Below the pieces are notes generated by a model. It was given only the letters and a program-made list of their open reading frames with translations, did not search any database and was not told the DNA's origin. A program made the translations under genes and the position numbers. Shown here piece by piece: positions 1 through 64,000 of a DNA stretch of 64,000 bases (positions within the stretch are counted from its first letter, which is position 1; each line of letters begins with the position of its first letter). The DNA comes from Paludibacteraceae bacterium (GTDB lineage: Bacteria; Bacteroidota; Bacteroidia; Bacteroidales; Paludibacteraceae), in assembly GCA_017446585.1 (NCBI GenBank), contig JAFSQL010000012.1, positions 1-64,000 of the forward strand, in the 5' to 3' direction.

Positions 1-986
1 ACGTTTGCGAGAATGGGATTGCGCCTTTCAGAAGACACATCTTTGATGTCCAAATCCTGTATCAGCATACCATTGTACATTCCACCAGGAGATGTGACAA
101 TAAGCCGGTCATCGTAAATGTCAAGATGAACTTCACTCCCCATCACAGTATAATCGCGATGGATGAAATGGTTTACCATTGCTTCCAAAACAGCACGTTC
201 TGCATACTCTGGTTTATTCTTTCGTCCATCAGGCAGTTTCTCCCAGCCTCTCTTGGTATTTGACTTCACAAAGTTCATGGATTCACGGAGCAGCATGAGG
301 ACATTGCCTGTAAATTCTGCATCGTTGATGGCATCACCCTTTTCCTTTCCATCCCATCGTGTGCAATAAAGACGAGATTGCCATAAAGGACAGTCATCAG
401 CAAACAATGCGCCAGCATTCGTTAGGTTCCCAGCACCTGTTACCAGTCCAAACGACAAGAGATATTTCTTGTCCCATTCTTGTTTGGTGCGGTCTTTGAA
501 AGTATTCGCTAATATCGTGAAAGCATAGTCTTCGACCTTATAATCCGTATGAAGTGAATCGTAGGTCTTATTAGAACCTTTCAGTACCAAGCGTACCATT
601 TGCTCTGCCGTGGCAGGAAGGCTCTCATCACCGACACGGATAAAGGCTATGCGCTGACCATCGCCAACGTAATAATATGGTGTGTAATGCCCAGCATTGA
701 CTTTGAGTTGCAAGATGTGCAAGCCATCTATGTCATGAGGAATCATCTCTACCTCTGGTAGGGGATCCATATAGTCACGAATCCTGCTACTGATAGCCTC
801 GCAAACAAACTGCACGTCATCAAGTCCTTTGACGACTCCGTCATTATCAATGCCAAAGAAAAGGGAACCACCCAAGCCATTGGCAAAAGCGCTTACGCTT
901 TTCAGCCAACTCTTAGGTTTCTTCTCTTCAAGCATCACCTTGAAATCGTATGCAGTACATTCTGCTATCAAAGTCTTTAATTCCAT
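1..986 (-). CDS. AlbA_2 / GHKL-like ATP-binding regulator, 3' end outside the window
   Basis: The reverse strand is open from an ATG at 984-986 to the window edge, so about 328 residues are visible and the C-terminus is missing. The N-terminus (MELKTLIAECTAYDFK, then SVSAFANGLGGSLFFGID near residues 30-50) is a Schlafen/AlbA_2-type nucleic-acid-binding domain. Further on, NHFIHRDYT (about residue 275) and VTSPGG (about 297) match the HATPase_c_4 module of the proteins often annotated as putative transcriptional regulator or ATP-dependent helicase. The substrate and role of this family are poorly known. A TACCTTTG -7 element lies about 45 bases upstream of the start. It is divergent from the Hxs cassette, and whether it controls that cassette is speculation. 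Family assignment is firm; function is not. Confidence 0.85.
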   Translation of the reverse strand, partial: MELKTLIAECTAYDFKVMLEEKKPKSWLKSVSAFANGLGGSLFFGIDNDGVVKGLDDVQFVCEAISSRIRDYMDPLPEVEMIPHDIDGLHILQLKVNAGHYTPYYYVGDGQRIAFIRVGDESLPATAEQMVRLVLKGSNKTYDSLHTDYKVEDYAFTILANTFKDRTKQEWDKKYLLSFGLVTGAGNLTNAGALFADDCPLWQSRLYCTRWDGKEKGDAINDAEFTGNVLMLLRESMNFVKSNTKRGWEKLPDGRKNKPEYAERAVLEAMVNHFIHRDYTVMGSEVHLDIYDDRLIVTSPGGMYNGMLIQDLDIKDVSSERRNPILAN

Positions 987-1030
987 TCTAAATGACTTGC
1001 CAATAATATTGGTTCCTATACATTACCTTG

Positions 1031-1038
1031 CAAAGGTA
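1031..1038 (-). promoter_or_regulatory. -7 promoter element for the AlbA_2 gene
   Basis: The reverse strand reads TACCTTTG, an exact match to the Bacteroidetes -7 consensus TAnnTTTG, 45 bases before the ATG at 986. No convincing -33 TTTG was found. Confidence 0.6.
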
Positions 1039-1082
1039 CACAATTTAGAAGATGGCATAAAATCATTGTTTCGCGCGTAAAA

Positions 1083-1096
1083 TCACATCTATGTGA
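1083..1096. promoter_or_regulatory. 14-bp perfect dyad, possible operator
   Basis: TCACATCTATGTGA is perfectly self-complementary. It lies between the AlbA_2 promoter and the presumed hxs promoter, where a regulator could act on both. The half-site TCACA resembles CRP/FNR half-sites, but no regulator can be named. Confidence 0.35.
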
Positions 1097-1157
1097 CACC
1101 AAAAGTTACGATAATTGAAGTTTTTTATTACCTTTACAACGCATAGTGGCGACATGC

Positions 1158-1165
1158 CATCTTTG
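1158..1165 (+). promoter_or_regulatory. weak candidate -7 element for the hxs operon
   Basis: CATCTTTG matches TAnnTTTG at seven of eight positions. It is about 40 bases before the nested inverted repeats at 1205-1320 and 250 before hxsD. TACCTTTA at 1129-1136 is an alternative with one mismatch. Neither has a clear -33 box. Confidence 0.3.
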
Positions 1166-1204
1166 CAAGACATATTGACAATACGAAGCGTTATGCTTCT
1201 CTTG

Positions 1205-1320
1205 CTATAGGAAACCTGAGAAATTTCTTAAGCATCGCAAGGGAGTATGATGGTTCGCGCGTATAGCGTGGGCTGTTCTACACCATTCAAGATGCAAGGT
1301 TTTCTCAGGACCTCCTATAG
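1205..1320 (+). promoter_or_regulatory. nested inverted repeats, candidate structured leader RNA of the hxs operon
   Basis: Five helices nest in order. CTATAGG 1205-1211 pairs with CCTATAG 1314-1320. CCTGAGAAA 1215-1223 pairs with TTTCTCAGG 1301-1309. GCATC 1232-1236 pairs with GATGC 1291-1295. ATGGT 1250-1254 pairs with ACCAT 1282-1286. CGCGC 1256-1260 pairs with GCGTG 1266-1270 (one G-T pair) around loop GTATA. I recognise no known riboswitch or ncRNA family. It ends 94 bases before hxsD and would be transcribed with the operon if the promoter is upstream. The rest of the 987-1414 gap holds the promoter elements and dyad listed here and otherwise nothing I can name. Confidence 0.4.
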
Positions 1321-1414
1321 AAGAGTGGGTGTAATCAGTGCCACGCTTCTGCATATAGTAAAGGTTAAAATGCTTCCTTGATGGTGCTGTGAGGGGCGCA
1401 GAGAAATAAAGGAT

Positions 1415-1735
1415 ATGGCCGAATTGAAATTCCCTGTGACCGAACTTGATAAGAATAGATTTCAAGTTGTCGTTGATATGGCTATTTATGCCAAAGAATC
1501 TCTTGTTGCTGCTTGCTATAAGTTCACAGACCGATTCTATATTCATCAGGAAACGTCTGGTAGCAATGTTATTGCCACTTTTGAGGCAAAGGATGGCAAT
1601 GACATTTCGGATGTGATAGTCAAGCAGTTTTGCAATGAACTTATAGACCAGCAGGTTCGCTTTAATACGAATCAGCAATTTGGCCATATTCGTGATTTGA
1701 TTGTTGAGGAAGCTTTTAAACCAGTTAGCAAATGA
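1415..1735 (+). CDS. hxsD: His-Xaa-Ser system protein HxsD
   Basis: This 106-residue cytoplasmic protein has no signal peptide or membrane segment and matches the small HxsD partner of the Hxs radical-SAM cassette in length and in the start (fPVTELDKNRF, then VVDMAIYAKESLVAACYKF). Its biochemical role is unknown; a substrate-recognition or scaffold role for HxsB/HxsC is inference. Its last codon and stop overlap the hxsB start (ATGA at 1732-1735), so the two are translationally coupled, which supports a complex. The ATG at 1415 is the first start that fits the family. Identification rests on family resemblance plus the diagnostic neighbours hxsB, hxsC and hxsA. Confidence 0.85.
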   Translation: MAELKFPVTELDKNRFQVVVDMAIYAKESLVAACYKFTDRFYIHQETSGSNVIATFEAKDGNDISDVIVKQFCNELIDQQVRFNTNQQFGHIRDLIVEEAFKPVSK

Positions 1736-3153
1736 GTGATTACCAAATACTCCCCTTCCGCTTCGCCCGCTTCAATGAGTCTGAGTACTTGCTAACGAAT
1801 GATGTTGGCGAGTACATCTTCCTTCGTAATGAGGATTTCGAGAAATTCATCAACAAGGAACTGGATGTGAAGTCAACGGTGTTCCAAGACATTGCATCGA
1901 AGCAAATTGCCACGACCGACAAAGTGGAGGACGTGGTAAATATGCTAGCTACTAAGTTTAGGACAAAAAAAAGTATATTGAGAGATTTCACCAGCCTGCA
2001 CATGGTGGTGCCGACTTTGCGCTGCAATTCCAGTTGTATCTATTGCCAAGTGGCACGAAAGAACATGGACGATCATGAAGCAGACATGACGAAGCAGACG
2101 GCTAAGAATGTGGTGAAAACCATCTTCCAATCTCCGTCACCCTGCATCAAAATTGAGTTCCAAGGCGGAGACCCTTCGACATATTTTGAGATGGTGAAGT
2201 ACATCATTGAGGAAGCAGAATGGCAAAACCTTTTCAAGAAGAAAGACCTGGGATTTGTAATCTGTACAAATGTCACGCTGCTCACCCCTGACATGGTGAA
2301 ATATTTGAAGAAGCATAAGTGCGACATTTCGACCTCGCTTGATGGACCAAAGGAATTGCACAATATAAACCGTCCGCTCCAAGATACGACGCATACCCAT
2401 GAGAAGTTTGAGGAGAACATCAAGATGATTCGTGAGATATGTGGGCAGGACAGCGTGTCGGCACTGATGACAACATCGAAATACAGTCTCGGCCACTTCA
2501 AGGAGATTATCGATGAATATGTTCGTATGGGCTACAACAACATTTTCCTTCGCGCTTTGAATCCGTATGGCTTTGCCAAGCAATACAAGGAAAAGATAGC
2601 CTATCCCGTGGAGGATTTTATCGAGAACTTCAAGGAAGGTCTTGACTATATCATAGAACTGAACAAGCAGGGAACTTTCTTCATTGAGGGATATGCGGCT
2701 CTGCTGTTGAAGCGAATACTCACGCCCTTTGCAACGGGTTTTGTGGACTTGCAATCTCCCGCAGGTGTCGGCATTGCAGGAGCAATCTATGACTGGGACG
2801 GCAACGTCTATGTAGCCGATGAGGGCAGAATGTTGGCGCGTTTCAAGGACTACTATTTCAAACTGGGCAATGTGAATGAAGACAGCTATCAGTCGATGTT
2901 CAACGGCGAGAAGCTACACAACATCATTGAGAACGCTTGCACGGAATGTTTGCCCATGTGTTCCGAGTGTGTTTTCCAGCCCTATTGTGGAGCAGACCCT
3001 GTGCGCAACTATTCTGAGCAGGGTGACATGGTGGGGCATCGTCCTACGAGCGATATGTGCAAAAAGAATACTGCGATTATGCACTACTTGTTTGAGTTGC
3101 TAAAGAAGCATGATCCAGAGACAAACAGAATATTTTGGTCTTGGATAAATTAG
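1732..3153 (+). CDS. hxsB: His-Xaa-Ser system radical SAM maturase HxsB
   Basis: This 473-residue radical-SAM enzyme has the [4Fe-4S] motif C98-x3-C102-x2-C105 (RCNSSCIYC), the SAM-contacting FQGGDPS that follows it, and a C-terminal SPASM-like cysteine cluster (C403, C406, C410, C413, C419, C443) expected to bind auxiliary Fe-S clusters. The N-terminal ~80 residues (LPFRFARFNESEYLL) form the leader domain typical of HxsB. Radical-SAM/SPASM proteins usually modify ribosomally made peptides. By context the substrate is the H-x-S repeat peptide at 4870, but the chemistry is not known. It overlaps hxsD by four bases and is followed after six bases by hxsC, so it is the second gene of a tight operon. 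Confidence 0.93.
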   Translation: MSDYQILPFRFARFNESEYLLTNDVGEYIFLRNEDFEKFINKELDVKSTVFQDIASKQIATTDKVEDVVNMLATKFRTKKSILRDFTSLHMVVPTLRCNSSCIYCQVARKNMDDHEADMTKQTAKNVVKTIFQSPSPCIKIEFQGGDPSTYFEMVKYIIEEAEWQNLFKKKDLGFVICTNVTLLTPDMVKYLKKHKCDISTSLDGPKELHNINRPLQDTTHTHEKFEENIKMIREICGQDSVSALMTTSKYSLGHFKEIIDEYVRMGYNNIFLRALNPYGFAKQYKEKIAYPVEDFIENFKEGLDYIIELNKQGTFFIEGYAALLLKRILTPFATGFVDLQSPAGVGIAGAIYDWDGNVYVADEGRMLARFKDYYFKLGNVNEDSYQSMFNGEKLHNIIENACTECLPMCSECVFQPYCGADPVRNYSEQGDMVGHRPTSDMCKKNTAIMHYLFELLKKHDPETNRIFWSWIN

Positions 3154-3159
3154 AACGAT

Positions 3160-4818
3160 ATGAAACAGATTAACGGAACAGCATTCAATATCGAATCGGA
3201 CATCCTTGGCCGAATAACGTTGAAAGGAAAGAGCATCTTTAACCGAAAGGACGAGATACTCGTAAAGGCAGATGCAAAGGATTTGCCATCGGGCTATGCT
3301 GCCTTGATTACAAACAGCGAGAATATTAGTGGAGGCAAGCCATGTGTAGGGAATGTCCAGACGCTTGACGATTTTAATGAGGGCGATGTGGTGCTGATTA
3401 ACAAAAGGGGCGAAATAGTGTTCCTCTATGAAATAAGGTCAATGCACAATGCTATCTTTGCCACAGAGCGTTGTAATCACCGCTGCATCATGTGTCCGCA
3501 GCCTCCTGTTGCTGAAGAAGAGGACAAAACGCCATTCAATCTCAAACTGATTTCGTTAATAGACAAGAATACGGTAGAGGTTGGCATTACTGGCGGTGAG
3601 CCTACGCTGATAGGTGACAAGTTATTTGACCTCATAAAGCAGATACAGAAATATCAGCCGAAAGCGGGAATTAGTTTGCTAACCAATGGAGTGAAGTTTG
3701 CAGATAAAAGCTATGCTATGAAATTGGCTATGTGTAAGCATCACGACTTACAAATAGATGTGCCGATTTTCTCAGACATTGCCGATGAGCATAACCGCAT
3801 CGTAGGAGCTAAGACATTCTATAAGACGGTGCAAGGGCTTTACAATCTCGCGTTGTTCCATCAGCGTATCGGGCCGAGAATAGTAGTGCATAAGCAGACC
3901 TATAAGCGATTGCCACAACTGGCCGATTACATCTATCACAATTTCCCCTTTGTAAGCCAAGTGGCATTCCTGCAAATGGAAACTACAGGCAACGCAGATA
4001 CCAATCTCGACGAATTGTGGATAGACCCATACGATTACAACGAGGAACTGAAACAAGCTGTCTTGCTTTTGGCAAATCGTGGTATCTGTACCCGTGTATA
4101 TAATGCTCAGCTATGTGTGTTGCCTTACGAAATAAGGAAGTTTGCAGTCAATGCAATCTCTGATTGGAAAGATACATATCTGCCCGAGTGTGAGGGATGC
4201 AAGCTCCGCCAGCAATGCGGAGGACTATTTGCTTCTAATCAGAAGCATCATAGCGCACACATAAAGCCTGAGCTGAAGTATACTCCTATGCCACCACCGG
4301 TTGACGGAAATACAACAATATCTCCATTTTTGGAGAAATACTTAACAGAAGAATTATTGATTCAATGTAATAATCCAATTATCTATGATGTACCATGTGG
4401 ATATGGCAGACATTTACAATGGTTGGCGAAAAAAGGATATGAAGTGCATGGTATCGATTTAGATGCCAAAGCATTAAACTTCGTAGAAGAATGGAAAGAA
4501 CAGCATGGAATGAAAAGAGTATTTATATCTAAAGAGGATATTGATAGGCTAAAGATTCAATCTTGCTGTGATATTATGCTAAATATACATCTGTATTCAA
4601 AAGAAATATTGAAAGTTCTATCTCAGATGGTCAAATTTAATGGATTGTTCGTAATTGAGACACCAGAAATACATGGTGGAAACTATTTAGAATTACCAGT
4701 ACAAGGGGAAGTTGGTGAATATCTTAAATCACAAAGATATGAATTGATGATTTATGAAGAAAGTGTCCCACAAAAGGGGCATGTTTCTGTAAAAGCAATT
4801 GCGCGAAAATTGGCGTAA
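3160..4818 (+). CDS. hxsC: radical SAM maturase HxsC fused to a class I methyltransferase
   Basis: Residues 1-365 are HxsC: an N-terminal region, the radical-SAM motif C105-x3-C109-x2-C112 (RCNHRCIMC), GGEP at 145-148, and a C-terminal cluster C344-x2-C347-x5-C353. The protein then continues to 552 residues with a Rossmann methyltransferase: motif I DVPCGYGRH (410-418) and an acidic residue after strand 2 (GIDLD, D433 and D435). Plain HxsC proteins end near residue 370-380, so this is a domain fusion. The junction (around 4300) also marks a composition change: 29 of 60 bases are G/C in 3961-4020 against 15 of 60 in 4321-4380 and 15 of 60 in 4561-4620. The frame is open throughout with no frameshift. 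The methyltransferase target is unknown; the H-x-S peptide is the obvious candidate. Confidence 0.92.
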   Translation: MKQINGTAFNIESDILGRITLKGKSIFNRKDEILVKADAKDLPSGYAALITNSENISGGKPCVGNVQTLDDFNEGDVVLINKRGEIVFLYEIRSMHNAIFATERCNHRCIMCPQPPVAEEEDKTPFNLKLISLIDKNTVEVGITGGEPTLIGDKLFDLIKQIQKYQPKAGISLLTNGVKFADKSYAMKLAMCKHHDLQIDVPIFSDIADEHNRIVGAKTFYKTVQGLYNLALFHQRIGPRIVVHKQTYKRLPQLADYIYHNFPFVSQVAFLQMETTGNADTNLDELWIDPYDYNEELKQAVLLLANRGICTRVYNAQLCVLPYEIRKFAVNAISDWKDTYLPECEGCKLRQQCGGLFASNQKHHSAHIKPELKYTPMPPPVDGNTTISPFLEKYLTEELLIQCNNPIIYDVPCGYGRHLQWLAKKGYEVHGIDLDAKALNFVEEWKEQHGMKRVFISKEDIDRLKIQSCCDIMLNIHLYSKEILKVLSQMVKFNGLFVIETPEIHGGNYLELPVQGEVGEYLKSQRYELMIYEESVPQKGHVSVKAIARKLA

Positions 4819-4858
4819 GCCAAGAGTGATAGTTAATTATATGTTTAACCAATTAAAA

Positions 4859-4865
4859 AAGGAGG
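4859..4865 (+). promoter_or_regulatory. strong Shine-Dalgarno before hxsA
   Basis: AAGGAGG ends four bases before the ATG at 4870. It is near-ideal anti-16S complementarity, unlike most other starts in this window, where purine-poor AT-rich leaders are the rule. It fixes the hxsA start. Confidence 0.75.
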
Positions 4866-4869
4866 TTCA

Positions 4870-5130
4870 ATGAAGAGAGTATTATTTCTTTTGGTCTCTG
4901 CCCTTCTTGCTGGAACCACGTATGCTTCAAACCTGAGCAAGGATGTAATTGCAAAGGTAACGAATAGTAACGAGGTGTCTATCACTGAGCGGGGACAATC
5001 TCTGATTCTGGAGCAGCCTGTGAGTACGCAGCTTCATGCTAACCAACATGGTTCTCATGTGTCGCACTCTTCTCACAGCTCTCACAGTTCTCACCGCTCT
5101 CATTCGTCTCACTACTCAAGTAGGTTCTGA
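4870..5130 (+). CDS. hxsA: secreted His-Xaa-Ser repeat peptide HxsA
   Basis: This 86-residue precursor has a Sec signal peptide (MKRVLFLLVSALLAGTTYA, cleavage expected after A20), a linker of about 40 residues, and eight uninterrupted H-x-S triplets at residues 60-83 (HGS HVS HSS HSS HSS HRS HSS HYS), ending SRF. It is the presumed substrate of HxsB and HxsC: repeat peptides of this kind define the cassette. The distance from hxsC is 51 bases, and an intrinsic terminator follows, so it closes the operon. The strong Shine-Dalgarno suggests it is made in excess over the enzymes. His and Ser density suggests metal binding or a modified side chain; neither can be read from sequence. It was found by the repeat and its neighbours, since the linker is not conserved enough to recognise. 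Confidence 0.9.
   Translation: MKRVLFLLVSALLAGTTYASNLSKDVIAKVTNSNEVSITERGQSLILEQPVSTQLHANQHGSHVSHSSHSSHSSHRSHSSHYSSRF
5047..5118 (+). repeat. eight tandem His-Xaa-Ser codon triplets
   Basis: Eight 9-base units encode H-x-S. His and Ser codons vary (cat/cac, tct/tcg/agc/agt), so the repeat is kept at protein level and is not a recent slippage product, although the core HSS units are nearly identical. Confidence 0.9.
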
Positions 5131-5157
5131 ATGAGCGAGGAATCACCTCAAAAATTA

Positions 5158-5193
5158 GGATGCCATAGCCAAGTGTTATGACATCCTTTTTTG
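5158..5193 (+). terminator. intrinsic terminator of the hxs operon
   Basis: GGATGCCAT pairs with ATGACATCC (one mismatch) around a short loop and runs into TTTTTT, 28 bases after the hxsA stop. Confidence 0.7.
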
Positions 5194-5218
5194 TTAATAA
5201 TACTTCCACACTAGTCAG

Positions 5219-5557
5219 CTATTGAATCCAATGGAAATATACGTAGAAAGCACTTTCTCCGATAGAAACAATTGAATTGGGAATGGTAATACTACTGATA
5301 TTACATCCATAAAAAGCTTTATTATGTATAGCAGTGACATCTAACTCTTTGGTGTTATAGGTAACCTTTGATGGTATAATTATATTACCAGAATATCCTC
5401 CCCCCGACCCTGTTGCGCCCGTTACATAAGCGGTCATTGAAGTTGTTTCAAGGCCATAATAGATTCCGTCGACTTCAAAGTCGTATGCCAATACGTTTTT
5501 GCTGATGAAGAGCAAGGACAAAACAAGAAAAAGGAGTTTATGTTTCATGATTTTCAT
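5219..5557 (-). pseudogene. truncated BspA-like leucine-rich-repeat surface protein
   Basis: The 112-residue frame starts with a signal peptide (MKHKLLFLVLSLLFISKNVLA) followed by the BspA-type N-terminus (YDFEVDGIYYGL), an entry strand (IIIPSKVTY) and a single LRR_5 repeat (KAFYGCNISSITIPNSIVSIG). It stops after AFYVYFHWIQ. Members of this family normally carry many LRR_5 repeats and a C-terminal anchor or sorting domain and run to several hundred residues, so this is a 3'-deleted remnant or a small secreted derivative. No further LRR coding is visible downstream of the stop before the hxsA terminator. It sits back to back with the hxs cassette (convergent). Confidence 0.7.
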
Positions 5558-5585
5558 TTTAATAGGTTAATGGTGTAAAAACAGT

Positions 5586-5617
5586 TCACGCCCGGGCGCA
5601 TTTGCGCCCGAGCGTGA
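5586..5617 (-). terminator. G+C-rich hairpin, probable terminator or attenuator
   Basis: TCACGCCCGGGCGCA (5586-5600) pairs with TGCGCCCGAGCGTGA (5603-5617) with one mismatch. On the minus strand the stem is followed four bases later by TTTTT (5577-5581), 20 bases before the LRR start. It may end the transcript of the gene at 5814-7685 or attenuate the LRR gene. The spacer around it is AT-rich. Confidence 0.5.
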
Positions 5618-5680
5618 TAGGAAATGACAATATAATAAGATTATAAACGGTTGAGAGCGTGTAGTTTACTCACAGTGATG

Positions 5681-5711
5681 CGCACAACTAATTGAGAATT
5701 AGTTGTTTGCG
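5681..5711. repeat. inverted repeat in the 5558-5813 spacer
   Basis: ACAACTAATT (5684-5693) and AATTAGTTGT (5697-5706) form a perfect 10-bp stem with loop GAG. CGC and GCG extend it across a two-base bulge. There is no T-tract on either side. Apart from this and the hairpin at 5586-5617 the spacer shows no gene. Confidence 0.5.
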
Positions 5712-5813
5712 TGTTGTATTTGCTTGTTGTAGTCAATAGATAACGTTGAATGTCAGCGGCAAAGATAAGGATATAATTGAGAAAAGTTGATAAAGGTGTG
5801 GATTTTAACAAAG

Positions 5814-7685
5814 TTATTTTTGTGTGAAGTCGTGGTGGAGGTATTGGACGTAGGACTGGGCGAAGTGGAGGAGGGAGTCGCGGAAGGGGGAGTCGGCTCC
5901 ATAGAAATAGGTGTCGGTGTCGTTGTCAATGTCACGATAGAGGGCAAGTTCGGGGGAGATGAGCCCCCAACCCTCCTTGCGGAAGTAGAAGGCGTAGTGG
6001 TCTTGCGAGAAGAGGTTTTTTAATAGTGGCGATGTGGCGGAATCCGCAAACCCGAGTTGCTGTGCGAGGGTGGTGCCGAGGTCGGTTTGCGAGCAGATGT
6101 AGTCGATGGTGAGGGTGTCGGTGACGGCTCCACCGGTCCAGATCATAGGGATGCGGTAGGACTCGGGGCGAGTGACGTCGGTGCGCGGCTCGGGGAGGAG
6201 GGAGGTGTGGTCGGCGGTGACGATGAGCAGCGTGTGCGCCCATGAGGGTGAGCGGCGGAGGCGGTCAACGAAGGCACCGAGGCAACTGTCGCAGTAGGTG
6301 ACGGCATTGAGGTAGCGTTGGCTCTCGGTGTCAGCGTGGGCGAGCGGGGAGTGTGGCGGAAGGTCGAAGGGCTCGTGGGTGGAGATGTTATAGACGACGG
6401 CGAAGAGCGGTTTGGTTCGCGGCGTGAGGACGAAGTCGGCAAATTCGGAATAGAGGTATTCGTCAGGAGCACCCCACTTGGACATCATGGCGACGGAGGC
6501 AGGGAAGTCGGAGCGCGAGAAGACGTTGTCAACGCCAGACTGGATGAGCATCATCTTGGTGTTGTAGAAGTCGAGGTCGCCGCCGTAGTGGAAAGCCACG
6601 TCGTAGCCGTTGCGCTTGAAGAGCGCGGGGAGGTAGTCGGCATGGCGCATCTTGTCCGGGAATCCAAGGATGGACGAGGCACCGCCCGAAAGGGCGGGAT
6701 ACTGGGCGAGGAGCGCGCTGAGACCGCGGTCGGAGCGGCTGCCGGTGGCGTAGCAGTTGGTGAAGGCGATGCCCTCGGCAACCATGCGGTCGATGTTGGG
6801 CGTGAGACCGTCCATGCCGTTGAGCGATTGGATGACACGGTCAGAGAAGGATTCGAGAATGACGAGGATGACGTTGACGGGTTTGCCGTCGGCAGCGCGG
6901 ACATGGACGGGCAACGAGTCGGCAGGGAGCGACTGTGCGGCACGGCGCGTGAGGACGTCGAGGGCCTCGTCGGGCGAAGAGTAATGGAATGGGTTGCGAG
7001 AGTAGTCGTTGTGGGTGAGGGCGCGGAAGAAGCACCAGAAGGAGTTGTAGGCGGCATGATTGGCGTAGGGCTTCTCGGAGAAATAGATGGAGGAAAAATT
7101 GAGCGGAGCGGTGTCAATGCCTCCCCGCATGGGCAGGATGAGCAGGGTGGTGAGCAGGAGCGTGAGGAAGGAGAAGGTGACGGCGTGGCGACTCCTCGAG
7201 GTGGTGCGCGAGAGGCAGAACGACTTGAAGAAGAGGAAAAGGAAAAGAGCCGAAATGGTCAGCCAAGCCAGCACGGAGAGCAGGAGTTGCGGCAAGCTGA
7301 CGCTACGGAAGACTGCCAAGGGGTCGGAGAGGTAAGGGAACACCTGCTGGTCGATGCGCGACTCCCAAGCGGGGTAGAGGGACATGTCGCCCAGCACGAT
7401 GAGCGTGACAAGGGGCAGGGCGACGCAGGTGTAGATCCTTATGACACGAAAGGCAACGGCAGGGAAAAAGAAGGAGAGCGCGAGCATGACTCCCGGCAGG
7501 AGGGAGAGGTAGGCAGCGGCGGAGAGATCCATCTTGAGACCATGGAAGAAGACTTTCGCAACCTCGGACGGGGAAAGAAGGGCGGTGAAGTTGGCGTTGA
7601 AAAGGAGGAAAAGCACTTTGGCGACGAGGAAGTAGAGAAGCCAAAAACAGAAATAGCGGAGCAGGAAAAAGAAGGCACTGCGCAT
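5814..7685 (-). CDS. LtaS-like membrane phosphotransferase of the sulfatase fold
   Basis: The protein has about 623 residues from the ATG at 7685; a TTG two codons upstream is a weaker start. Five hydrophobic segments fill residues 5-190, then comes an extracytoplasmic alkaline-phosphatase/sulfatase domain. Visible active-site elements are VILVILESFS (metal ligand E278), GSRSDRG (candidate nucleophile S318), STHEPF (H437) and TADH (D492, H493). The architecture is that of lipoteichoic acid synthase, MdoB/OpgB and YejM. In a Gram-negative host the product is probably a glycerol-phosphate or ethanolamine-phosphate decoration of glycan or lipid in the periplasm; the exact donor is not predictable. 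The gene is strikingly G+C-rich (39 of 60 bases in 6121-6180). It is divergent from the lipoprotein at 7786, and each has its own -7 element. Confidence 0.88.
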   Translation of the reverse strand: MRSAFFFLLRYFCFWLLYFLVAKVLFLLFNANFTALLSPSEVAKVFFHGLKMDLSAAAYLSLLPGVMLALSFFFPAVAFRVIRIYTCVALPLVTLIVLGDMSLYPAWESRIDQQVFPYLSDPLAVFRSVSLPQLLLSVLAWLTISALFLFLFFKSFCLSRTTSRSRHAVTFSFLTLLLTTLLILPMRGGIDTAPLNFSSIYFSEKPYANHAAYNSFWCFFRALTHNDYSRNPFHYSSPDEALDVLTRRAAQSLPADSLPVHVRAADGKPVNVILVILESFSDRVIQSLNGMDGLTPNIDRMVAEGIAFTNCYATGSRSDRGLSALLAQYPALSGGASSILGFPDKMRHADYLPALFKRNGYDVAFHYGGDLDFYNTKMMLIQSGVDNVFSRSDFPASVAMMSKWGAPDEYLYSEFADFVLTPRTKPLFAVVYNISTHEPFDLPPHSPLAHADTESQRYLNAVTYCDSCLGAFVDRLRRSPSWAHTLLIVTADHTSLLPEPRTDVTRPESYRIPMIWTGGAVTDTLTIDYICSQTDLGTTLAQQLGFADSATSPLLKNLFSQDHYAFYFRKEGWGLISPELALYRDIDNDTDTYFYGADSPFRDSLLHFAQSYVQYLHHDFTQK

Positions 7686-7716
7686 GGGCAAATCTGAAAA
7701 TCTTAGTTAAGGAATA

Positions 7717-7724
7717 CAAAGATA
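7717..7724 (-). promoter_or_regulatory. -7 promoter element for the LtaS-like gene
   Basis: The reverse strand reads TATCTTTG, an exact consensus match, 32 bases before the ATG. Confidence 0.6.
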
Positions 7725-7738
7725 GAGGTTTTTATAAG

Positions 7739-7746
7739 TATTTTTG
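7739..7746 (+). promoter_or_regulatory. -7 promoter element for the lipoprotein gene
   Basis: TATTTTTG fits TAnnTTTG and lies 40 bases before the ATG at 7786, facing away from the minus-strand element at 7717-7724. Confidence 0.5.
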
Positions 7747-7785
7747 CGAAATGAAGAAGTGACGGGCAAGCAAGAAAAAAGAAGC

Positions 7786-9663
7786 ATGGGAAAAACAAGA
7801 ATAGTATGGTTGGCGGTGGCGGCACAGTTGCTGATGGCGTGCGCCAACAAGGGGACAGGTCCGCAGGGCGGTCCGCAGGACGTAGCCGCCCCGAGGGAGA
7901 GGACGTGTTCGCCAACCCGCAACGCGACGAACGTTCATCCGAAGCGCGTGGAGTTGTGGTTTGACGAGAACATACAGTTGAAGGACGCGCAGAAGAACAT
8001 CGTGGTGTCGCCACCACAGGAGATAGCACCCGTCATCACCGCCAACGGAAAGAAACTGACGGTGGAGTTCAACGACACGCTGCGCGAGAACACGACCTAC
8101 TCGATAGACTTCGGCAACGCCGTGTGCGACCTGAACGAGGGCAACGCCCTGAAGGGATACACCTACGCCTTCTCGACAGGGGCGAGCATAGACAGCATGG
8201 AGATGAGCGGCACGGTGCTGAACGCCCAGACGTTGAGCCCGATGGAGGGAATGATAGTGGGGCTGTATGAGCCGTTTGACACGGCACGGCAGGACAGCGT
8301 GGGTCCGAGATACAGGATGCCCGCACGCATAGCCCGGAGTGACGAGAACGGGAAGTTCACGATAAGGAACGTCAAGGAAGGACGATATGAGGTGTTCGCG
8401 CTGAAAGACGCAAACGGAGACTACCTGTACACGGAAGGGGAGATGTTCGGATGGTTGGACAGCAGTGTCACGACACGGTCGGAGCAAGTGACGGTGAATG
8501 ACACCGTGTGGAGAAAACGGGACAGCGAGAAGGACGGGGCGGAAGGAGACTCGATGGTGGTGGATAGCATTGTGCAACGCACGGAGACTTTGTTCTATCC
8601 GAACGATTTGTTGCTGCTTGCGTCAATGAACAAGCCAAGTCGTCAGAGGGTTGTGAAGACGACGCGCCCGATGGCGAACAGGGTGGACATCTACATGCAA
8701 GAAACGAGCGAGACGGCACCGCGAATAGCACTGGCGGAAGGTGACGGGCAGTTGATGACCACCTACAACACGGGGAAAGACAGCATAAAGGTGTGGATAG
8801 CGGACAGCGCGACCCAATGGACGGAAGTGGTGGCACTGACCGTGACCTACGAAAGGCAGGACAGCACGGGAAGCACGGTGACGGAGACCGACACGGTGAA
8901 GGCACGGTATAACATCAAGAACCTGAGAAGACAAGTGGAGAAAGAACGGGAGTCGGCCAAGGGAAACTCCGTTCAACTCACGCTGCCGAAGAATAAGGTG
9001 CAAGAGTGGGAGACGGCAGTGATTACGGCACCCGCCCCTATGACCCGTTTCGACACGGAGAAGGTACACTTGCTGGCGACGGCGGACAGCGTATGGAAGG
9101 CGGTGGATTCAGTATCCTTTATCCTCATGCCGGCGGACACGACCAATAGTGCGTATGCGAAGGTCAACTTGCGCGCGGACTGGAAGCAAGACATGAAATA
9201 TAGGGTGGAGGTGGACAGTGACGCTGTGACTACCATAGACGGCAAGGTGAATAGCCGGCAGCAGTCGGAATGGGTGATAGACGGCAAGGAGAATTACGCC
9301 AACCTCGTGGTGTTCGTGATACCTGAGGATGAGGCTCTGACAGAACAATTGGAAAAAGCGCGATTGCAGTTGTTGAGCGACCATGATGACGTAGTGAGCG
9401 AGTTGCCTTACGAGAAAGATGGCACGCGTTTTGAATATGTACAACCAGACACCTACTTCTTGAGAATGTATGTTGACGAGAACGGCGACGAACGCTACAC
9501 TCCGGGTGACTGGATGTTAAATCGTCAAGCGGAGGCGACTTACTACATGAAAGAAGGCATGAAGTTACGCGCCAACTGGGACGTGGAGCAGGAGTGGAAT
9601 CCGAGTTTGAAGGACATAGAGACGATGAAACCAAAAGTGTTGTTGGAAAACGAAAAAGACTAA
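7786..9663 (+). CDS. Ig-like (Big_5) domain lipoprotein
   Basis: The ATG at 7786 gives MGKTRIVWLAVAAQLLMAC, a signal peptide with lipobox and lipidated Cys19; the frame is open 42 bases further upstream only through a TTG. An N-terminal Ig-like Big_5 domain follows (residues about 35-125: KRVELWFDENIQLKDA, LTVEFNDTLRENTTYSIDFG, YAFSTG), then a long region of beta-rich repeats with YEVFALKDANGDYLY and YFLRMYVDENGDERYTPGDW motifs typical of this Bacteroidetes family. The total is 625 residues. It is an outer-membrane-anchored protein of unknown role. The DUF3108 gene starts 12 bases after it, so the two are probably co-transcribed. Confidence 0.82.
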   Translation: MGKTRIVWLAVAAQLLMACANKGTGPQGGPQDVAAPRERTCSPTRNATNVHPKRVELWFDENIQLKDAQKNIVVSPPQEIAPVITANGKKLTVEFNDTLRENTTYSIDFGNAVCDLNEGNALKGYTYAFSTGASIDSMEMSGTVLNAQTLSPMEGMIVGLYEPFDTARQDSVGPRYRMPARIARSDENGKFTIRNVKEGRYEVFALKDANGDYLYTEGEMFGWLDSSVTTRSEQVTVNDTVWRKRDSEKDGAEGDSMVVDSIVQRTETLFYPNDLLLLASMNKPSRQRVVKTTRPMANRVDIYMQETSETAPRIALAEGDGQLMTTYNTGKDSIKVWIADSATQWTEVVALTVTYERQDSTGSTVTETDTVKARYNIKNLRRQVEKERESAKGNSVQLTLPKNKVQEWETAVITAPAPMTRFDTEKVHLLATADSVWKAVDSVSFILMPADTTNSAYAKVNLRADWKQDMKYRVEVDSDAVTTIDGKVNSRQQSEWVIDGKENYANLVVFVIPEDEALTEQLEKARLQLLSDHDDVVSELPYEKDGTRFEYVQPDTYFLRMYVDENGDERYTPGDWMLNRQAEATYYMKEGMKLRANWDVEQEWNPSLKDIETMKPKVLLENEKD

Positions 9664-9675
9664 AACAAGAGAGCC

Positions 9676-10503
9676 ATGAAAACGAACATGAAACTTTGGG
9701 TATTGGCAGCGCTTGGCATGGTGGCTTGCGTCACGGCGAGCAGTCAGAATGCATACAAGGCGTTTGATGAGGGGGAAAAAATCAGTTATGACGCTTATTT
9801 CAACTTAGGCTTTATCTGGGTGAACGCCGCAAGGGCGGAGTTCTCGGTGTCGAACGCCACGTGCGGCAAGGAGAAAGTGTGGCGATTGGAAGCGGCGGGT
9901 AAGACGGTGAACACGTTCGAGAAATTCTATACCGTGAGAGACACGTTCACGAGTTTCGTCAACAAGGAGACCTTAACGCCGCGATATTATGTGCGCGCGG
10001 CGCATGAGGGAGAATATTGGGCGGAAGACAGGTTTACCTTCCTGTCGCAAAGCAGCAAGGAAACGAGCGTGAAGACCTCATGCCTGCGCAAGCGCGGCAC
10101 GGAGACCAAGACCTTCTCCTTTGACGGTGAGGTGAACGACATGGTGACCGCCATCTACAAGTTGCGCAACTTTCCAAATTACGACGGGTTGAAAGTGGGT
10201 GACAAGGTGCCGTTCACCATCGTATATGACGACGAGGGGCAGAAGTATGACCTTGACGTTCGATATGCCGGTCGCGGCACGGTGAAGTTGAAGAACGGTC
10301 AGAAGTTCCGTTGCATCAAGTTGGTGCCAAAGGTCATCAAGGGCAAGGTGTTTGAGAGTGAGGACGCAATGAAGATTTGGATGACCGACGATGCCAATCA
10401 CATTCCGGTTTATGTCGAAGCGAAAATCAAAGTGGGCTATTTGAAGGCTTACTATACGGGTAGCAAGAACCTCAAGTATCCGTTGTCATCGAAGGTGAAG
10501 TAG
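9676..10503 (+). CDS. DUF3108 domain exported protein
   Basis: This 275-residue protein has an N-terminal export signal (MKTNMKLWVLAALGMVACVTASS). Cys18 could be a lipobox cysteine (MVAC), or cleavage may occur after TASS; sequence alone does not decide. The mature part has DUF3108 features: GEKISYDAYFNLGFIWVNAA near the start, a YTVRDTFTSFV strand, FDGEVNDMVTAIYKLR, and the C-terminal IWMTDDANHIPVYVEAKIKVG. DUF3108 proteins are periplasmic or outer-membrane beta proteins of unknown function, common in Bacteroidetes. It follows the Big_5 lipoprotein by 12 bases and converges on hisS. Confidence 0.88.
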   Translation: MKTNMKLWVLAALGMVACVTASSQNAYKAFDEGEKISYDAYFNLGFIWVNAARAEFSVSNATCGKEKVWRLEAAGKTVNTFEKFYTVRDTFTSFVNKETLTPRYYVRAAHEGEYWAEDRFTFLSQSSKETSVKTSCLRKRGTETKTFSFDGEVNDMVTAIYKLRNFPNYDGLKVGDKVPFTIVYDDEGQKYDLDVRYAGRGTVKLKNGQKFRCIKLVPKVIKGKVFESEDAMKIWMTDDANHIPVYVEAKIKVGYLKAYYTGSKNLKYPLSSKVK

Positions 10504-10531
10504 ATGTGGATGATTATTCAAGGAAATAGGC

Positions 10532-10561
10532 ATCCCAGTCAAGCATTCGCATGACTGGGAT
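10532..10561. terminator. hairpin between convergent DUF3108 and hisS genes
   Basis: ATCCCAGTCA (10532-10541) and TGACTGGGAT (10552-10561) form a perfect 10-bp stem with a 10-base loop. It lies between two convergent genes, as a shared terminator would, but the T-tracts on both sides are poor. Confidence 0.5.
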
Positions 10562-10610
10562 TGATTCTTAAAGTCAGAAGCGTTCAATAATAGAAATCGG
10601 GAACGTTTCG

Positions 10611-11981
10611 TCAGGTGTTTTTCAAGAGGTTGATGACTTCGGAAATGGAGATTTTTTGTTGTTCGCCTGTGGTCATGTTCTTGAGCATGACGGTGTTGTC
10701 CGCCATTTCGTCCGAACCGATGATGGCAACATAAGGAATGTGTTTGGCGTCGGCATAGGCGAGTTGCTTCTTCATCTTGGCAGGTGAAGGGTAGATTTCG
10801 GTCGGGATGCCGGCGGCACGCGTCTCAGTGGCAAGACGGCAGGCGTAGCGCAGTTCGTCGTCACCGAAGCACGCGAAGAGCAAGGATGTGGTTTGCTCCG
10901 TTTCCTTAGGGAAGAGGTCGAGCGCAGTGAGCACGTCGTAGATGCGGTCGGCACCGAAAGAAATGCCGACGCCCGAGAGTCCAGGCAGTCCGAACACGCC
11001 CGTGAGGTTGTCGTAGCGACCGCCACCGCTGATGGAGCCCATCGGAACGTCGTTGGCCTTGACCTCGAGGATGGCTCCCGTGTAGTAGTTGAGTCCGCGC
11101 GCCAGCGTGAGGTCGAGGGTGACGGTGAACCGTGTCGAGTCAGAGAAAGGCAGGAAGGAAAGGATGGTCTCGGTCTCCTCGACGCCTTTGATGCCCGCTT
11201 CGGACTTGCCATCGAAGATGGTGCGGAGTTGGCTGAGTTTCTCCGCGTTGGAGCCTTGGAGTTCGAGGATGGGTTGCAACTTGAGAATTGCATCGTCACA
11301 GACACCCTTGTCACGCATCTCGGCTTTGACGTTGTCAATGCCAATCTTGTCAAGTTTGTCGATGGCGACGGTGATGTCGGTAATGTGGTCGGCAGCCCCC
11401 GCCACGTCGGCGATGCCCGTGAGAATCTTTCGGTTGTTGAGATGGAGGGTGACGTTGATGTTGAGCCGCGAGAAAACCTCGCGAAGGATGGCTATGAGTT
11501 CTGCCTCTTGCAGGAGACTGTCGGTGCCGACGATGTCCGCGTCGCACTGATAGAACTCGCGGTAGCGTCCCTTTTGAGGTCGGTCAGCACGCCAAACGGG
11601 TTGGATCTGGTAACGTTTGAACGGGAGGGTGATGTCGGCATTGTGTTGTACGACATAGCGCGCGAAGGGAACGGTGAGGTCGTAGCGTAATCCTTTCTCG
11701 GCAATGTCACGCATGAGTCGGACACTGTCACGAGCTTCGAGAGCGTCAGAATTAGCGGAGGCGAGGTAGTCGCCGGAGTTGAGAATCTTGAAGAGCAATT
11801 TGTCGCCTTCGTCACCATATTTGCCCATGAGGGTAGAAAGGTTCTCCATGGCAGGTGTTTCGATTTGTTGGAAACCGTAGAGGGCGTAAACACGCTTGAT
11901 GGTTTCGAAGATATAGTTGCGTCGTGCCATTTCTCGAGGAGAAAAGTCGCGAGTGCCTTTGGGAATGGATGTTTTCTGCAT
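10611..11981 (-). CDS. hisS: histidyl-tRNA synthetase
   Basis: This is a 456-residue class II synthetase. It starts [14 protein letters not shown], motif 2 is [12 protein letters not shown], the histidine-binding [12 protein letters not shown] is present, motif 3 lies around GGGRYDNL, and a C-terminal anticodon-binding domain covers about 365-450. It charges tRNA-His in the cytoplasm. The length is slightly above the E. coli enzyme, as usual for Bacteroidetes. The ATG at 11979-11981 is two bases after the stop of the OmpA-family gene, so hisS is the last gene of the glyS-plsC-ompA-hisS run. Confidence 0.97.
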
Positions 11982-11983
11982 GG

Positions 11984-13888
11984 TTAGTCTTTAGTGATGA
12001 TGAACTCAACACGTCGGTTCTTGGCTCGTCCCTCGTCGGTGTCGTTGTCGGCAACGGGCTTGTCGGGACCATAACCTTTTGTGTCAATGCGCGCAGGGTC
12101 AATGCCGTGTTTGATGAGGTATTCAGCAACGGACTTGGCGCGCCGTAGGCTGAGGTCGATGTTGTAGGTGCGAGAGCCCTTGCTGTCGGTGTGTCCGGCA
12201 ACGCAGATGGTGACTTTGGAGTTCTGCTTGAGGAAGGTCGCCAACCTGCCGAGTTGGGCGAACGACTGCTGTTGCAACGTAGCCTTGTCGAAGTCGAAGA
12301 AGATATTGTTGAGCGTGGCGGAGCCACCAATGGCGATGGGTTGGACGTTGACTTGGACGTTGGCACCCTTGATGTTCTCACCCTTCTTAACGGTGCCGCT
12401 TTCGAAGAGGTAGCCCTTCTTGGTGATATTGTAGCCGTAGTCTTGATCTTCAGGCAAGAACGCTTGGAATTGACCGGAGACCTCGTCACTCACGCTGCTG
12501 AAGACCGTTTTGTCATCGGAGAGGCGGAACACTTCGATGTGCGCCTGTATTGGTCGGTGTGTCTTGGCATCCCACACCTTGCCATTGAAGAACTCCATAG
12601 GTTCAGGTCGAATCTCAGAAGGGAGTTCGATTTCGTAGATGTCCTTGCCTCGTCCGTTCTTGAGAATGCCGTTGGAGGACAGATAAGCCTTGTCACCTTG
12701 CGCATTGACGCAGAATCCGATTTCGTCCATGTGGGTATTGATAGGGTAGCCGATGTTGCGCGGAGAACCCCATTTGCCGTTTTCGTCACGCTTGATGACG
12801 AAGATGTCGTAGCCTCCCAGTCCAGGATGTCCCTTGGAGGAGAAGTAGAGCGTCTTGTTGTCGGCGGAGATGAAAGGGCAAAAGTCATCTTCAGCCGTGT
12901 TGATGGGAGCGCCAAGATTGCGCGGTTCGGAGAATTGGAGTTGTCCGCTCTCAAGGATGCGAACCTTGCTCGCCCAGATGTCTTGTCCACCCAGTCCGCC
13001 AGGACGGTTGGATGAGAAGAAAATCTCATCGCCGGCAGGGGAGAAGGAAGGAGTAGATTCCCAATATTGCGTGTTGAGCGGGCGACCGCAGTTGATGGGC
13101 GGTGACCACGTGTTGCCGCGACGAATGCTGTAATAAACGTCGCAACCGCCAACGGAGGAGGCGCGGTCGCAGGCGACGAAGAACATGTAGCGTCCGTCAA
13201 CGCTGTAGTTTTGTGAGCCTTCGTTTTGTGCCGTGTTGGTAGGATTACCGATGGATTCGCTCTTGGACCACGTCTGTGTGGTGTCATCATAAACGCTCTG
13301 GTAGATGTCTTCCTGCGCCGTGAAGTCGCGCTTGCCTTCACGTTGGCCTACGAGCACGGTGATGGAGATGCGCTTGCCGTCAGCCGTGATGGAGGGCCAG
13401 TAATCGTCGAAATCGGTGTTGACCTTGGTGAGGTTTTGCGGCTGGAAAGGCACGGGGTTGCTCTTGAGCACTTGCGCCTCGTCGCAGCGTCGTTCCCAAT
13501 CGGTGTATTTGCCCGGCACCTTTTGGAACCAACTCTTGGCAGCGACGTATTCGCCCGTGTTGAAGTAGGCCTTGCCGAGTCGGAAGCAGGTTTTGTTGTA
13601 GTTGCGGTATTGCGGTTTTGCCGCTCGCTCGAGGTAGATGATGCTGCTCTTGTCGTCACCCATCTCCTTGTAGGTAGAGGAGATGAGCCAATAACATTCT
13701 TCGAAAGTGGGGTCGAGAGCGATAGCCTCCTTGAGTTGCTGCAACTTGATTTTGTTGTCGGAAAGGAGTCGTGCCTTGCTATAGATGTCGCGTGCTTCCC
13801 TTTGCTTTCGATTGAGTTTGGCAGGTTCGGCAAAGACAGAGGTCAGAGCGAAAAAGAAAGTCAGGGTAAGAACGACAAATCGCTTCAT
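11984..13888 (-). CDS. OmpA-family protein with TPR and PD40 propeller
   Basis: This 634-residue exported protein has a signal peptide ([20 protein letters not shown]), TPR-like helices (about 25-120), WD40-like PD40 beta-propeller blades (about 150-420; [29 protein letters not shown]), a carboxypeptidase-regulatory-like beta domain (about 435-505) and a C-terminal OmpA peptidoglycan-binding domain (about 515-634; [26 protein letters not shown]). It should tie the outer membrane to peptidoglycan; related proteins occur in gliding and type IX secretion contexts, but no such partners are next to it here. It lies between plsC and hisS in one transcription direction. Confidence 0.92.
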
Positions 13889-13933
13889 AGTGGAAAGGTT
13901 GTGGAAGAAGTTCTTAATGCTGAAAAGAGTTTT

Positions 13934-14677
13934 TTACTGCTTGTCTTGTGGCAGTCCGCTAATGACAATGTCACGGGTGCGCTTGGCAAGTTCCTTCATG
14001 TCCTGTTCGGTCTTGCCAGCAGGCATGATGGAAGGGTGGAAGGTGAGTGTGATGACGCCAGGGTTGACGCTCTTGCCATTCATCGCCATGCGCTCGAAGG
14101 AACCAGAGATGGTGACGGGCAAGACGGGGAGGTTGAGGTCGGTGGAGACGGCAAATCCGCCTCTCTTGAAAGCCCCGACCTTGCCAGTCTTGGAGCGTGT
14201 CCCTTCAGGGAAGATGACGACGGAGTGACCGCCTTGCAACACCTTCTCAGCCGATCGAAGGCTTTCGGTCGCCTTGATGGGGTTGGAACGGTCGATGTAG
14301 ATGTGTCCGAGTTTTTCGCACGCCTTGCCAACGAGCGGCAACTTGCGTAACTCCATCTTCATGATGAAAGAGAAGGTGACGGGCAAGTAGCCGTAGAGCG
14401 CCCAGATGTCGAACGCGCTCTGATGGTTGGAGGTGATGACGTAGGACTGTTGTGGCTGGAAGTTTTCAAGTCCCACACACTTGACACGGATGAAGGCGAG
14501 AGCAAGCATGGCACGTGACCACCAACGAGGTCCCCAAGAGAGGAAGTTGATGTTGCGAATGCCTGTGGTGGTGCCGACGATGCATCCGATGGCGGTAATG
14601 GCCGTCAGCAAAATTCCCAGAGGGAACCAAACAAACCAAACGTAAAGTCGCCAAAAAGGCAAGAGAATGAATTTCAT
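13934..14677 (-). CDS. plsC: 1-acyl-sn-glycerol-3-phosphate acyltransferase
   Basis: This 247-residue membrane acyltransferase has an N-terminal hydrophobic helix, the catalytic HX4D motif (NHQSAFD) and the substrate-binding FPEGTR motif, plus the acceptor-site block ITLTFHPSIMP. It adds the second acyl chain to lysophosphatidic acid in phospholipid synthesis at the inner membrane. The start (MKFILLPFWRLYVW) is 12 bases after the glyS stop, so it is probably read from the glyS promoter. Confidence 0.93.
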   Translation of the reverse strand: MKFILLPFWRLYVWFVWFPLGILLTAITAIGCIVGTTTGIRNINFLSWGPRWWSRAMLALAFIRVKCVGLENFQPQQSYVITSNHQSAFDIWALYGYLPVTFSFIMKMELRKLPLVGKACEKLGHIYIDRSNPIKATESLRSAEKVLQGGHSVVIFPEGTRSKTGKVGAFKRGGFAVSTDLNLPVLPVTISGSFERMAMNGKSVNPGVITLTFHPSIMPAGKTEQDMKELAKRTRDIVISGLPQDKQ

Positions 14678-14689
14678 AATGTGTAGAGG

Positions 14690-16240
14690 TTAGTCTTGGG
14701 CAACCTTTTGGAGCAACGCCTTGAAGGAAACCTTCTCCTCGACGATGCGTGGCAGGTCGCTGATGTTGACGCGTTGTTGGAGCATGGTGTCACGGTCACG
14801 AATGGTGACGGTGTTGTCGTTGAGCGTATCGTGGTCAACGGTGATGCAAATAGGGGTACCAATGGCATCCTGACGACGGTAGCGTTTGCCGATGCTGTCC
14901 TTCTCGTCGTATTGTATGTTGTAGTCGAACTTGAGGAGGTTCTCAATTTCGCGCGCCTTGTCAGGGAGACCGTCTTTCTTGACGAGCGGCATGATGCACG
15001 CCTTGACAGGAGCGAGGGCGGCAGGAAGCGAGAGCACGACACGGCTGTCGCCACCTTCGAGCGTCTCCTCCTTGTAGGCGGCGCACATGACAGAAAGGAA
15101 CATACGGTCAACGCCGATGGAAGTCTCGATGACATAAGGGGTGTAGCTCTCCTTGGTTTCAGGGTCGAAATATTCAATCTTCTTGCCACTGAACTTGGCG
15201 TGTTGTCCGAGGTCGAAGTTGGTGCGGCTGTGGATGCCTTCGACTTCCTTGAATCCGAATGGCATTTCAAACTCAATGTCGGTAGCGGCGTTGGCGTAAT
15301 GTGCCAATTTGTCGTGGTCGTGGAATCGATATTTGTTATCGCCGAGACCAAGAGCCTTGTGCCAACGAAGACGAATTTGCTTCCACTTGGCGAACCAGTC
15401 GAGTTCGGTTCCAGGCTTAATGAAGAATTGCATCTCCATCTGTTCAAACTCGCGCATGCGGAACACGAATTGGCGCGCTACAATCTCGTTGCGGAATGCC
15501 TTGCCAATCTGCGCGATGCCGAAAGGCAACTTCATGCGTCCGCTCTTCTGCACGTTGAGGTAGTTGACAAAGATGCCTTGCGCCGTTTCAGGACGGAGGT
15601 AGATTTTGCTTGCGGAGTCGGAAGCGCTGCCCATCTCGGTGGAGAACATGAGGTTGAACTGGCGCACGTCGGTCCAATTGCGCGTTCCGCTGATGGGGTC
15701 AACGATTTCGTAGTCGAGAATGATTTGCTTGAGTTCGGCAAGATCCACGTCGTTCATGGCTTTCTTGTAGCGGTCGTGGAGTTGGTCACGCTTGGTCTGG
15801 TGCTCGATGACGTGTTGACTCGTGGCACGGAATTGGGCTTCGTCGAACTTGTCGCCAAATCGTTTGCGTGCCTTGTCAATTTCTTTTTGAATCTTGTCGT
15901 CAAGTTTGGCTATTTCATCTTCGATAAGCACGTCGGCGCGGTAGCGTTTCTTGGAATCCTTGTTGTCAATCAGCGGGTCATTGAAAGCGTCCACGTGTCC
16001 GCTCGCTTTCCAAACAGTAGGGTGCATGAAGATGGCGGCATCGATGCCGACGATGTTCTCGTGGAGACGAGTCATGGCATCCCACCAGTATTTCTTGATG
16101 TTGTTTTTGAGTTCAGATCCGTTTTGTCCGTAGTCGTAAACCGCTCCGAGACCGTCATAGATTTCGGAAGAAGGGAATACGAATCCATATTCTTTGCAGT
16201 GAGATACGAGTTTCTTGAAGGTTTCTTCTTGAGTTGCCAT
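14690..16240 (-). CDS. glyS: glycyl-tRNA synthetase, dimeric class II type
   Basis: This 516-residue single-chain (alpha2-type) GlyRS shows FPSSEIYDGLGAVYDYG near the start, WKASGHVDAFNDP, the class II motif 2 block around FRNEIVARQFVFRMREFEQME, and the C-terminal anticodon-binding domain. It is unlike the tetrameric GlyQ/GlyS of E. coli. It has its own -7 element 58 bases upstream and heads the run glyS-plsC-ompA-hisS. The antisense strand is open for 536 codons across it, which is a coding-bias effect. Confidence 0.97.
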   Translation of the reverse strand: MATQEETFKKLVSHCKEYGFVFPSSEIYDGLGAVYDYGQNGSELKNNIKKYWWDAMTRLHENIVGIDAAIFMHPTVWKASGHVDAFNDPLIDNKDSKKRYRADVLIEDEIAKLDDKIQKEIDKARKRFGDKFDEAQFRATSQHVIEHQTKRDQLHDRYKKAMNDVDLAELKQIILDYEIVDPISGTRNWTDVRQFNLMFSTEMGSASDSASKIYLRPETAQGIFVNYLNVQKSGRMKLPFGIAQIGKAFRNEIVARQFVFRMREFEQMEMQFFIKPGTELDWFAKWKQIRLRWHKALGLGDNKYRFHDHDKLAHYANAATDIEFEMPFGFKEVEGIHSRTNFDLGQHAKFSGKKIEYFDPETKESYTPYVIETSIGVDRMFLSVMCAAYKEETLEGGDSRVVLSLPAALAPVKACIMPLVKKDGLPDKAREIENLLKFDYNIQYDEKDSIGKRYRRQDAIGTPICITVDHDTLNDNTVTIRDRDTMLQQRVNISDLPRIVEEKVSFKALLQKVAQD

Positions 16241-16297
16241 GATTGTTATGATGTTGTGTTTGTTTTTGTTTTCTTGTCAAGTCCGATTATCAAACCG

Positions 16298-16305
16298 CAA
16301 AGATA
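16298..16305 (-). promoter_or_regulatory. -7 promoter element for glyS
   Basis: TATCTTTG on the reverse strand, 58 bases before the glyS ATG. Confidence 0.6.
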
Positions 16306-16338
16306 GTAAAAAAGTGGTGAAAGGAGGGAATGGGCGGT

Positions 16339-18096
16339 TTAGTCGTCGGAGTATTTGAGCAGGATTCGTCGATAATTGTTGAATACGGAAGACTTGGAGG
16401 CATAGCCGAGATAACGTCCGTCAGCATCAAGCACAGGAAGGTTCCAAGCCTGCGTTCGGTCGAAGGCGTCCATGGCGTGCTGCATGGTGTCGTCGATGCG
16501 AAGCGTGGCAGGCGGCACGGTCATGAAGAGGCGGACGGTAAGTCGGTCGTAGAGGTCCTGTCGGAAGATAATGTTGCGGATTTCGTCGATATGAACCGTT
16601 CCGAGGTACTTCTTGGAAGCGTCCACAACGGGGAAGATGTTGCGCTTGCTGCGTGTGAGAACGTGGGTGAACTCGCCCAAGGTCATGTCGGGCGTGACGG
16701 TGAGGAGGTCGGTCTCGATGACGTTTTTCATCGCCATGAAGGTGAGTACGGTCTTGTCCTTCTGGTGGGTGAGGAGTTCGCCTGTTTGTGCGAGTCGTCG
16801 GGCATAGAGCCCATGGCGTTCAAACGGCAGGATGGTGATGTAGGCGACGACAGAGGTGATCATGAGCGGCATGAAGAGGTCGTAGCCGCCCGTGATTTCG
16901 GCAATGAGGAAGATGCCCGTGAGTGGAGCGTGCATGACGGCACTCATGACGCCAGCCATGCCGGCGAAGGCAAAATTCTTTTCGGGCGTGTCGAAGCCGA
17001 AGTAGTTGAGAAGGAAAGCGACGAGGTAGCCCGTGAGACAGCCGACAAAAAGTGAAGGCGCGAACGTGCCACCCGTTCCGCCAGCACCATTGGTGGCGGC
17101 TGTGGCAACAATCTTGAGCGCGAGCGTGAGGAGGATGTAGATGAACATGACCCAGGCGGCACCGAGCAGTTTGGACTCGACAAAGAGTGTCTTGAAGACG
17201 CTACCCTCAAGCAGGCTTTCGGGGTGTTGGGAGTCGAGGAGTATGGCGATGGCATCGTAGCCTTCGCCGTAGAGTGCAGGGAGGAAATAGATGAGGACGG
17301 AGAGCGTGACACCGCCAATGATGAGTTTGAGGTAGGTGTTGTTGACGTTCTTGAAAAAACGTTCGCAAACGCCAAGCCCTCGAACGAAGTAGAGCGACAC
17401 GAAACCGCAAACGACACCTAAGATGATAAGCGTAGGGATGGTTTGAAGGTTGAAGGGTTGGAAGTTTTCGAAACGGAACATGACGATGTTCTCGCCCATG
17501 AGCAGGTAGGAGACCGCCGTGGCGGACACAGACGAGATGAGCAGCGGCACGATGGAGGTCATGGTGAGGTCGAGCATGAGAACCTCGAGCGTGAAGACGA
17601 CACCTGCGATGGGGGCGTTGAAGATGCCTCCGATGGCACCGCTGGCACCGCATCCGACAAGGAGCATCATGGTCTTGCGGTCCATGTGGAAGAGTTGTCC
17701 CAGAGTGCTTCCGATGGCACTGCCGGTCATGACGATAGGGGCCTCGGCACCGACGGAACCACCAAAGCCAATGGTGACCGCCGAGGCAAAAAGGGAGGAC
17801 CAAGTGTTATGACGCTTGATGTTGGCCCTGTTGCGCGAGAGCGAAAAGAGCACCTTGGTGATGCCGTGTGAAATGTCATCACGCACGACGAAGCGGACGA
17901 AGAGGGAAGCCACGGTGATGCCGATGGCAGGGTAAACAAGATAGAGATACCACGTTCCGGAGGCGCGCATGTAGCCCGTGAGGAAGGCGGAGATTTGGTG
18001 AACGGCGTTTTTGAGCAAGACCGCGGCGAGGGCAGTAAGGATGCCGATTGCCAAGGCGAGGATGATGTTGATATTGCGATTGAGGAATGCTCTCAA
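16339..18096 (-). CDS. CLC-family chloride channel/transporter with CBS domains
   Basis: This 585-residue protein has about ten to twelve membrane helices (to residue ~430) and a tandem CBS pair (about 450-580; FPVVDASKKYLGTVH, LPVLDADGRYLGYAS). The selectivity signature is GAEAP (gating Glu E118), followed by FNAPIAGVVFTLEV. At the position of the internal proton glutamate of H+/Cl- exchangers (E203 in E. coli ClcA) this protein has Val172, as in CLC channels. The first start is TTG (18094-18096), 15 bases after the tsaC stop; no ATG is available before residue 43. tsaC-clc pairing is common in Bacteroidales. It transports anions across the inner membrane, and CBS domains may sense adenine nucleotides. 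Confidence 0.9.
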   Translation of the reverse strand: MRAFLNRNINIILALAIGILTALAAVLLKNAVHQISAFLTGYMRASGTWYLYLVYPAIGITVASLFVRFVVRDDISHGITKVLFSLSRNRANIKRHNTWSSLFASAVTIGFGGSVGAEAPIVMTGSAIGSTLGQLFHMDRKTMMLLVGCGASGAIGGIFNAPIAGVVFTLEVLMLDLTMTSIVPLLISSVSATAVSYLLMGENIVMFRFENFQPFNLQTIPTLIILGVVCGFVSLYFVRGLGVCERFFKNVNNTYLKLIIGGVTLSVLIYFLPALYGEGYDAIAILLDSQHPESLLEGSVFKTLFVESKLLGAAWVMFIYILLTLALKIVATAATNGAGGTGGTFAPSLFVGCLTGYLVAFLLNYFGFDTPEKNFAFAGMAGVMSAVMHAPLTGIFLIAEITGGYDLFMPLMITSVVAYITILPFERHGLYARRLAQTGELLTHQKDKTVLTFMAMKNVIETDLLTVTPDMTLGEFTHVLTRSKRNIFPVVDASKKYLGTVHIDEIRNIIFRQDLYDRLTVRLFMTVPPATLRIDDTMQHAMDAFDRTQAWNLPVLDADGRYLGYASKSSVFNNYRRILLKYSDD

Positions 18097-18111
18097 AACA
18101 AAACGATTAGG

Positions 18112-18717
18112 TTAACGGATTATCTTGAACTGGTTCTTCATGTCAAGAGCGATGATGGAGGAGGGGTGGCGTGGCGTGGTGTCGTCTTGGCGGTAGGAGA
18201 CGATGAAGTCAACAGCCCCTTTGATTTCATCGGAAATCTGGTTGAAGAATGCGGGTGAGGGTTCGCCGCTGACATTGGCAGACGTGGAGACGATGGGACG
18301 TCCGAAACGCTGGCAGAGGGTGCGGGAAAAAGGTTCGGAGGTGACGCGTATGCCCACGGAGTTGTCGTCAGCCGCGACTTTGGGCGCGAGACCTCGGGCG
18401 TTGGGGTAGATGATGGTGAGCGGTTTGTCCGCCACCTCGATGAGTTGGTAGGAGATGTCGGGTACGTCAACGATGAAGGGCAGTCGCGCCGGCGAGTCGG
18501 TGAGCAGGAGCAGTGACTTGCATTGCGGGCGGTGCTTGATTTCGTAGATTTTGTTGACCGCTTCGGCGTTGGTCGGGTCGCATCCTAATCCCCAAATGGT
18601 GTCAGTGGGATAGAGGATGACTCCCCCCTGTCGCAAGACACGCACGGCTTGGTTGACATCATCGGCAAAAAGAGAGAAATCAACGCGTTGAGACCTATTT
18701 TGAGAATGACTGTTCAT
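18112..18717 (-). CDS. tsaC: L-threonylcarbamoyladenylate synthase
   Basis: This YrdC/Sua5-fold protein of about 201 residues from the ATG at 18717 makes threonylcarbamoyl-AMP for the t6A37 modification of ANN-decoding tRNAs. Signatures are VILYPTDTIWGLGCD near the start, KHRPQCKSLLLL (the KR-type nucleotide site) and IVSTSANVSGEPS. It lacks the C-terminal Sua5 domain, so it is the short TsaC type. A TTG further upstream would run into the opposing promoter, so the ATG is preferred. It heads a two-gene unit with the CLC protein and is divergent from the XRE regulator. Confidence 0.93.
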   Translation of the reverse strand: MNSHSQNRSQRVDFSLFADDVNQAVRVLRQGGVILYPTDTIWGLGCDPTNAEAVNKIYEIKHRPQCKSLLLLTDSPARLPFIVDVPDISYQLIEVADKPLTIIYPNARGLAPKVAADDNSVGIRVTSEPFSRTLCQRFGRPIVSTSANVSGEPSPAFFNQISDEIKGAVDFIVSYRQDDTTPRHPSSIIALDMKNQFKIIR

Positions 18718-18745
18718 GTGAATTGACAATGAAACGGACAAAAAG

Positions 18746-18753
18746 CAAAGATA
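18746..18753 (-). promoter_or_regulatory. -7 promoter element for tsaC
   Basis: TATCTTTG on the reverse strand, 29 bases before the tsaC ATG and only 11 bases from the opposing -7 element at 18765-18772. Confidence 0.6.
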
Positions 18754-18764
18754 AAGAAAATCTG

Positions 18765-18772
18765 TATCTTTG
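18765..18772 (+). promoter_or_regulatory. -7 promoter element for the XRE regulator
   Basis: TATCTTTG ends four bases before the ATG at 18777, so transcription would begin at or next to the start codon and give a leaderless mRNA. Confidence 0.6.
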
Positions 18773-18776
18773 CGTC

Positions 18777-18998
18777 ATGGGTTTGCCAAAAGAGAAAAAA
18801 GAAGTGAACGTCAGATTCGGCAAGCGACTGTATGAGATGCGCCGCCGAATGGGGTACTCGCAGGAGCAATTGTCGTATGTCCTGGAAATGGGCAGAACGT
18901 ATATAGGCGCATTGGAGCGTGGGGAAAAGAGCCCAACGTTGGAAACCTTGGACAAGATAGCAAGAAAACTGAACGTGCAAGTGGGTGAGTTGGTATGA
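18777..18998 (+). CDS. small XRE-family helix-turn-helix regulator
   Basis: From the ATG at 18777 the protein has 73 residues and is nearly all HTH_3: FGKRLYEMRRRMGYSQEQLS, then the recognition helix region RTYIGALERGEKSPTLETLDKIARKLNV. There is no effector or dimerisation domain, so it is a stand-alone DNA-binding protein, perhaps autoregulatory. The frame is open further upstream, but those codons would include the promoter, so the internal ATG is chosen. It is divergent from tsaC with abutting promoters and precedes pyrH, which has its own promoter. Confidence 0.85.
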   Translation: MGLPKEKKEVNVRFGKRLYEMRRRMGYSQEQLSYVLEMGRTYIGALERGEKSPTLETLDKIARKLNVQVGELV

Positions 18999-19014
18999 AA
19001 AGGGAAAAATGCGT

Positions 19015-19022
19015 TATCTTTG
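19015..19022 (+). promoter_or_regulatory. -7 promoter element for pyrH
   Basis: TATCTTTG with a TTGG at 18990-18993 about 21 bases upstream as -33 box. The start codon is 21 bases downstream. Confidence 0.65.
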
Positions 19023-19043
19023 CGTTAATAAACAAGTAGAAAC

Positions 19044-19754
19044 ATGCGTTTTAAGAGAATATTGCTCAAGTTGAGCGGAGAAAGTCTGATGGGCAAACAG
19101 GGGTATGGGATAGATGCGGAGCGTCTGGGTGACTATGCCCGTCAGATAAAAGAAGTATCGGAAGGCGGCACGGAGGTTGCCATCGTGATAGGCGGCGGAA
19201 ACATATTTAGAGGTCTGAGCGGAGCGTCGAAGGGTTTCGACCGTGTGAAAGGCGACCAGATGGGGATGCTCGCCACGGTCATAAACAGCCAAGCCTTGAG
19301 CAGCGCATTGGAGGCGATAGGACAGGAATGCAAGGTGCTGACCGCCATAGGGATGGAGCCGATAGGAGAGCGATATGCAAAGGAAAAAGCGGTGGCGTAT
19401 TTGAAGAGCGGCAACGTGGTGATTTGCAGCGCAGGAACCGGTAATCCATACTTCACGACCGACACGGCAAGCGCGCTGAGAGCGATAGAGTTGGAGTGCG
19501 ACGTGATGCTGAAAGGAACGAGGGTGGACGGCATATATAGCGCGGATCCGGAGAAGGACAAGAACGCGACGAAGTTTGACAAGATAACGTATGATGAGAT
19601 TTACGCGCGGGGACTGAAGGTGATGGACTTGACCGCCACGACCTTGTGCAAGGAAAACGGGATGCCAATCTATGTGTTCAACATGGACGAGGTGGGAAAC
19701 TTGAAGAAGGTGATGGACGGCAAGGAGATAGGCACGTTGGTGAGTATCGGTTAA
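19044..19754 (+). CDS. pyrH: UMP kinase
   Basis: This 236-residue amino-acid-kinase-fold enzyme phosphorylates UMP to UDP. It shows [14 protein letters not shown] at the N-terminus, the nucleotide-binding [10 protein letters not shown], the [20 protein letters not shown] block for UMP/ATP, and [15 protein letters not shown]. The length is typical of bacterial PyrH. It heads the pyrH-frr-rsgA-DUF456 run; pyrH-frr adjacency is widely conserved. Confidence 0.97.
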
Positions 19755-19795
19755 TAGCAAAAAAAGAGAAAATAACTATAAAAAAACAAAGATTT

Positions 19796-20356
19796 ATGGC
19801 AGACGTTAAGGAATATGTGAAGAAGGCTGAGGAGCAGATGGAAGAGGCAATCCTGTATTTGGACGAGGAGTTGGCACGCACGCGTGCCGGTAAGGCAAAT
19901 CCGAAAATATTGGATTCGATTCGTGTGGATTATTATGGCACTCCGACACCCATAAGCGGAGCAGCCAGCGTGACGACCCCTGACAGCCGAACCATAGCGA
20001 TACAGCCTTGGGAAAAGAACATGCTGAAAGTGATAGAGACCGCCATAATCAACAGCGAAGTGGGCATCATGCCAATCAACAACGGAGAGGTTATCAGGTT
20101 ACAGATCCCGCCGCTGACGGAGGATCGCCGCAGGGAGTTGGCAAAGAAATGCAAGGCGGACTGTGAGAACTCGAAAGTGGTGGTCAGAAACGCCCGTCGT
20201 GACGCTATCGACGCATTGAAGAAAGCCGTGAAACAAGGAATGGCGGAGGACGTGGAGAAAGACGGCGAGGCGGAGGTGCAGAAGGTGCACGACCGATTCA
20301 TCAAGAAGATAGACGAGTTGTACGCGGCAAAGGAAAAAGAAATCATGACCGTGTAG
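19796..20356 (+). CDS. frr: ribosome recycling factor
   Basis: This 186-residue factor splits the post-termination ribosome together with EF-G. It has the typical [13 protein letters not shown] and [14 protein letters not shown] blocks and the C-terminal helix repeats ([21 protein letters not shown]). The frame is open upstream into pyrH, but [14 protein letters not shown] at 19796 is the family start and lies 41 bases after the pyrH stop. Confidence 0.97.
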
Positions 20357-20360
20357 GTGC

Positions 20361-21266
20361 ATGCGTTGCCTTGTGGTGAAAAACACGGGAAGTTGGGCTG
20401 ACGTGCTAACGCCGGAAGGGGAGACACGCTCGTGCAAGATGCGCGGAAAGTTGCGCCTGAGCGGTAGCCGTAGCACAACACCGCTGAGCGTGGGTGACTA
20501 TGTGGAAGTGGATGAAGACGGCGTGATCAATGAGATATGCGAGCGCAAGAACTGCGTGACACGGCGCGCGTCGAACTTGAGCAAGGAGAGTCAGGTGTTG
20601 GCGGCAAACGTGGATTATCTGGGCATCGTGTTGAGCATAGCCCGTCCGATGACAGAAACAGTCTTTATAGACAGAATGACCGCCACGGCGGAGGCGTATG
20701 GCGTGGAACCATTGCTTATCGTGAACAAAACTGACGATTTGGATGGAGAGGAGCGACGGTATAAGGACGCGCTGGTCGGTTTGTATAACGGTATCGGTTA
20801 CGGATGTGAGCAAGTGTCAGCCCTGACGGGAGACGGTATAGACGCGTTGAGACACAGATTGAAGGGAAAGACGACGTTGCTATCCGGTCATTCAGGCGTT
20901 GGAAAATCAACCTTGATAAACCGCCTGATGGGGCGTGAGGTGGCGCGGACAGGTGACATATCGAACGTGCATGAGGCTGGAAAGCACACGACGACATTCA
21001 GCGAGATGTATGTGTTGGAAGAGGGAGGATATGTCATAGACACGCCTGGCATAAAGGGATTCGGGCTGGTTGGCATAGCGCAGGAGGAAGTGGGGCATTA
21101 TTTTCCTGAGATATTCAAGGTGGCGGCAGGGTGTCGTTTCGGGAACTGTACGCATACGCATGAACCGGGTTGCGCCGTGCTGACGGCGGTGAAAAAACAC
21201 TTGATAGCGGAGAGTAGGTATGAAAGTTACCTGAACATGATTCAGGCAGATCAAAAATACAGATAA
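20361..21266 (+). CDS. rsgA: ribosome small subunit-dependent GTPase A
   Basis: This 301-residue circularly permuted GTPase acts in 30S maturation. It has an N-terminal OB fold (to about 70), G4 NKTDD, G1 GHSGVGKST, G3 DTPGIKGFG, and a C-terminal zinc knuckle (CRFGNCTHTHEPGC). It starts four bases after the frr stop and is followed seven bases on by the DUF456 gene, so it is the third gene of the operon. Confidence 0.96.
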   Translation: MRCLVVKNTGSWADVLTPEGETRSCKMRGKLRLSGSRSTTPLSVGDYVEVDEDGVINEICERKNCVTRRASNLSKESQVLAANVDYLGIVLSIARPMTETVFIDRMTATAEAYGVEPLLIVNKTDDLDGEERRYKDALVGLYNGIGYGCEQVSALTGDGIDALRHRLKGKTTLLSGHSGVGKSTLINRLMGREVARTGDISNVHEAGKHTTTFSEMYVLEEGGYVIDTPGIKGFGLVGIAQEEVGHYFPEIFKVAAGCRFGNCTHTHEPGCAVLTAVKKHLIAESRYESYLNMIQADQKYR

Positions 21267-21273
21267 AAAAGAG

Positions 21274-21759
21274 ATGGATGCGAGCCTCGTATTGTTGGTA
21301 ATAGCCGTGATAGCCCTCGTGGTGGGCGTGGCAGGGTGTGTGTTGCCTGCCTTGCCAGGCGCTCCCTTGTGTTTCGCAGGATTGGTTTTGTTGAAGTTTA
21401 CGGATTGGGCAAGCGTGTCAACGGCGGCATTGGTAATATGGGGCGTTTTGACGTTGGTGGTGTCGTTGGCGGACTATTTCGTTCCGATGCTTGGCACGAA
21501 GAAGTTTGGCGGAGGTCGTTATGGGCAGTGGGGATGCGTGGCAGGTTCGGTGGCTGGCATTTTCTTGTTTCCTCCGTTGGGCATTTTGATAGGTCCGTTC
21601 GTGGGTGCCGTGGTTGGAGAATTGATAGACGGAAAGCCGTTGGAGAATGCAATCAAGGCAGGTTTCGGCTCGTTCGTCGGATTCCTGACGGGCATGTTGA
21701 TGAAGTTGCTCGTGTGTCTTGGAATGACGATTTATTTCTTGTACGCCTTGATTTTTTAA
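21274..21759 (+). CDS. DUF456 membrane protein
   Basis: This 161-residue integral membrane protein has four or so hydrophobic segments and glycine-rich packing motifs (GCVLPALPGAPLCFAGLVLL, GPFVGAVVGELIDGK) that define DUF456 (YqgC-like). Function is unknown. It closes the pyrH operon and is convergent with xseB, only three bases separating the two stop codons, so transcription from the two sides must interfere or share termination. Confidence 0.85.
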   Translation: MDASLVLLVIAVIALVVGVAGCVLPALPGAPLCFAGLVLLKFTDWASVSTAALVIWGVLTLVVSLADYFVPMLGTKKFGGGRYGQWGCVAGSVAGIFLFPPLGILIGPFVGAVVGELIDGKPLENAIKAGFGSFVGFLTGMLMKLLVCLGMTIYFLYALIF

Positions 21760-21762
21760 GGG

Positions 21763-21960
21763 TCAGTCGTTGAGGGAATCGAGCAGTTGCTTGATTTTCT
21801 GATCGGTGGTGGTGAGGGTGGCTTTGCATTGTTTGAGCAGATTGACGGCACGTTCAATTTTGGAAGAGAGGGAGTCGATGGTGCAGTCGGCAGATTCGAG
21901 TTGGGAAATGATGTCCTGAACTTCGCGTAGGGCCTCGTCGTAGTTGAATTGTTCTGTCAT
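21763..21960 (-). CDS. xseB: exodeoxyribonuclease VII small subunit
   Basis: This 65-residue helical protein (FNYDEALREVQDIISQLES, then a second helix ERAVNLLKQCKA) has the XseB length and pattern. It forms the XseA-XseB complex that degrades single-stranded DNA. It lies 33 bases after recQ on the same strand, while xseA is divergent beyond recQ, so the two subunits are not in one operon here. Confidence 0.92.
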   Translation of the reverse strand: MTEQFNYDEALREVQDIISQLESADCTIDSLSSKIERAVNLLKQCKATLTTTDQKIKQLLDSLND

Positions 21961-21993
21961 GGTTGATTAGGAATTAGAGTTGAAGCGTTTTTT

Positions 21994-23703
21994 TTAGTGT
22001 TCGCGGCAGTAGTCGCAATTGCCACACGGGGTGGCATCGGACTCACCAAAGTATCGTAGCAGGAATTGAGAACGGCACTGGCGAGCGTTGGCATAGTCGA
22101 TGATGGAGCGAATGCGGTGTTCGTAGATGCGTTTCTGTTGCAGGGTGGTGTCACGGTAGGTAACGATGCGTGATTCATCAAGACGCGGTGTGAGGAATTT
22201 GACCAAGGGGGCACGTTTGTAAGGAATGTAGCTGACAATGCCTTTGAAAGTCAGTCCGCGTAGCGCGGTGTAAACGGATTGTCGGTCGGTGCCCATGCGG
22301 GCGGCGATGTCGTCTTCATTGACGTAGGCGTGGTCAGTGAAGAGTCCTGTGTACATGCGCATGGTGGCATCAAGCGTTTCTTCTTCGTTCGGTGTGAGTC
22401 CCCAATTCTGGTAGAGGTCTTCGTGACTGACAAGGATGCGTAGCTTGGATGCGTTGTCGTTTTCGTCAAGCAGTTGGAGATAGCCGTTGCTCTGGAGCAT
22501 CCGAAGCGCTCCGTAGAACATGTTGGGCATGAGGTGGTGGCGGTAGCAAAGCGTGTCCACGTCAACGGGGAATGTTTGTTCGTAGGCTTCGCCAACGCCA
22601 ATTTCGAGGTAGTAGCAGAGTTTGGCGTAGACGCGTCGGACTTGGTCTTCGGAAGGGAATCGGTCGGCAATGTGTCGCATGAGCGTGGACTCGTCCTTTC
22701 GGTTGAAAAGAAGGACGGCGTAGGATTCGTTTCCATCACGCCCAGCCCTGCCCGCTTCTTGAAAGTAGGATTCGATGGAGTCAGGCACGTCAATGTGGAT
22801 GACGGCTCGGACATCAGGTCGGTCAATGCCCATGCCAAAGGCGTTGGTGGCAACGATGACGTTTGTTTCACGTTTGCTCCAAGCCTCTTGAATAAGGTTT
22901 TTTTTTACGGAGGTAAGTCCGGCATGGAAATGTTCGGCAGGAAAGTCGTGTTCGCCAAGGAAGGTGGCGATGTCGCGCGTGCGGGCGCGTGAGGAGGTAT
23001 AAATGATGACGGCTCCATCGCGGATGGAGCGCAGTATGCGTAGCAGGTATTGCGGTTTGTCTTCGACTTGTCGGACGATGTAGTGCAGATTGGAACGTCC
23101 GAAGGATTTGCGGAATGTGTTGTGGTTGTCGCGGAAGTGGAGCTGTCGCTTGATGTCATCAATGACGTCGGGTGTCGCGGTGGCGGTGAGGGCGAGGATG
23201 GGCACATGGGGCAAAAGGTCTCGTATTTCGGCAATCTTGAGGTATGCGGGTCGGAAGTCGTAGCCCCATTGTGAGATGCAGTGCGCCTCGTCAACGGCAA
23301 TCATGGAGATGTTGAGGGTGGGCAGCATGTTCCTGAAGGTCTCGTTGCCAAGGCGTTCCGGGGAGATGTAAAGCAGTTTGACGTTGCCGTAAAGACAACG
23401 CGATAAGGTGTTCTCGATGGCATGGCTTCCCATTTCGGAGAAAATGGTGGCGGCAAGGATGTTTTTCTCACGCAGGTGTTGTACCTGGTCACGCATGAGC
23501 GAGACAAGTGGGGTGACGACGAGGCAGAGACCGTCACGGGCAAGAGCAGGCACCTGAAAGGTGATGGACTTGCCGCCTCCTGTTGGCATCAATGCCAAGG
23601 TGTCGATGTTCGCATCGATGCTTCGGATGATGTCTTCTTGCAGCGGTCGAAAGGAGTCATAGCCCCAGTATTGCTTTAGTATGCGGTGGAAGCGGTCTTG
23701 CAC
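21994..23703 (-). CDS. recQ: ATP-dependent DNA helicase RecQ, short form
   Basis: This 569-residue SF2 helicase has the Q/motif 0 region YWGYDSFRPLQEDII, Walker A PTGGGKS, DEAH box (VDEAHCISQWGYDFRP), motif V/VI blocks (NAFGMGIDRPDVR, QEAGRAGRDG), a winged-helix-like region at about 420-520, and a zinc tetrad at the very end (CRSQFLLRYFGES with CGNCDYC). It has no HRDC domain and the zinc motif is C-terminal, unlike E. coli RecQ. The only start that fits the family is GTG at 23701-23703. It unwinds DNA at gaps and forks in recombination repair. xseB follows on the same strand. Confidence 0.93.
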   Translation of the reverse strand: MQDRFHRILKQYWGYDSFRPLQEDIIRSIDANIDTLALMPTGGGKSITFQVPALARDGLCLVVTPLVSLMRDQVQHLREKNILAATIFSEMGSHAIENTLSRCLYGNVKLLYISPERLGNETFRNMLPTLNISMIAVDEAHCISQWGYDFRPAYLKIAEIRDLLPHVPILALTATATPDVIDDIKRQLHFRDNHNTFRKSFGRSNLHYIVRQVEDKPQYLLRILRSIRDGAVIIYTSSRARTRDIATFLGEHDFPAEHFHAGLTSVKKNLIQEAWSKRETNVIVATNAFGMGIDRPDVRAVIHIDVPDSIESYFQEAGRAGRDGNESYAVLLFNRKDESTLMRHIADRFPSEDQVRRVYAKLCYYLEIGVGEAYEQTFPVDVDTLCYRHHLMPNMFYGALRMLQSNGYLQLLDENDNASKLRILVSHEDLYQNWGLTPNEEETLDATMRMYTGLFTDHAYVNEDDIAARMGTDRQSVYTALRGLTFKGIVSYIPYKRAPLVKFLTPRLDESRIVTYRDTTLQQKRIYEHRIRSIIDYANARQCRSQFLLRYFGESDATPCGNCDYCREH

Positions 23704-23728
23704 GAGCGCGAAAATAACGAAAAAAACC

Positions 23729-23736
23729 TACCTTTG
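23729..23736 (+). promoter_or_regulatory. -7 promoter element for xseA, inside a small palindrome
   Basis: TACCTTTG is embedded in the dyad CTACCTT-TGCG-AAGGTAG (23728-23745). It is 24 bases before the xseA ATG in the 57-base gap shared with recQ. Confidence 0.55.
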
Positions 23737-23760
23737 CGAAGGTAGCGCAGGACAAAGATT

Positions 23761-25242
23761 ATGCGAAATAATTATACTTTCTCGTCGCTATTTGACGAGT
23801 CAAAAGAAAAAGAGGAGGCGTTGGAAGAAGGGACGACGCGAAACGAGTTGTCGCTTCGTGACGCGTTGCGGTTGGTGCGCGGTGTGATAGAGGAGAATTT
23901 GGGTGGGTTGGAATTTTGGGTGCGGGCGGAATTGAGCAACTGCAAGGAGAGCCCGGTAGGGCATTTGTATCTGGACCTCGTGGAAAGGGACGGAGAACAC
24001 ATTGTGGCAAACGTGCACGCGAACGCCTGGTCGGCAACGGGACAAGCGGTGAAGCGAAAATTTGAGAAGGAAACGGGGAACGCGCTAAGGGCGGGTATAA
24101 AGGTCCTGCTGTTATGTGGCGTGGCGTTTAGCGAGCATTATGGATTGAGTTTTAGAGTGACGGACATAGATCCGAATTATACGTTGGGAGACCTTGAACG
24201 CAGGCGAAGGGAGATTATAGAGATGTTGACGAGGGACGGCGTGATAGACTTGAACAAGCGATTGAGTTTTCCCGAACGTCCGAGGTGCGTCGCCGTTGTG
24301 TCATCAGGAATGGCAGCCGGTTATGAGGATTTTGAGAATCAAACGAGGGAAAACGCTTACGGAGTTGTTATCCAATCACATCTGTATTCCGCACAAATGC
24401 AAGGCGAACAGACGGCGAGGAGCGTGGTGGAGGCTTTGCGCCGAATATATAGGGATAAGGAGGAAAAGGGAGTGCCGTATGACGCTGTGGTTATCATTAG
24501 AGGTGGCGGCTCGACGGCAGATTTAAGTTGGTTCGACAATTATGAGTTGGCAAGCGAGGTGGCGCAGTTCCCTTTGCCTATAATAGTGGGTATCGGTCAT
24601 ACACGAGACAATGGCGTTCTGGACGCAGTGGCAAACCGTTCGGTGAAGACTCCGACGGAATGCGGAGAGATGCTGGTACGGCAACTTGCGACTTCACTGA
24701 AGGTGATAGAGGAGAATGAACAGCGGATGAGGGAGGCATGGACATCGTTCATGAACAGGAAGGGGCAGGAGTTGGAAGGCGTTGCGCAGGGGTTGCGTTT
24801 GCAGACCGCGGGGAGGGTGGAGAGGCGACTTGAACGCGTGGAGACGTTGCGCATGGAGGCGATGAGGGTGGCGGAGAACAAGATAGGGAACGAACGGTTG
24901 AAGGCGCACGCATTGGCAAGCGCATTGATGAGGTGTCAACACGAGAAGCAGGAGAAGAGCGTCGTTCAATTGGAAACGATGAGGCACGGGTTGGCGAGAG
25001 CGACCGACAGGTTCAGGATGAGTCAGGAAGGGTTGATACGGTTGATGGAGGAACGGGTGAAGGTCCTGAATCCGTTGGAGATGTTGGCTCGTGGTTACGC
25101 TTTGGTAACGAAGGAGGGGAAGCGTGTGGCAAGCATGACGTCAATAAGTGAAGGAGACAAAATAGTCTTGCGCTTCACGGACGGAAAGGCAAGCGCAAGG
25201 GTGGAGGAGGTTCAAAATGATGAAGCGGCAGGAGGAGATTAG
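23761..25242 (+). CDS. xseA: exodeoxyribonuclease VII large subunit
   Basis: This 493-residue catalytic subunit has an N-terminal OB fold (FWVRAELSNCKESPVGHLYLDL), the nuclease core with RCVAVVSSGMAAGYEDF, IIRGGGSTADLSWFDNYELA and VGIGHTRDNGVLD, a long coiled-coil arm (about 310-430), and the C-terminal LNPLEMLARGYALVTKEGK segment. With XseB it cuts single-stranded DNA into acid-soluble oligonucleotides. It has its own promoter and overlaps the convergent sugar-transferase gene by four bases at its 3' end. Confidence 0.95.
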   Translation: MRNNYTFSSLFDESKEKEEALEEGTTRNELSLRDALRLVRGVIEENLGGLEFWVRAELSNCKESPVGHLYLDLVERDGEHIVANVHANAWSATGQAVKRKFEKETGNALRAGIKVLLLCGVAFSEHYGLSFRVTDIDPNYTLGDLERRRREIIEMLTRDGVIDLNKRLSFPERPRCVAVVSSGMAAGYEDFENQTRENAYGVVIQSHLYSAQMQGEQTARSVVEALRRIYRDKEEKGVPYDAVVIIRGGGSTADLSWFDNYELASEVAQFPLPIIVGIGHTRDNGVLDAVANRSVKTPTECGEMLVRQLATSLKVIEENEQRMREAWTSFMNRKGQELEGVAQGLRLQTAGRVERRLERVETLRMEAMRVAENKIGNERLKAHALASALMRCQHEKQEKSVVQLETMRHGLARATDRFRMSQEGLIRLMEERVKVLNPLEMLARGYALVTKEGKRVASMTSISEGDKIVLRFTDGKASARVEEVQNDEAAGGD

Positions 25243-26522
25243 TAAGCGCGTTCGTCGCCTTTGATGGCTCCGATGACGGTCTTGACGAGGATGCTAAGGT
25301 CAAGCATGATTGACCAGTTCTCGACATACCAAAGGTCAATTTCAGAACGTTGTCGCAACATTTCAGGGTCACGGACTTCACCACGGTAGCCAGAGATTTG
25401 TGAGAGGCCTGTGATTCCAGGTCGGACGAAGTGGCGTTGCATGTAGCGCGGAATGAAGTTGCGGTTGGAAGATGTTTGTGACTCCATGAGCGGTCGCGGG
25501 CCGACAAGAGACATGTCGCCAAGAAAAACATTGATGAATTGAGGCAGTTCGTCAATGTCCGTTTTTCGGAGGATGCGTCCTACACGAGTAAGTCGGTTGT
25601 CGTCTTTGGTTGCCATTCGAGTGTCCGCATCTTTGTTGAGTCGCATGGATCGGAATTTATAGCACCAGAAGGATTTGCCATTGATGCCAGTGCGTCGTTG
25701 CTTGAAGAAAAGAGGTCCGGCATCGTCAAGTTTGATGGCGATGGCAACGATGAGCATAATGGGCAGGAAGGCGGTGGCGAGGAAGAGTGACGCGCAGAAA
25801 AGGTCGAAGGCGCGTTTGAAGAGGATTCCTCCAAGTTTCTGCATCGGTTCAGGTCGAACCTGAATGATAGGGATGTTGTTGATGATGGAAAGGTTGACCT
25901 TTGTGGCGATGAATCGAATGAAGTCGGGAACGAGGAGGAATCGAATCATGTTGTCCTCGGCGTAGTTCATGGTCTTGACGATGATAGCGTCGTTGCCCGC
26001 AGGAAGTGCACAAATGATGATGTCAACACGATTGCGGCGGAGGAAGTCGAAGGTGTCATCGATGGTGCCGAGGAGGTAGTCGTTTGGGTCAAGAACCATG
26101 TACTCACGTGGGCGATCGTCAAAGAAGCCGAGGAAGTTGTAGTTGTTGTCAGATTTGTTTAAGATGTTGGAAACAACGCTGTTGGCAATGGAACCAGAAC
26201 CGAGGATGATGACGTTCTTGGCGTTGTGTCGATTGTAGAAGTTGAAGATTTTCCAAATGGTAAAGTCCCAAAGGAAAATGGCAGAGAAGGAGATGAGTAT
26301 GAGAAGGAATGTCAAGGCGAAGTTGTAGTCTTGAATGGCATGCCAACCACAAAGGAAAACGGAACAAAGGGAAAAGAGGCAGAAGAAGGCGAAACCGGAG
26401 AGGAGGAATTTTTTGAAAAGTCGCTTGAATTTGTCACGTTGAAAGTTGCTTCTCTGCCTCGGTTGAAGGAATGTGATGAGGAAGCATAGGTTGAGGAGTA
26501 CGATGAGGACGGAGTCGGACAA
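25239..26522 (-). CDS. undecaprenyl-phosphate glucose phosphotransferase (WcaJ type), start uncertain
   Basis: From a TTG at 26520-26522 the protein has 427 residues: membrane helices, a CoA-binding-like Rossmann segment (NVIILGSGSIANSVV), and the bacterial sugar-transferase domain (KRAFDLFCASLF, LFFKQRRTGINGK, DELPQFINVFLGDMSLVGPRP, RPGITGLSQISGYRG). It starts exopolysaccharide repeat synthesis by loading hexose-1-phosphate onto undecaprenyl phosphate. The frame stays open upstream to the wzc stop (26664-26666) and encodes another clear membrane helix (VFITLVFIVEILIINIVFQL), but there is no in-frame ATG, GTG or TTG before 26522. The true start may be a rare ATC/ATT or ATA codon. It follows wzc and ends in the xseA 3' end. 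Confidence 0.85.
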   Translation of the reverse strand: MSDSVLIVLLNLCFLITFLQPRQRSNFQRDKFKRLFKKFLLSGFAFFCLFSLCSVFLCGWHAIQDYNFALTFLLILISFSAIFLWDFTIWKIFNFYNRHNAKNVIILGSGSIANSVVSNILNKSDNNYNFLGFFDDRPREYMVLDPNDYLLGTIDDTFDFLRRNRVDIIICALPAGNDAIIVKTMNYAEDNMIRFLLVPDFIRFIATKVNLSIINNIPIIQVRPEPMQKLGGILFKRAFDLFCASLFLATAFLPIMLIVAIAIKLDDAGPLFFKQRRTGINGKSFWCYKFRSMRLNKDADTRMATKDDNRLTRVGRILRKTDIDELPQFINVFLGDMSLVGPRPLMESQTSSNRNFIPRYMQRHFVRPGITGLSQISGYRGEVRDPEMLRQRSEIDLWYVENWSIMLDLSILVKTVIGAIKGDERAY

Positions 26523-26663
26523 GCAGAAGAGTTGTCCGTCAGGTTCAAAGCGGAGGGCGAGTTGAAATACGATGTTTATAATTAGTATCTCAACGATGAA
26601 GACAAGGGTGATGAAGACCTTGTTTTTTGTATGTTGGCTGAGGTTGTTGATGTTAGGGATGTG

Positions 26664-29051
26664 TTATCGGTTAAACCATTTGGTGAACCACTGTGTTACC
26701 TTTTTTGTTTTGTTCTTCTTTTCGTGTCCGTAACCATAGCCGTGTCCGTAACCATAGCCGTAACCGTAAGAATGACCATAGGCATGTTTGCGCTCCTTGA
26801 CATCGTTAAGAACAAGGTAAATGTCCTTGAGACGTTTGTTGTCATGGAGTTCGTTCACGAAGTCGATAGAGCGAATGTCTGTTTCACCTTGACGCAGGAC
26901 GTAAACGGACTTGTCGCAGTATTGTTGGATAATCAGAGTGTCACTAACCGCACCAACAGGAGCGGAGTCAACAATGATGTAGTCGTATCTGTTTCGTAAA
27001 CTTTGGAAAATATTCTCAAGAGCAGGACTTGCCAGAAGTTCATTAGGATTAGGCGGAACGATACCACAAGGAAGGACATCGAGGTTCTTGATGTCGGGAT
27101 GTTGGATGATGAGCTCGTCAATGTTTTCGGTCGAATCAGCAAGATAGGAAGTGATACCTTTCTTCTTGTTGAATCCGAAGAGCGATTGCATCGTTGGATT
27201 TCGGATGTCCAATCCAACAATCAAAACTCGCCCAGAGAGAGCAAATGCAAGGGTGAGGTTTGCCGCTATAAAGGATTTTCCTTCATGTGGTGAGGTTGAG
27301 GTTACCAAAATGATTTTTTTTCCAGATCCTTTGCAGATGAATTGTAACGTGTTGCGTAAAGTCTTGAATTGTTCAACGCGCGGTGAGTTGTCGTTTTCTG
27401 CCACAATAAGCATTTCGTTGGCTTTATCGACATGTGCAATGGAACCGAGAACATTGGTCTTGGTACGCTTGCGCACTTGCTCAAGATTCTTTATAGATGT
27501 GTTGATGATTGACTCAAGGTAGATGAGCAAGATTGGAATAAGTACGCCAATGAGGAAGGCGATGGCAAGAATGACTGTTTTGCGAGGAAAAACAGGAGCG
27601 TTGGAAACGCGTGGAGAAACGATGGTTTTCGCCTTAGGTGCCGTTACGGCAAGAGCAAGACTGGTCTCCTCACGTTTCTGCAGCAAGTAGAGGTATAATT
27701 GCTCTTTGATTTGTTGCTGACGTTTGATTTCTACGTATTCTCGTTCAATTTTCGGTATCTGCTTCAGTTTTTCTGATGATCGTCCACCCTGTAGAATGAG
27801 ATTGTCGCGCGTGATATTGAGGGAACGGCGTACGTTGGCAATGCTTTGTTTAATGCCCGAACGCATATCCAAAAGTTTATCGTTAAGACGGAGTAGGTTC
27901 GGGTTGTTGGAAGTGGTGGCTTTCGCAAGGCGATGGCGTTCAAGTATCAGGGTATTGTATTCGTTGATGAGTTGCGAAAGTCCTGGATCTGAAATACCTA
28001 TATTTGGAATAGGAGCATTTTCTTTATTCGTGTCGGAGACAATATCTTCGATAAAAGAAATCACACCGAGTTCATTTTCAACTTTTTTGAGTTGGGTGTC
28101 ATTGGTTCCGCTTTGTGAGAGGTAGATGTTTGCTTCACTTGAGATGTCGGTGACTTTGTTTTGAATCTTGAAGGATTCCACATTTTGTTCAACAGAGGAA
28201 AGTTCGGAACTGAGGCTTTTGACACGCTCGTCGATGAAGAGTGCCGTGTTGTAAGCGATGAGATTCTTATCAGTATTTTCAGTTTCGTTATAAATGCGAA
28301 TGAGCGCATTGAGAAAATCGAGTGCTAAATGCGTGTTTTCACAATTGAACCGAAAGTTGAGCAGAGCATCATTTTTGACAGCATAGGGTTCAACCGTGAG
28401 AGAAGAAGGAAGAGATATTGCAAGTTTTTCTGAAGGAAGGACATTGACATGAAGTCTATAGTCCATTGAGACAAAGGGCTCTTGAGCAATGAGGGTAACG
28501 GTGCTTTTTGAAATCTTAATTGTGGAAGGAATCTTAATGTTTTCTCTTGTCTCTTGAACAGGCTCTGTTTGTCCTTCTGGAATATAGGTTATGAACAAAT
28601 CAACCGATTTGCCTTGTCGAACAATGTCAATGCCGAAAGAATCATCATTGTTGTCCGTGGTGATAACAACTGGGGCTTCGGAAGGATGAAGTCTTTGGGA
28701 AGAAAAGAATCCGGTTGATTTTGTGTATCTGATGTTGAAATGGAGATCTTCAATAACCAATTTCAACATATCGGGACTTTTGAATTTTGCGATTTCTCGA
28801 GAAAGATTGTCGGAAACGCCATTGGAAAGCCCCAGGTCTTGCAAGAGGGAAACGTCTGACAACTTGTTGTTGCTACCGACATCAATGGTGGCATAACTCT
28901 CGAATTGTTTTGGGAAGTGAAAGTAAACAAGAATGCCAATAATAAAGAACAAAAAGACACTTGCGAGAATCCATCTCCAAAAAGACAGATAATAAATAAG
29001 CGTGTCTTTCAATTCTTGGTTTTCAAGTTCGTTTTCGTTCTCTTGCATCAT
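26664..29051 (-). CDS. polysaccharide co-polymerase tyrosine autokinase (Wzc type)
   Basis: This 795-residue inner-membrane protein has a Wzz-type periplasmic domain between membrane helices near residues 30-50 and 495-515, a GNVR-like coiled-coil region, a cytoplasmic P-loop kinase (Walker A SPHEGKS near 585, Walker A' LIVGLDIRNP, Walker B YDYIIVDSAP) and a C-terminal tyrosine cluster (YGYGYGYGHGYGYGH). Wzc proteins control polymer length and export through cycles of tail-tyrosine phosphorylation. The tail is encoded by an exact 18-base tandem duplication. It lies between the Wza-like lipoprotein and the WcaJ-type transferase on one strand. Confidence 0.93.
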   Translation of the reverse strand: MMQENENELENQELKDTLIYYLSFWRWILASVFLFFIIGILVYFHFPKQFESYATIDVGSNNKLSDVSLLQDLGLSNGVSDNLSREIAKFKSPDMLKLVIEDLHFNIRYTKSTGFFSSQRLHPSEAPVVITTDNNDDSFGIDIVRQGKSVDLFITYIPEGQTEPVQETRENIKIPSTIKISKSTVTLIAQEPFVSMDYRLHVNVLPSEKLAISLPSSLTVEPYAVKNDALLNFRFNCENTHLALDFLNALIRIYNETENTDKNLIAYNTALFIDERVKSLSSELSSVEQNVESFKIQNKVTDISSEANIYLSQSGTNDTQLKKVENELGVISFIEDIVSDTNKENAPIPNIGISDPGLSQLINEYNTLILERHRLAKATTSNNPNLLRLNDKLLDMRSGIKQSIANVRRSLNITRDNLILQGGRSSEKLKQIPKIEREYVEIKRQQQIKEQLYLYLLQKREETSLALAVTAPKAKTIVSPRVSNAPVFPRKTVILAIAFLIGVLIPILLIYLESIINTSIKNLEQVRKRTKTNVLGSIAHVDKANEMLIVAENDNSPRVEQFKTLRNTLQFICKGSGKKIILVTSTSPHEGKSFIAANLTLAFALSGRVLIVGLDIRNPTMQSLFGFNKKKGITSYLADSTENIDELIIQHPDIKNLDVLPCGIVPPNPNELLASPALENIFQSLRNRYDYIIVDSAPVGAVSDTLIIQQYCDKSVYVLRQGETDIRSIDFVNELHDNKRLKDIYLVLNDVKERKHAYGHSYGYGYGYGHGYGYGHEKKNKTKKVTQWFTKWFNR
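26725..26760 (-). repeat. two exact 18-bp tandem copies in the tyrosine tail
   Basis: TGTCCGTAACCATAGCCG occurs twice head to tail in the + strand sequence. Each copy adds six residues of the Tyr-Gly/His tail in frame. Confidence 0.85.
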
Positions 29052-29068
29052 AGTGATGTTCGATTTGT

Positions 29069-29893
29069 TTATCGGTTAGACAAGTGGAGCATGAGGTTGG
29101 TCAATGTCACGAGTGTCGAAATGACAGAGAAGATAATGGTCACGGATGAAGTCACAGCGGAAGTGTTGCCTCGATGTTTATTCGGCGTGACGTAGATGAG
29201 GTCGTTTTGCTTAAGGTAAAAATAAGGGGATTGGAAAATATTTTTATTTTGCAAATCAAGTCTTGCTGTCATTTTGTTACCAAGGTCATCTTCTCGTACA
29301 ACAAGAACATCGTTACGTTGTCCGTAGAGCGTCATGTCGTTCGCAAGGGCAAGTGCTTCGAAAATAGAAATTCGGTCGCTGGTAATGGAAAACTTTCCTG
29401 GAGATTTGACTTCACCCAAAACGGAAATAAAGAAATTGGTTCTTTGTACGTGAATGATAGGCTCTTCCGTGATGTATTTTGGATAGAGCATGTTTTTAAG
29501 AGTGTCTTGCAGTTCTTCACGTGTTAGCCCCGCCACATGAATTTTTCCCAAAACGGGGAAGAAGATGTTCCCGTCTTTGTCAACTTCGTAGGTTTGCATC
29601 ACCATAGAATTAGAAGTGATGTTTTTTCCAGACATCAAGCGGGGCATTGTGGTGAGGTTGAAGGCTTCGGAGGCTTCAGGTGTCGGGGTGTTGACGACAA
29701 TGGTGAATTGGTCTTTATAGGCCAAGGTTGGTTCCATTTTGTCGATGGTGGAGAGAATGGTGTCATTCTCCAAATCCTTGAGGTAAGGGACTTTTTTGTA
29801 TGCCCTGCAAGAGGAGAAAAGGGCAAGAAGGATTGAGAACAAGACGAGCGTGAGGACTTTGTCGCGGATGGCCATAGGACAAATAAGAAACAT
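29069..29893 (-). CDS. polysaccharide export lipoprotein (Wza type)
   Basis: This protein of about 270 residues has a lipoprotein signal; from the internal ATG at 29875 it reads MAIRDKVLTLVLFSILLALFSSC with the lipidated Cys, and the ATG at 29893 adds six residues. The body has the Poly_export domain (YKDQFTIVVNTPTPEASEAF, VDKDGNIFFPVLGKIHVAG) and a SLBB domain (FFISVLGEVKSPGKFSITSD). It ends with a hydrophobic segment (residues about 240-265). It forms the outer-membrane exit channel for exopolysaccharide and heads the wza-wzc-wcaJ operon with a -7 element 14 bases upstream of the first ATG. Confidence 0.92.
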   Translation of the reverse strand: MFLICPMAIRDKVLTLVLFSILLALFSSCRAYKKVPYLKDLENDTILSTIDKMEPTLAYKDQFTIVVNTPTPEASEAFNLTTMPRLMSGKNITSNSMVMQTYEVDKDGNIFFPVLGKIHVAGLTREELQDTLKNMLYPKYITEEPIIHVQRTNFFISVLGEVKSPGKFSITSDRISIFEALALANDMTLYGQRNDVLVVREDDLGNKMTARLDLQNKNIFQSPYFYLKQNDLIYVTPNKHRGNTSAVTSSVTIIFSVISTLVTLTNLMLHLSNR

Positions 29894-29907
29894 TTGTTGA
29901 TAATTCG

Positions 29908-29915
29908 CAAAGATA
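29908..29915 (-). promoter_or_regulatory. -7 promoter element for the exopolysaccharide operon
   Basis: TATCTTTG on the reverse strand. The transcript start would fall close to the ATG at 29893, which favours the ATG at 29875 if a leader is needed. Confidence 0.6.
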
Positions 29916-29939
29916 ATAAAAGATTATCTAAATGACGAA

Positions 29940-30446
29940 CTAATCTTTTTTGGCGTGTCGAAATGTGAAGTGTTTTTGGGCGAGGAAAGAGAAGATGGTG
30001 ACGATGAAGGTGGTGAGGATTTTGGAAGGGGTCGGGAAGAATCCAAGCGCATCGACGAAGAGTTTGAGGAAGACGTAGTTGAGGAGAATGTTCACGATGT
30101 AAACGGACACGTACCTCCAGATTTGTGTGTGTCGGTGTAGGGTGCTTTCGGGGAAGCTGATGTGCCGTTGGAGGTAGAATCCCGTGGTGAGTGATACGGG
30201 TACGGAGAAAGCGAGTGCGGCGATGTGCGGCGAGAGGGTGACGACGATGAGGTTGCCGTTGCGGTGGCAAATGACGAAGTTGTATAGAACAAAATAAAGG
30301 ACCCAGTCGAAAAGTACGTTAGTGGCTCCGCAAATGCCGTATCTCCAGATTTGTGGAGTAATCAACTTCTGGAGTCTTGCAGGAAGTAGGATGTAGATTC
30401 CTGTCAATAGTTGAAGCGCAAAATTGTCGAAGGCGTTGCTTTTCAT
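29940..30446 (-). CDS. GtrA-family membrane protein
   Basis: From the ATG at 30446 the protein has 168 residues with four membrane helices and the GtrA signature (WRYGICGATNVLFDWVLYFV, then TGFYLQRHISF and the C-terminal FSFLAQKHFTF). GtrA proteins are thought to help flip polyprenyl-phosphate-linked sugars for glycan or lipopolysaccharide decoration. It lies upstream of the Wza-like gene on the same strand, separated by 46 bases holding the operon promoter, so it is probably a separate unit with a related role. Confidence 0.88.
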   Translation of the reverse strand: MKSNAFDNFALQLLTGIYILLPARLQKLITPQIWRYGICGATNVLFDWVLYFVLYNFVICHRNGNLIVVTLSPHIAALAFSVPVSLTTGFYLQRHISFPESTLHRHTQIWRYVSVYIVNILLNYVFLKLFVDALGFFPTPSKILTTFIVTIFSFLAQKHFTFRHAKKD

Positions 30447-30464
30447 TATCAAGAAAATAGGTTA

Positions 30465-30472
30465 CAAAGTTA
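30465..30472 (-). promoter_or_regulatory. -7 promoter element for the GtrA gene
   Basis: TAACTTTG on the reverse strand, 19 bases before the ATG at 30446. Confidence 0.5.
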
Positions 30473-30483
30473 AGGAAATTCGT

Positions 30484-30491
30484 TATTTTTG
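30484..30491 (+). promoter_or_regulatory. -7 promoter element for mscS
   Basis: TATTTTTG, 39 bases before the mscS ATG, facing away from the GtrA promoter 11 bases to its left. Confidence 0.5.
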
Positions 30492-30530
30492 TGTCCCGAA
30501 AAATAAACAGACTAAATAAAAATAGATTTT

Positions 30531-31376
30531 ATGGAAAAATTGAATGTGGTCATTGATAACGTGATATCGTATGGCGTGGAGTTCGGCAAGAACTTGATAG
30601 CCGCAGTGTTGATATGGTATATCGGTAGTTGGGTCGTGAAGTTGATAAACAACTTGGTGACGCGGGCGTTGAACAGGAGGGACAAGACGAATCATCCGAT
30701 AGATCCGGCGATAAAGACGTTTCTCAAGTCATTGATTAGCATTTCGTTGAAGGTGTTGTTGCTGATAGCGGCGATTTCGGCATTGGGAATAGAAACGACG
30801 TCGTTTGCGGCGTTGCTCGCGGCGGCAGGTGTGGCAGTGGGCATGGCGTTGTCGGGCAATTTGCAAAACTTTGCTGGCGGCGTGATGGTGTTGCTGTTCC
30901 GTCCGTACAGTGTGGGAGACTTTATTGAGGTAGGCGGATTCATGGGAACGGTGTCGGAGATTCAGATTTTTCACACGATTTTGTTGACGATTGACAATAA
31001 GACGATATTCGTTCCGAACAGCACGACGTCATCGAAGGAGTTGGTGAATTATTCCCGTCAGGAGTTCAGGCGTGTGGACTTGACATACGGTGTGGAGTAC
31101 GGGACGGATTATGAGAGGGTGAAGAAGGTGGTGGAGAGAGTGTATGGGTCTGACGACCGGGTGTTGAAGGATAAGGGTCACGAGTTGTTCGTCGGCTTGA
31201 TTTCGCTGTCGGCATCGAGCGTGGACATCGTGGTGCGAGCATGGGTGAAGAGTGGTGATTATTGGGGTGTGTATTTCGACATGCAAAGGAAGATTTATGA
31301 AGCGTTCAACGCGGAGGGTATCAACTTCCCATTCCCTCAATTGACGTTGTCTGGCGAAGTGAAGACGAAAAGTTAA
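30531..31376 (+). CDS. mscS: small-conductance mechanosensitive channel
   Basis: This 281-residue channel has three N-terminal helices, the pore-lining third helix with Gly/Ala packing (AALLAAAGVAVGMALSGNLQN), the beta domain (FAGGVMVLLFRPYSVGDFIEVGG, IFHTILLTIDNKTIFVPNS) and a C-terminal alpha/beta domain. The length matches E. coli MscS (286). It releases solutes on hypo-osmotic shock. The HerA-like gene follows after four tandem heptamers on the same strand and may be co-transcribed. Confidence 0.95.
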   Translation: MEKLNVVIDNVISYGVEFGKNLIAAVLIWYIGSWVVKLINNLVTRALNRRDKTNHPIDPAIKTFLKSLISISLKVLLLIAAISALGIETTSFAALLAAAGVAVGMALSGNLQNFAGGVMVLLFRPYSVGDFIEVGGFMGTVSEIQIFHTILLTIDNKTIFVPNSTTSSKELVNYSRQEFRRVDLTYGVEYGTDYERVKKVVERVYGSDDRVLKDKGHELFVGLISLSASSVDIVVRAWVKSGDYWGVYFDMQRKIYEAFNAEGINFPFPQLTLSGEVKTKS

Positions 31377-31404
31377 ACGATTAACGATTAAGGATTAACG
31401 ATTA
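31377..31404 (+). repeat. four tandem heptamers between mscS and the HerA-like gene
   Basis: ACGATTA, ACGATTA, AGGATTA, ACGATTA run without gaps from one base after the mscS stop to the first base of the next ATG. Confidence 0.85.
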
Positions 31405-32954
31405 TGTTCACGGAGAAGGAGGGGCTGTATATTGCTCATGGAGACGAGGGTGCGATTTCGATTGTCGGGAAGATGGCGAATCGTCACGGATTGGTGGCAG
31501 GCGCAACGGGCACTGGCAAGACGGTGACGCTGCAGGTTTTGGCGGAGAGTTTCAGTCAGGCTGGCGTGCCATGTTTCATGGCGGACATGAAGGGAGACTT
31601 GTCGGGCATAGCGAAGGCAGGAAGCGAGACGGAGTTCATAAGGAAGAGGGCGGCTGAATTTGGAGTTGAGAAGGTTGAGTTTGGTGGTTGTCCTGTTCGC
31701 TTTTATGATGTGATGGGTGAGTTGGGTCATGCGATGCGCGCGACGGTGAGTGATATGGGACCTCAATTATTGTCTCGTCTGTTGGGGTTGAATGACACGC
31801 AGAGCGGTGTGTTGGGAATCGTGTTTCAGGTTGCGGATGACAATGGTTGGTTGTTGATAGACATGAAGGACTTGAGGGCGATGCTGGATTATGTGAACAA
31901 GCATGGGGCGGAGTATAGTTCCAAGTATGGAAATATAGCGTCAGCCAGTGTCGGAGCAATCCAACGGAGCCTGCTGCAATTGGAACAAGAGGGAGCGGAG
32001 ATGTTTTTTGGAGAGCCGGCGTTTGACATTATGGATTTGTTGGCGACGGAAAACGGGCGGGGCGTGATGAGTGTTTTGGCGGCAGAGAGGTTGATGCTGA
32101 AGCCGAAGTTGTATTCCACGTTCATGCTTTGGTTGATGTCTTGTTTGTATGCTCGTCTTCCAGAGGTCGGAGATTTGGAGAAGCCAAGGTTGGTGTTCTT
32201 TTTTGATGAGGCGCACATGTTGTTTGATGGCACGTCGAGCGCAATGGTGGAGAAGATAGAGCAGGTGATTCGTCTGATAAGGAGCAAGGGTGTCGGCATC
32301 TATTTCGTGACTCAAAGTCCGACGGATATTCCCGAAAACATTTTAGGTCAATTAGGGAATCGGATACAACATGCGTTGCGCGCTTATACGCCCAAGGACC
32401 AGAAGGCTGTTCGGGCGGCGGCGGAGACGTTTAGGGTTAATCCTAAGTTCAAGACGGAGGAGGTTATCCAGAGTTTGGCGACCGGCGAGGCGTTGATTTC
32501 CTTTCTGGACGAGAAGGGAGCTCCGAGCGTGGTTCAACGTGCGAAGGTTTTGTTCCCGTTAAGCCAAATTGGTGCGTTGACGGACGGTGAGCGTAATGAT
32601 GTAATCAGGCGGTCGTCAGTATATGGCAAGTATGACAAGGCGGTGGACAGGGAGAGTGCCTTTGAGGTGTTGCTCAGGGAGTCAGAGAGGGCGGAAGAGG
32701 AAGATTCAAAGCCAAGGAAAACTGCCGGCAAGCAAGGAGGAGGATTGTTTGGCAAGGTGATGAAGGCTGTGGTGACGGCAGTGACGGCATCGGTGGCGAC
32801 GATGGTCGGTACCGCGGTGTCGAATAAGATTACAGGGAAGAAGTCACGCTCGACGGGCGGCACGAAGGGGGTGGCAGGTCGAGTGGCGAAGAATGCGACT
32901 TCTGCCGCTACGCGTCAAATTACTCGTAGTCTGCTTGGTAGCCTGATGAAATAA
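31404..32954 (+). CDS. HerA-like ATPase (DUF853)
   Basis: This 516-residue FtsK/HerA-superfamily ATPase has Walker A GATGTGKT at residues 33-40, the DMKGDLSGIA block, Walker B region LVFFFDEAHMLFDG, and the sensor/arginine segment GVGIYFVTQSPTDIPENILGQL. A basic, glycine-rich tail follows (residues 430-516), including GKQGGGLFGKVMKAVV, which may contact DNA or membrane. DUF853 proteins are assumed to be DNA translocases of unknown role. It follows mscS and is convergent with the DUF2461 gene. Confidence 0.92.
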   Translation: MFTEKEGLYIAHGDEGAISIVGKMANRHGLVAGATGTGKTVTLQVLAESFSQAGVPCFMADMKGDLSGIAKAGSETEFIRKRAAEFGVEKVEFGGCPVRFYDVMGELGHAMRATVSDMGPQLLSRLLGLNDTQSGVLGIVFQVADDNGWLLIDMKDLRAMLDYVNKHGAEYSSKYGNIASASVGAIQRSLLQLEQEGAEMFFGEPAFDIMDLLATENGRGVMSVLAAERLMLKPKLYSTFMLWLMSCLYARLPEVGDLEKPRLVFFFDEAHMLFDGTSSAMVEKIEQVIRLIRSKGVGIYFVTQSPTDIPENILGQLGNRIQHALRAYTPKDQKAVRAAAETFRVNPKFKTEEVIQSLATGEALISFLDEKGAPSVVQRAKVLFPLSQIGALTDGERNDVIRRSSVYGKYDKAVDRESAFEVLLRESERAEEEDSKPRKTAGKQGGGLFGKVMKAVVTAVTASVATMVGTAVSNKITGKKSRSTGGTKGVAGRVAKNATSAATRQITRSLLGSLMK

Positions 32955-32974
32955 GCGCAAGGGGAAGGACTTCA

Positions 32975-33694
32975 TTAAGACAACATGTCTTCGATAATGG
33001 GATTGGTGAAGTCATGAAGAGGTTTCCCAATCTCGAAGAAGTGTAGTGCTTGGTCTGTGATCAGGTCATCGTTGGATTGTTCATTAAATTCAACGCTATG
33101 CCATGCGCAGTAGTCTTTGAGGCGGAGGGAGTCAATTAACGGGTGATCCTTTTTGAATCCTTTAGGTGCGGTTTTCACCGCGTTCAGTCCAAATCCTTTT
33201 TCACCTTTCGGGAAAAAAGAGTCCGAGGCATTGGCAGCCGGACTGCCGAATGATGTCAGAAAGGCGGTGTTATGGATGATTTCGTTCCATACGTATTGGT
33301 TCGCATCAATTTCTTTGCGGCATTGATTGAGAATGTTGGAAGGAAGGTAGTAACTGCCTACCGTGGCAAAGGAGTGGTTCGGTTGCAGGTGGAGGTAGTA
33401 GCCGCCGGTGATGGACTTTTTGCCACGGGCGTTGATGAACGTGCCAAAGTGGTGTTTGTAGGGACTCTTGTCTGCAGAGAACCGCGTGTCACGATAGAAT
33501 CGATAGATCGTGTCTTGCGGGCGCAAGTAGGCGATGGAAGGGTCAATGCGCACTAACTTGTTGATGAGTGACTGCGTGAAATCTAGGAATTGAAGGCGCA
33601 GCGTATCGTAAGTGGCCTTGTGCCGCTGAAACCATTCGCGATTGTTGTTCGATTCTATCTGCGAGAGAAACTCGTAGAGCAAGGGAAAATCCAT
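32975..33694 (-). CDS. DUF2461 protein
   Basis: This 239-residue soluble protein has the DUF2461/TIGR02453 pattern: SNNREWFQRHKATYDTLR at the N-terminus, RDTRFSADKSPYKHHFGTFI, and GGYYLHLQPNHSFATVGSYY. Function is unknown. It is ten bases after the topoisomerase IV A gene on the same strand and may be co-transcribed; the HerA-like gene converges from the other side. Confidence 0.9.
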   Translation of the reverse strand: MDFPLLYEFLSQIESNNNREWFQRHKATYDTLRLQFLDFTQSLINKLVRIDPSIAYLRPQDTIYRFYRDTRFSADKSPYKHHFGTFINARGKKSITGGYYLHLQPNHSFATVGSYYLPSNILNQCRKEIDANQYVWNEIIHNTAFLTSFGSPAANASDSFFPKGEKGFGLNAVKTAPKGFKKDHPLIDSLRLKDYCAWHSVEFNEQSNDDLITDQALHFFEIGKPLHDFTNPIIEDMLS

Positions 33695-33704
33695 AAAAAT
33701 GTTT

Positions 33705-36413
33705 TTAGAAGAGTTTCATTTGCCCAGTGATGTCATCCAAGGTTTCCTCGTTGTCAGAGTCGTCGTTCGAGTCGGGTTCCGGAGTATCAGTTGTTTCCTC
33801 GTCAAGAGGGTCGGGGAAACGAAGTGGCGTCAACTCATTGACTTGCTTGACAGAGAGTGAGGAGACGCGTTTTCCTTTCGCTTTGATTCCTTTGACGGAA
33901 ATGAAGTCAGCCGCTTCAATCTCAAGGTTCGGTTTGTCTTTGTCGTCGCCTCCAAAGATGATTTGAAAACGAGGGAACGCTTGCGAGGAGAGGCAAAGCA
34001 ACTTGCTGAGCGGATTGTCGCCAATAAATCGGATTTTCTTGTCGGAAGGTTCGAGCAGGAATCGTTTGATATAGGGTAGTCCGTTTTGTTCCGCATCGAA
34101 GAGTACGGCTGTCCACGTTTTGGAGGCATCGAACTTTTCGATAAGGAGGATGTCGTCATCAAAGTGGTTAGAGAGGTCGAAGGAGGTGGTGCGGTATTCC
34201 GCGTTGGAGTTGATGACAAGAATCTGGTCGTCGTTATGAAATTCGCCCAAGAGGGTGCCGTGGCCGTCGTAGTTGAGGCGTTTGACATCCTGGTCGAACC
34301 AGACGTTGCGTCCGCCAAGGGTGGAACCGCCTTGGTGTTTGAGGGTGATTTTGTGAATGTCGTTTTTGGATAGGATGTTTCCCATGGCTTGCTTGCCCTT
34401 GATGGCAATTTCGGAGAAGTCACGTTCGAAGGAAAGGACTTTGAGTCTCGCCTTTGGTTTGAGTGTCACCTTGATGGTTTCGGCTTCGCCATTAGGGTTG
34501 GCTGTGAAGTAGATGACCTTGCTGCCCGATGTGCCTTGGGTGATGTTGTAGATTTTGTCGCGCGTGACACCACCGACGTTGAATCGCTTGATATAGTAAT
34601 TGCCCGCTTTCCCGTCACGGTAGACGGTATTGTAGATGGTGCGTTTGTCGTTCTTCTTGAACACGTTGAGGTAGATGACGTCCTTGCCGACATAGACTTT
34701 GTCATCGACTTTGACAACCTTGTATGTTCCGTCTTTGAAGAAAAGGATGATGTCGTCCATGTCGGAACAGTTGCAGACGAATTCATCTTTTTTCAGAGCT
34801 GTTCCAATGAAGCCTTCGTCTCGGTTGATGTAGAGTTTCTCGTTGGCTTCGACGACCTTGGCGGCTTGAATGCTGTCGAAGGTTCGTATTTCGGTCTTGC
34901 GCGGGTGAGCGGCTCCGTATCGCGCCTTGAGTCCCTTGAACCATGTGATGGTATAGTTGACAAGGTTGTCGAGATGGCGTTGTACTTCGAGAATGGCATC
35001 TTGGAGCGCTTGCAGGTCTTCTTCCGCCTTGTCCTTTCGATACTTGATGATTCTCCCCATTTTGATTTCGAGGAGTTTTGCCACGTCGTCACGCGTGACT
35101 TCTCGCGAGAGGCCTTTCTTGAAAGGTTCAAGACGAGAGTCAATGTATGTGATGGCTTCTTCGACCGAAGGGCTTTGCTCGTATCGCTTGTCCTTGTAGA
35201 TGCCCTGTTCGATGAAGATGCGTTCAAGCGAAAGGGAGAAGAGTTGTTCCCGGAGTTCGTTTTGCTGGATGACAAGTTCCTGTCGCAGGAATTCCTTGGT
35301 GTTGTCCACATTGACTTTGAGGACGTCGCTGACACCAAGAAACTTTGGTTTTTGGTCTTGTATAACGCAGCAGTTGGGTGAGAGGGAGACTTCACATTCG
35401 GTCAGGGCGTAGAGCGCGTCAATGGTCTTGTCGCTGCTTACGCCGCTTTGTAGCGTGATGACAATTTTGGCTTGTTCAGCGGTAAGGTTTTCGATTTTTT
35501 TGACTTTAATCTTACCTCTCTCATTGGCTTTGATGATGCTTTGCTCAAGACTCTTGGTGGTGGTGTCGAAGGCTATTTCGTTGATTTCAATGGTTTTGGC
35601 GTCAACCTTTTCGATTTTAGCCCGAACGCGAACGGAACCGCCATGTCGTCCGTCCTGATAGTTGCGCACGTCAACCATGCCTCCGGTGGGGAAGTCGGGA
35701 TAGAGTGTGAAGTCCTCGCCTTTAAGGTAGGCGATGGCGGCATCAATAACTTCGTTGAAGTTGTGCGGCAAGATGTAGGAGTTCAATCCGACACCGATGC
35801 CTTGGCTGCCTTGGACAAGAAGGAGGGGAAACTTGACGGGAAGAGCGATTGGCTCGTCATTGCGACCGTCATAGGATTTTTTCCATTGTGTGATTTTAGG
35901 ACTGAAAAGAACCTCCTTGGCGAAGTGTGAAAGTCTGGCTTCGATGTAACGGGGAGCAGCCGCGCTGTCGCCCGTGATGACATGACCCCAGTTGCCCTGT
36001 GTGTCAATGAGAGTCTCCTTTTGACCGAGTTGGACAATGGCTCCGTAGATGGAGGCATCACCATGTGGGTGATAGTGCATGGTGTCACCGACAATGCTTG
36101 CCACTTTGTTATAGCGGCCGTCATCCATTTTTTTCATGGCGTGGAGGATGCGTCGTTGAACGGGTTTCAAGCCGTCAATGATGTTCGGCACGCTACGTAC
36201 CAAGTTGACGTAAGAAGCGTAGTCAAGAAACCAAGTTTGGTAGAGACCGCTAAGCATTTTGGACGTTTCGGGCGTGTTGAGTGGCGGCACCGTCCATTTG
36301 GTTGGTGCAGGTTCAACGTTGTCGTCTGAGTTTTCGACTGCTTCTTTAGTTGTTTCGAGGTCGTCGTTTTCAGGCGTTTGGTTGTCGATGTTATTGTCGT
36401 CGTTGTAGTCCAT
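33705..36413 (-). CDS. parC: DNA topoisomerase IV/gyrase subunit A
   Basis: This 902-residue type IIA topoisomerase A subunit has an acidic N-terminal extension (1-45), then the breakage-reunion core (SVPNIIDGLKPVQRRIL, catalytic Tyr156 in APRYIEARLS), a coiled coil (about 390-480), and a C-terminal beta-propeller whose GyrA box is not evident, favouring ParC over GyrA. The residues matching quinolone-contact positions Ser83 and Asp87 of E. coli GyrA are Ala120 and Gly124 (HPHGDASIYG). The tail is acidic. parE is not adjacent. It precedes DUF2461 and follows nnrD. Confidence 0.9.
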   Translation of the reverse strand: MDYNDDNNIDNQTPENDDLETTKEAVENSDDNVEPAPTKWTVPPLNTPETSKMLSGLYQTWFLDYASYVNLVRSVPNIIDGLKPVQRRILHAMKKMDDGRYNKVASIVGDTMHYHPHGDASIYGAIVQLGQKETLIDTQGNWGHVITGDSAAAPRYIEARLSHFAKEVLFSPKITQWKKSYDGRNDEPIALPVKFPLLLVQGSQGIGVGLNSYILPHNFNEVIDAAIAYLKGEDFTLYPDFPTGGMVDVRNYQDGRHGGSVRVRAKIEKVDAKTIEINEIAFDTTTKSLEQSIIKANERGKIKVKKIENLTAEQAKIVITLQSGVSSDKTIDALYALTECEVSLSPNCCVIQDQKPKFLGVSDVLKVNVDNTKEFLRQELVIQQNELREQLFSLSLERIFIEQGIYKDKRYEQSPSVEEAITYIDSRLEPFKKGLSREVTRDDVAKLLEIKMGRIIKYRKDKAEEDLQALQDAILEVQRHLDNLVNYTITWFKGLKARYGAAHPRKTEIRTFDSIQAAKVVEANEKLYINRDEGFIGTALKKDEFVCNCSDMDDIILFFKDGTYKVVKVDDKVYVGKDVIYLNVFKKNDKRTIYNTVYRDGKAGNYYIKRFNVGGVTRDKIYNITQGTSGSKVIYFTANPNGEAETIKVTLKPKARLKVLSFERDFSEIAIKGKQAMGNILSKNDIHKITLKHQGGSTLGGRNVWFDQDVKRLNYDGHGTLLGEFHNDDQILVINSNAEYRTTSFDLSNHFDDDILLIEKFDASKTWTAVLFDAEQNGLPYIKRFLLEPSDKKIRFIGDNPLSKLLCLSSQAFPRFQIIFGGDDKDKPNLEIEAADFISVKGIKAKGKRVSSLSVKQVNELTPLRFPDPLDEETTDTPEPDSNDDSDNEETLDDITGQMKLF

Positions 36414-36435
36414 ATCGGAGTTTTATCGTTTTGCG

Positions 36436-37308
36436 TTAGTTCGGGTCAATCTCGTTAAAGGCGGAGGACATGTTGTCAATTATGTCAGTTGCCGTCATAG
36501 ATCGCGGATGCAGTTTGATGGCGGCGATGTCACCAGCCCTTCCGTGCAGGAAGACAGACATGATGACCGCTGTCTTGAAATCGATGGGTTGAGCAAGCAG
36601 CGAGGCGAGAATCCCTGTCAGTACGTCTCCGCTTCCGCCTTTTGCCATGCCATGGTTGCCAGTGTGATTGACGTAGGCGGTTCCGTCAGGAAAGGCGATA
36701 AATGTTTCATGTCCTTTCAGTACGATGGTGAGGTTCTGTTGCGAAGCGATGTCTCGAGCCTTTTCTATTTGTTGTTGTCGGGAGTTGGCATTGATGCCGC
36801 ACAGCCTTTCCCATTCTTTGGGATGAGGTGTGAGTATGCTATTGTCAGGAAGTAGCGTCTCCCAATCTTTTTGAAGCGCCAAAAGGTTAAGAGCGTCGGC
36901 ATCCATTACTAATGGTGGACGATTGGGGAGAGAACGAAGGATGTCAAGCAGCCGAAGCACTGTTTGCCTCGTGTCGTCAGATTGTCCTAAACCAGGTCCG
37001 ACAGCAATGGAAGAGAAAGGAGCAAGGTCGTACTGATCAAGACTTTGGTAAAGGTTCTCGCCTGCATAGAGACAAATGGCTTCCGGTGCGGAGATTTGAA
37101 GGCAATCGCACACGGAGTCGGTAGCGTAAGAGTAAACCTTTCCGACTCCACCCCTTAAGCATGCTTTGGTAGCAAGTGTAATCGCCCCAGCCATGCCTTT
37201 GCATCCGCCAATAAGGAGTGCGTTTCCAAAATAGCCTTTGTTGGCATCGTCAGGACGTTTGGGTAGGTCAGGATGGTGATTCAAGTCTATGTCAGAAGGA
37301 GAATTCAT
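36436..37308 (-). CDS. nnrD: ADP-dependent NAD(P)H-hydrate dehydratase
   Basis: This 290-residue ribokinase-fold enzyme repairs hydrated NAD(P)H. Motifs are NALLIGGCKGMAGAITLATKA, VGPGLGQSD, VMDADALNLLA, LTPHPKEWERL and NHGMAKGGSGDVLTGILASL. Most Bacteroidetes carry it fused to the NnrE epimerase; this protein has only the dehydratase half. The ATG at 37308 is preferred to a TTG one codon before it. It begins three bases after the der stop and is in the era-der-nnrD-parC run. Confidence 0.93.
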   Translation of the reverse strand: MNSPSDIDLNHHPDLPKRPDDANKGYFGNALLIGGCKGMAGAITLATKACLRGGVGKVYSYATDSVCDCLQISAPEAICLYAGENLYQSLDQYDLAPFSSIAVGPGLGQSDDTRQTVLRLLDILRSLPNRPPLVMDADALNLLALQKDWETLLPDNSILTPHPKEWERLCGINANSRQQQIEKARDIASQQNLTIVLKGHETFIAFPDGTAYVNHTGNHGMAKGGSGDVLTGILASLLAQPIDFKTAVIMSVFLHGRAGDIAAIKLHPRSMTATDIIDNMSSAFNEIDPN

Positions 37309-37311
37309 CAA

Positions 37312-38625
37312 TTATTTTTGCCGAATAAAGATGTTGATGGGCACGCCAGAGAAATTCCAGTTAGATCGGATTTGATTTTCGAGGTAACGTTTGTATGGGG
37401 CTTTGACGTATTGCGGAAGGTTAGCGAAGAAAACAAAGGAAGGAATTTGTGTGGTAGGAAGTTGGGTTGCGTATTTGATTTTGATGTATTTGCCTTTGAT
37501 GGCAGGTGGTGGGTAATTCTCTATTTTAGGTAGGATGAAGTCGTTGAACTTTCGGGTTGGAATTTTTCTGTTTTTGTTGTCGTAAACTTGTTCCGCTGTT
37601 TCAATGACTTTAAGGATGCGTTGCTTTTCGGTTGCGGAGGTGAAAATAATAGGGAAATCCTTGAAAGGGGCAAGGCGATTCCGAACGGCGGTTTCCATTG
37701 TCTTTACCGCTGCATTTGATTTTTCTGGAACAAGGTCCCACTTATTGACGCAGACAACAAGACCTTTCTGGTTTTTTTGAATGATGGAAAAGATGTTTAG
37801 GTCTTGCGCTTCGATTCCACGCGTAGCATCAATCATCAGCACGCATACGTCAGCATTCTCAATGGCACGAATGCTTCGAACGACGCTATAGTATTCGAGG
37901 TCTTCTGTGACTTTGGCTTTCTTTCGAATGCCAGCCGTGTCAACGAGATAGAAGTCGTGTCCGAATTTGTTGTAGCGTGTGTAGATGCTGTCACGAGTGG
38001 TTCCTGCAATGTCGGTCACGATGTTGCGTTCGTCATCGAGAAAAGCGTTGATGAGGCTCGATTTGCCCGCATTAGGTCGTCCGACAATGGCAATTCGAGG
38101 CAGATGGTCAAAATTCTCAATGGTGTCGTTGACAAAGTAACTGACCACTTTGTCTAAGAGGTCGCCGGTTCCCAATCCGTTCATCGCGGAAACGATGTAA
38201 GGGTCGCCGATGCCCAGTTTGTAAAACTCGGCGGACTGGTATTGGAACTCAAAGGTGTCGGCCTTGTTGGAAACAAGGATGGTCGGTTTCTTGGCTTGGC
38301 GAAGCATGGTCGCAATCTCCATGTCATAGTCCGTCATGCCGTTGACCACGTCAACGACTAAAAGGATAACGTCGGCTTCGTCAATGGCGAGCAGGACTTG
38401 TTTCTTGATTTCTTCTTCGAAGATGTCCGTCTTGTCAGAAACCCATCCCCCTGTGTCTATGACGCTAAATTCCTTGCCGTTCCATTCCGCCTTGCCGTAT
38501 TGTCGATCACGAGTGGTACCGGACTCTTCGCTGACGATGGCACGTCGGGATTGTGTCAATCGGTTAAAAAGGGTCGATTTGCCGACGTTCGGTCGTCCTA
38601 CTATTGCTACGATGTTGCTGCTCAT
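37312..38625 (-). CDS. der: ribosome biogenesis GTPase Der
   Basis: This 437-residue protein has two tandem GTPase domains (GRPNVGKST at residue 8-16 and GRPNAGKSS near 180), G3 DTGG and DTAG, G4 NKAD and NKWD, and a C-terminal KH-like domain (about 350-437). It acts in 50S assembly. It is downstream of era, with the stop abutting nnrD. Confidence 0.96.
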
Positions 38626-38643
38626 AATGCGTTGAAGAAATGC

Positions 38644-39531
38644 TTAGCCGGTTATCTTGTCATAACCGAAATTCTTGAGTTTGGTTTCTTTGTTTCTCCA
38701 GTCTTTTTCGACTTTTACGAACATTTGGAGAAACACCTTTTTTTGAAAGAAGGTTTCAATGTCTTTCCGTGCTTGAATGCCAATCTTCTTGAGGCTGCTA
38801 CCGCTTTTTCCTATGAGTATTCCTTTTTGGCTGTCACGTTCGCAATAGATGACGGCATGAATGCGTATGAGGTCGTCTTCTTCCTTGAATTGTTCGACAA
38901 CGGCTTCAACGCTGTAAGGAATTTCCTTGTCATAGTTGAGGAGAATTTTCTCCCGAATGATTTCCGTGACAAAGAAACGCGCGGGTTTGTCAGTAAGGCT
39001 GTCTTTGTCAAAATAGGCAGGACCTTCTGGCAACAACTCCTTGATGCGCTTGAGCAGAGGTTCGAGATTTGCTTTGTGCAGTGCGGAAATGGGGAGTATT
39101 TCAGCTCGTGGAATTATTTCTTTCCACTTTTCGACAAGTTGTTCAAGTGTCGTTTGGTCAATAAGGTCAATTTTGTTGAGGATAAGGATGACGGGGGCGG
39201 TGTTTTCGTTGACTAAGCGAACGAAGTTGGCGTTTTTGTCCGCTTTGTCCAAAACGTCGGTGACGTAGAGTAAAACATCGGCGTCTGAAAGTGCGCTTTG
39301 GGCATATTGCAACATGTCTTCCTGAAGTTTGTAGTTTGGTTTGAGAACTCCGGGAGTGTCGCTATAAACGATTTGAAAGTCATCTCCGTTGACAATGCCC
39401 ATGATACGATGCCTGGTGGTTTGCGCTTTGCTTGTGATGATGGAGATGCGTTCTCCGACAAGGGCGTTCATCAATGTCGATTTGCCAACGTTAGGGTTTC
39501 CGACTATATTTACAAAACCTGATTTGTGCAT
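38644..39531 (-). CDS. era: GTPase Era
   Basis: This 295-residue protein has an N-terminal GTPase domain (GNPNVGKST, DTPG, NKID) and a C-terminal KH RNA-binding domain (SVEAVVEQFKEEDDLIRIHA, GILIGKSGSSLKKIG) that binds the 3' end of 16S rRNA during 30S maturation. It lies 18 bases upstream of der. A -7-like element (TATCTTAG at 39579-39586) precedes it, next to the fabH terminator. Confidence 0.96.
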   Translation of the reverse strand: MHKSGFVNIVGNPNVGKSTLMNALVGERISIITSKAQTTRHRIMGIVNGDDFQIVYSDTPGVLKPNYKLQEDMLQYAQSALSDADVLLYVTDVLDKADKNANFVRLVNENTAPVILILNKIDLIDQTTLEQLVEKWKEIIPRAEILPISALHKANLEPLLKRIKELLPEGPAYFDKDSLTDKPARFFVTEIIREKILLNYDKEIPYSVEAVVEQFKEEDDLIRIHAVIYCERDSQKGILIGKSGSSLKKIGIQARKDIETFFQKKVFLQMFVKVEKDWRNKETKLKNFGYDKITG

Positions 39532-39578
39532 AAAAAAGCAAGGAGGCTAAAAAAAGACCCAATATTCAGTGTACGCCG

Positions 39579-39586
39579 CTAAGATA
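39579..39586 (-). promoter_or_regulatory. candidate -7 element for era
   Basis: TATCTTAG on the reverse strand, one mismatch to TAnnTTTG, 48 bases before the era ATG and directly after the fabH terminator. Confidence 0.35.
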
Positions 39587-39588
39587 CG

Positions 39589-39628
39589 AAAAAAAAGCGA
39601 AAGGTCACGAAACAGTATCGTGACCTTT
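39589..39628 (-). terminator. intrinsic terminator of fabH
   Basis: AAAGGTCACGA (39600-39610) pairs perfectly with TCGTGACCTTT (39618-39628). On the minus strand the stem is followed by CGC and a run of T (39589-39597). Confidence 0.8.
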
Positions 39629-39664
39629 CGTGAATGGTATATTGCTACTGTGGTTTGGGCGGGT

Positions 39665-40648
39665 TTAGTAAGCCCATTTGAGATAAGCGGCTCCCCAAAT
39701 GAAACCAGCACCAAAGGAAGCGAGAATGATGTTGTCGCCCTTCTTGAGTTTCTTCTCCCATTCCCAAAGGCAGAGGGCAATGGTTGCGGAGGACGTATTA
39801 CCATATTTCTCGATGTTGATAACGACCTTCTCCATCGGGATGCCCGTTCTTGAGGCGGCGGCATCAATGATTCGCAAGTTAGCTTGGTGAGGAATGAACC
39901 ATTGAACATCGTCGGCAGTGAGGTTGTTTTTTTCCATGATGTCAACGGCTATTTGTGCCATGTTGGTGACAGCGAACTTGTAAACGTTAGGACCTTTTTG
40001 GAAGAGAAAGTTTTGTTTGTTGTTCACCGTCTCGATGGTTGAAGGATATGCGCTTCCTCCCGCAGGCATGAAGAGCATGGGTTGACCTACACCGTCGTTA
40101 TGGAAGATGGCATTTTGCCATCCCAATCCTTCTTCATTGTCTGGCTCGATGAGAACCGCGGCGGCACCGTCGCCAAAGAGTGGGCAAGTGGTCCGGTCTT
40201 CATAATTAGTGATGGAAGACATTTTTTCAGCCGCCACGACGATGACTTTCTTGTATTGACCGCTCTTGACGAAGTTGCTGGCAGTTTCGAGCGCAACCAT
40301 AAAACCGCAACATGCCGCACTGATGTCGAAACAATAAGCGTTTTTGATGCCATTCTTTTCCGCGCACATTGAAGCGCAAGAAGGAAATAGGTAGTCAGGT
40401 GTCGTCGTGGAACAAATGACGAGGTTTATCTCTTCAGGTTTCGTGTTTGTCTTTTGCAATAATTGTTCGATGGCTTTTGCTCCCATGACGGAAGAACCTT
40501 GTCCTTCACCCTTGAGGATGTGGCGTTCCTTGATGCCGACGTGGCTCATGATCCATTCGTCGTTGGTGTCAACCATGCGGCTGAGTTCTTCATTGTTTAG
40601 TATGTAGTCGGGTACGTATCCGCCAACTCCTGTAATCTTTGCGTTCAT
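39665..40648 (-). CDS. fabH: beta-ketoacyl-ACP synthase III
   Basis: This 327-residue condensing enzyme begins fatty-acid synthesis from acetyl-CoA and malonyl-ACP. The Cys-His-Asn triad is visible: Cys in DISAACCGF (near 112), His in [12 protein letters not shown] and Asn in [12 protein letters not shown]. It has its own promoter (TACCTTTG 24 bases upstream) and terminator, within the DUF177-rpmF-fabH-era-der cluster typical of Bacteroidetes; plsX, which separates rpmF and fabH in E. coli, is absent here. Confidence 0.96.
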
Positions 40649-40671
40649 AATAATCTGGATTTTGATGAGGT

Positions 40672-40679
40672 CAAAGGTA
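40672..40679 (-). promoter_or_regulatory. -7 promoter element for fabH
   Basis: TACCTTTG on the reverse strand, 24 bases before the fabH ATG. Confidence 0.6.
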
Positions 40680-40803
40680 GGTCAAAAAAACAGAAGAAGT
40701 ATAAGAAATTTGCAATATTTTGAAAAACCGCGCATTCGTCTATCTTAGTGTGCATCGTTGTTATGCGCACTTCTATCCAAAAGTGTGCAATTTTTGGCGA
40801 AAG

Positions 40804-40844
40804 ATAAAAAAGAGAGAACGTTTCTGTAAAAAAGAAACGTTCTC
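40804..40844 (-). terminator. intrinsic terminator of DUF177-rpmF
   Basis: GAGAACGTTTC (40814-40824) and GAAACGTTCTC (40834-40844) form an 11-bp stem. On the minus strand it is followed by TCTTTTTTATC. The rest of the 40649-40881 gap holds only the fabH promoter. Confidence 0.8.
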
Positions 40845-40881
40845 AAAAAAATGGGAAATGAGGATAGAGGGAGAAATGATG

Positions 40882-41073
40882 TTAGGCTTGCGCTTGTTCA
40901 CCCTTTTGAACGGCGAGTTTGCCACGGTAGAAACCGCATTCAGGGCATACGGTGTGGTAGATGTGAGGTGCGCCACAGTTAGGGCAAATAACGATTTGAG
41001 GTGCTTTTGCCACGTCGTGTGTGCGTCGAGCTGCCGTTCTGCGGTTTGATTGTCTTCTCTTAGGATGTGCCAT
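40882..41073 (-). CDS. rpmF: 50S ribosomal protein L32
   Basis: This 63-residue protein is basic at the N-terminus (MAHPKRRQSNRRTAARRTHD) with a zinc ribbon (CPNCGAPHIYHTVCPECG). All four cysteines are present, so it is the zinc-binding form. It lies 33 bases after the DUF177 gene with the terminator close behind. Confidence 0.97.
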   Translation of the reverse strand: MAHPKRRQSNRRTAARRTHDVAKAPQIVICPNCGAPHIYHTVCPECGFYRGKLAVQKGEQAQA

Positions 41074-41106
41074 GGTCTAAATTATGTTAGATTGTTTTAG
41101 TTGTCG

Positions 41107-41637
41107 TTAGTTCTTTAACGAAGCGAGTGCTGCCCATCTTGGGTCAATATTCGCATCGTTTTTTTTGTTGTCGTTGCCATCAGATTGGTATCGCTCCAAT
41201 TCCGCTATCATTGCAGCGTCACATTCGCCAGGTTTGTGAAGTCGTCTGAACGGCAAACAGAGTTCAACATTAGAATAAATAAGATCGTATAAGTCCAAAG
41301 ACTTGTCGTTGCTCGTTACTTCAATAAAGTGTCTGTCGTCTTCGTCATGGGGGTCGTTACCAACGGAGACGTAGATGTCTCCATCGTGATTGATTTCCAT
41401 GTTGACAGGCGAAAGGCAGCGATCGCATGGTACTTGGACGTTACCGTCTATAAGAAGGTGAACGTGGAATAAATCACCAGTCTTTTTTGCAAGTGCCTTG
41501 CATGAAATCGAACCCCCCAACAAAACGCCATTGCTTCTTTTTTGAAGGTCATGGTCGTCAAGCGTGCAGTTGATTTCTTCGCCTTCAGCGGTTAGTTCAT
41601 CAAGTGAGATGATGTAAAAATCGCTTTTCATTGTCAT
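41107..41637 (-). CDS. DUF177 protein (YceD-like)
   Basis: This 176-residue protein has the family cysteine motif CDRCLSPV and the acidic central region typical of YceD/DUF177, which is linked to 23S rRNA handling in bacteria and plants and is almost always upstream of rpmF, as here. The start may be 41637 or the second ATG two codons in. A TACCTTTG -7 element lies 15 bases upstream. Confidence 0.9.
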   Translation of the reverse strand: MTMKSDFYIISLDELTAEGEEINCTLDDHDLQKRSNGVLLGGSISCKALAKKTGDLFHVHLLIDGNVQVPCDRCLSPVNMEINHDGDIYVSVGNDPHDEDDRHFIEVTSNDKSLDLYDLIYSNVELCLPFRRLHKPGECDAAMIAELERYQSDGNDNKKNDANIDPRWAALASLKN

Positions 41638-41651
41638 AGCGAAAAACGCTG

Positions 41652-41659
41652 CAAAGGTA
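41652..41659 (-). promoter_or_regulatory. -7 promoter element for DUF177-rpmF
   Basis: TACCTTTG on the reverse strand, 15 bases before the first ATG. Confidence 0.6.
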
Positions 41660-41697
41660 GGAAAAAGTTGTAAAAGATGAATAAGCGGAGTGAAAAT

Positions 41698-42363
41698 TTA
41701 TGAGAAAAGCGAAAGTTGCCGTTTGTCATCGTTGTTTTTTTCGCTGATCGTTTCTTCTGTTTCCGTTTGTATTTCTTGCTTTTTCTTTACGGGAATTGGA
41801 ATGCTTACCTTGACGGCATCTCCAAAAAGAGATGGCAGTTCTTCTCGGTTTTGTTGTATCTCTTTTCCCGTTTCAGATGGTAAGGAGGGCGAGGTTGTTG
41901 TCTTGTCCTGTAATTTGGAAGAAGAATGTATTTCTGAGGATGTATTTGAGTCGTCGTTTAGTTGCCATGCTTGGGCGTCTTCGGGCGGTGTTTCGACAAT
42001 GCCATAGCGAACCCGAATGTCGTCCATGTCATAAGGGCGTGCTAAGAGTTTTCGCAGTTCGGTGAGTCGGCGTTTTGCGTTTAGAAGATGCTCAACGGCT
42101 TCCGTTCGTTTTGTTTCGTCTGATGTGTTTTTGGAAAGTCGTTGTTTGACGCCTGCCAGTTTTAGCCCGTCCACATCAATGAGATGTTGAATTGTTTTCA
42201 ACAGTTCAATGTCAGACTGCGTGTATTGGCGTCTTTTGGTGGGGGAACGGCGAATGACGATAAGGTCGGCAAAAACCTTGTCCCAGAAGCGCAGTTTGGA
42301 TTGTTCGACATGCAACAAGTCCGCAACTTCCTTGATTCCATAATATAACTTGTGGTTCGTCAT
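41698..42363 (-). CDS. MerR-type HTH regulator
   Basis: This 221-residue protein has an N-terminal MerR-like winged helix (YYGIKEVADLLHVEQSKLRFW, then RRQYTQSDIELLKTIQHLI) and a helical region to about 110. The acidic, low-complexity C-terminal tail is without an evident ligand domain. Such proteins near the lytic transglycosylase cluster are common in Bacteroidales; the signal is unknown. A TAACTTTA element at 42402-42409 (one mismatch) may be the -7 box. It is downstream of the transglycosylase on the same strand. Confidence 0.85.
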   Translation of the reverse strand: MTNHKLYYGIKEVADLLHVEQSKLRFWDKVFADLIVIRRSPTKRRQYTQSDIELLKTIQHLIDVDGLKLAGVKQRLSKNTSDETKRTEAVEHLLNAKRRLTELRKLLARPYDMDDIRVRYGIVETPPEDAQAWQLNDDSNTSSEIHSSSKLQDKTTTSPSLPSETGKEIQQNREELPSLFGDAVKVSIPIPVKKKQEIQTETEETISEKNNDDKRQLSLFS

Positions 42364-42401
42364 CGTTCCGTAATATGTAGGTCAGATGTTTTCGCTATGG
42401 G

Positions 42402-42409
42402 TAAAGTTA
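42402..42409 (-). promoter_or_regulatory. candidate -7 element for the MerR-type gene
   Basis: TAACTTTA on the reverse strand, one mismatch to the consensus, 39 bases before the start and next to the stop of the upstream gene. Confidence 0.35.
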
Positions 42410-42410
42410 T

Positions 42411-43814
42411 TTAATTTTTGATTTTAAGTCGTTGACCGATATTAAGCCGGTTGGATCTTAGATTGTTCCATTGACGTAATTGTTGGACGGAGACACCATG
42501 TCGATGCGCAATGGTTGAAAGATTGTCGCCACGTCGTACTGTATAGTAGGTGTCGCGCGTGTGTTGCCGAGTCTCTTTGTTTTGATTGTGTTTCTCTTCT
42601 GTGTTGGGAAGGGATGAAGGTTGCGTTTTGATGGGAGATTTGTCGATGGCGTAAATGCTGTCTTCCATTTCGACGAATTTCGTCGCATAGTTAAAAGGCA
42701 TCCGCAGAGTGTATTCTCCGTTTGGAATGATGTCTTTCCTGAATTGAGGATTGAGCATTTGCAGTTGATCGATAGGCATTCCTGTCGCATTTGAAATGGC
42801 AGCAAACGTTGTGCGTCGCATTATTCGAACCGTGTCAACCTTTGTGGGGAAGTCAATCTTGGCAGGGCAAATGTTATGTTGTGTGTGATAGTTCATCGCA
42901 TAGTTGGCGGCGATGAAAATGGGAACGTAGTTGCGTGTTTCTCGTGGCAAGAAGGGGTATATTTCCCAAAAGTTGCGTTTGCCTCCGCTGCGTCGAATGG
43001 CACGGTTGATGGTTCCCGGACCACAGTTGTATGCGGCTATGGCGAGATGCCAATCTTGGTATATGCGGAACAAGTCGCGCAGATAACGCGCCGCCGCCTC
43101 CGTTGACTTCACGGGGTCGCGTCGTTCGTCAACGAGCGAGTTGACTTGCAGACCGTACATCCTTGCCGTAGAGGGCATGAACTGCCATAGTCCTGCGGCT
43201 CCCGCTCTTGAAACGGCTCTTGGGTTGAGTGCTGATTCTATGATAGGGAGATATTTGAATTCAAGAGGGACTCCGTGTTTGTTCAGAATGTCGTCAAAGA
43301 TTGGGAAATAGTATTTCCCGATGCCAAGCATGTTTTCTACCAGGCGACGTCGTTTGCTGACATAAAGTGTAATGGCGCTTTTGACGCTGTTGTTGAATGG
43401 CATCTGAACTTCGTAGGGAAGTTTCTTTAGACGTTGCTCGTAGGTTTCGTCAGATGTCGTAACGTCGCCTTCGGTATAGCAGTTTTGGTAGTGTGCGTGA
43501 TGGGCGTAGTAAGACGTGGTGAGGGAGTCTAACGCCGTGTAGAAATCAAGAGGGACGTCAAAACCGTCATCCTCTTGTGTATAAAGATTTCTGTACGGGT
43601 CATCTTCGTCATTGCTCCACTTTTTGACTTGTTCGGATGCCGGGTGATTCTTGGACGAAGTGTTTTTCTTGTTCGTCCAAGACGGTTCGAAGTCATCGGG
43701 CATCGCCAACAACTCGTCCAAGTCGTCCGGCGGGTCAATGATTTGCGCGTTCGTTTTGGAAACGAAAGACAAGCATAAAACAAGGCTTGATATGAAGAAG
43801 AAACGAATACTCAT
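42411..43814 (-). CDS. membrane-bound lytic murein transglycosylase with LysM
   Basis: From the ATG at 43814 the protein has 467 residues: signal peptide ([17 protein letters not shown]), an SLT domain (about 180-330) with the catalytic Glu in [15 protein letters not shown] and the [17 protein letters not shown] and AYNCGPGTI motifs, and a C-terminal LysM ([20 protein letters not shown]). It is MltD-like and cleaves peptidoglycan glycan strands in the periplasm. A GTG further upstream overlaps the preceding gene and is less likely. The order parA-parB-DUF5683-transglycosylase is conserved in Bacteroidetes; the relA often found next is absent. Confidence 0.93.
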
Positions 43815-43831
43815 GGTTTGTAGTGTTGTTA

Positions 43832-44473
43832 TTAGAAGGTTAGGGTGCACTGCATCCCGAGTGTCGATTGCGGATTGGCGGAGAGAAGGTCAAATTGGGG
43901 TTGGAGATGAAGGGAGAGGTTGGGTGCGATGTCAAAGTCAAAAAGTTGTGCGTCCACGTATGCATCCAAAATGGTAAGCCCATAGAAAGCCACGGTTCCC
44001 AAAATGCAGTAGTCACGATAGCGACGGAATCGTATGTATCGAGATTGTAATGCTTGTGTGAGCCATCCGGTGTCAACACTCGTTTCGTCTTGGCCGTTCG
44101 GGATGAATTTGGTCCAGTAGTTGCTATTGGCGTCTCCATCGGCTATGGAAACATAGGCTCTTTTGTAATCGTGGTATTTCCCTGACGTATAAATGATGCC
44201 ATAAATGAGAGAAGCGTAACCTATATAGACGATCGGCGTTTTCCAATATTTATGATTATACCATTGTCCTAAGCCGAGACCTGGTATTAAAGCAAGGTAT
44301 ACCGCCTTTTGTGGATTGGGTGCCCATGTCTTTTCCTTCAGAGGAGAGGCGCCCAAACCATCTGTCTCCACAAATTGCGACGTGTCCGCCTGCGCTTGGG
44401 CAGGCTTTGGCGTGAGTGCCAACATCAGTAGCAAAAGAAAGCCTATTATATGTCCACCAAGGTATTTGATCAA
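43832..44473 (-). CDS. DUF5683 membrane protein
   Basis: This 213-residue protein has a signal-like N-terminus ([21 protein letters not shown]) and the DUF5683 core ([21 protein letters not shown], then [16 protein letters not shown]). Function is unknown. The start is TTG (44471-44473), 12 bases after the parB stop, because the only internal ATG would cut the signal in half. It sits between parB and the transglycosylase. Confidence 0.88.
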
Positions 44474-44485
44474 GAGGGTGCTTCT

Positions 44486-45367
44486 TTAGTGCATTACGCA
44501 GAGTTGGTTGTAAAGGACGTTTAACTCCTCGTCACTGTCAAAAGAGATGGTGATTTTGCCTTTCCCCTTCACCGAACGTATGAGCGAGATGTCGTGTCCT
44601 AACTTTTCTGCCATTTGCGACCGCATCACTTCATATTTTTGAGGGAGGAGTTGTTTCTCTTTTTTCGTGAAGACAGGGCGATTGTTCAGAATGTCACGCA
44701 CGATTTGTTCAACAGCCCTAACGGAAAGATGCTCTTCGATAATTCTGGCATAGAGGTCAAGTTGTTGGCGCGTGTCAACAAGTGAGATGATGGCACGCGC
44801 GTGAGCCATGTCAATCTTTCCTTCGGTAATGCCCACTTGAATTTCGGCTGGCAATTTGAGCAGACGAAGGTAATTGGTAATTGTGGCTCTTTTCTTTCCA
44901 ACCAGGTTGCTGAGTTTCTCTTGAGTGAGTTGTTGCTCGTCAATAAGTTTTTTGTACCCGAGAGCCAATTCTATGGCACTAAGGTCTTCACGTTGCAGGT
45001 TCTCAACGATTGCCATTTGCATCGCCTGATCGTCAGCCGCTGTCTTGATGTAAGCAGGAATCTTCTTGAGACCGGATTGTTTTGCCGCTCGAAACCTTCT
45101 TTCTCCACTGATGATTTGGTATTCTTTCTCTCCTGTTTTTCGAACCGTGATGGGTTGAATGATTCCCAATTCTTTGATGGAGGCGGCAAGGTCATCTATC
45201 GCCTCTTGGTCAAAGTGCGTTCTTGGCTGCTCGGGGTTAGGAAAAATGAGGTCAATGTCAATCTCACTAAAAGCGGAACTGCCTTTCGTCTCAACTTCCG
45301 TAGCCTCGCCTCCCAGAAGCGATTCCAGACCACGTCCGAGTTCAAATTTCTTTCGTTGTGCCATCAT
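44486..45367 (-). CDS. parB: chromosome partitioning protein ParB
   Basis: This 293-residue DNA-binding CTPase has the N-terminal ParB/Sulfiredoxin domain (PNPEQPRTHFDQEAID, ISGERRFRAAKQSG), the helix-turn-helix (TQEKLSNLVGKKRATITNYLRLL) and a C-terminal dimer domain. It loads at parS and spreads on DNA with ParA. It begins 25 bases after parA. No canonical parS was seen nearby. Confidence 0.96.
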   Translation of the reverse strand: MMAQRKKFELGRGLESLLGGEATEVETKGSSAFSEIDIDLIFPNPEQPRTHFDQEAIDDLAASIKELGIIQPITVRKTGEKEYQIISGERRFRAAKQSGLKKIPAYIKTAADDQAMQMAIVENLQREDLSAIELALGYKKLIDEQQLTQEKLSNLVGKKRATITNYLRLLKLPAEIQVGITEGKIDMAHARAIISLVDTRQQLDLYARIIEEHLSVRAVEQIVRDILNNRPVFTKKEKQLLPQKYEVMRSQMAEKLGHDISLIRSVKGKGKITISFDSDEELNVLYNQLCVMH

Positions 45368-45392
45368 CTTTTGCCACGTTACTAGTCCTAAT

Positions 45393-46160
<768 letters not shown>

Positions 46161-46205
46161 GATATTTCTGTTTGACAGAGAATGGAGAAAGAGGGTAACG
46201 AAACG

Positions 46206-46213
46206 CAAAGTTA
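46206..46213 (-). promoter_or_regulatory. -7 promoter element for parA
   Basis: TAACTTTG on the reverse strand. Confidence 0.5.
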
Positions 46214-46309
46214 TGAAATTAGACGAAATGAAGAAATAAAAAGAAGTCAACTCGGGCAATTGCATGGCGGCAATGTATTGGAACAAAATGAAGTGAATGA
46301 AAAAAACAT

Positions 46310-46317
46310 TACTTTTG
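46310..46317 (+). promoter_or_regulatory. -7 promoter element for uvrA
   Basis: TACTTTTG fits TAnnTTTG, 28 bases before the uvrA ATG. Confidence 0.45.
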
Positions 46318-46345
46318 TGAGAATATAGTTTTCTTCAAAAAAGAT

Positions 46346-49231
46346 ATGGGCGAGAAAGAAAGTAAGTCTGCCGCGGAGGAAAGGGCAAAGATGCTATCGG
46401 AGGGCATGAAGGAGGCGGAGCGATTGGGAGGCGCGGAAGGGTGCATTTGCGTGGAGGGTTGTCGCGTTCACAACTTGAAGAACGTTGATGTGAAGATTCC
46501 TCGTGGAAAATTGACAGTCTTGACGGGACTGAGTGGCAGCGGCAAGAGTTCCTTGGCTTTTGACACCCTGTATGCCGAGGGTCAACGTCGTTATATAGAG
46601 ACATTCAGTGCCTACGCTCGCAACTTTATTGGCAACTTGGAGCGTCCGGAAGCGGACAGCATCACGGGGTTAAGTCCCGTCATTGCCATTGAACAGAAGA
46701 CTACCAACCGCAATCCTCGTAGCACTGTCGGGACGACGACCGAAGTCTATGACTACTTGCGTTTGCTATATGCTCGGGCGGGAGAGGCATTTAGTTATGT
46801 CACGAGAGAAAGAATGATCAAATACAGTGACGACGAGTTACTTGAACTGATTGAGAAAGAGTATGACGGAAAGAAAGTGATGATTCTCGCTCCCATGGTG
46901 AGAGGACGCAAAGGACATTATCGCGAATTGTTCGAGCAAATCTTGCGACGAGGGTACCTCTATGCCCGTGTGGACGGAGATGTCATAGAGGTTATGAAGG
47001 GAATGAAGTTGGACCGATATAAGAACCATGACGTGGAGGTTGTCGTTGATCGTATGGCGATCAAAGCAGGTGACAATCGACGCTTGAAGACTTCGATAGG
47101 GACAGCGATGAAGTTGGGCGAAGGTGTGTTGATGTTGCTTGACATTTCTGATGGTTCGGTTCGCTATTTTTCAAGGCATCTGATGTGTCCTACAAGTGGA
47201 ATAAGTTATGGTGAACCCGCTCCACACAACTTCTCTTTCAATAGTCCGAAAGGAGCGTGCCCACGATGCAAGGGGCTTGGCTATGTCAGCGCGATTGACG
47301 AAGACCTGATGATGCCTAACAAAAACGTGAGCATCGGTGCGGGGGGAATACTTCCGATAGGAAAGGCGAAGAAGAGTATCATATTTTGGCAAATAGAGGC
47401 TATCGGTGAGAAGCATGGGTTTACGTTGGACACGCCGATAAAAGATATTCCTCGAGAGGGATTGGATGAGATTCTCTACGGAACGACCGAACGACTTCGC
47501 ATCAAAAACGAGGCATTGGGCAGTGGAAGCAACTATTACACAGATTATGAAGGCGTGGTGAAGTACATCCAGTTGCAGACGGGCAAGGATGCCAGTGCCA
47601 GTGAACAAAAATGGGCAAACCAGTTTGTCAAGGAAAAACCATGTCCTGAATGTCATGGTGACCGATTGAACAAAGAGGCGTTGCACTTTCTGATTGATGG
47701 TAAAAACATCAGTGAATTGTGCAGGATGGACATTGGTGAACTCAAGCGTTGGACGGATGAAGTAGAAACCCGAATGAGCGAACGACAAGCGCAGATTAGC
47801 CATGAGATACTGAAAGAAATAGGCAGCAGGCTTAGTTTCCTTGTAGATGTGGGGTTGGACTATCTCTCGTTGAATCGTTCGAGCGCGACGCTGAGCGGAG
47901 GTGAAAGCCAGCGTATTCGACTTGCCACGCAGTTGGGAAGCAGATTGGTCAACGTGTTGTATATTCTTGATGAACCAAGTATCGGTTTGCATCAAAGGGA
48001 TAATGAACGGCTCTTGGCGTCGTTGAAAAGATTGCGTGACATTGGCAATACGGTGATTGTCGTGGAGCATGACGAGGAGATGATGCGTTCGGCGGACTAT
48101 GTTCTCGATATTGGACCCGCCGCAGGACGAAACGGCGGTAACGTGGTGTTCTGTGGTAGTCCGAAACAAATGCTTCAGTCGGATACTTTGACGGCAAAAT
48201 ATCTTAGAGGCGATTTGCGAATAGAGTCAAGCGAGCGACGAGTAGGTAATGGTAAATCATTGCAGATAATCGGTGCTCGCGGCAATAACTTGAAAAACGT
48301 CAATGTGACATTTCCTCTTGGAAAGTTAATTGTCGTCAGTGGCGTGAGTGGCAGCGGAAAGTCAACGTTAATCAACGACACCTTGCAACCCATTCTTAGC
48401 CAAAAATTTTACAAGTCGTTGCAAGACCCTTTGCCTTACGAAGCCATTAAGGGAATTGAAAACATCGATAAAGTGGTGCTTGTAGATCAAAGTCCGATAG
48501 GAAGAACGCCGCGCAGCAATCCCGTGACTTACACCAAGATATTTGACGAAATACGGAACTTGTTTGCCGCCACGCCAGAGGCAAAAGTGCGAGGTTATAA
48601 GACAGGGCGTTTCTCCTTTAATACGAAGGGTGGACGTTGCGAGGCGTGTGGAGGGAATGGGTATAAGACTATCGAAATGAATTTCATGCCCGATGTCTAT
48701 TTGCCATGTCCTGAGTGTCACGGAAAGCGGTATAACCGTGAGACTCTTGAAGTGAAATTTAAGGGGAAGTCAATAGCGGACGTTTTGGACATGACATTCA
48801 ACCAGGCGGTGGAGTTTTTCGAGAACGTGCCGCAATTACTGTCTCGGCTAAAAGTCGTTCAGGCGGTTGGCCTTGGTTATCTCAAGTTGGGTCAAAGCAG
48901 CACGACGTTGAGCGGAGGAGAAAGTCAGCGTATCAAGTTGAGCACGGAGTTGTCGAAAAAAGATACGGGTAAGACTTTGTATATTTTGGATGAACCGACA
49001 ACGGGTTTGCATTTTGAAGATATTAGAGTGTTGTTGGGCGTTCTGAACCGACTTGTTGACAAAGGAAATACGGTAATAGTGATAGAGCATAACCTTGACG
49101 TAATTCGTTCTGCCGATTGGTTAATTGAAATGGGACCAGACGGAGGAAAATCGGGAGGTGAGGTCCTGTTTGAGGGAACACCTGAAGACCTTAAGAAAAA
49201 AGGAATTGGATATACAAGTAAGTATTTGTAA
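46346..49231 (+). CDS. uvrA: excinuclease ABC subunit A
   Basis: This 961-residue DNA-damage recognition ATPase has two ABC modules (Walker A GLSGSGKSS and GVSGSGKST), two signature blocks (LSGGESQRIRLA and LSGGESQRIKLS) and the C-terminal zinc module (CEACGGNGYKTIEMNF, CPECHGKRYN). The first zinc module reads CPTS where E. coli has CPxC, although the partner pair CPRC is intact. It has a 30-residue N-terminal extension. It works with UvrB and UvrC in nucleotide excision repair. Confidence 0.97.
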   Translation: MGEKESKSAAEERAKMLSEGMKEAERLGGAEGCICVEGCRVHNLKNVDVKIPRGKLTVLTGLSGSGKSSLAFDTLYAEGQRRYIETFSAYARNFIGNLERPEADSITGLSPVIAIEQKTTNRNPRSTVGTTTEVYDYLRLLYARAGEAFSYVTRERMIKYSDDELLELIEKEYDGKKVMILAPMVRGRKGHYRELFEQILRRGYLYARVDGDVIEVMKGMKLDRYKNHDVEVVVDRMAIKAGDNRRLKTSIGTAMKLGEGVLMLLDISDGSVRYFSRHLMCPTSGISYGEPAPHNFSFNSPKGACPRCKGLGYVSAIDEDLMMPNKNVSIGAGGILPIGKAKKSIIFWQIEAIGEKHGFTLDTPIKDIPREGLDEILYGTTERLRIKNEALGSGSNYYTDYEGVVKYIQLQTGKDASASEQKWANQFVKEKPCPECHGDRLNKEALHFLIDGKNISELCRMDIGELKRWTDEVETRMSERQAQISHEILKEIGSRLSFLVDVGLDYLSLNRSSATLSGGESQRIRLATQLGSRLVNVLYILDEPSIGLHQRDNERLLASLKRLRDIGNTVIVVEHDEEMMRSADYVLDIGPAAGRNGGNVVFCGSPKQMLQSDTLTAKYLRGDLRIESSERRVGNGKSLQIIGARGNNLKNVNVTFPLGKLIVVSGVSGSGKSTLINDTLQPILSQKFYKSLQDPLPYEAIKGIENIDKVVLVDQSPIGRTPRSNPVTYTKIFDEIRNLFAATPEAKVRGYKTGRFSFNTKGGRCEACGGNGYKTIEMNFMPDVYLPCPECHGKRYNRETLEVKFKGKSIADVLDMTFNQAVEFFENVPQLLSRLKVVQAVGLGYLKLGQSSTTLSGGESQRIKLSTELSKKDTGKTLYILDEPTTGLHFEDIRVLLGVLNRLVDKGNTVIVIEHNLDVIRSADWLIEMGPDGGKSGGEVLFEGTPEDLKKKGIGYTSKYL

Positions 49232-49333
49232 AACAGATAGATTTCTTTTCTTTTGACAGAAAAAATAACTCCTATATAGATTTTGGGAAAAGGAGCGGAG
49301 TTCTTTATAATGTCAAAAAAAATTAAGGAATTT

Positions 49334-49365
49334 TTTGTTAATTTGTTAAATTGTTGTTATATTTG
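49334..49365 (+). promoter_or_regulatory. promoter of the RprX-like gene
   Basis: -33 TTTG (49334-49337), 20-base spacer, -7 TATATTTG (49358-49365); both boxes match. The leader to 49446 contains a small hairpin (GCCTGGAACAGGC) and no other feature. Confidence 0.65.
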
Positions 49366-49445
49366 TGAAAATCTTTCGTGATTTCCTGCCTGGAACAGGC
49401 AAAGAATAAGGGATAGACCTTGTTCAAGAAAGCAAGTATAATGGC

Positions 49446-50981
49446 ATGACAAAGAGGTCAATTTGGATCATAGCGATTGTCTTGACTGTACTGATGGCGG
49501 TGTTGCTAATCGTGCAAGTGGTTCAGATGCGCGCGACAAGTGAGCGTATAGAGACGGAATTTGCCGAGAATGTGAACAAGTCCTTATACCAAATTGTCTC
49601 AATGCTCGAAGAACACGAAGTCGCCCGATACTTGAACGCCACGGCAGATGATTTTGTTCGGCAGGCAAAGGGAGATGAGGTGGAGAACATGAATTTCTTG
49701 ACACCGGGCGACACGTTGGATTTGTCGGAAACCTTGTTGGCTCCCAAAATCAATATGAGTGAGGGAAAGAGTGACGAGAGTTCGTTTGCCGAAACGAGTG
49801 ATGAGGTGTATGACCAGTATCGTCGTCGATTCTATAAGTCCAAGACGTTGCTTGACCAAGTGGCTTTGCGATGGATGACGGAGTTGGCGGGGTTGCCTAT
49901 CAATGAACGAATAAGGTTTGAGGACTTGGATGAGTTGATGTGTCGGGTGATGGATAACAACGGATTGCACTATCCGATGCATTATGTGATAGAGGATAAA
50001 GAAGGGCAAGTATATTATGAGCGGGCGACGGCTGGTGATTCGGCTCAAACCTTTTTGGACGAAATACCAGAAGCGAAAAAGGGTAATCCCAAGTATAAGA
50101 TTCGAATGTTTATGAGTGAAGGAAACGGTCGTCCTTATTATTTGGCCGTTTCGTTCTACAAGAAGCAGAGTTTCATGGAGCAGGCGTGGCATTTGCTGTT
50201 GCCTTCCATGCTGATAACGGCAATCATTTTCTTTCTCTTCCTTGTGGCGTTGGTGTTGATATTTCGGCAGACCAACTTGAACGAAATGAAAAACAATTTC
50301 ATCAACAACATGACGCACGAGTTGAAGACCCCGATTGCCAGCATCTCGCTTGCGTCGCAGATGTTAAACGACCCTTCGGTTTCAAAATCGGAAAGCATGG
50401 TGTCTCGATTGTCGCACACGATAGGCGAGGAAACGGAGCGTTTACGTTTGTTGGTCGAAAAGGTGTTGCAGACAACTTTGTATGCGACGGAAGCCAGAAA
50501 ACTTCACTTTGATGAAGTGAACGCAAATGAATTGGTGAAGAAATGTGCCGGAACCTTTATGTTGAACGTGCAGGACAAAGACGGTCAAATCAATTTGGAA
50601 TTGGATGCGGACAACGCATGGATAGAAGCGGACAAGATTCATTTTACCAACGTCGTTTATAATTTGATGGAGAACGCCTTGAAATATCGCCGTGCGGAAG
50701 TCCCTTTCGTTATGACCGTTGCGACGCGTAATGATGCTGAAGGCAATTTGTTGGTGAGTGTTCAAGACAATGGGATAGGAATCAAAAAAGAATATTTGAA
50801 ACATATATTCGAACGTTTTTATCGTGTGCCGACAGGGAATGTGCATGACGTTAAGGGATTTGGCCTTGGTCTGACGTATGTGGATGCCATTGTGCGAGCC
50901 CATGAGGGACGAATAGAAGTGGAGAGCGAACCTGGAGAAGGAACGAAATTTACAATCGTCTTACCGACTTTGGATGCGTGA
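49446..50981 (+). CDS. rprX: RprX-like sensor histidine kinase
   Basis: This 511-residue inner-membrane kinase has a first membrane helix (residues 6-27), a periplasmic region of about 220 residues, a second helix (250-275), HisKA with His291 (NNMTHELKTPIASIS), and HATPase (NLMENALKY, DNGIGIKKEY, GFGLGLTYVDAIV). There is no HAMP. Length, architecture and the adjacent regulator match Bacteroides RprX. The signal is unknown. The RprY-like gene starts 69 bases downstream. Confidence 0.85.
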   Translation: MTKRSIWIIAIVLTVLMAVLLIVQVVQMRATSERIETEFAENVNKSLYQIVSMLEEHEVARYLNATADDFVRQAKGDEVENMNFLTPGDTLDLSETLLAPKINMSEGKSDESSFAETSDEVYDQYRRRFYKSKTLLDQVALRWMTELAGLPINERIRFEDLDELMCRVMDNNGLHYPMHYVIEDKEGQVYYERATAGDSAQTFLDEIPEAKKGNPKYKIRMFMSEGNGRPYYLAVSFYKKQSFMEQAWHLLLPSMLITAIIFFLFLVALVLIFRQTNLNEMKNNFINNMTHELKTPIASISLASQMLNDPSVSKSESMVSRLSHTIGEETERLRLLVEKVLQTTLYATEARKLHFDEVNANELVKKCAGTFMLNVQDKDGQINLELDADNAWIEADKIHFTNVVYNLMENALKYRRAEVPFVMTVATRNDAEGNLLVSVQDNGIGIKKEYLKHIFERFYRVPTGNVHDVKGFGLGLTYVDAIVRAHEGRIEVESEPGEGTKFTIVLPTLDA

Positions 50982-51050
50982 GAGACTACACCTTAAATAA
51001 ATAGAGAAAACAAATACATAGAATAACAACCAAGTGAAACAGGAGGACTT

Positions 51051-51788
51051 ATGGAAAAACAAGTAAAATTATTGTTGTGCGAAGATGACGAGAATCTCGG
51101 CATGTTGCTCCGTGAATACCTTCAGAGCAAGGATTTCAAGGTAACCTTGGCGCAGGACGGAGAGGAAGGTTTGGCGGCCTTTTCGGAGGCGCGTGACGAA
51201 CGTTTCGACATTTGTGTCTTGGATGTCATGATACCTAAGAAAGATGGTTTCGAGTTGGCACGGGACATTCGAGAGATAGAGCCGGACGCTCCTATCATCT
51301 TTTTGACGGCGAAAAGCGACAAAGGGGACACGATAGAAGGTTTGCGCCTTGGTGATGATTACGTTCCGAAGCCGTTCTCGATGGAAGAACTTGTGTTGCG
51401 TATCAATAACGTGTTGCGTCGTTCGCGTGGAAAGGCGGATAAGAGCAAGGCGTTGTACAAGTTGGGTGAACTTGTCTTTGACACGCAGAAGCAAACCTTG
51501 ACACGTAGATTTACGGATGCTGAAGGAAAGTCAACCCTCAGCGTGCAAAAACTGACGACCAAGGAGAGTGAGTTGTTGGCGTTGCTCGCATCGAACGCGA
51601 ACAGCATCTTGGAGCGACAAGTGGCATTGAAAACCATCTGGAGTGAAGACACCTACTTCAACGCTCGCTCCATGGACGTGTATATCACCAAATTGCGCAA
51701 GCATTTGAAGGAAGACCCTTCTTTGGGAATCATCAATATCCACGGCAAAGGATATAAATTGATTGTTCCCAACTTGGAAGAAGTCTAA
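51051..51788 (+). CDS. rprY: RprY-like OmpR-family response regulator
   Basis: This 245-residue regulator has a receiver (acidic ED11-13, phospho-acceptor Asp58 in CVLDVMIPKKDG, conserved Lys107) and a C-terminal winged helix (LTTKESELLALLASNAN, YITKLRKHLKEDPSLGIINIHGKGY). The N-terminus (LLLCEDDENLGMLLREYLQ) is close to Bacteroides/Porphyromonas RprY. The beta4-alpha4-beta5 loop is unusual: LGDDYVPKPF lacks the Ala of the usual GADDY and has Pro for Thr. A hairpin with T-tract at 51884-51911 may end this transcript. Confidence 0.88.
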   Translation: MEKQVKLLLCEDDENLGMLLREYLQSKDFKVTLAQDGEEGLAAFSEARDERFDICVLDVMIPKKDGFELARDIREIEPDAPIIFLTAKSDKGDTIEGLRLGDDYVPKPFSMEELVLRINNVLRRSRGKADKSKALYKLGELVFDTQKQTLTRRFTDAEGKSTLSVQKLTTKESELLALLASNANSILERQVALKTIWSEDTYFNARSMDVYITKLRKHLKEDPSLGIINIHGKGYKLIVPNLEEV

Positions 51789-51851
51789 GTTGAAATCCCT
51801 TGTTGAGATTGAATTTTTCGCTTAAAATTCGTTCTTGACACATAAAATACT

Positions 51852-51859
51852 TATATTTG
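51852..51859 (+). promoter_or_regulatory. -7 promoter element for susC
   Basis: TATATTTG fits the consensus, 98 bases before the susC ATG. No clear -33 box. Confidence 0.5.
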
Positions 51860-51883
51860 TCCGTAAAAATGTCCTAAAGATTG

Positions 51884-51911
51884 GGAGCGGTGTGTCAACA
51901 CCGTTCCTTTT
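51884..51911 (+). terminator. hairpin with T-tract in the susC leader
   Basis: GGAGCGGTGT (51884-51893) pairs with ACACCGTTCC (51898-51907; one G-T pair), then TTTT. It lies after the candidate susC -7 element, so it is an rprY terminator or a susC attenuator. Confidence 0.6.
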
Positions 51912-51956
51912 CGGCGGGTAAATGAAGCAATATTCAATAACCTTAATTTAATATTT

Positions 51957-54900
51957 ATGAACCTAAAAACCAGTAAATGGATGAGCGTTCGTCGCTTATT
52001 GTTTATTGCGTTGCTCGGCGGTGGCGTGTCGTTGTCAGCCTATGCGGACAAGACCATCTCCGGTAACGTGAAGGACGACACGGGCCAACCTGCAATAGGT
52101 GCCACGGTGCAAGTGGAAGGCACGACCATCGGAACGATGACCGACCTTGACGGTAACTATACATTAACCGTGCCAGACGATACCCGCGAGGTGACAATTT
52201 CTTATGTGGGTCTTGCCACGCAAACCGTGCAAATCAAGGGCGGCATTGCAAATGCTGACTTGAAGGCGGATGACAAAACCTTGGACGATGTCGTTGTTAT
52301 CGGTTATCAGGAAGTGAAGAAGCGAGACGTTGTCGCTTCTACCGCCAGCGTGGGCGCGGATCAGATTAAGAACTTGCCAGTGACGGATGCCGCGCAAGCC
52401 ATGCAAGGAAAGTTGGCGGGTGTGCAAGTGGTTCAGTCCGAAGGTTCGCCTGACGCTGACGTGAGCATTCGTGTGCGTGGTGGTAACTCGTTGACCCAAA
52501 GCAGCACGCCATTGTATATTGTCGATGGTTTCCCTGTTTCAAGCATCAATGACATCTCGCCTACTGACATTCAGAGCATTGACGTGTTGAAGGACGCTGC
52601 CGCTACCGCCATCTATGGTGCGCAAGGTGCAAACGGCGTTATCATCGTCACGACGAAGGACGCTCAAGCCAATGACAGCGAGGATTGTGGCATGAAGTTC
52701 CATGTTGACTATACCGGTTACCTCGGATGGAAAAAGTTGGCAAAGAAGTATGATGTGCTTTCAGCGCAAGATTTTGCCAAACTGCAATATGAGTACACTT
52801 ATTTGGCGAAGAAGGGGAAAACGTCAGACGTAGAAAAGAACTGGTTCAAATACTTTGACAAGGATTATGACCAAAGTGCAGACGCTGCCTCTACCAATAC
52901 CTATAATGATGTCATCAATAATATCGGTTCTGAGGAAGAAACCGATTGGCAGAAGAAAACGTTCGACAACACCGGATTTACTTCCAACCACAGTTTCACG
53001 GTGTCGGCTGCCAACAAGAAGTCGTCGTTCAACTTGAGTTACAACCGCATCGATGACGAAGGTATCATGCGCGAATCTGACTACACTCGAAACAACTTGA
53101 GTTTCAAAGCGAAGTTCAAACCTCTCAAGGATCTCACCGTGGGTACGAACTTCCGTTTCACGAACACCACTGTGTTGGGTTCAGGTTCTAACACTGCGGA
53201 AGATGCCGGTTCCAAGACTGAAAACCGTATCGTGAACGCCATTGCCTATACTCCAATTCACCTTTATGCGGTGGACAATTCAACGTTGGATGATGAGGAG
53301 AGTTTCGGAAGTATGTATGACCCAATCACGACCATTTCTGACAACTATAAATTCAAACGTGATAACAAGTTTGACATGAACGGTTACGCTTCTTACAAGT
53401 TCTTGAAGAAGTTCACGGCACGTGTAGATCTCGGTTATCAAGCTCGTTATATTGACGTGGATCGTTTCTACGGCAAGACGACTTATTACTCCCGTGCAGG
53501 TAACGGTTTCTCAAAAGCTGGAAAGGCGGGAACCGTGTCCGCCATTCGCACGAATGAGGAAGATACCCGTTTACGTGAGTCGGCAACGTTGGAATACAAA
53601 AACAAGTTTGCTGGCGCACATAACTTGAACCTCATGATCGGTCAAGAAATGATTCGTAACTCGGGTGAGTTGAATACCAACTACGGATATGGTTATCCCG
53701 GTACCTATGACGGCGAATACCTATTCGAGCATTTCGGTTCTTACTATGCAACCGACAACGCGCAATATATTGATCCGAACGACAACATGCTCTCGTTCTT
53801 CGGTCGTGGAACGTATGATTACAAGGGACGTTACTACTTAACGGGAACGCTCCGTGCGGACTGCTCCACTCGTTTTGCCAAAGGTAACCAATGGGGCGTG
53901 TTCCCTGCCATGGCTGCCGCATGGCGTATCTCGGACGAGTCGTGGATGCGTTCGTTTGCTCGCTCTGCTCGCATGTCTAACTTGAAGTTACGTTTGAGCT
54001 ATGGTGTGGCAGGAAACAATAACGTGGAATTGGGTGCCGTGGATGGTGACTTCACTTTGACTTCAACTGGTGTCTATGTTGCCCCAACCGCATTTGAGAA
54101 TACGTCTTATATCCTCACAGCAGGTGGTGCTGAAAAGATTGTACCCAACAATGATTTGACATGGGAGACGACCACGACGCGTGACCTCGGTCTCGACTAC
54201 GGTTTCTTCAATGATCGTTTGAGCGGTACCATCGACCTCTATTGGAACAGCACGAAAGACTTGATCATTAAGTACAAATTGCCAACGACAGGTTATCAAT
54301 ATCGCAACGTGGCAGAAACCAAGAACCTCGGTGCCGAATTCTCTGTCAAAGGTGTGATACTTGACAAGCGTAGCAAGAACTTCAACTACAACTTGACGGT
54401 AGATGCAAATATCTCGCGTAACAAGAACACAGTGGTTGACCTCGGTGGTATGGACGCTTATTACGTATCTACAAGTTACCTTGCCACTGGTTACTTCAGC
54501 ACTGACGAGTTCATCGTGCAAGAGGATAAATCTATCGGTCGTATCTACGGATTTGAAACCGATGGTTACTATACGGCAGCAGACTTTGACGGATATAACG
54601 CAACCACGTTCGAATGGACCAAAGGTGGTGTAGCCGTTGCTTCCAACTATGGTATCAATAGTCTTGCATATCCAGGTTTGCTTAAGGTGAAAGACTTGAA
54701 CGGTGACGGTCAAATCACGTTGGACGACCGTAAAGTCATTGGTTGCACAATGCCAGAGTTCACGGGAGGTTTCTCCATCACTGGTAGCATCGGAAGCGAG
54801 AAGTGGGGACAGGTTGACGCAGCCGCAAACTTCACCTATTCGTATGGTAACGACGTGTTGAACCTCACGGGTTTGAGCATGTCGAATATTCAAGACAAGA

Positions 54901-55349
54901 CTAAGTTGCGCAACACCTTGTCTGACATGACCGCCAGTGGCACTCGTTACACCTTGTTCGACGCCGATGGCGTTTACATTCCGTCTAAGTACACAACTTA
55001 TGGTGCGATTGCCAGCGAATTGGATGCGCGTAATGCTGGTGCAAGCGAGGCTTCGCCTATTACTGGTTACACGATGTTGACGGACAAATGTGTTGAGGAT
55101 GGTTCGTTCTTGCGTTTTGCTTCCTTGACCATTGGTTACTCATTGCCAGACAAGTGGATTTCAAAGGCAAAATTGACGAAGGCGCGCGTGTTCTTCTCCG
55201 CATCGAATTTGTTCGTGTTGACCAAGTATAGCGGTGATGATCCGGAAGTTAGCACGGGTACAAAGCGTAATCCATTGGCTGTGGGCGTTGACTGGTCCGC
55301 TTATCCAAGAAGCCGCAACTTCAACTTTGGTGTGAACCTCTCATTCTAA
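51957..55349 (+). CDS. SusC/RagA-family TonB-dependent outer membrane transporter
   Basis: This 1130-residue protein has a signal peptide (FIALLGGGVSLSAYA), a CarboxypepD_reg-like domain (TISGNVKDDTGQPAIGATVQ, about 30-115), a TonB box/SusC motif (DDVVVIGYQEVKKRD), the plug (about 125-235; IRVRGGNSL, PLYIVDGFPV, GANGVIIVTTK) and a 22-strand barrel ending in FNFGVNLSF. It imports oligosaccharides with the SusD-like lipoprotein next to it. Substrate is inferred as pectic glycan from the pectate lyase downstream. Confidence 0.96.
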   Translation: MNLKTSKWMSVRRLLFIALLGGGVSLSAYADKTISGNVKDDTGQPAIGATVQVEGTTIGTMTDLDGNYTLTVPDDTREVTISYVGLATQTVQIKGGIANADLKADDKTLDDVVVIGYQEVKKRDVVASTASVGADQIKNLPVTDAAQAMQGKLAGVQVVQSEGSPDADVSIRVRGGNSLTQSSTPLYIVDGFPVSSINDISPTDIQSIDVLKDAAATAIYGAQGANGVIIVTTKDAQANDSEDCGMKFHVDYTGYLGWKKLAKKYDVLSAQDFAKLQYEYTYLAKKGKTSDVEKNWFKYFDKDYDQSADAASTNTYNDVINNIGSEEETDWQKKTFDNTGFTSNHSFTVSAANKKSSFNLSYNRIDDEGIMRESDYTRNNLSFKAKFKPLKDLTVGTNFRFTNTTVLGSGSNTAEDAGSKTENRIVNAIAYTPIHLYAVDNSTLDDEESFGSMYDPITTISDNYKFKRDNKFDMNGYASYKFLKKFTARVDLGYQARYIDVDRFYGKTTYYSRAGNGFSKAGKAGTVSAIRTNEEDTRLRESATLEYKNKFAGAHNLNLMIGQEMIRNSGELNTNYGYGYPGTYDGEYLFEHFGSYYATDNAQYIDPNDNMLSFFGRGTYDYKGRYYLTGTLRADCSTRFAKGNQWGVFPAMAAAWRISDESWMRSFARSARMSNLKLRLSYGVAGNNNVELGAVDGDFTLTSTGVYVAPTAFENTSYILTAGGAEKIVPNNDLTWETTTTRDLGLDYGFFNDRLSGTIDLYWNSTKDLIIKYKLPTTGYQYRNVAETKNLGAEFSVKGVILDKRSKNFNYNLTVDANISRNKNTVVDLGGMDAYYVSTSYLATGYFSTDEFIVQEDKSIGRIYGFETDGYYTAADFDGYNATTFEWTKGGVAVASNYGINSLAYPGLLKVKDLNGDGQITLDDRKVIGCTMPEFTGGFSITGSIGSEKWGQVDAAANFTYSYGNDVLNLTGLSMSNIQDKTKLRNTLSDMTASGTRYTLFDADGVYIPSKYTTYGAIASELDARNAGASEASPITGYTMLTDKCVEDGSFLRFASLTIGYSLPDKWISKAKLTKARVFFSASNLFVLTKYSGDDPEVSTGTKRNPLAVGVDWSAYPRSRNFNFGVNLSF

Positions 55350-55383
55350 TCACATAGAGCAACAACCTAAAACGATTTAAGAT

Positions 55384-57318
55384 ATGAAATACCTAAAATA
55401 TATAGCAGTCGCCGCTATGGCAACTATCGGGTTGACCTCTTGCGATGACTTCTTTGACACGACGGCAGCGTCGTCGGTGTCCACATCGGATATGTCAGAT
55501 ACTCAAATCCAACAACTGATACCTGGCATTTATAATAACTTCTCGAAAGACAAGGCATATCGTAACCGTTATTTCATGATTGGTTACAATACGGATATTG
55601 AGTGGAACTCGAAAACGGGTGCTGATGCTCAATTGACGCAGTACAATATGACGACCGCTAATAGTTCTGTTTCTGATTCCAAAGGAAATGACTTGTGGGG
55701 TCACTTGTCTCGTGCTTGCAGCGATGCGGCTGCCGTTATCGATAATGGCGAAGCGTATGGTGACAAGTCAAAAATGGTAATCAAGCATTATCTTGGTGAG
55801 GCATATTTTATGCGCGCTTTCAGCACGTTTGAAATGGTGAAACTTTGGGGTGATATTCCGATTGTGGAGTCTTCAACCGAAGTCTCTCCGCTGAAGCGTG
55901 ATCGCAACGAAGCGTTTGAGTTGATACGTTCGGACTTGAAGACTGCCATTGAATACTTGCAATGGTCAGAAAACTCTCCAACGGCGCAGACAAAGACGAT
56001 AGGTCGCGCCAGCAAGCAAGCGGCGTTTGCCCTTCTTGCCCGTGTTGACTTGATGTATGCTGGCAAGGCGTTGCGCCCAGACAACTGGATCGTTGGTGGA
56101 GGTTCGTCATGGTCCGTGCAATATAACGTGAAAGACGCTACCGAACGACAGGGTCTTTACGCCGAGGCGTTGGCATGTTGTGATTCGGTAATCGAACATG
56201 ATGGAAATTCAAAATTGCAGTCGAGTTTTGAGGATATCTTCAAATTCTTGTGCCAAGACGAAATGTCGTACGGAAAGAGCGAATTTATCTATGTCCTTCC
56301 TTTTGCGGATGGAACGCGCGGTCAATTCTTGAACTACACATCGCCTAAGTCGAAAGATGCCCAAGGGGAATTGGTGAATATGAATAGCGGTTCTAACAAC
56401 AGCACGGGCATGATTGTTCCGACATTTGTCTATGACTTCGAAACGGGTGACGCTCGTAAATGGGTGACTATAGCTCCGTTCTATTGGATTGCGGACAAGG
56501 GTTCTGGCGTTTCTACCTCTAATCCTGCGGACAATATGTTGGCATTTCCAGGTTATGACGGAACATCGAAAATTGTTTACCAAAAGAAGCAAGATATCAA
56601 TAAGTTCTATCTTGGTAAGTTCCGTTATGAATGGACTACTCGTTCCATTACTTCAGGTGACGACGGTATTGACATTCCGATTATTCGCTATGCGGACGTG
56701 TTGTTGATGTATGCCGAGGCTGCTTTGGGTAGCGTGGAGGGAAACGCTCCAAGCAATGCCGACTTGACCAAAGCGCAGACGTATTTTGATCAGGTTCGTA
56801 CGCGTGCCGGATTGGCAACAAAGACGTTGACAATGGCTGACCTCGTGAAGGAACGTGCCTTCGAGTTCTGCGGTGAGAACATTCGTAAGTATGACTTGGA
56901 GCGTTGGGGATATTTTGACGACTACATGAAGAACACGAAAGTGCGTATTGCCAACTTGGATGCTCACTCGGGAGAATTCGCAGCAACGCAAGACACCATC
57001 TACTTCAAGTACAAGCGAAATGACGCTTATAAAGCGGCAGGTGCCGAATCACAACACGCATACGAAATGTCTGACATTTACGGTTTAGCAATCGGTGAAA
57101 CCGGTGAGCCTGCTGGCGGTTATGACAAGGATGCTGGATGGGTGAAGAAGAATTTCTTCGCAACAAAAGATGAAAAGACTGAAACGGTTACTCGCTATCT
57201 TCCAACCTACACGTTGTACACGACCGACGAAAAGTTGGAACGTCAACACTATTGGCCAATCTTCAACAACAATATCTCCGCTTCCAACGGAAGTCTTTGG
57301 AACGATTACGGATATTGA
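55384..57318 (+). CDS. SusD/RagB-family nutrient-binding lipoprotein
   Basis: This 644-residue lipoprotein has a lipobox (GLTSC, Cys20), the SusD-like N-terminal domain (YFMRAFSTFEMVKLWGDIP), TPR scaffold and the RagB/SusD C-terminal domain (VLLMYAEAAL, DQVRTRAGL, KERAFEFCGENIRKYDLERWG). It lies 34 bases after susC and forms the lid of the SusC complex. A terminator follows. Confidence 0.96.
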   Translation: MKYLKYIAVAAMATIGLTSCDDFFDTTAASSVSTSDMSDTQIQQLIPGIYNNFSKDKAYRNRYFMIGYNTDIEWNSKTGADAQLTQYNMTTANSSVSDSKGNDLWGHLSRACSDAAAVIDNGEAYGDKSKMVIKHYLGEAYFMRAFSTFEMVKLWGDIPIVESSTEVSPLKRDRNEAFELIRSDLKTAIEYLQWSENSPTAQTKTIGRASKQAAFALLARVDLMYAGKALRPDNWIVGGGSSWSVQYNVKDATERQGLYAEALACCDSVIEHDGNSKLQSSFEDIFKFLCQDEMSYGKSEFIYVLPFADGTRGQFLNYTSPKSKDAQGELVNMNSGSNNSTGMIVPTFVYDFETGDARKWVTIAPFYWIADKGSGVSTSNPADNMLAFPGYDGTSKIVYQKKQDINKFYLGKFRYEWTTRSITSGDDGIDIPIIRYADVLLMYAEAALGSVEGNAPSNADLTKAQTYFDQVRTRAGLATKTLTMADLVKERAFEFCGENIRKYDLERWGYFDDYMKNTKVRIANLDAHSGEFAATQDTIYFKYKRNDAYKAAGAESQHAYEMSDIYGLAIGETGEPAGGYDKDAGWVKKNFFATKDEKTETVTRYLPTYTLYTTDEKLERQHYWPIFNNNISASNGSLWNDYGY

Positions 57319-57350
57319 TTTAAGTTTCACCTTGATTCTATTTTTAGAAG

Positions 57351-57392
57351 GAAAAAGAAAAGATGACTCGGAAGGGTCGTCTTTTCTTTTCT
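57351..57392 (+). terminator. intrinsic terminator of susC-susD
   Basis: AAAAGAAAAGATGAC pairs with GTCGTCTTTTCTTTTC around a short loop, T-rich downstream. The lyase gene after it has its own -7 element. Confidence 0.65.
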
Positions 57393-57438
57393 TGTAAATA
57401 GTAGTGTGATAATGAATGAAATGAACGAAGATTTTCCT

Positions 57439-57446
57439 TACCTTTG
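57439..57446 (+). promoter_or_regulatory. -7 promoter element for the pectate lyase
   Basis: TACCTTTG, 22 bases before the ATG. Confidence 0.6.
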
Positions 57447-57468
57447 ACGCAAATCTTGAATTGAAAGT

Positions 57469-58893
57469 ATGAAAAACAGATTATTGAAAGCAGCATTGCT
57501 CGTTTTGTTGTTTGGTTTGGTGGCTTGTTCAGATGACGAAAAGAGTGGCGGCGATAGTGAGCCTTCTTATAGCCCTTCTGACATGGCTTTTCCACAGGCG
57601 CAAGGGTGCGGTGCAAAAGTGACAGGGGGACGCGGAGGCGCGGTTTATGTCGTATCAACCTTGGAAGACCAAGATGCGGCGGGAAATGTCGCGGTTGGTT
57701 CGTTGCGTTGGGCATTGCAAAAAACGGGGACACGTATTATCACGTTTGCCGTATCTGGAACAATACACCTGACAAATCCTTTGAGAATCCCTGCAAATAC
57801 AACTATTCTTGGACAGACCGCTCCGGGTGATGGTATTTGTATTGCTGGAGATGTTTTGGCCACGAAAAACAATCATCTGGTTGAAATCGGTGGAGATAAT
57901 GTAATCCTACAGTTTTTGCGTTTCCGTTTGGCAAATATAGAATCAGACGCAGACGCATTCAGTTGTATTGGTCATAACAATGTGATGATTGACCATTGCT
58001 CGTTCAGTTGGAGCACGGACGAATGCGCTAGTTGCTATAAGAATCGCAATTTTACAATGCAATGGTGCTTGGTCTATGAAGGTATGATGAAAGGAGAAGA
58101 AGAACATGGGTTTGGTGGTATATGGGGCGGCTGTGACGTGACGTTCCACCACAACCTCATGGCTAACCAAATGAACCGTTATCCTCGTTTCGACCATCAA
58201 TATGCCGGAGGGGCTTACTATGGCCCTCTTGACTTTGTGAACAACGTCATTTATATTGTGCGTAGTTGCAATGGAGTTTATGGTGGTGAGAGTTGTAACA
58301 ATACGGGTGAATATCGAAAGATCAACATGGTCAACAATTATTATCGATATCATGCATCTGTTTCATCGGGCAATAAATATCGCATCATGCAGCCTACGAC
58401 TTCTTGCAGCAATTGTACAAAAGAATATTCGTGTCCGATTGTTCCAGCCCATTTCTATATAGCTGGCAACTATGTGGATGGAAGTGCGACCAACACATCG
58501 GACAACTGGAAAGGAGTGAATCCAAGCACGGACGCTATGAAGGCAACGACACCGTTTGCCATGGCAATCGAAGTGACAGGAAAGCAAACGGCAGAAGAGG
58601 CATTTGAATCTGTATTGGCGAACGCTGGTGCAAGTCTTAGTCGAGACGCTGCGGACACGAAAGTGATTAACAACGTCATCAACAATAATGGCACGATTGT
58701 CAGCGCAGTTCCGACGTTGCCTACCTTGATATCAACTACAGTTATCGATTCTGACTATGATGGACTTCCTGATGAATGGGAAGACGCCCATGGTTTGAAC
58801 AAAAACGATGTTACGGATTCCCGAAAAATTTCTTCGACCGGTTATGCCAACATAGAGAATTACGCACAAGAGTTGGTGAGCGGTTTGTATTGA
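57469..58893 (+). CDS. family 1 polysaccharide lyase (pectate lyase-like) lipoprotein
   Basis: This 474-residue lipoprotein has a lipobox (LVAC, Cys20) and a Ser/Asp-rich linker, then a right-handed beta-helix typical of PL1: FPQAQGCGAKVTGGRGGAVY, VSGTIHLTNPLRIPANTTI, GQTAPGDGICI, VMIDHCSFSWSTDE, then HHNLMANQMNRYPRFD (the R-x-P-R-x type catalytic region). It ends with DSDYDGLPDEWED, a calcium-type repeat. It should cleave pectate or a related uronan by beta-elimination at the cell surface. It follows SusC/SusD, completing a small utilisation locus. Confidence 0.92.
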   Translation: MKNRLLKAALLVLLFGLVACSDDEKSGGDSEPSYSPSDMAFPQAQGCGAKVTGGRGGAVYVVSTLEDQDAAGNVAVGSLRWALQKTGTRIITFAVSGTIHLTNPLRIPANTTILGQTAPGDGICIAGDVLATKNNHLVEIGGDNVILQFLRFRLANIESDADAFSCIGHNNVMIDHCSFSWSTDECASCYKNRNFTMQWCLVYEGMMKGEEEHGFGGIWGGCDVTFHHNLMANQMNRYPRFDHQYAGGAYYGPLDFVNNVIYIVRSCNGVYGGESCNNTGEYRKINMVNNYYRYHASVSSGNKYRIMQPTTSCSNCTKEYSCPIVPAHFYIAGNYVDGSATNTSDNWKGVNPSTDAMKATTPFAMAIEVTGKQTAEEAFESVLANAGASLSRDAADTKVINNVINNNGTIVSAVPTLPTLISTTVIDSDYDGLPDEWEDAHGLNKNDVTDSRKISSTGYANIENYAQELVSGLY

Positions 58894-58912
58894 AAGAAGC
58901 AGTTAAAAAAAT

Positions 58913-58942
58913 AAAAAAGGGACGAAAACGTCCCTTTTTTTT
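58913..58942 (+). terminator. intrinsic terminator of the pectate lyase
   Basis: AAAAAAGGGACG, loop AAAA, CGTCCCTTTTTT and further T. Confidence 0.85.
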
Positions 58943-59046
58943 ATCAAAATGGTAGTTAGAAAACAAAAAAGGTTAAATTCGCGTTTTGGTGGTTAGATAT
59001 AAGAATTATTTTATTCACTTAAATCAATAAAAACACAGGATTAAAA

Positions 59047-60651
59047 ATGGCACAGATTGATTTGTCGAAGTACGGCATTACCGGTGCGACGGAGATTGTT
59101 TACAATCCATCGTATGATGAACTTTTCAAAGAAGAGACAAACCCAGCCTTGACAGGATTTGACAAAGGTCAGGAGACGGAACTTGGCGCGGTGAACGTGA
59201 TGACGGGTATTTATACCGGTCGTAGCCCAAAGGATAAATTTATCGTTGACGACGCTACGAGCCACGACACCGTTTGGTGGACGAGCGATGAATATAAGAA
59301 TGACAACCACCGCGCAAGCCAAGAGACATGGGACGCGGTGAAGAAGTTGGCGCAAGAAGAGTTGAGCAACAAGAAACTTTATGTCATTGACGGTTTCTGC
59401 GGTGCTAACAAGGACACACGCATGAAGGTTCGTTTCATCATGGAGGTGGCATGGCAAGCACACTTCGTGAAGAACATGTTCATCCGTCCAGTAAGCAAGG
59501 AAGAGGAAGAGCAAGAGCCAGACTTCATTGTATATAACGCCAGCAAGGCAAAGGTTGAGAATTACAAGGAACTCGGACTGAACAGTGAGACCGCAGTGGT
59601 CTTCAACGTGACGACGAAAGAGCAAGTCATTCTCAACACGTGGTATGGTGGTGAGATGAAGAAGGGTATGTTCTCGATGATGAACTACTACTTGCCATTG
59701 AAGGGCATCGCATCAATGCACTGCTCCGCCAACACCGACATGAACGGTGAGAACACCGCCATCTTCTTCGGTTTGTCCGGTACGGGCAAGACGACCCTCT
59801 CAACTGACCCTAAGCGTAAGTTGATTGGTGACGACGAGCACGGTTGGGATGATAACGGCGTGTTCAACCTCGAAGGTGGTTGCTACGCTAAGGTTATCAA
59901 CCTTGACAAGGACAGCGAGCCAGACATTTACAACGCCATCAAGCGTGACGCTCTGTTGGAAAACGTGACGGTAGACGCGCAAGGCAAGATTGACTTCGCA
60001 GACAAGAGCGTGACCGAGAATACTCGTGTAAGCTATCCTATCTATCACATCAAGAACATTCAGGCTCCTATCAGCAGCGGTCCTGCGGCTCAACAAGTCA
60101 TCTTCTTGAGCGCAGACGCATTCGGCGTGTTGCCTCCAGTTAGCATTCTCGATCCAGAGCAAACGAAATACTACTTCTTGAGCGGCTTCACGGCTAAATT
60201 GGCAGGTACGGAGCGTGGCATCACCGAGCCTACCCCAACCTTCAGCGCATGCTTCGGACAAGCGTTCCTTGAGTTGCACCCAACGAAATATGCTGAAGAA
60301 TTGGTACGTCACATGCAGAAGAGCGGTGCCAAGGCATACTTGGTAAACACAGGTTGGAATGGAACCGGCAAGCGTATCTCCATTAAGGACACGCGCGGTA
60401 TCATTGACGCAATCTTGAACCACTCGATTGATACGGCTCCAACGAAGACGATTCCTTACTTCAACTTCGTAGTTCCTACGCAATTGGAAGGTGTGGATCC
60501 TAAGATTCTCGATCCTCGTGACACGTATGCAGACGCTGCGCAATGGGAAGAGAAAGCAAAGGACTTGGCAAGCCGCTTCATCAAAAACTTCGTTAAATAT
60601 GAAGGCAATGAGGCTGGAAAGGCATTGGTAGCAGCCGGTCCAAAACTCTAA
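59047..60651 (+). CDS. pckA: phosphoenolpyruvate carboxykinase (ATP)
   Basis: This 534-residue enzyme links oxaloacetate and PEP with ATP. Motifs are [14 protein letters not shown], the kinase-1a P-loop [15 protein letters not shown] and the [14 protein letters not shown] block. In Bacteroidales it works in the CO2-fixing direction of succinate fermentation. It is monocistronic: terminators lie on both sides. Confidence 0.97.
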
Positions 60652-60673
60652 GATTAAAAAGTTAAATTGGATG

Positions 60674-60718
60674 ATTCGGGAGCGAACTTCATAGTTCGCT
60701 CCCGAATTGTTTTATTTT
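60674..60718 (+). terminator. intrinsic terminator of pckA
   Basis: ATTCGGGAGCGAACT (60674-60688) and AGTTCGCTCCCGAAT (60693-60707) form a perfect 15-bp stem with loop TCAT, then TGTTTTATTTT. Confidence 0.92.
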
Positions 60719-60746
60719 GTGGAGCGGTGAAAGTGTTGTAATTTTG
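60716..60746 (+). promoter_or_regulatory. promoter of the DUF4831 gene
   Basis: -33 TTTG (60716-60719), 19-base spacer, -7 TAATTTTG (60739-60746), starting right at the pckA terminator tail. The ATG is 60 bases downstream. Confidence 0.6.
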
Positions 60747-60805
60747 CAAGATAGTCGAGAAGAACAGGTGCGTTGACGTAAAAATAAAAAAGCAAAAGAC
60801 GAAAC

Positions 60806-61822
60806 ATGAGAAAGTTTGTCGTAGTAGCCTTGTCAATGATGGCTATGATGTCAGGAATGGTGGTCAGCGCGGCGGATCGCTCTAAGAACGCTGAACCGAG
60901 ATTGACTTATTCGTTGCCTCGCACGGTGTTGTCCATAGAGGTGGAGATGGAGCGTGTGACCGTAAAGGCAGGACCATATTACCGATATGCGGAACGGTAT
61001 CTGAACGTGAAGGATGCCGCAAGCGAAGATGCCGTCATCTGGAAGGTGAAAGGCATCCGATTGCGAACGAAGGGAGAGGCAGACCCGGAAAAGACATTCA
61101 ACGTGCGCAGTGCGAAGCAATTGACCAAAAACAAGAAGGGCGTGATTTTGGGATGGAATTGCGCTCCTCAGACATCGAATGCGAACGTTGTGAAAGAGCC
61201 TAAAAAGTTCATTGCCATAGAGAGCTCAGACATCAACCCGAAGGCGTATAGTGAAGACCAGTTGATGGCGAATAGCGTCAGCCAAATGGCTCAGTCGGCA
61301 GCCAAGGAGATATACCGGATTCGTGACAGTCGTGTCAGTTTGGCTACGGGCGACATGCTGCACATGCCTGCCGACGGGAGAAGCATGGAATTGATGTTTG
61401 AGGAAATGGACAAGGCGGAATCAAGGTTGATGTCGCTGTTTGTCGGCAAGAAGCATAAGGACACTATTGTCAAAACATTCGAATACGTACCCAGCAAGAA
61501 GGATGTTAAGAATGAAATGATATTCCGTTTGTCAACGGCAAACGGACTGGTCGGGAAAGACGACTTGAGCGGGCAGCCCGTGTATATCAGCATCAAGTTG
61601 GAAAGAAATGAAAAACCGTCCGTGAAGAAAGACGCGGGAGAGTTGTTCTATAATGAACCGGGAAGGGCTCACGTGACGATAGACGTAGAGGAGTCGAGGG
61701 TAGTGGATGAGGATGTCAGTATAGCTCAGAATGGAAGTCTGCAAGCGTTGCCGTCGTCGTTCGTCAACGCTAAGTTGCAGTATGACGCGACGACAGGCGC
61801 GTTGATAAGCGTGGAGAAATAG
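60806..61822 (+). CDS. DUF4831 exported protein
   Basis: This 338-residue protein has a signal peptide (MRKFVVVALSMMAMMSGMVVSAA) and the DUF4831 pattern (TYSLPRTVLSIEVEMERVTV near the start, GPYYRYAERYLNV, then YEVPSKKDVKNEMIFRLS-like text at about 230). Bacteroidetes-specific periplasmic protein of unknown function. It is 50 bases upstream of leuS on the same strand. Confidence 0.85.
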   Translation: MRKFVVVALSMMAMMSGMVVSAADRSKNAEPRLTYSLPRTVLSIEVEMERVTVKAGPYYRYAERYLNVKDAASEDAVIWKVKGIRLRTKGEADPEKTFNVRSAKQLTKNKKGVILGWNCAPQTSNANVVKEPKKFIAIESSDINPKAYSEDQLMANSVSQMAQSAAKEIYRIRDSRVSLATGDMLHMPADGRSMELMFEEMDKAESRLMSLFVGKKHKDTIVKTFEYVPSKKDVKNEMIFRLSTANGLVGKDDLSGQPVYISIKLERNEKPSVKKDAGELFYNEPGRAHVTIDVEESRVVDEDVSIAQNGSLQALPSSFVNAKLQYDATTGALISVEK

Positions 61823-61872
61823 AACGAAGCGATCAGAAAAAACAGACAAGAAGATAAAAACACAAAAAAAGA

Positions 61873-64000
61873 ATGGAATATAATTTCAGGGCGATAGAGC
61901 AGAAGTGGCAAGAGACGTGGAAACGTGAGAAAACGTATCGCGTGGAGACAGATAAGTCGAAGAAGAAATGTTATGTTTTAGACATGTTTCCTTATCCAAG
62001 CGGAGCGGGACTGCATGTAGGACATCCGTTGGGTTACATAGCGAGTGATATTTACGCTCGATACAAGCGCTTGCAAGGATTCAATGTCCTTCACCCGATG
62101 GGTTATGACGCATACGGGTTGCCAGCGGAGCAATATGCCATCAAGACGGGTCAGCATCCTGAAAAAACGACGATGGAAAACATAGCCCGCTATCGTGAAC
62201 AGTTGGACATGATTGGGTTGTGTTACGATTGGGACCGAGAGGTCAAGACTTGTGATCCTGATTATTACAAGTGGACGCAATGGGCATTTATCAAGATGTT
62301 CAACCACTATTACGATACGAAGGCTTGCAAAGCCAAACCAATAGCCGATTTGGAAAAGCATTTGGAGAGTTATGGTACGGAAGGTCTGACCGCTGCTGGA
62401 AGCAAGGAATTGTTTTTTACAGCCGAAGAGTGGAATGCGATGGACGTGAAGGCGAAGAGTGACACTCTGATGAACTGGAGAATCGCCTACAAGGCAGAGA
62501 CCATGGTGAATTGGTGTCCGGGTTTGGGAACGGTGTTGGCAAACGACGAGGTGAGTGAGGGACTGAGCGTGCGCGGAGGTTATCCTGTGGAACAGCGCAA
62601 GATGAGCCAATGGAGTTTGCGTGTCAGTGCCTATGCTCAACGACTGTTGGACGGGTTAGAAACGATAGACTGGACCAGCAGTTTGAAAGACACACAGCGA
62701 AACTGGATAGGCAGGAGTGAAGGAGCGGAGATCAAATATAAAATCAAAGGTAGGGATGAGGAGATTACTATCTTTACCACCCGTGCCGATACGGTATTTG
62801 GTGTTTCGTTCATGGTATTGGCGCCAGAAAGCGAATGGGTGAAGAAACTGACCACGCCAGAACATGAAGCGGAAGTTGCCGAGTATGTGGCAGAGACAAA
62901 GAAAAAAACGGAATTGGAACGTAAGAGCCAGCACAACTTCACTGGAGTTGCGACGGGCAGTTATGCCATCAATCCGTTCACGGGGGAAGAAGTTCCGATC
63001 TGGGTGGCAGAATATGTGATAGCCGGATATGGAACGGGTGCCGTCATGGGTGTTCCCGCTCACGACAGTCGTGACTATGAGTTTGCCAAGAAGTTCGGCT
63101 TCAAGATTAAAAGTCTGATAGAAGGCGCGGACGTGAGCGAACACAGCGTGGACGCAAAAGAGGGCATAGTGACAAATTCGCCTGCCGAAGGATTAGAAAG
63201 TGAGTTGAACCTGAACGGATTGACGGTTAAGGAGGCCATAGAAAAAACGAAGCGATTTGTAGCGGAGAAAGGTATTGGTCAAGTCAAGGTGAATTATCGC
63301 ATTCGTGACGCAATTTTCAGCAGACAAAGGTATTGGGGAGAACCATTTCCTGTTTATTATAAGCAAGGTATTCCGACAATGGTGCCAGAAGAGTGCTTGC
63401 CAATAGAGTTGCCGCAGGTTGACAAGTATCTGCCAACGGAGACAGGTGAGCCTCCGCTCGGAAATGCGAAAGTGTGGGCGTGGGATGAAGTGAACAAGAA
63501 GATTGTTGAAAACACGAAGATTGACAATCAAACGGTGTTTCCTTTGGATTTGAACACGATGCCTGGTTTTGCCGGTTCGTCAGCGTATTATTTGCGCTAT
63601 ATGGACCCTCGAAATAATGATGCGTTGGTCAGCCAAGAAGCAGATGAGTATTGGCAGTGTGTGGATTTGTATTTAGGAGGTATTGAACACGCCACGGGTC
63701 ACTTGATATACAGTCGCGTTTGGAATAAGTTCTTGGTTGATTTGGGTGTCGCAAGGGAGGAAGAGCCTTTCCATAAGTTGATTAACCAAGGCATGATACA
63801 GGGAAGAAGCAATTTCGTGTATCGCGTGAAGGGAACGAACACATATGTAAGTGCCGGACTGAAAGACCAATATGATGTGCAACCGATTCACGTCTTGATA
63901 GATTTCGTCAAGAATGATGTGTTGGACATAGAGGCATTCAAGAAGTGGAGTCCAGAATATTCAGATGCTGAGTTTGTGCTTGAAGACGGGAAATACGTAT
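61873..64000 (+). CDS. leuS: leucyl-tRNA synthetase, 3' end outside the window
   Basis: The first 709 residues of a class I synthetase are present: HIGH motif as HVGH in [30 protein letters not shown], the start of the CP1 editing domain ([37 protein letters not shown]) and [19 protein letters not shown]. The KMSKS loop and anticodon domain are beyond the edge. It begins at 61873. Confidence 0.97.

Follow-up and report, generated by a model that had tools for sequence, protein, structure and literature searches.

The window analysed here, that is, the whole stretch of 64,000 nucleotides from a Paludibacteraceae bacterium (contig JAFSQL010000012.1 of a MAG that is 51.6% complete), harbors a compact forward-strand operon of the Hxs system, of which the original description is reportedly that of Haft and Basu, with hxsD, hxsB, an hxsC fusion gene and the gene of an HxsA-like peptide in that order. 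The hxsD gene (1415–1735) matched TIGR03976 with 88.2 bits (cut-off 50) and overlaps by four bases with hxsB (1732–3153), whose product, a radical SAM/SPASM maturase, matched TIGR03978 with 649.1 bits (cut-off 370) and Pfam SPASM with 23.3 bits (cut-off 21.5), so both HxsD and HxsB are encoded together with HxsC. Near the operon, an open frame on the reverse strand (1–1000) is truncated by the window start, and we take it to resemble AlbA_2-type proteins.

The hxsC-methyltransferase gene of the window

The fusion gene (3160–4818, forward strand) is a single open frame of 552 codons encoding 552 aa, in which HxsC is followed by a class I methyltransferase domain, as the original prediction had proposed. 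Residues 72–359 (3373–4236) matched the curated profile TIGR03977 with 363.9 bits (cut-off 267.9), which places the protein in the HxsC family, while residues 408–503 matched Pfam Methyltransf_31 with 38.6 bits (gathering 27). The tail also exceeded the gathering thresholds of Pfam Methyltransf_25 (35.6 bits, gathering 27), Methyltransf_11 and TehB, and by these domain models it is a class I SAM-dependent methyltransferase domain.

Across 43 aligned HxsC proteins, C105, C109 and C112 of the radical-SAM CxxxCxxC motif (CNHRCIMC, 3472–3495) are invariant, as are C319 and the C-terminal C344, C347 and C353 (4189–4218), with C353 being the last invariant cysteine, just where the cysteine cluster had been predicted to end. 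Though HxsC had been described as SPASM-type, Pfam SPASM matched only HxsB among the Hxs proteins of the window, despite the invariance of C319, C344, C347 and C353. The frame continues for 199 residues beyond C353, and not for about 180 as previously given, and it is open, with no stop, between residues 360 and 400, as the prediction needed. Motif I (DVPCGYGRH, residues 410–418, 4387–4413) and GIDLD (residues 431–435, 4450–4464), presumed to form the acidic end of the second strand, were both located in the tail as originally read, and a further signature, IETPEIHGGNYLELP, occupies residues 499–513 (4654–4698).

Behind the fusion gene lies the hxsA-like precursor (4870–5130), an 86-aa peptide with an N-terminal hydrophobic stretch and SHxS repeats, which stays below every curated cut-off (TIGR03979 30.9 against 121.65, a further score of 29.9 against 55, and HxsA2 29.5 against 48) and is named HxsA-like because its repeats and its position fit.

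Insertion and rarity of the tail

Eight close relatives (L003–L008, L010 and L054, the last of which is apparently a duplicate of the L004 contig) have HxsC proteins 93–95% identical to that of the window over residues 1–372/373, all without the tail. In blastn alignments with these eight, nucleotide identity is 84–87% in the piece ending at 4268, the alignment is then interrupted from 4268 to 4823–4825, and beyond this gap identity is 67–87% through hxsA. The ordinary hxsC of L007 has 35 bases at the site where the window has 556, so the inserted tail (4269–4824, 556 bp) takes the place of roughly 35 terminal bases of an ordinary hxsC. The GC content of the insert is 34.0% against 48.4% for the window, within the lowest 0.24% of 1269 stretches of 550 bp, and its GC3 is 25.5% against 48.9% in the HxsC body. 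Because the insert has matching flanks together with low GC and GC3, the tail was probably acquired from elsewhere after the divergence of the eight close relatives.

In the same genome, contig C10 carries at 8049–8132 on the reverse strand (1501–1584 of locus L002) a 3′ fragment of an ordinary hxsC, 86% identical to residues 346–373, which adjoins a piece of a gene resembling the reverse-strand frame at 1–1000 of the window and is perhaps a displaced remnant. The gap between hxsC and hxsA is at most 117 bases in the loci where both were found, with three exceptions, whose genes were named by reading the sequence: L036 (6113–9442, 3.3 kb) with two tandem, seemingly identical copies of a transposase-like gene, L039 (2051–3092, 1.0 kb) with a transposase-like frame, and L042 (1158–3501, 2.3 kb) with glycosyltransferase-like and membrane-like genes. 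Judging from these three loci, the gap is apparently a recurrent insertion spot.

The fusion is rare. A long frame (554) was found in only one of 14 over-cut-off HxsC proteins from 393 Bacteroidales genomes, namely the window's own, and the other 13 have frames of 293–384 aa, in line with the expectation that ordinary HxsC is free of the domain. In the family of the window (300 genomes), ten genomes had a match at E 1e-12, of which one spans the query, again the window's own, and in all 427 plasmid records that matched HxsC, coverage of the fusion query stayed below 80%. A tail was present in one of 54 related loci read to the stop (L030); the set includes four partial loci (L041, L044, L048 and L052), one that is unlikely to be an HxsC (L053) and, besides L054, two more apparent second copies, L055 (of L026) and L056 (of L038). 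More broadly, the domain is missing in 57 of 59 Hxs loci scanned, at least four of the 59 being second copies of the same contigs. The notion that the tail belongs to every HxsC was rejected on the basis of the related loci, the 393-genome and family surveys and the plasmid records.

Overlapping samples from the order (295 genomes), the phylum (296) and the family (358) were searched with the tail alone, and 4, 9 and 4 matches were listed besides the window's own, the best reaching 46.1, 49.8 and 39.2 bits, respectively, in frames of 248–277 aa. By tblastn, the window tail had no match in 72,556 plasmid records or in 50,697 phage records, the free methyltransferase form of L049 (see below) had none in plasmid records, and among viral contigs no locus was confirmed by tail alignment, by the L049 form or by the signature as a DNA pattern; an origin of the tail in a mobile element or phage was set aside on these searches. 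Three contigs of a viral collection (L120–L122) carry an ordinary hxsC with an HxsA-like frame. The HxsC of L025, a MAG labelled Roseburia, groups among Bacteroidales ones in the tree, suggesting contamination or transfer.

A second fusion and free genes in Hxs operons

The second fusion, L030, comes from a rabbit-gut Bacteroides MAG, a separate assembly with 102x coverage according to its record, and carries the same tail in frame on HxsC. Its HxsC body is 71% identical to that of the window and its tail 43%, and the linkers behind HxsC are similar (12 of 18 residues identical). The HxsC of L030 pairs, away from the branch of the window, with the unfused L015, to which it is 94.1% identical in nucleotides up to base 6104, and the starred branches of the HxsC tree require the fused label to change twice; two host HxsC lineages thus carry the tail. 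The L030 insert of about 920–960 bp comprises the tail and an extra HxsA-like frame (6641–6952), and it is followed by a stretch that we read as left over from the 3′ end of the ordinary hxsC, and then by the native hxsA. This extra frame is open from an ATG overlapping the hxsC stop; by reading, the ATG preceded by a good ribosome-binding site does not share the frame of the repeats, which leaves the N-terminus of the extra frame uncertain.

Differences between the two tails amount to 0.464, 0.318 and 0.598 at codon positions 1, 2 and 3, and 45 of the 77 identical residues use different codons. The lower values at positions 1 and 2 than at position 3 are a sign of protein constraint, which may pre-date the fusion. 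The two fusions may reflect either a single fused donor whose 3′ end passed to both lineages or two captures of a free gene carrying this leader.

A profile of the two tails was run against 1555 frames of the 59 Hxs loci (again with at least four second copies), and besides L030 it returned one match with E < 0.1, a separate methyltransferase gene of Mucilaginibacter corticis (L049, 2730–3329, E 2.6e-20). This gene sits between hxsD and hxsB, and further along its operon come hxsC and two HxsA-like genes. When 291 genomes of the M. corticis family were searched with the methyltransferase alone, two genes were retrieved, that of L049 itself and one in G1233, which again lies between hxsD (5131–5499) and hxsB (6016–7518), with hxsC and two HxsA-like genes following. 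In both operons hxsD, hxsB and hxsC score over cut-off. With the two-tail profile the free gene of L049 reached 69.1 bits and that of G1233 reached 72.0 bits, the latter in a run that gave generic relatives at most 45.6, and no such member was seen outside Hxs operons in the order, phylum and family samples, since the non-own matches there stayed at or below 49.8 bits.

Identity between the fused forms and the L049 free form is low (44 of 175 and 51 of 176 residues). A tree of 21 proteins unites the four Hxs-linked forms (window, L030, L049 and G1233) in one clade (96/93, and 98% of 200 bootstrap trees), to be read with the caution that long branches meet in this tree and that its generic members had been selected with a profile. 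The SAM-site residues D-x-P-x-G-x-G-R and D-x-D are invariant in all four, including both aspartates of GIDLD, and so are the I, E, P, N, L and P of the signature IE[TS]P...N[YF]xxLP, which was absent from an alignment of 12 generic relatives, these being the loci, out of 19 considered, for which a frame was picked. The family known here consists of these four members, and finding four of four in Hxs operons is a biased count because it was Hxs genes that led to window, L030 and L049; its unbiased part is the G1233 gene, found with the methyltransferase alone, together with the lack of comparable scores elsewhere in the samples searched.

A putative methylation step in the Hxs pathway

Compared with ordinary HxsC (TIGR03977), the window protein is alike in its score over residues 72–359 and in the HxsA-like frame close behind hxsC, as in most relatives scanned, and differs by its C-terminal methyltransferase region of about 180 residues, which the ordinary form lacks. 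With generic class I methyltransferases having a CGxGRH motif I (Methyltransf_25/31, TehB-like), motif I and the acidic strand-2 end are common by alignment, whereas the window-type domain measures about 165–175 aa without the linker against 248–277 aa, being mostly shorter after strand 5, and the Hxs-linked domain is set apart by its own signature and clade. The family matches of the domain are generic (TehB, UbiG, PrmA-like). The tail scored 33 and 31.8 bits with the NCBIfam TehB tellurite methyltransferase models, far from their cut-offs of 303 and 218, and in NCBIfam (June 2026) the methyltransferase rows for these proteins were all far below cut-off among the matches listed. By sequence, the tail gave three weak methyltransferase matches among solved structures (best E 0.00089) and weak matches among PHROGs.

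The Hxs-linked enzymes resemble the methyltransferases of RiPP pathways, such as those of daptides (NF041820) and BGC9, in being encoded with a modified-peptide pathway, and yet NF041820 (cut-off 175) gave only 12.8 bits for the window tail and 31.1 for that of L030. BGC9 is one predicted Bacteroidales RiPP cluster for which a methyltransferase has been reported (PMC10352776); the text of that paper contains neither Hxs nor TIGR03977. A weak match was also obtained with TIGR04345, the C-terminal 4-mercaptohistidine N1-methyltransferase domain of OvoA (25.7 bits for L049 and 22.9 for L030, well short of the cut-off of 170). As this match is confined to the SAM-binding segment around motif I, it says nothing on the substrate, and histidine-type methylation is one possible target.

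Taken together, we consider it probable, at roughly 60%, that the tail is a compact class I methyltransferase dedicated to the Hxs system, free or fused to HxsC, which methylates HxsA. The original prediction that methylation has been added to the Hxs pathway was strengthened by the two operons with a relative as a separate gene between hxsD and hxsB, while catalysis, HxsA as the substrate, the order of the steps and the dedication to Hxs are inferences. The fuller picture, which we hold to be slightly better than an even bet, is that of an undescribed Hxs accessory family of small SAM-dependent enzymes (about 165–200 aa, depending on the start chosen), encoded separately between hxsD and hxsB in operons of the Mucilaginibacter type and mobilised in Bacteroidales onto HxsC as a 3′ cassette, which in L030 brought its own HxsA variant, so that a single polypeptide would both radical-modify and methylate one and the same repeat peptide.

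According to PMC9062424, the His-Xaa-Ser peptide putatively relies on the radical-SAM proteins HxsB and HxsC for maturation. The methyltransferase is encoded as a free enzyme between hxsD and hxsB in some Bacteroidota, whereas in two or more lineages of Bacteroidales a cassette has replaced or interrupted the 3′ end of hxsC and fused the domain to HxsC just behind the C-terminal cysteines. In the mechanism that we propose, HxsD, HxsB and HxsC would engage the His-x-Ser repeat peptide HxsA in the cytoplasm, the radical-SAM enzymes would modify it, and the fused domain would methylate the same peptide before export, either on a repeat side chain or on a group made by the radical step, the candidate targets being repeat histidines or serines or the product of that step. 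The position of the fusion behind the HxsC cysteines and the free operon relative fit such a tailoring step on the same peptide.

Two other readings concern what the domain does. It might be active on something other than HxsA, such as HxsB or HxsD, another cell component or a small molecule, since nothing in the sequence fixes the substrate and the family matches are generic; we regard this as unlikely, given that hxsD, hxsB, hxsC and HxsA-like frames are the genes seen in common at the four loci (a count made without systematic comparison) and that the L030 cassette carries its own HxsA-like frame. Slightly less probable still is a tail that binds SAM or the precursor and no longer methylates, serving as a structural or substrate-binding extension of HxsC. 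The domain does lack much of the stretch after the fifth strand of its 248–277-aa relatives, and no known active-site motif was recognised in it, but the SAM-site residues are kept in all four members, and the free forms are of similar size (173–199 aa by the start chosen), so the compactness of the tail is not a decay that followed the fusion.

An assembly chimera, or a recent insertion without function, would account for the deviating GC and GC3 of the insert in a window that comes from a MAG, and the hxsC–hxsA gap does hold transposase-like genes in L036 and L039. We nevertheless consider it very improbable, and an assembly error or frameshift was likewise rejected as unlikely, because both flanks match those of the relatives and L030, in a separate assembly, has the same domain in an intact frame behind a similar linker; the two tails, moreover, share only 43% of their residues and still keep frame and motifs.

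Favouring the Hxs-dedicated methyltransferase, then, we regard the fusion and the matching free gene elsewhere as evidence that some Hxs pathways include a methylation step, which suggests that HxsA peptides in some bacteria may be methylated as well as radical-modified. The fusion also shows that tailoring domains can be added at the 3′ end of hxsC, and radical-SAM peptide pathways may diversify in this way. Both the Hxs system and class I methyltransferases have been described before, and what appears new is their combination: among open-licence papers, we found none on an Hxs methyltransferase, whether fused or as an operon gene, and none describing the product of an Hxs system.

Variation was also observed among the precursors. 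An HGSHV motif occurs in the HxsA-like peptide of the window, in the extra peptide of L030 and in L036, that is, in three of 45 distinct peptides (the filter missed some loci), or in one of the 43 others, and the native second peptide of L030 is without it. As the motif was spotted post hoc in a tiny sample, and as that native peptide does not carry it, co-variation of the precursor was set aside as support. Long extra frames with SHYSGTH-type repeats, 157–164 codons between stops, were located upstream of hxsC on the forward strand in L012 (about 3073) and L013 (about 3094), that of L012 being present in addition to the usual HxsA-like frame.
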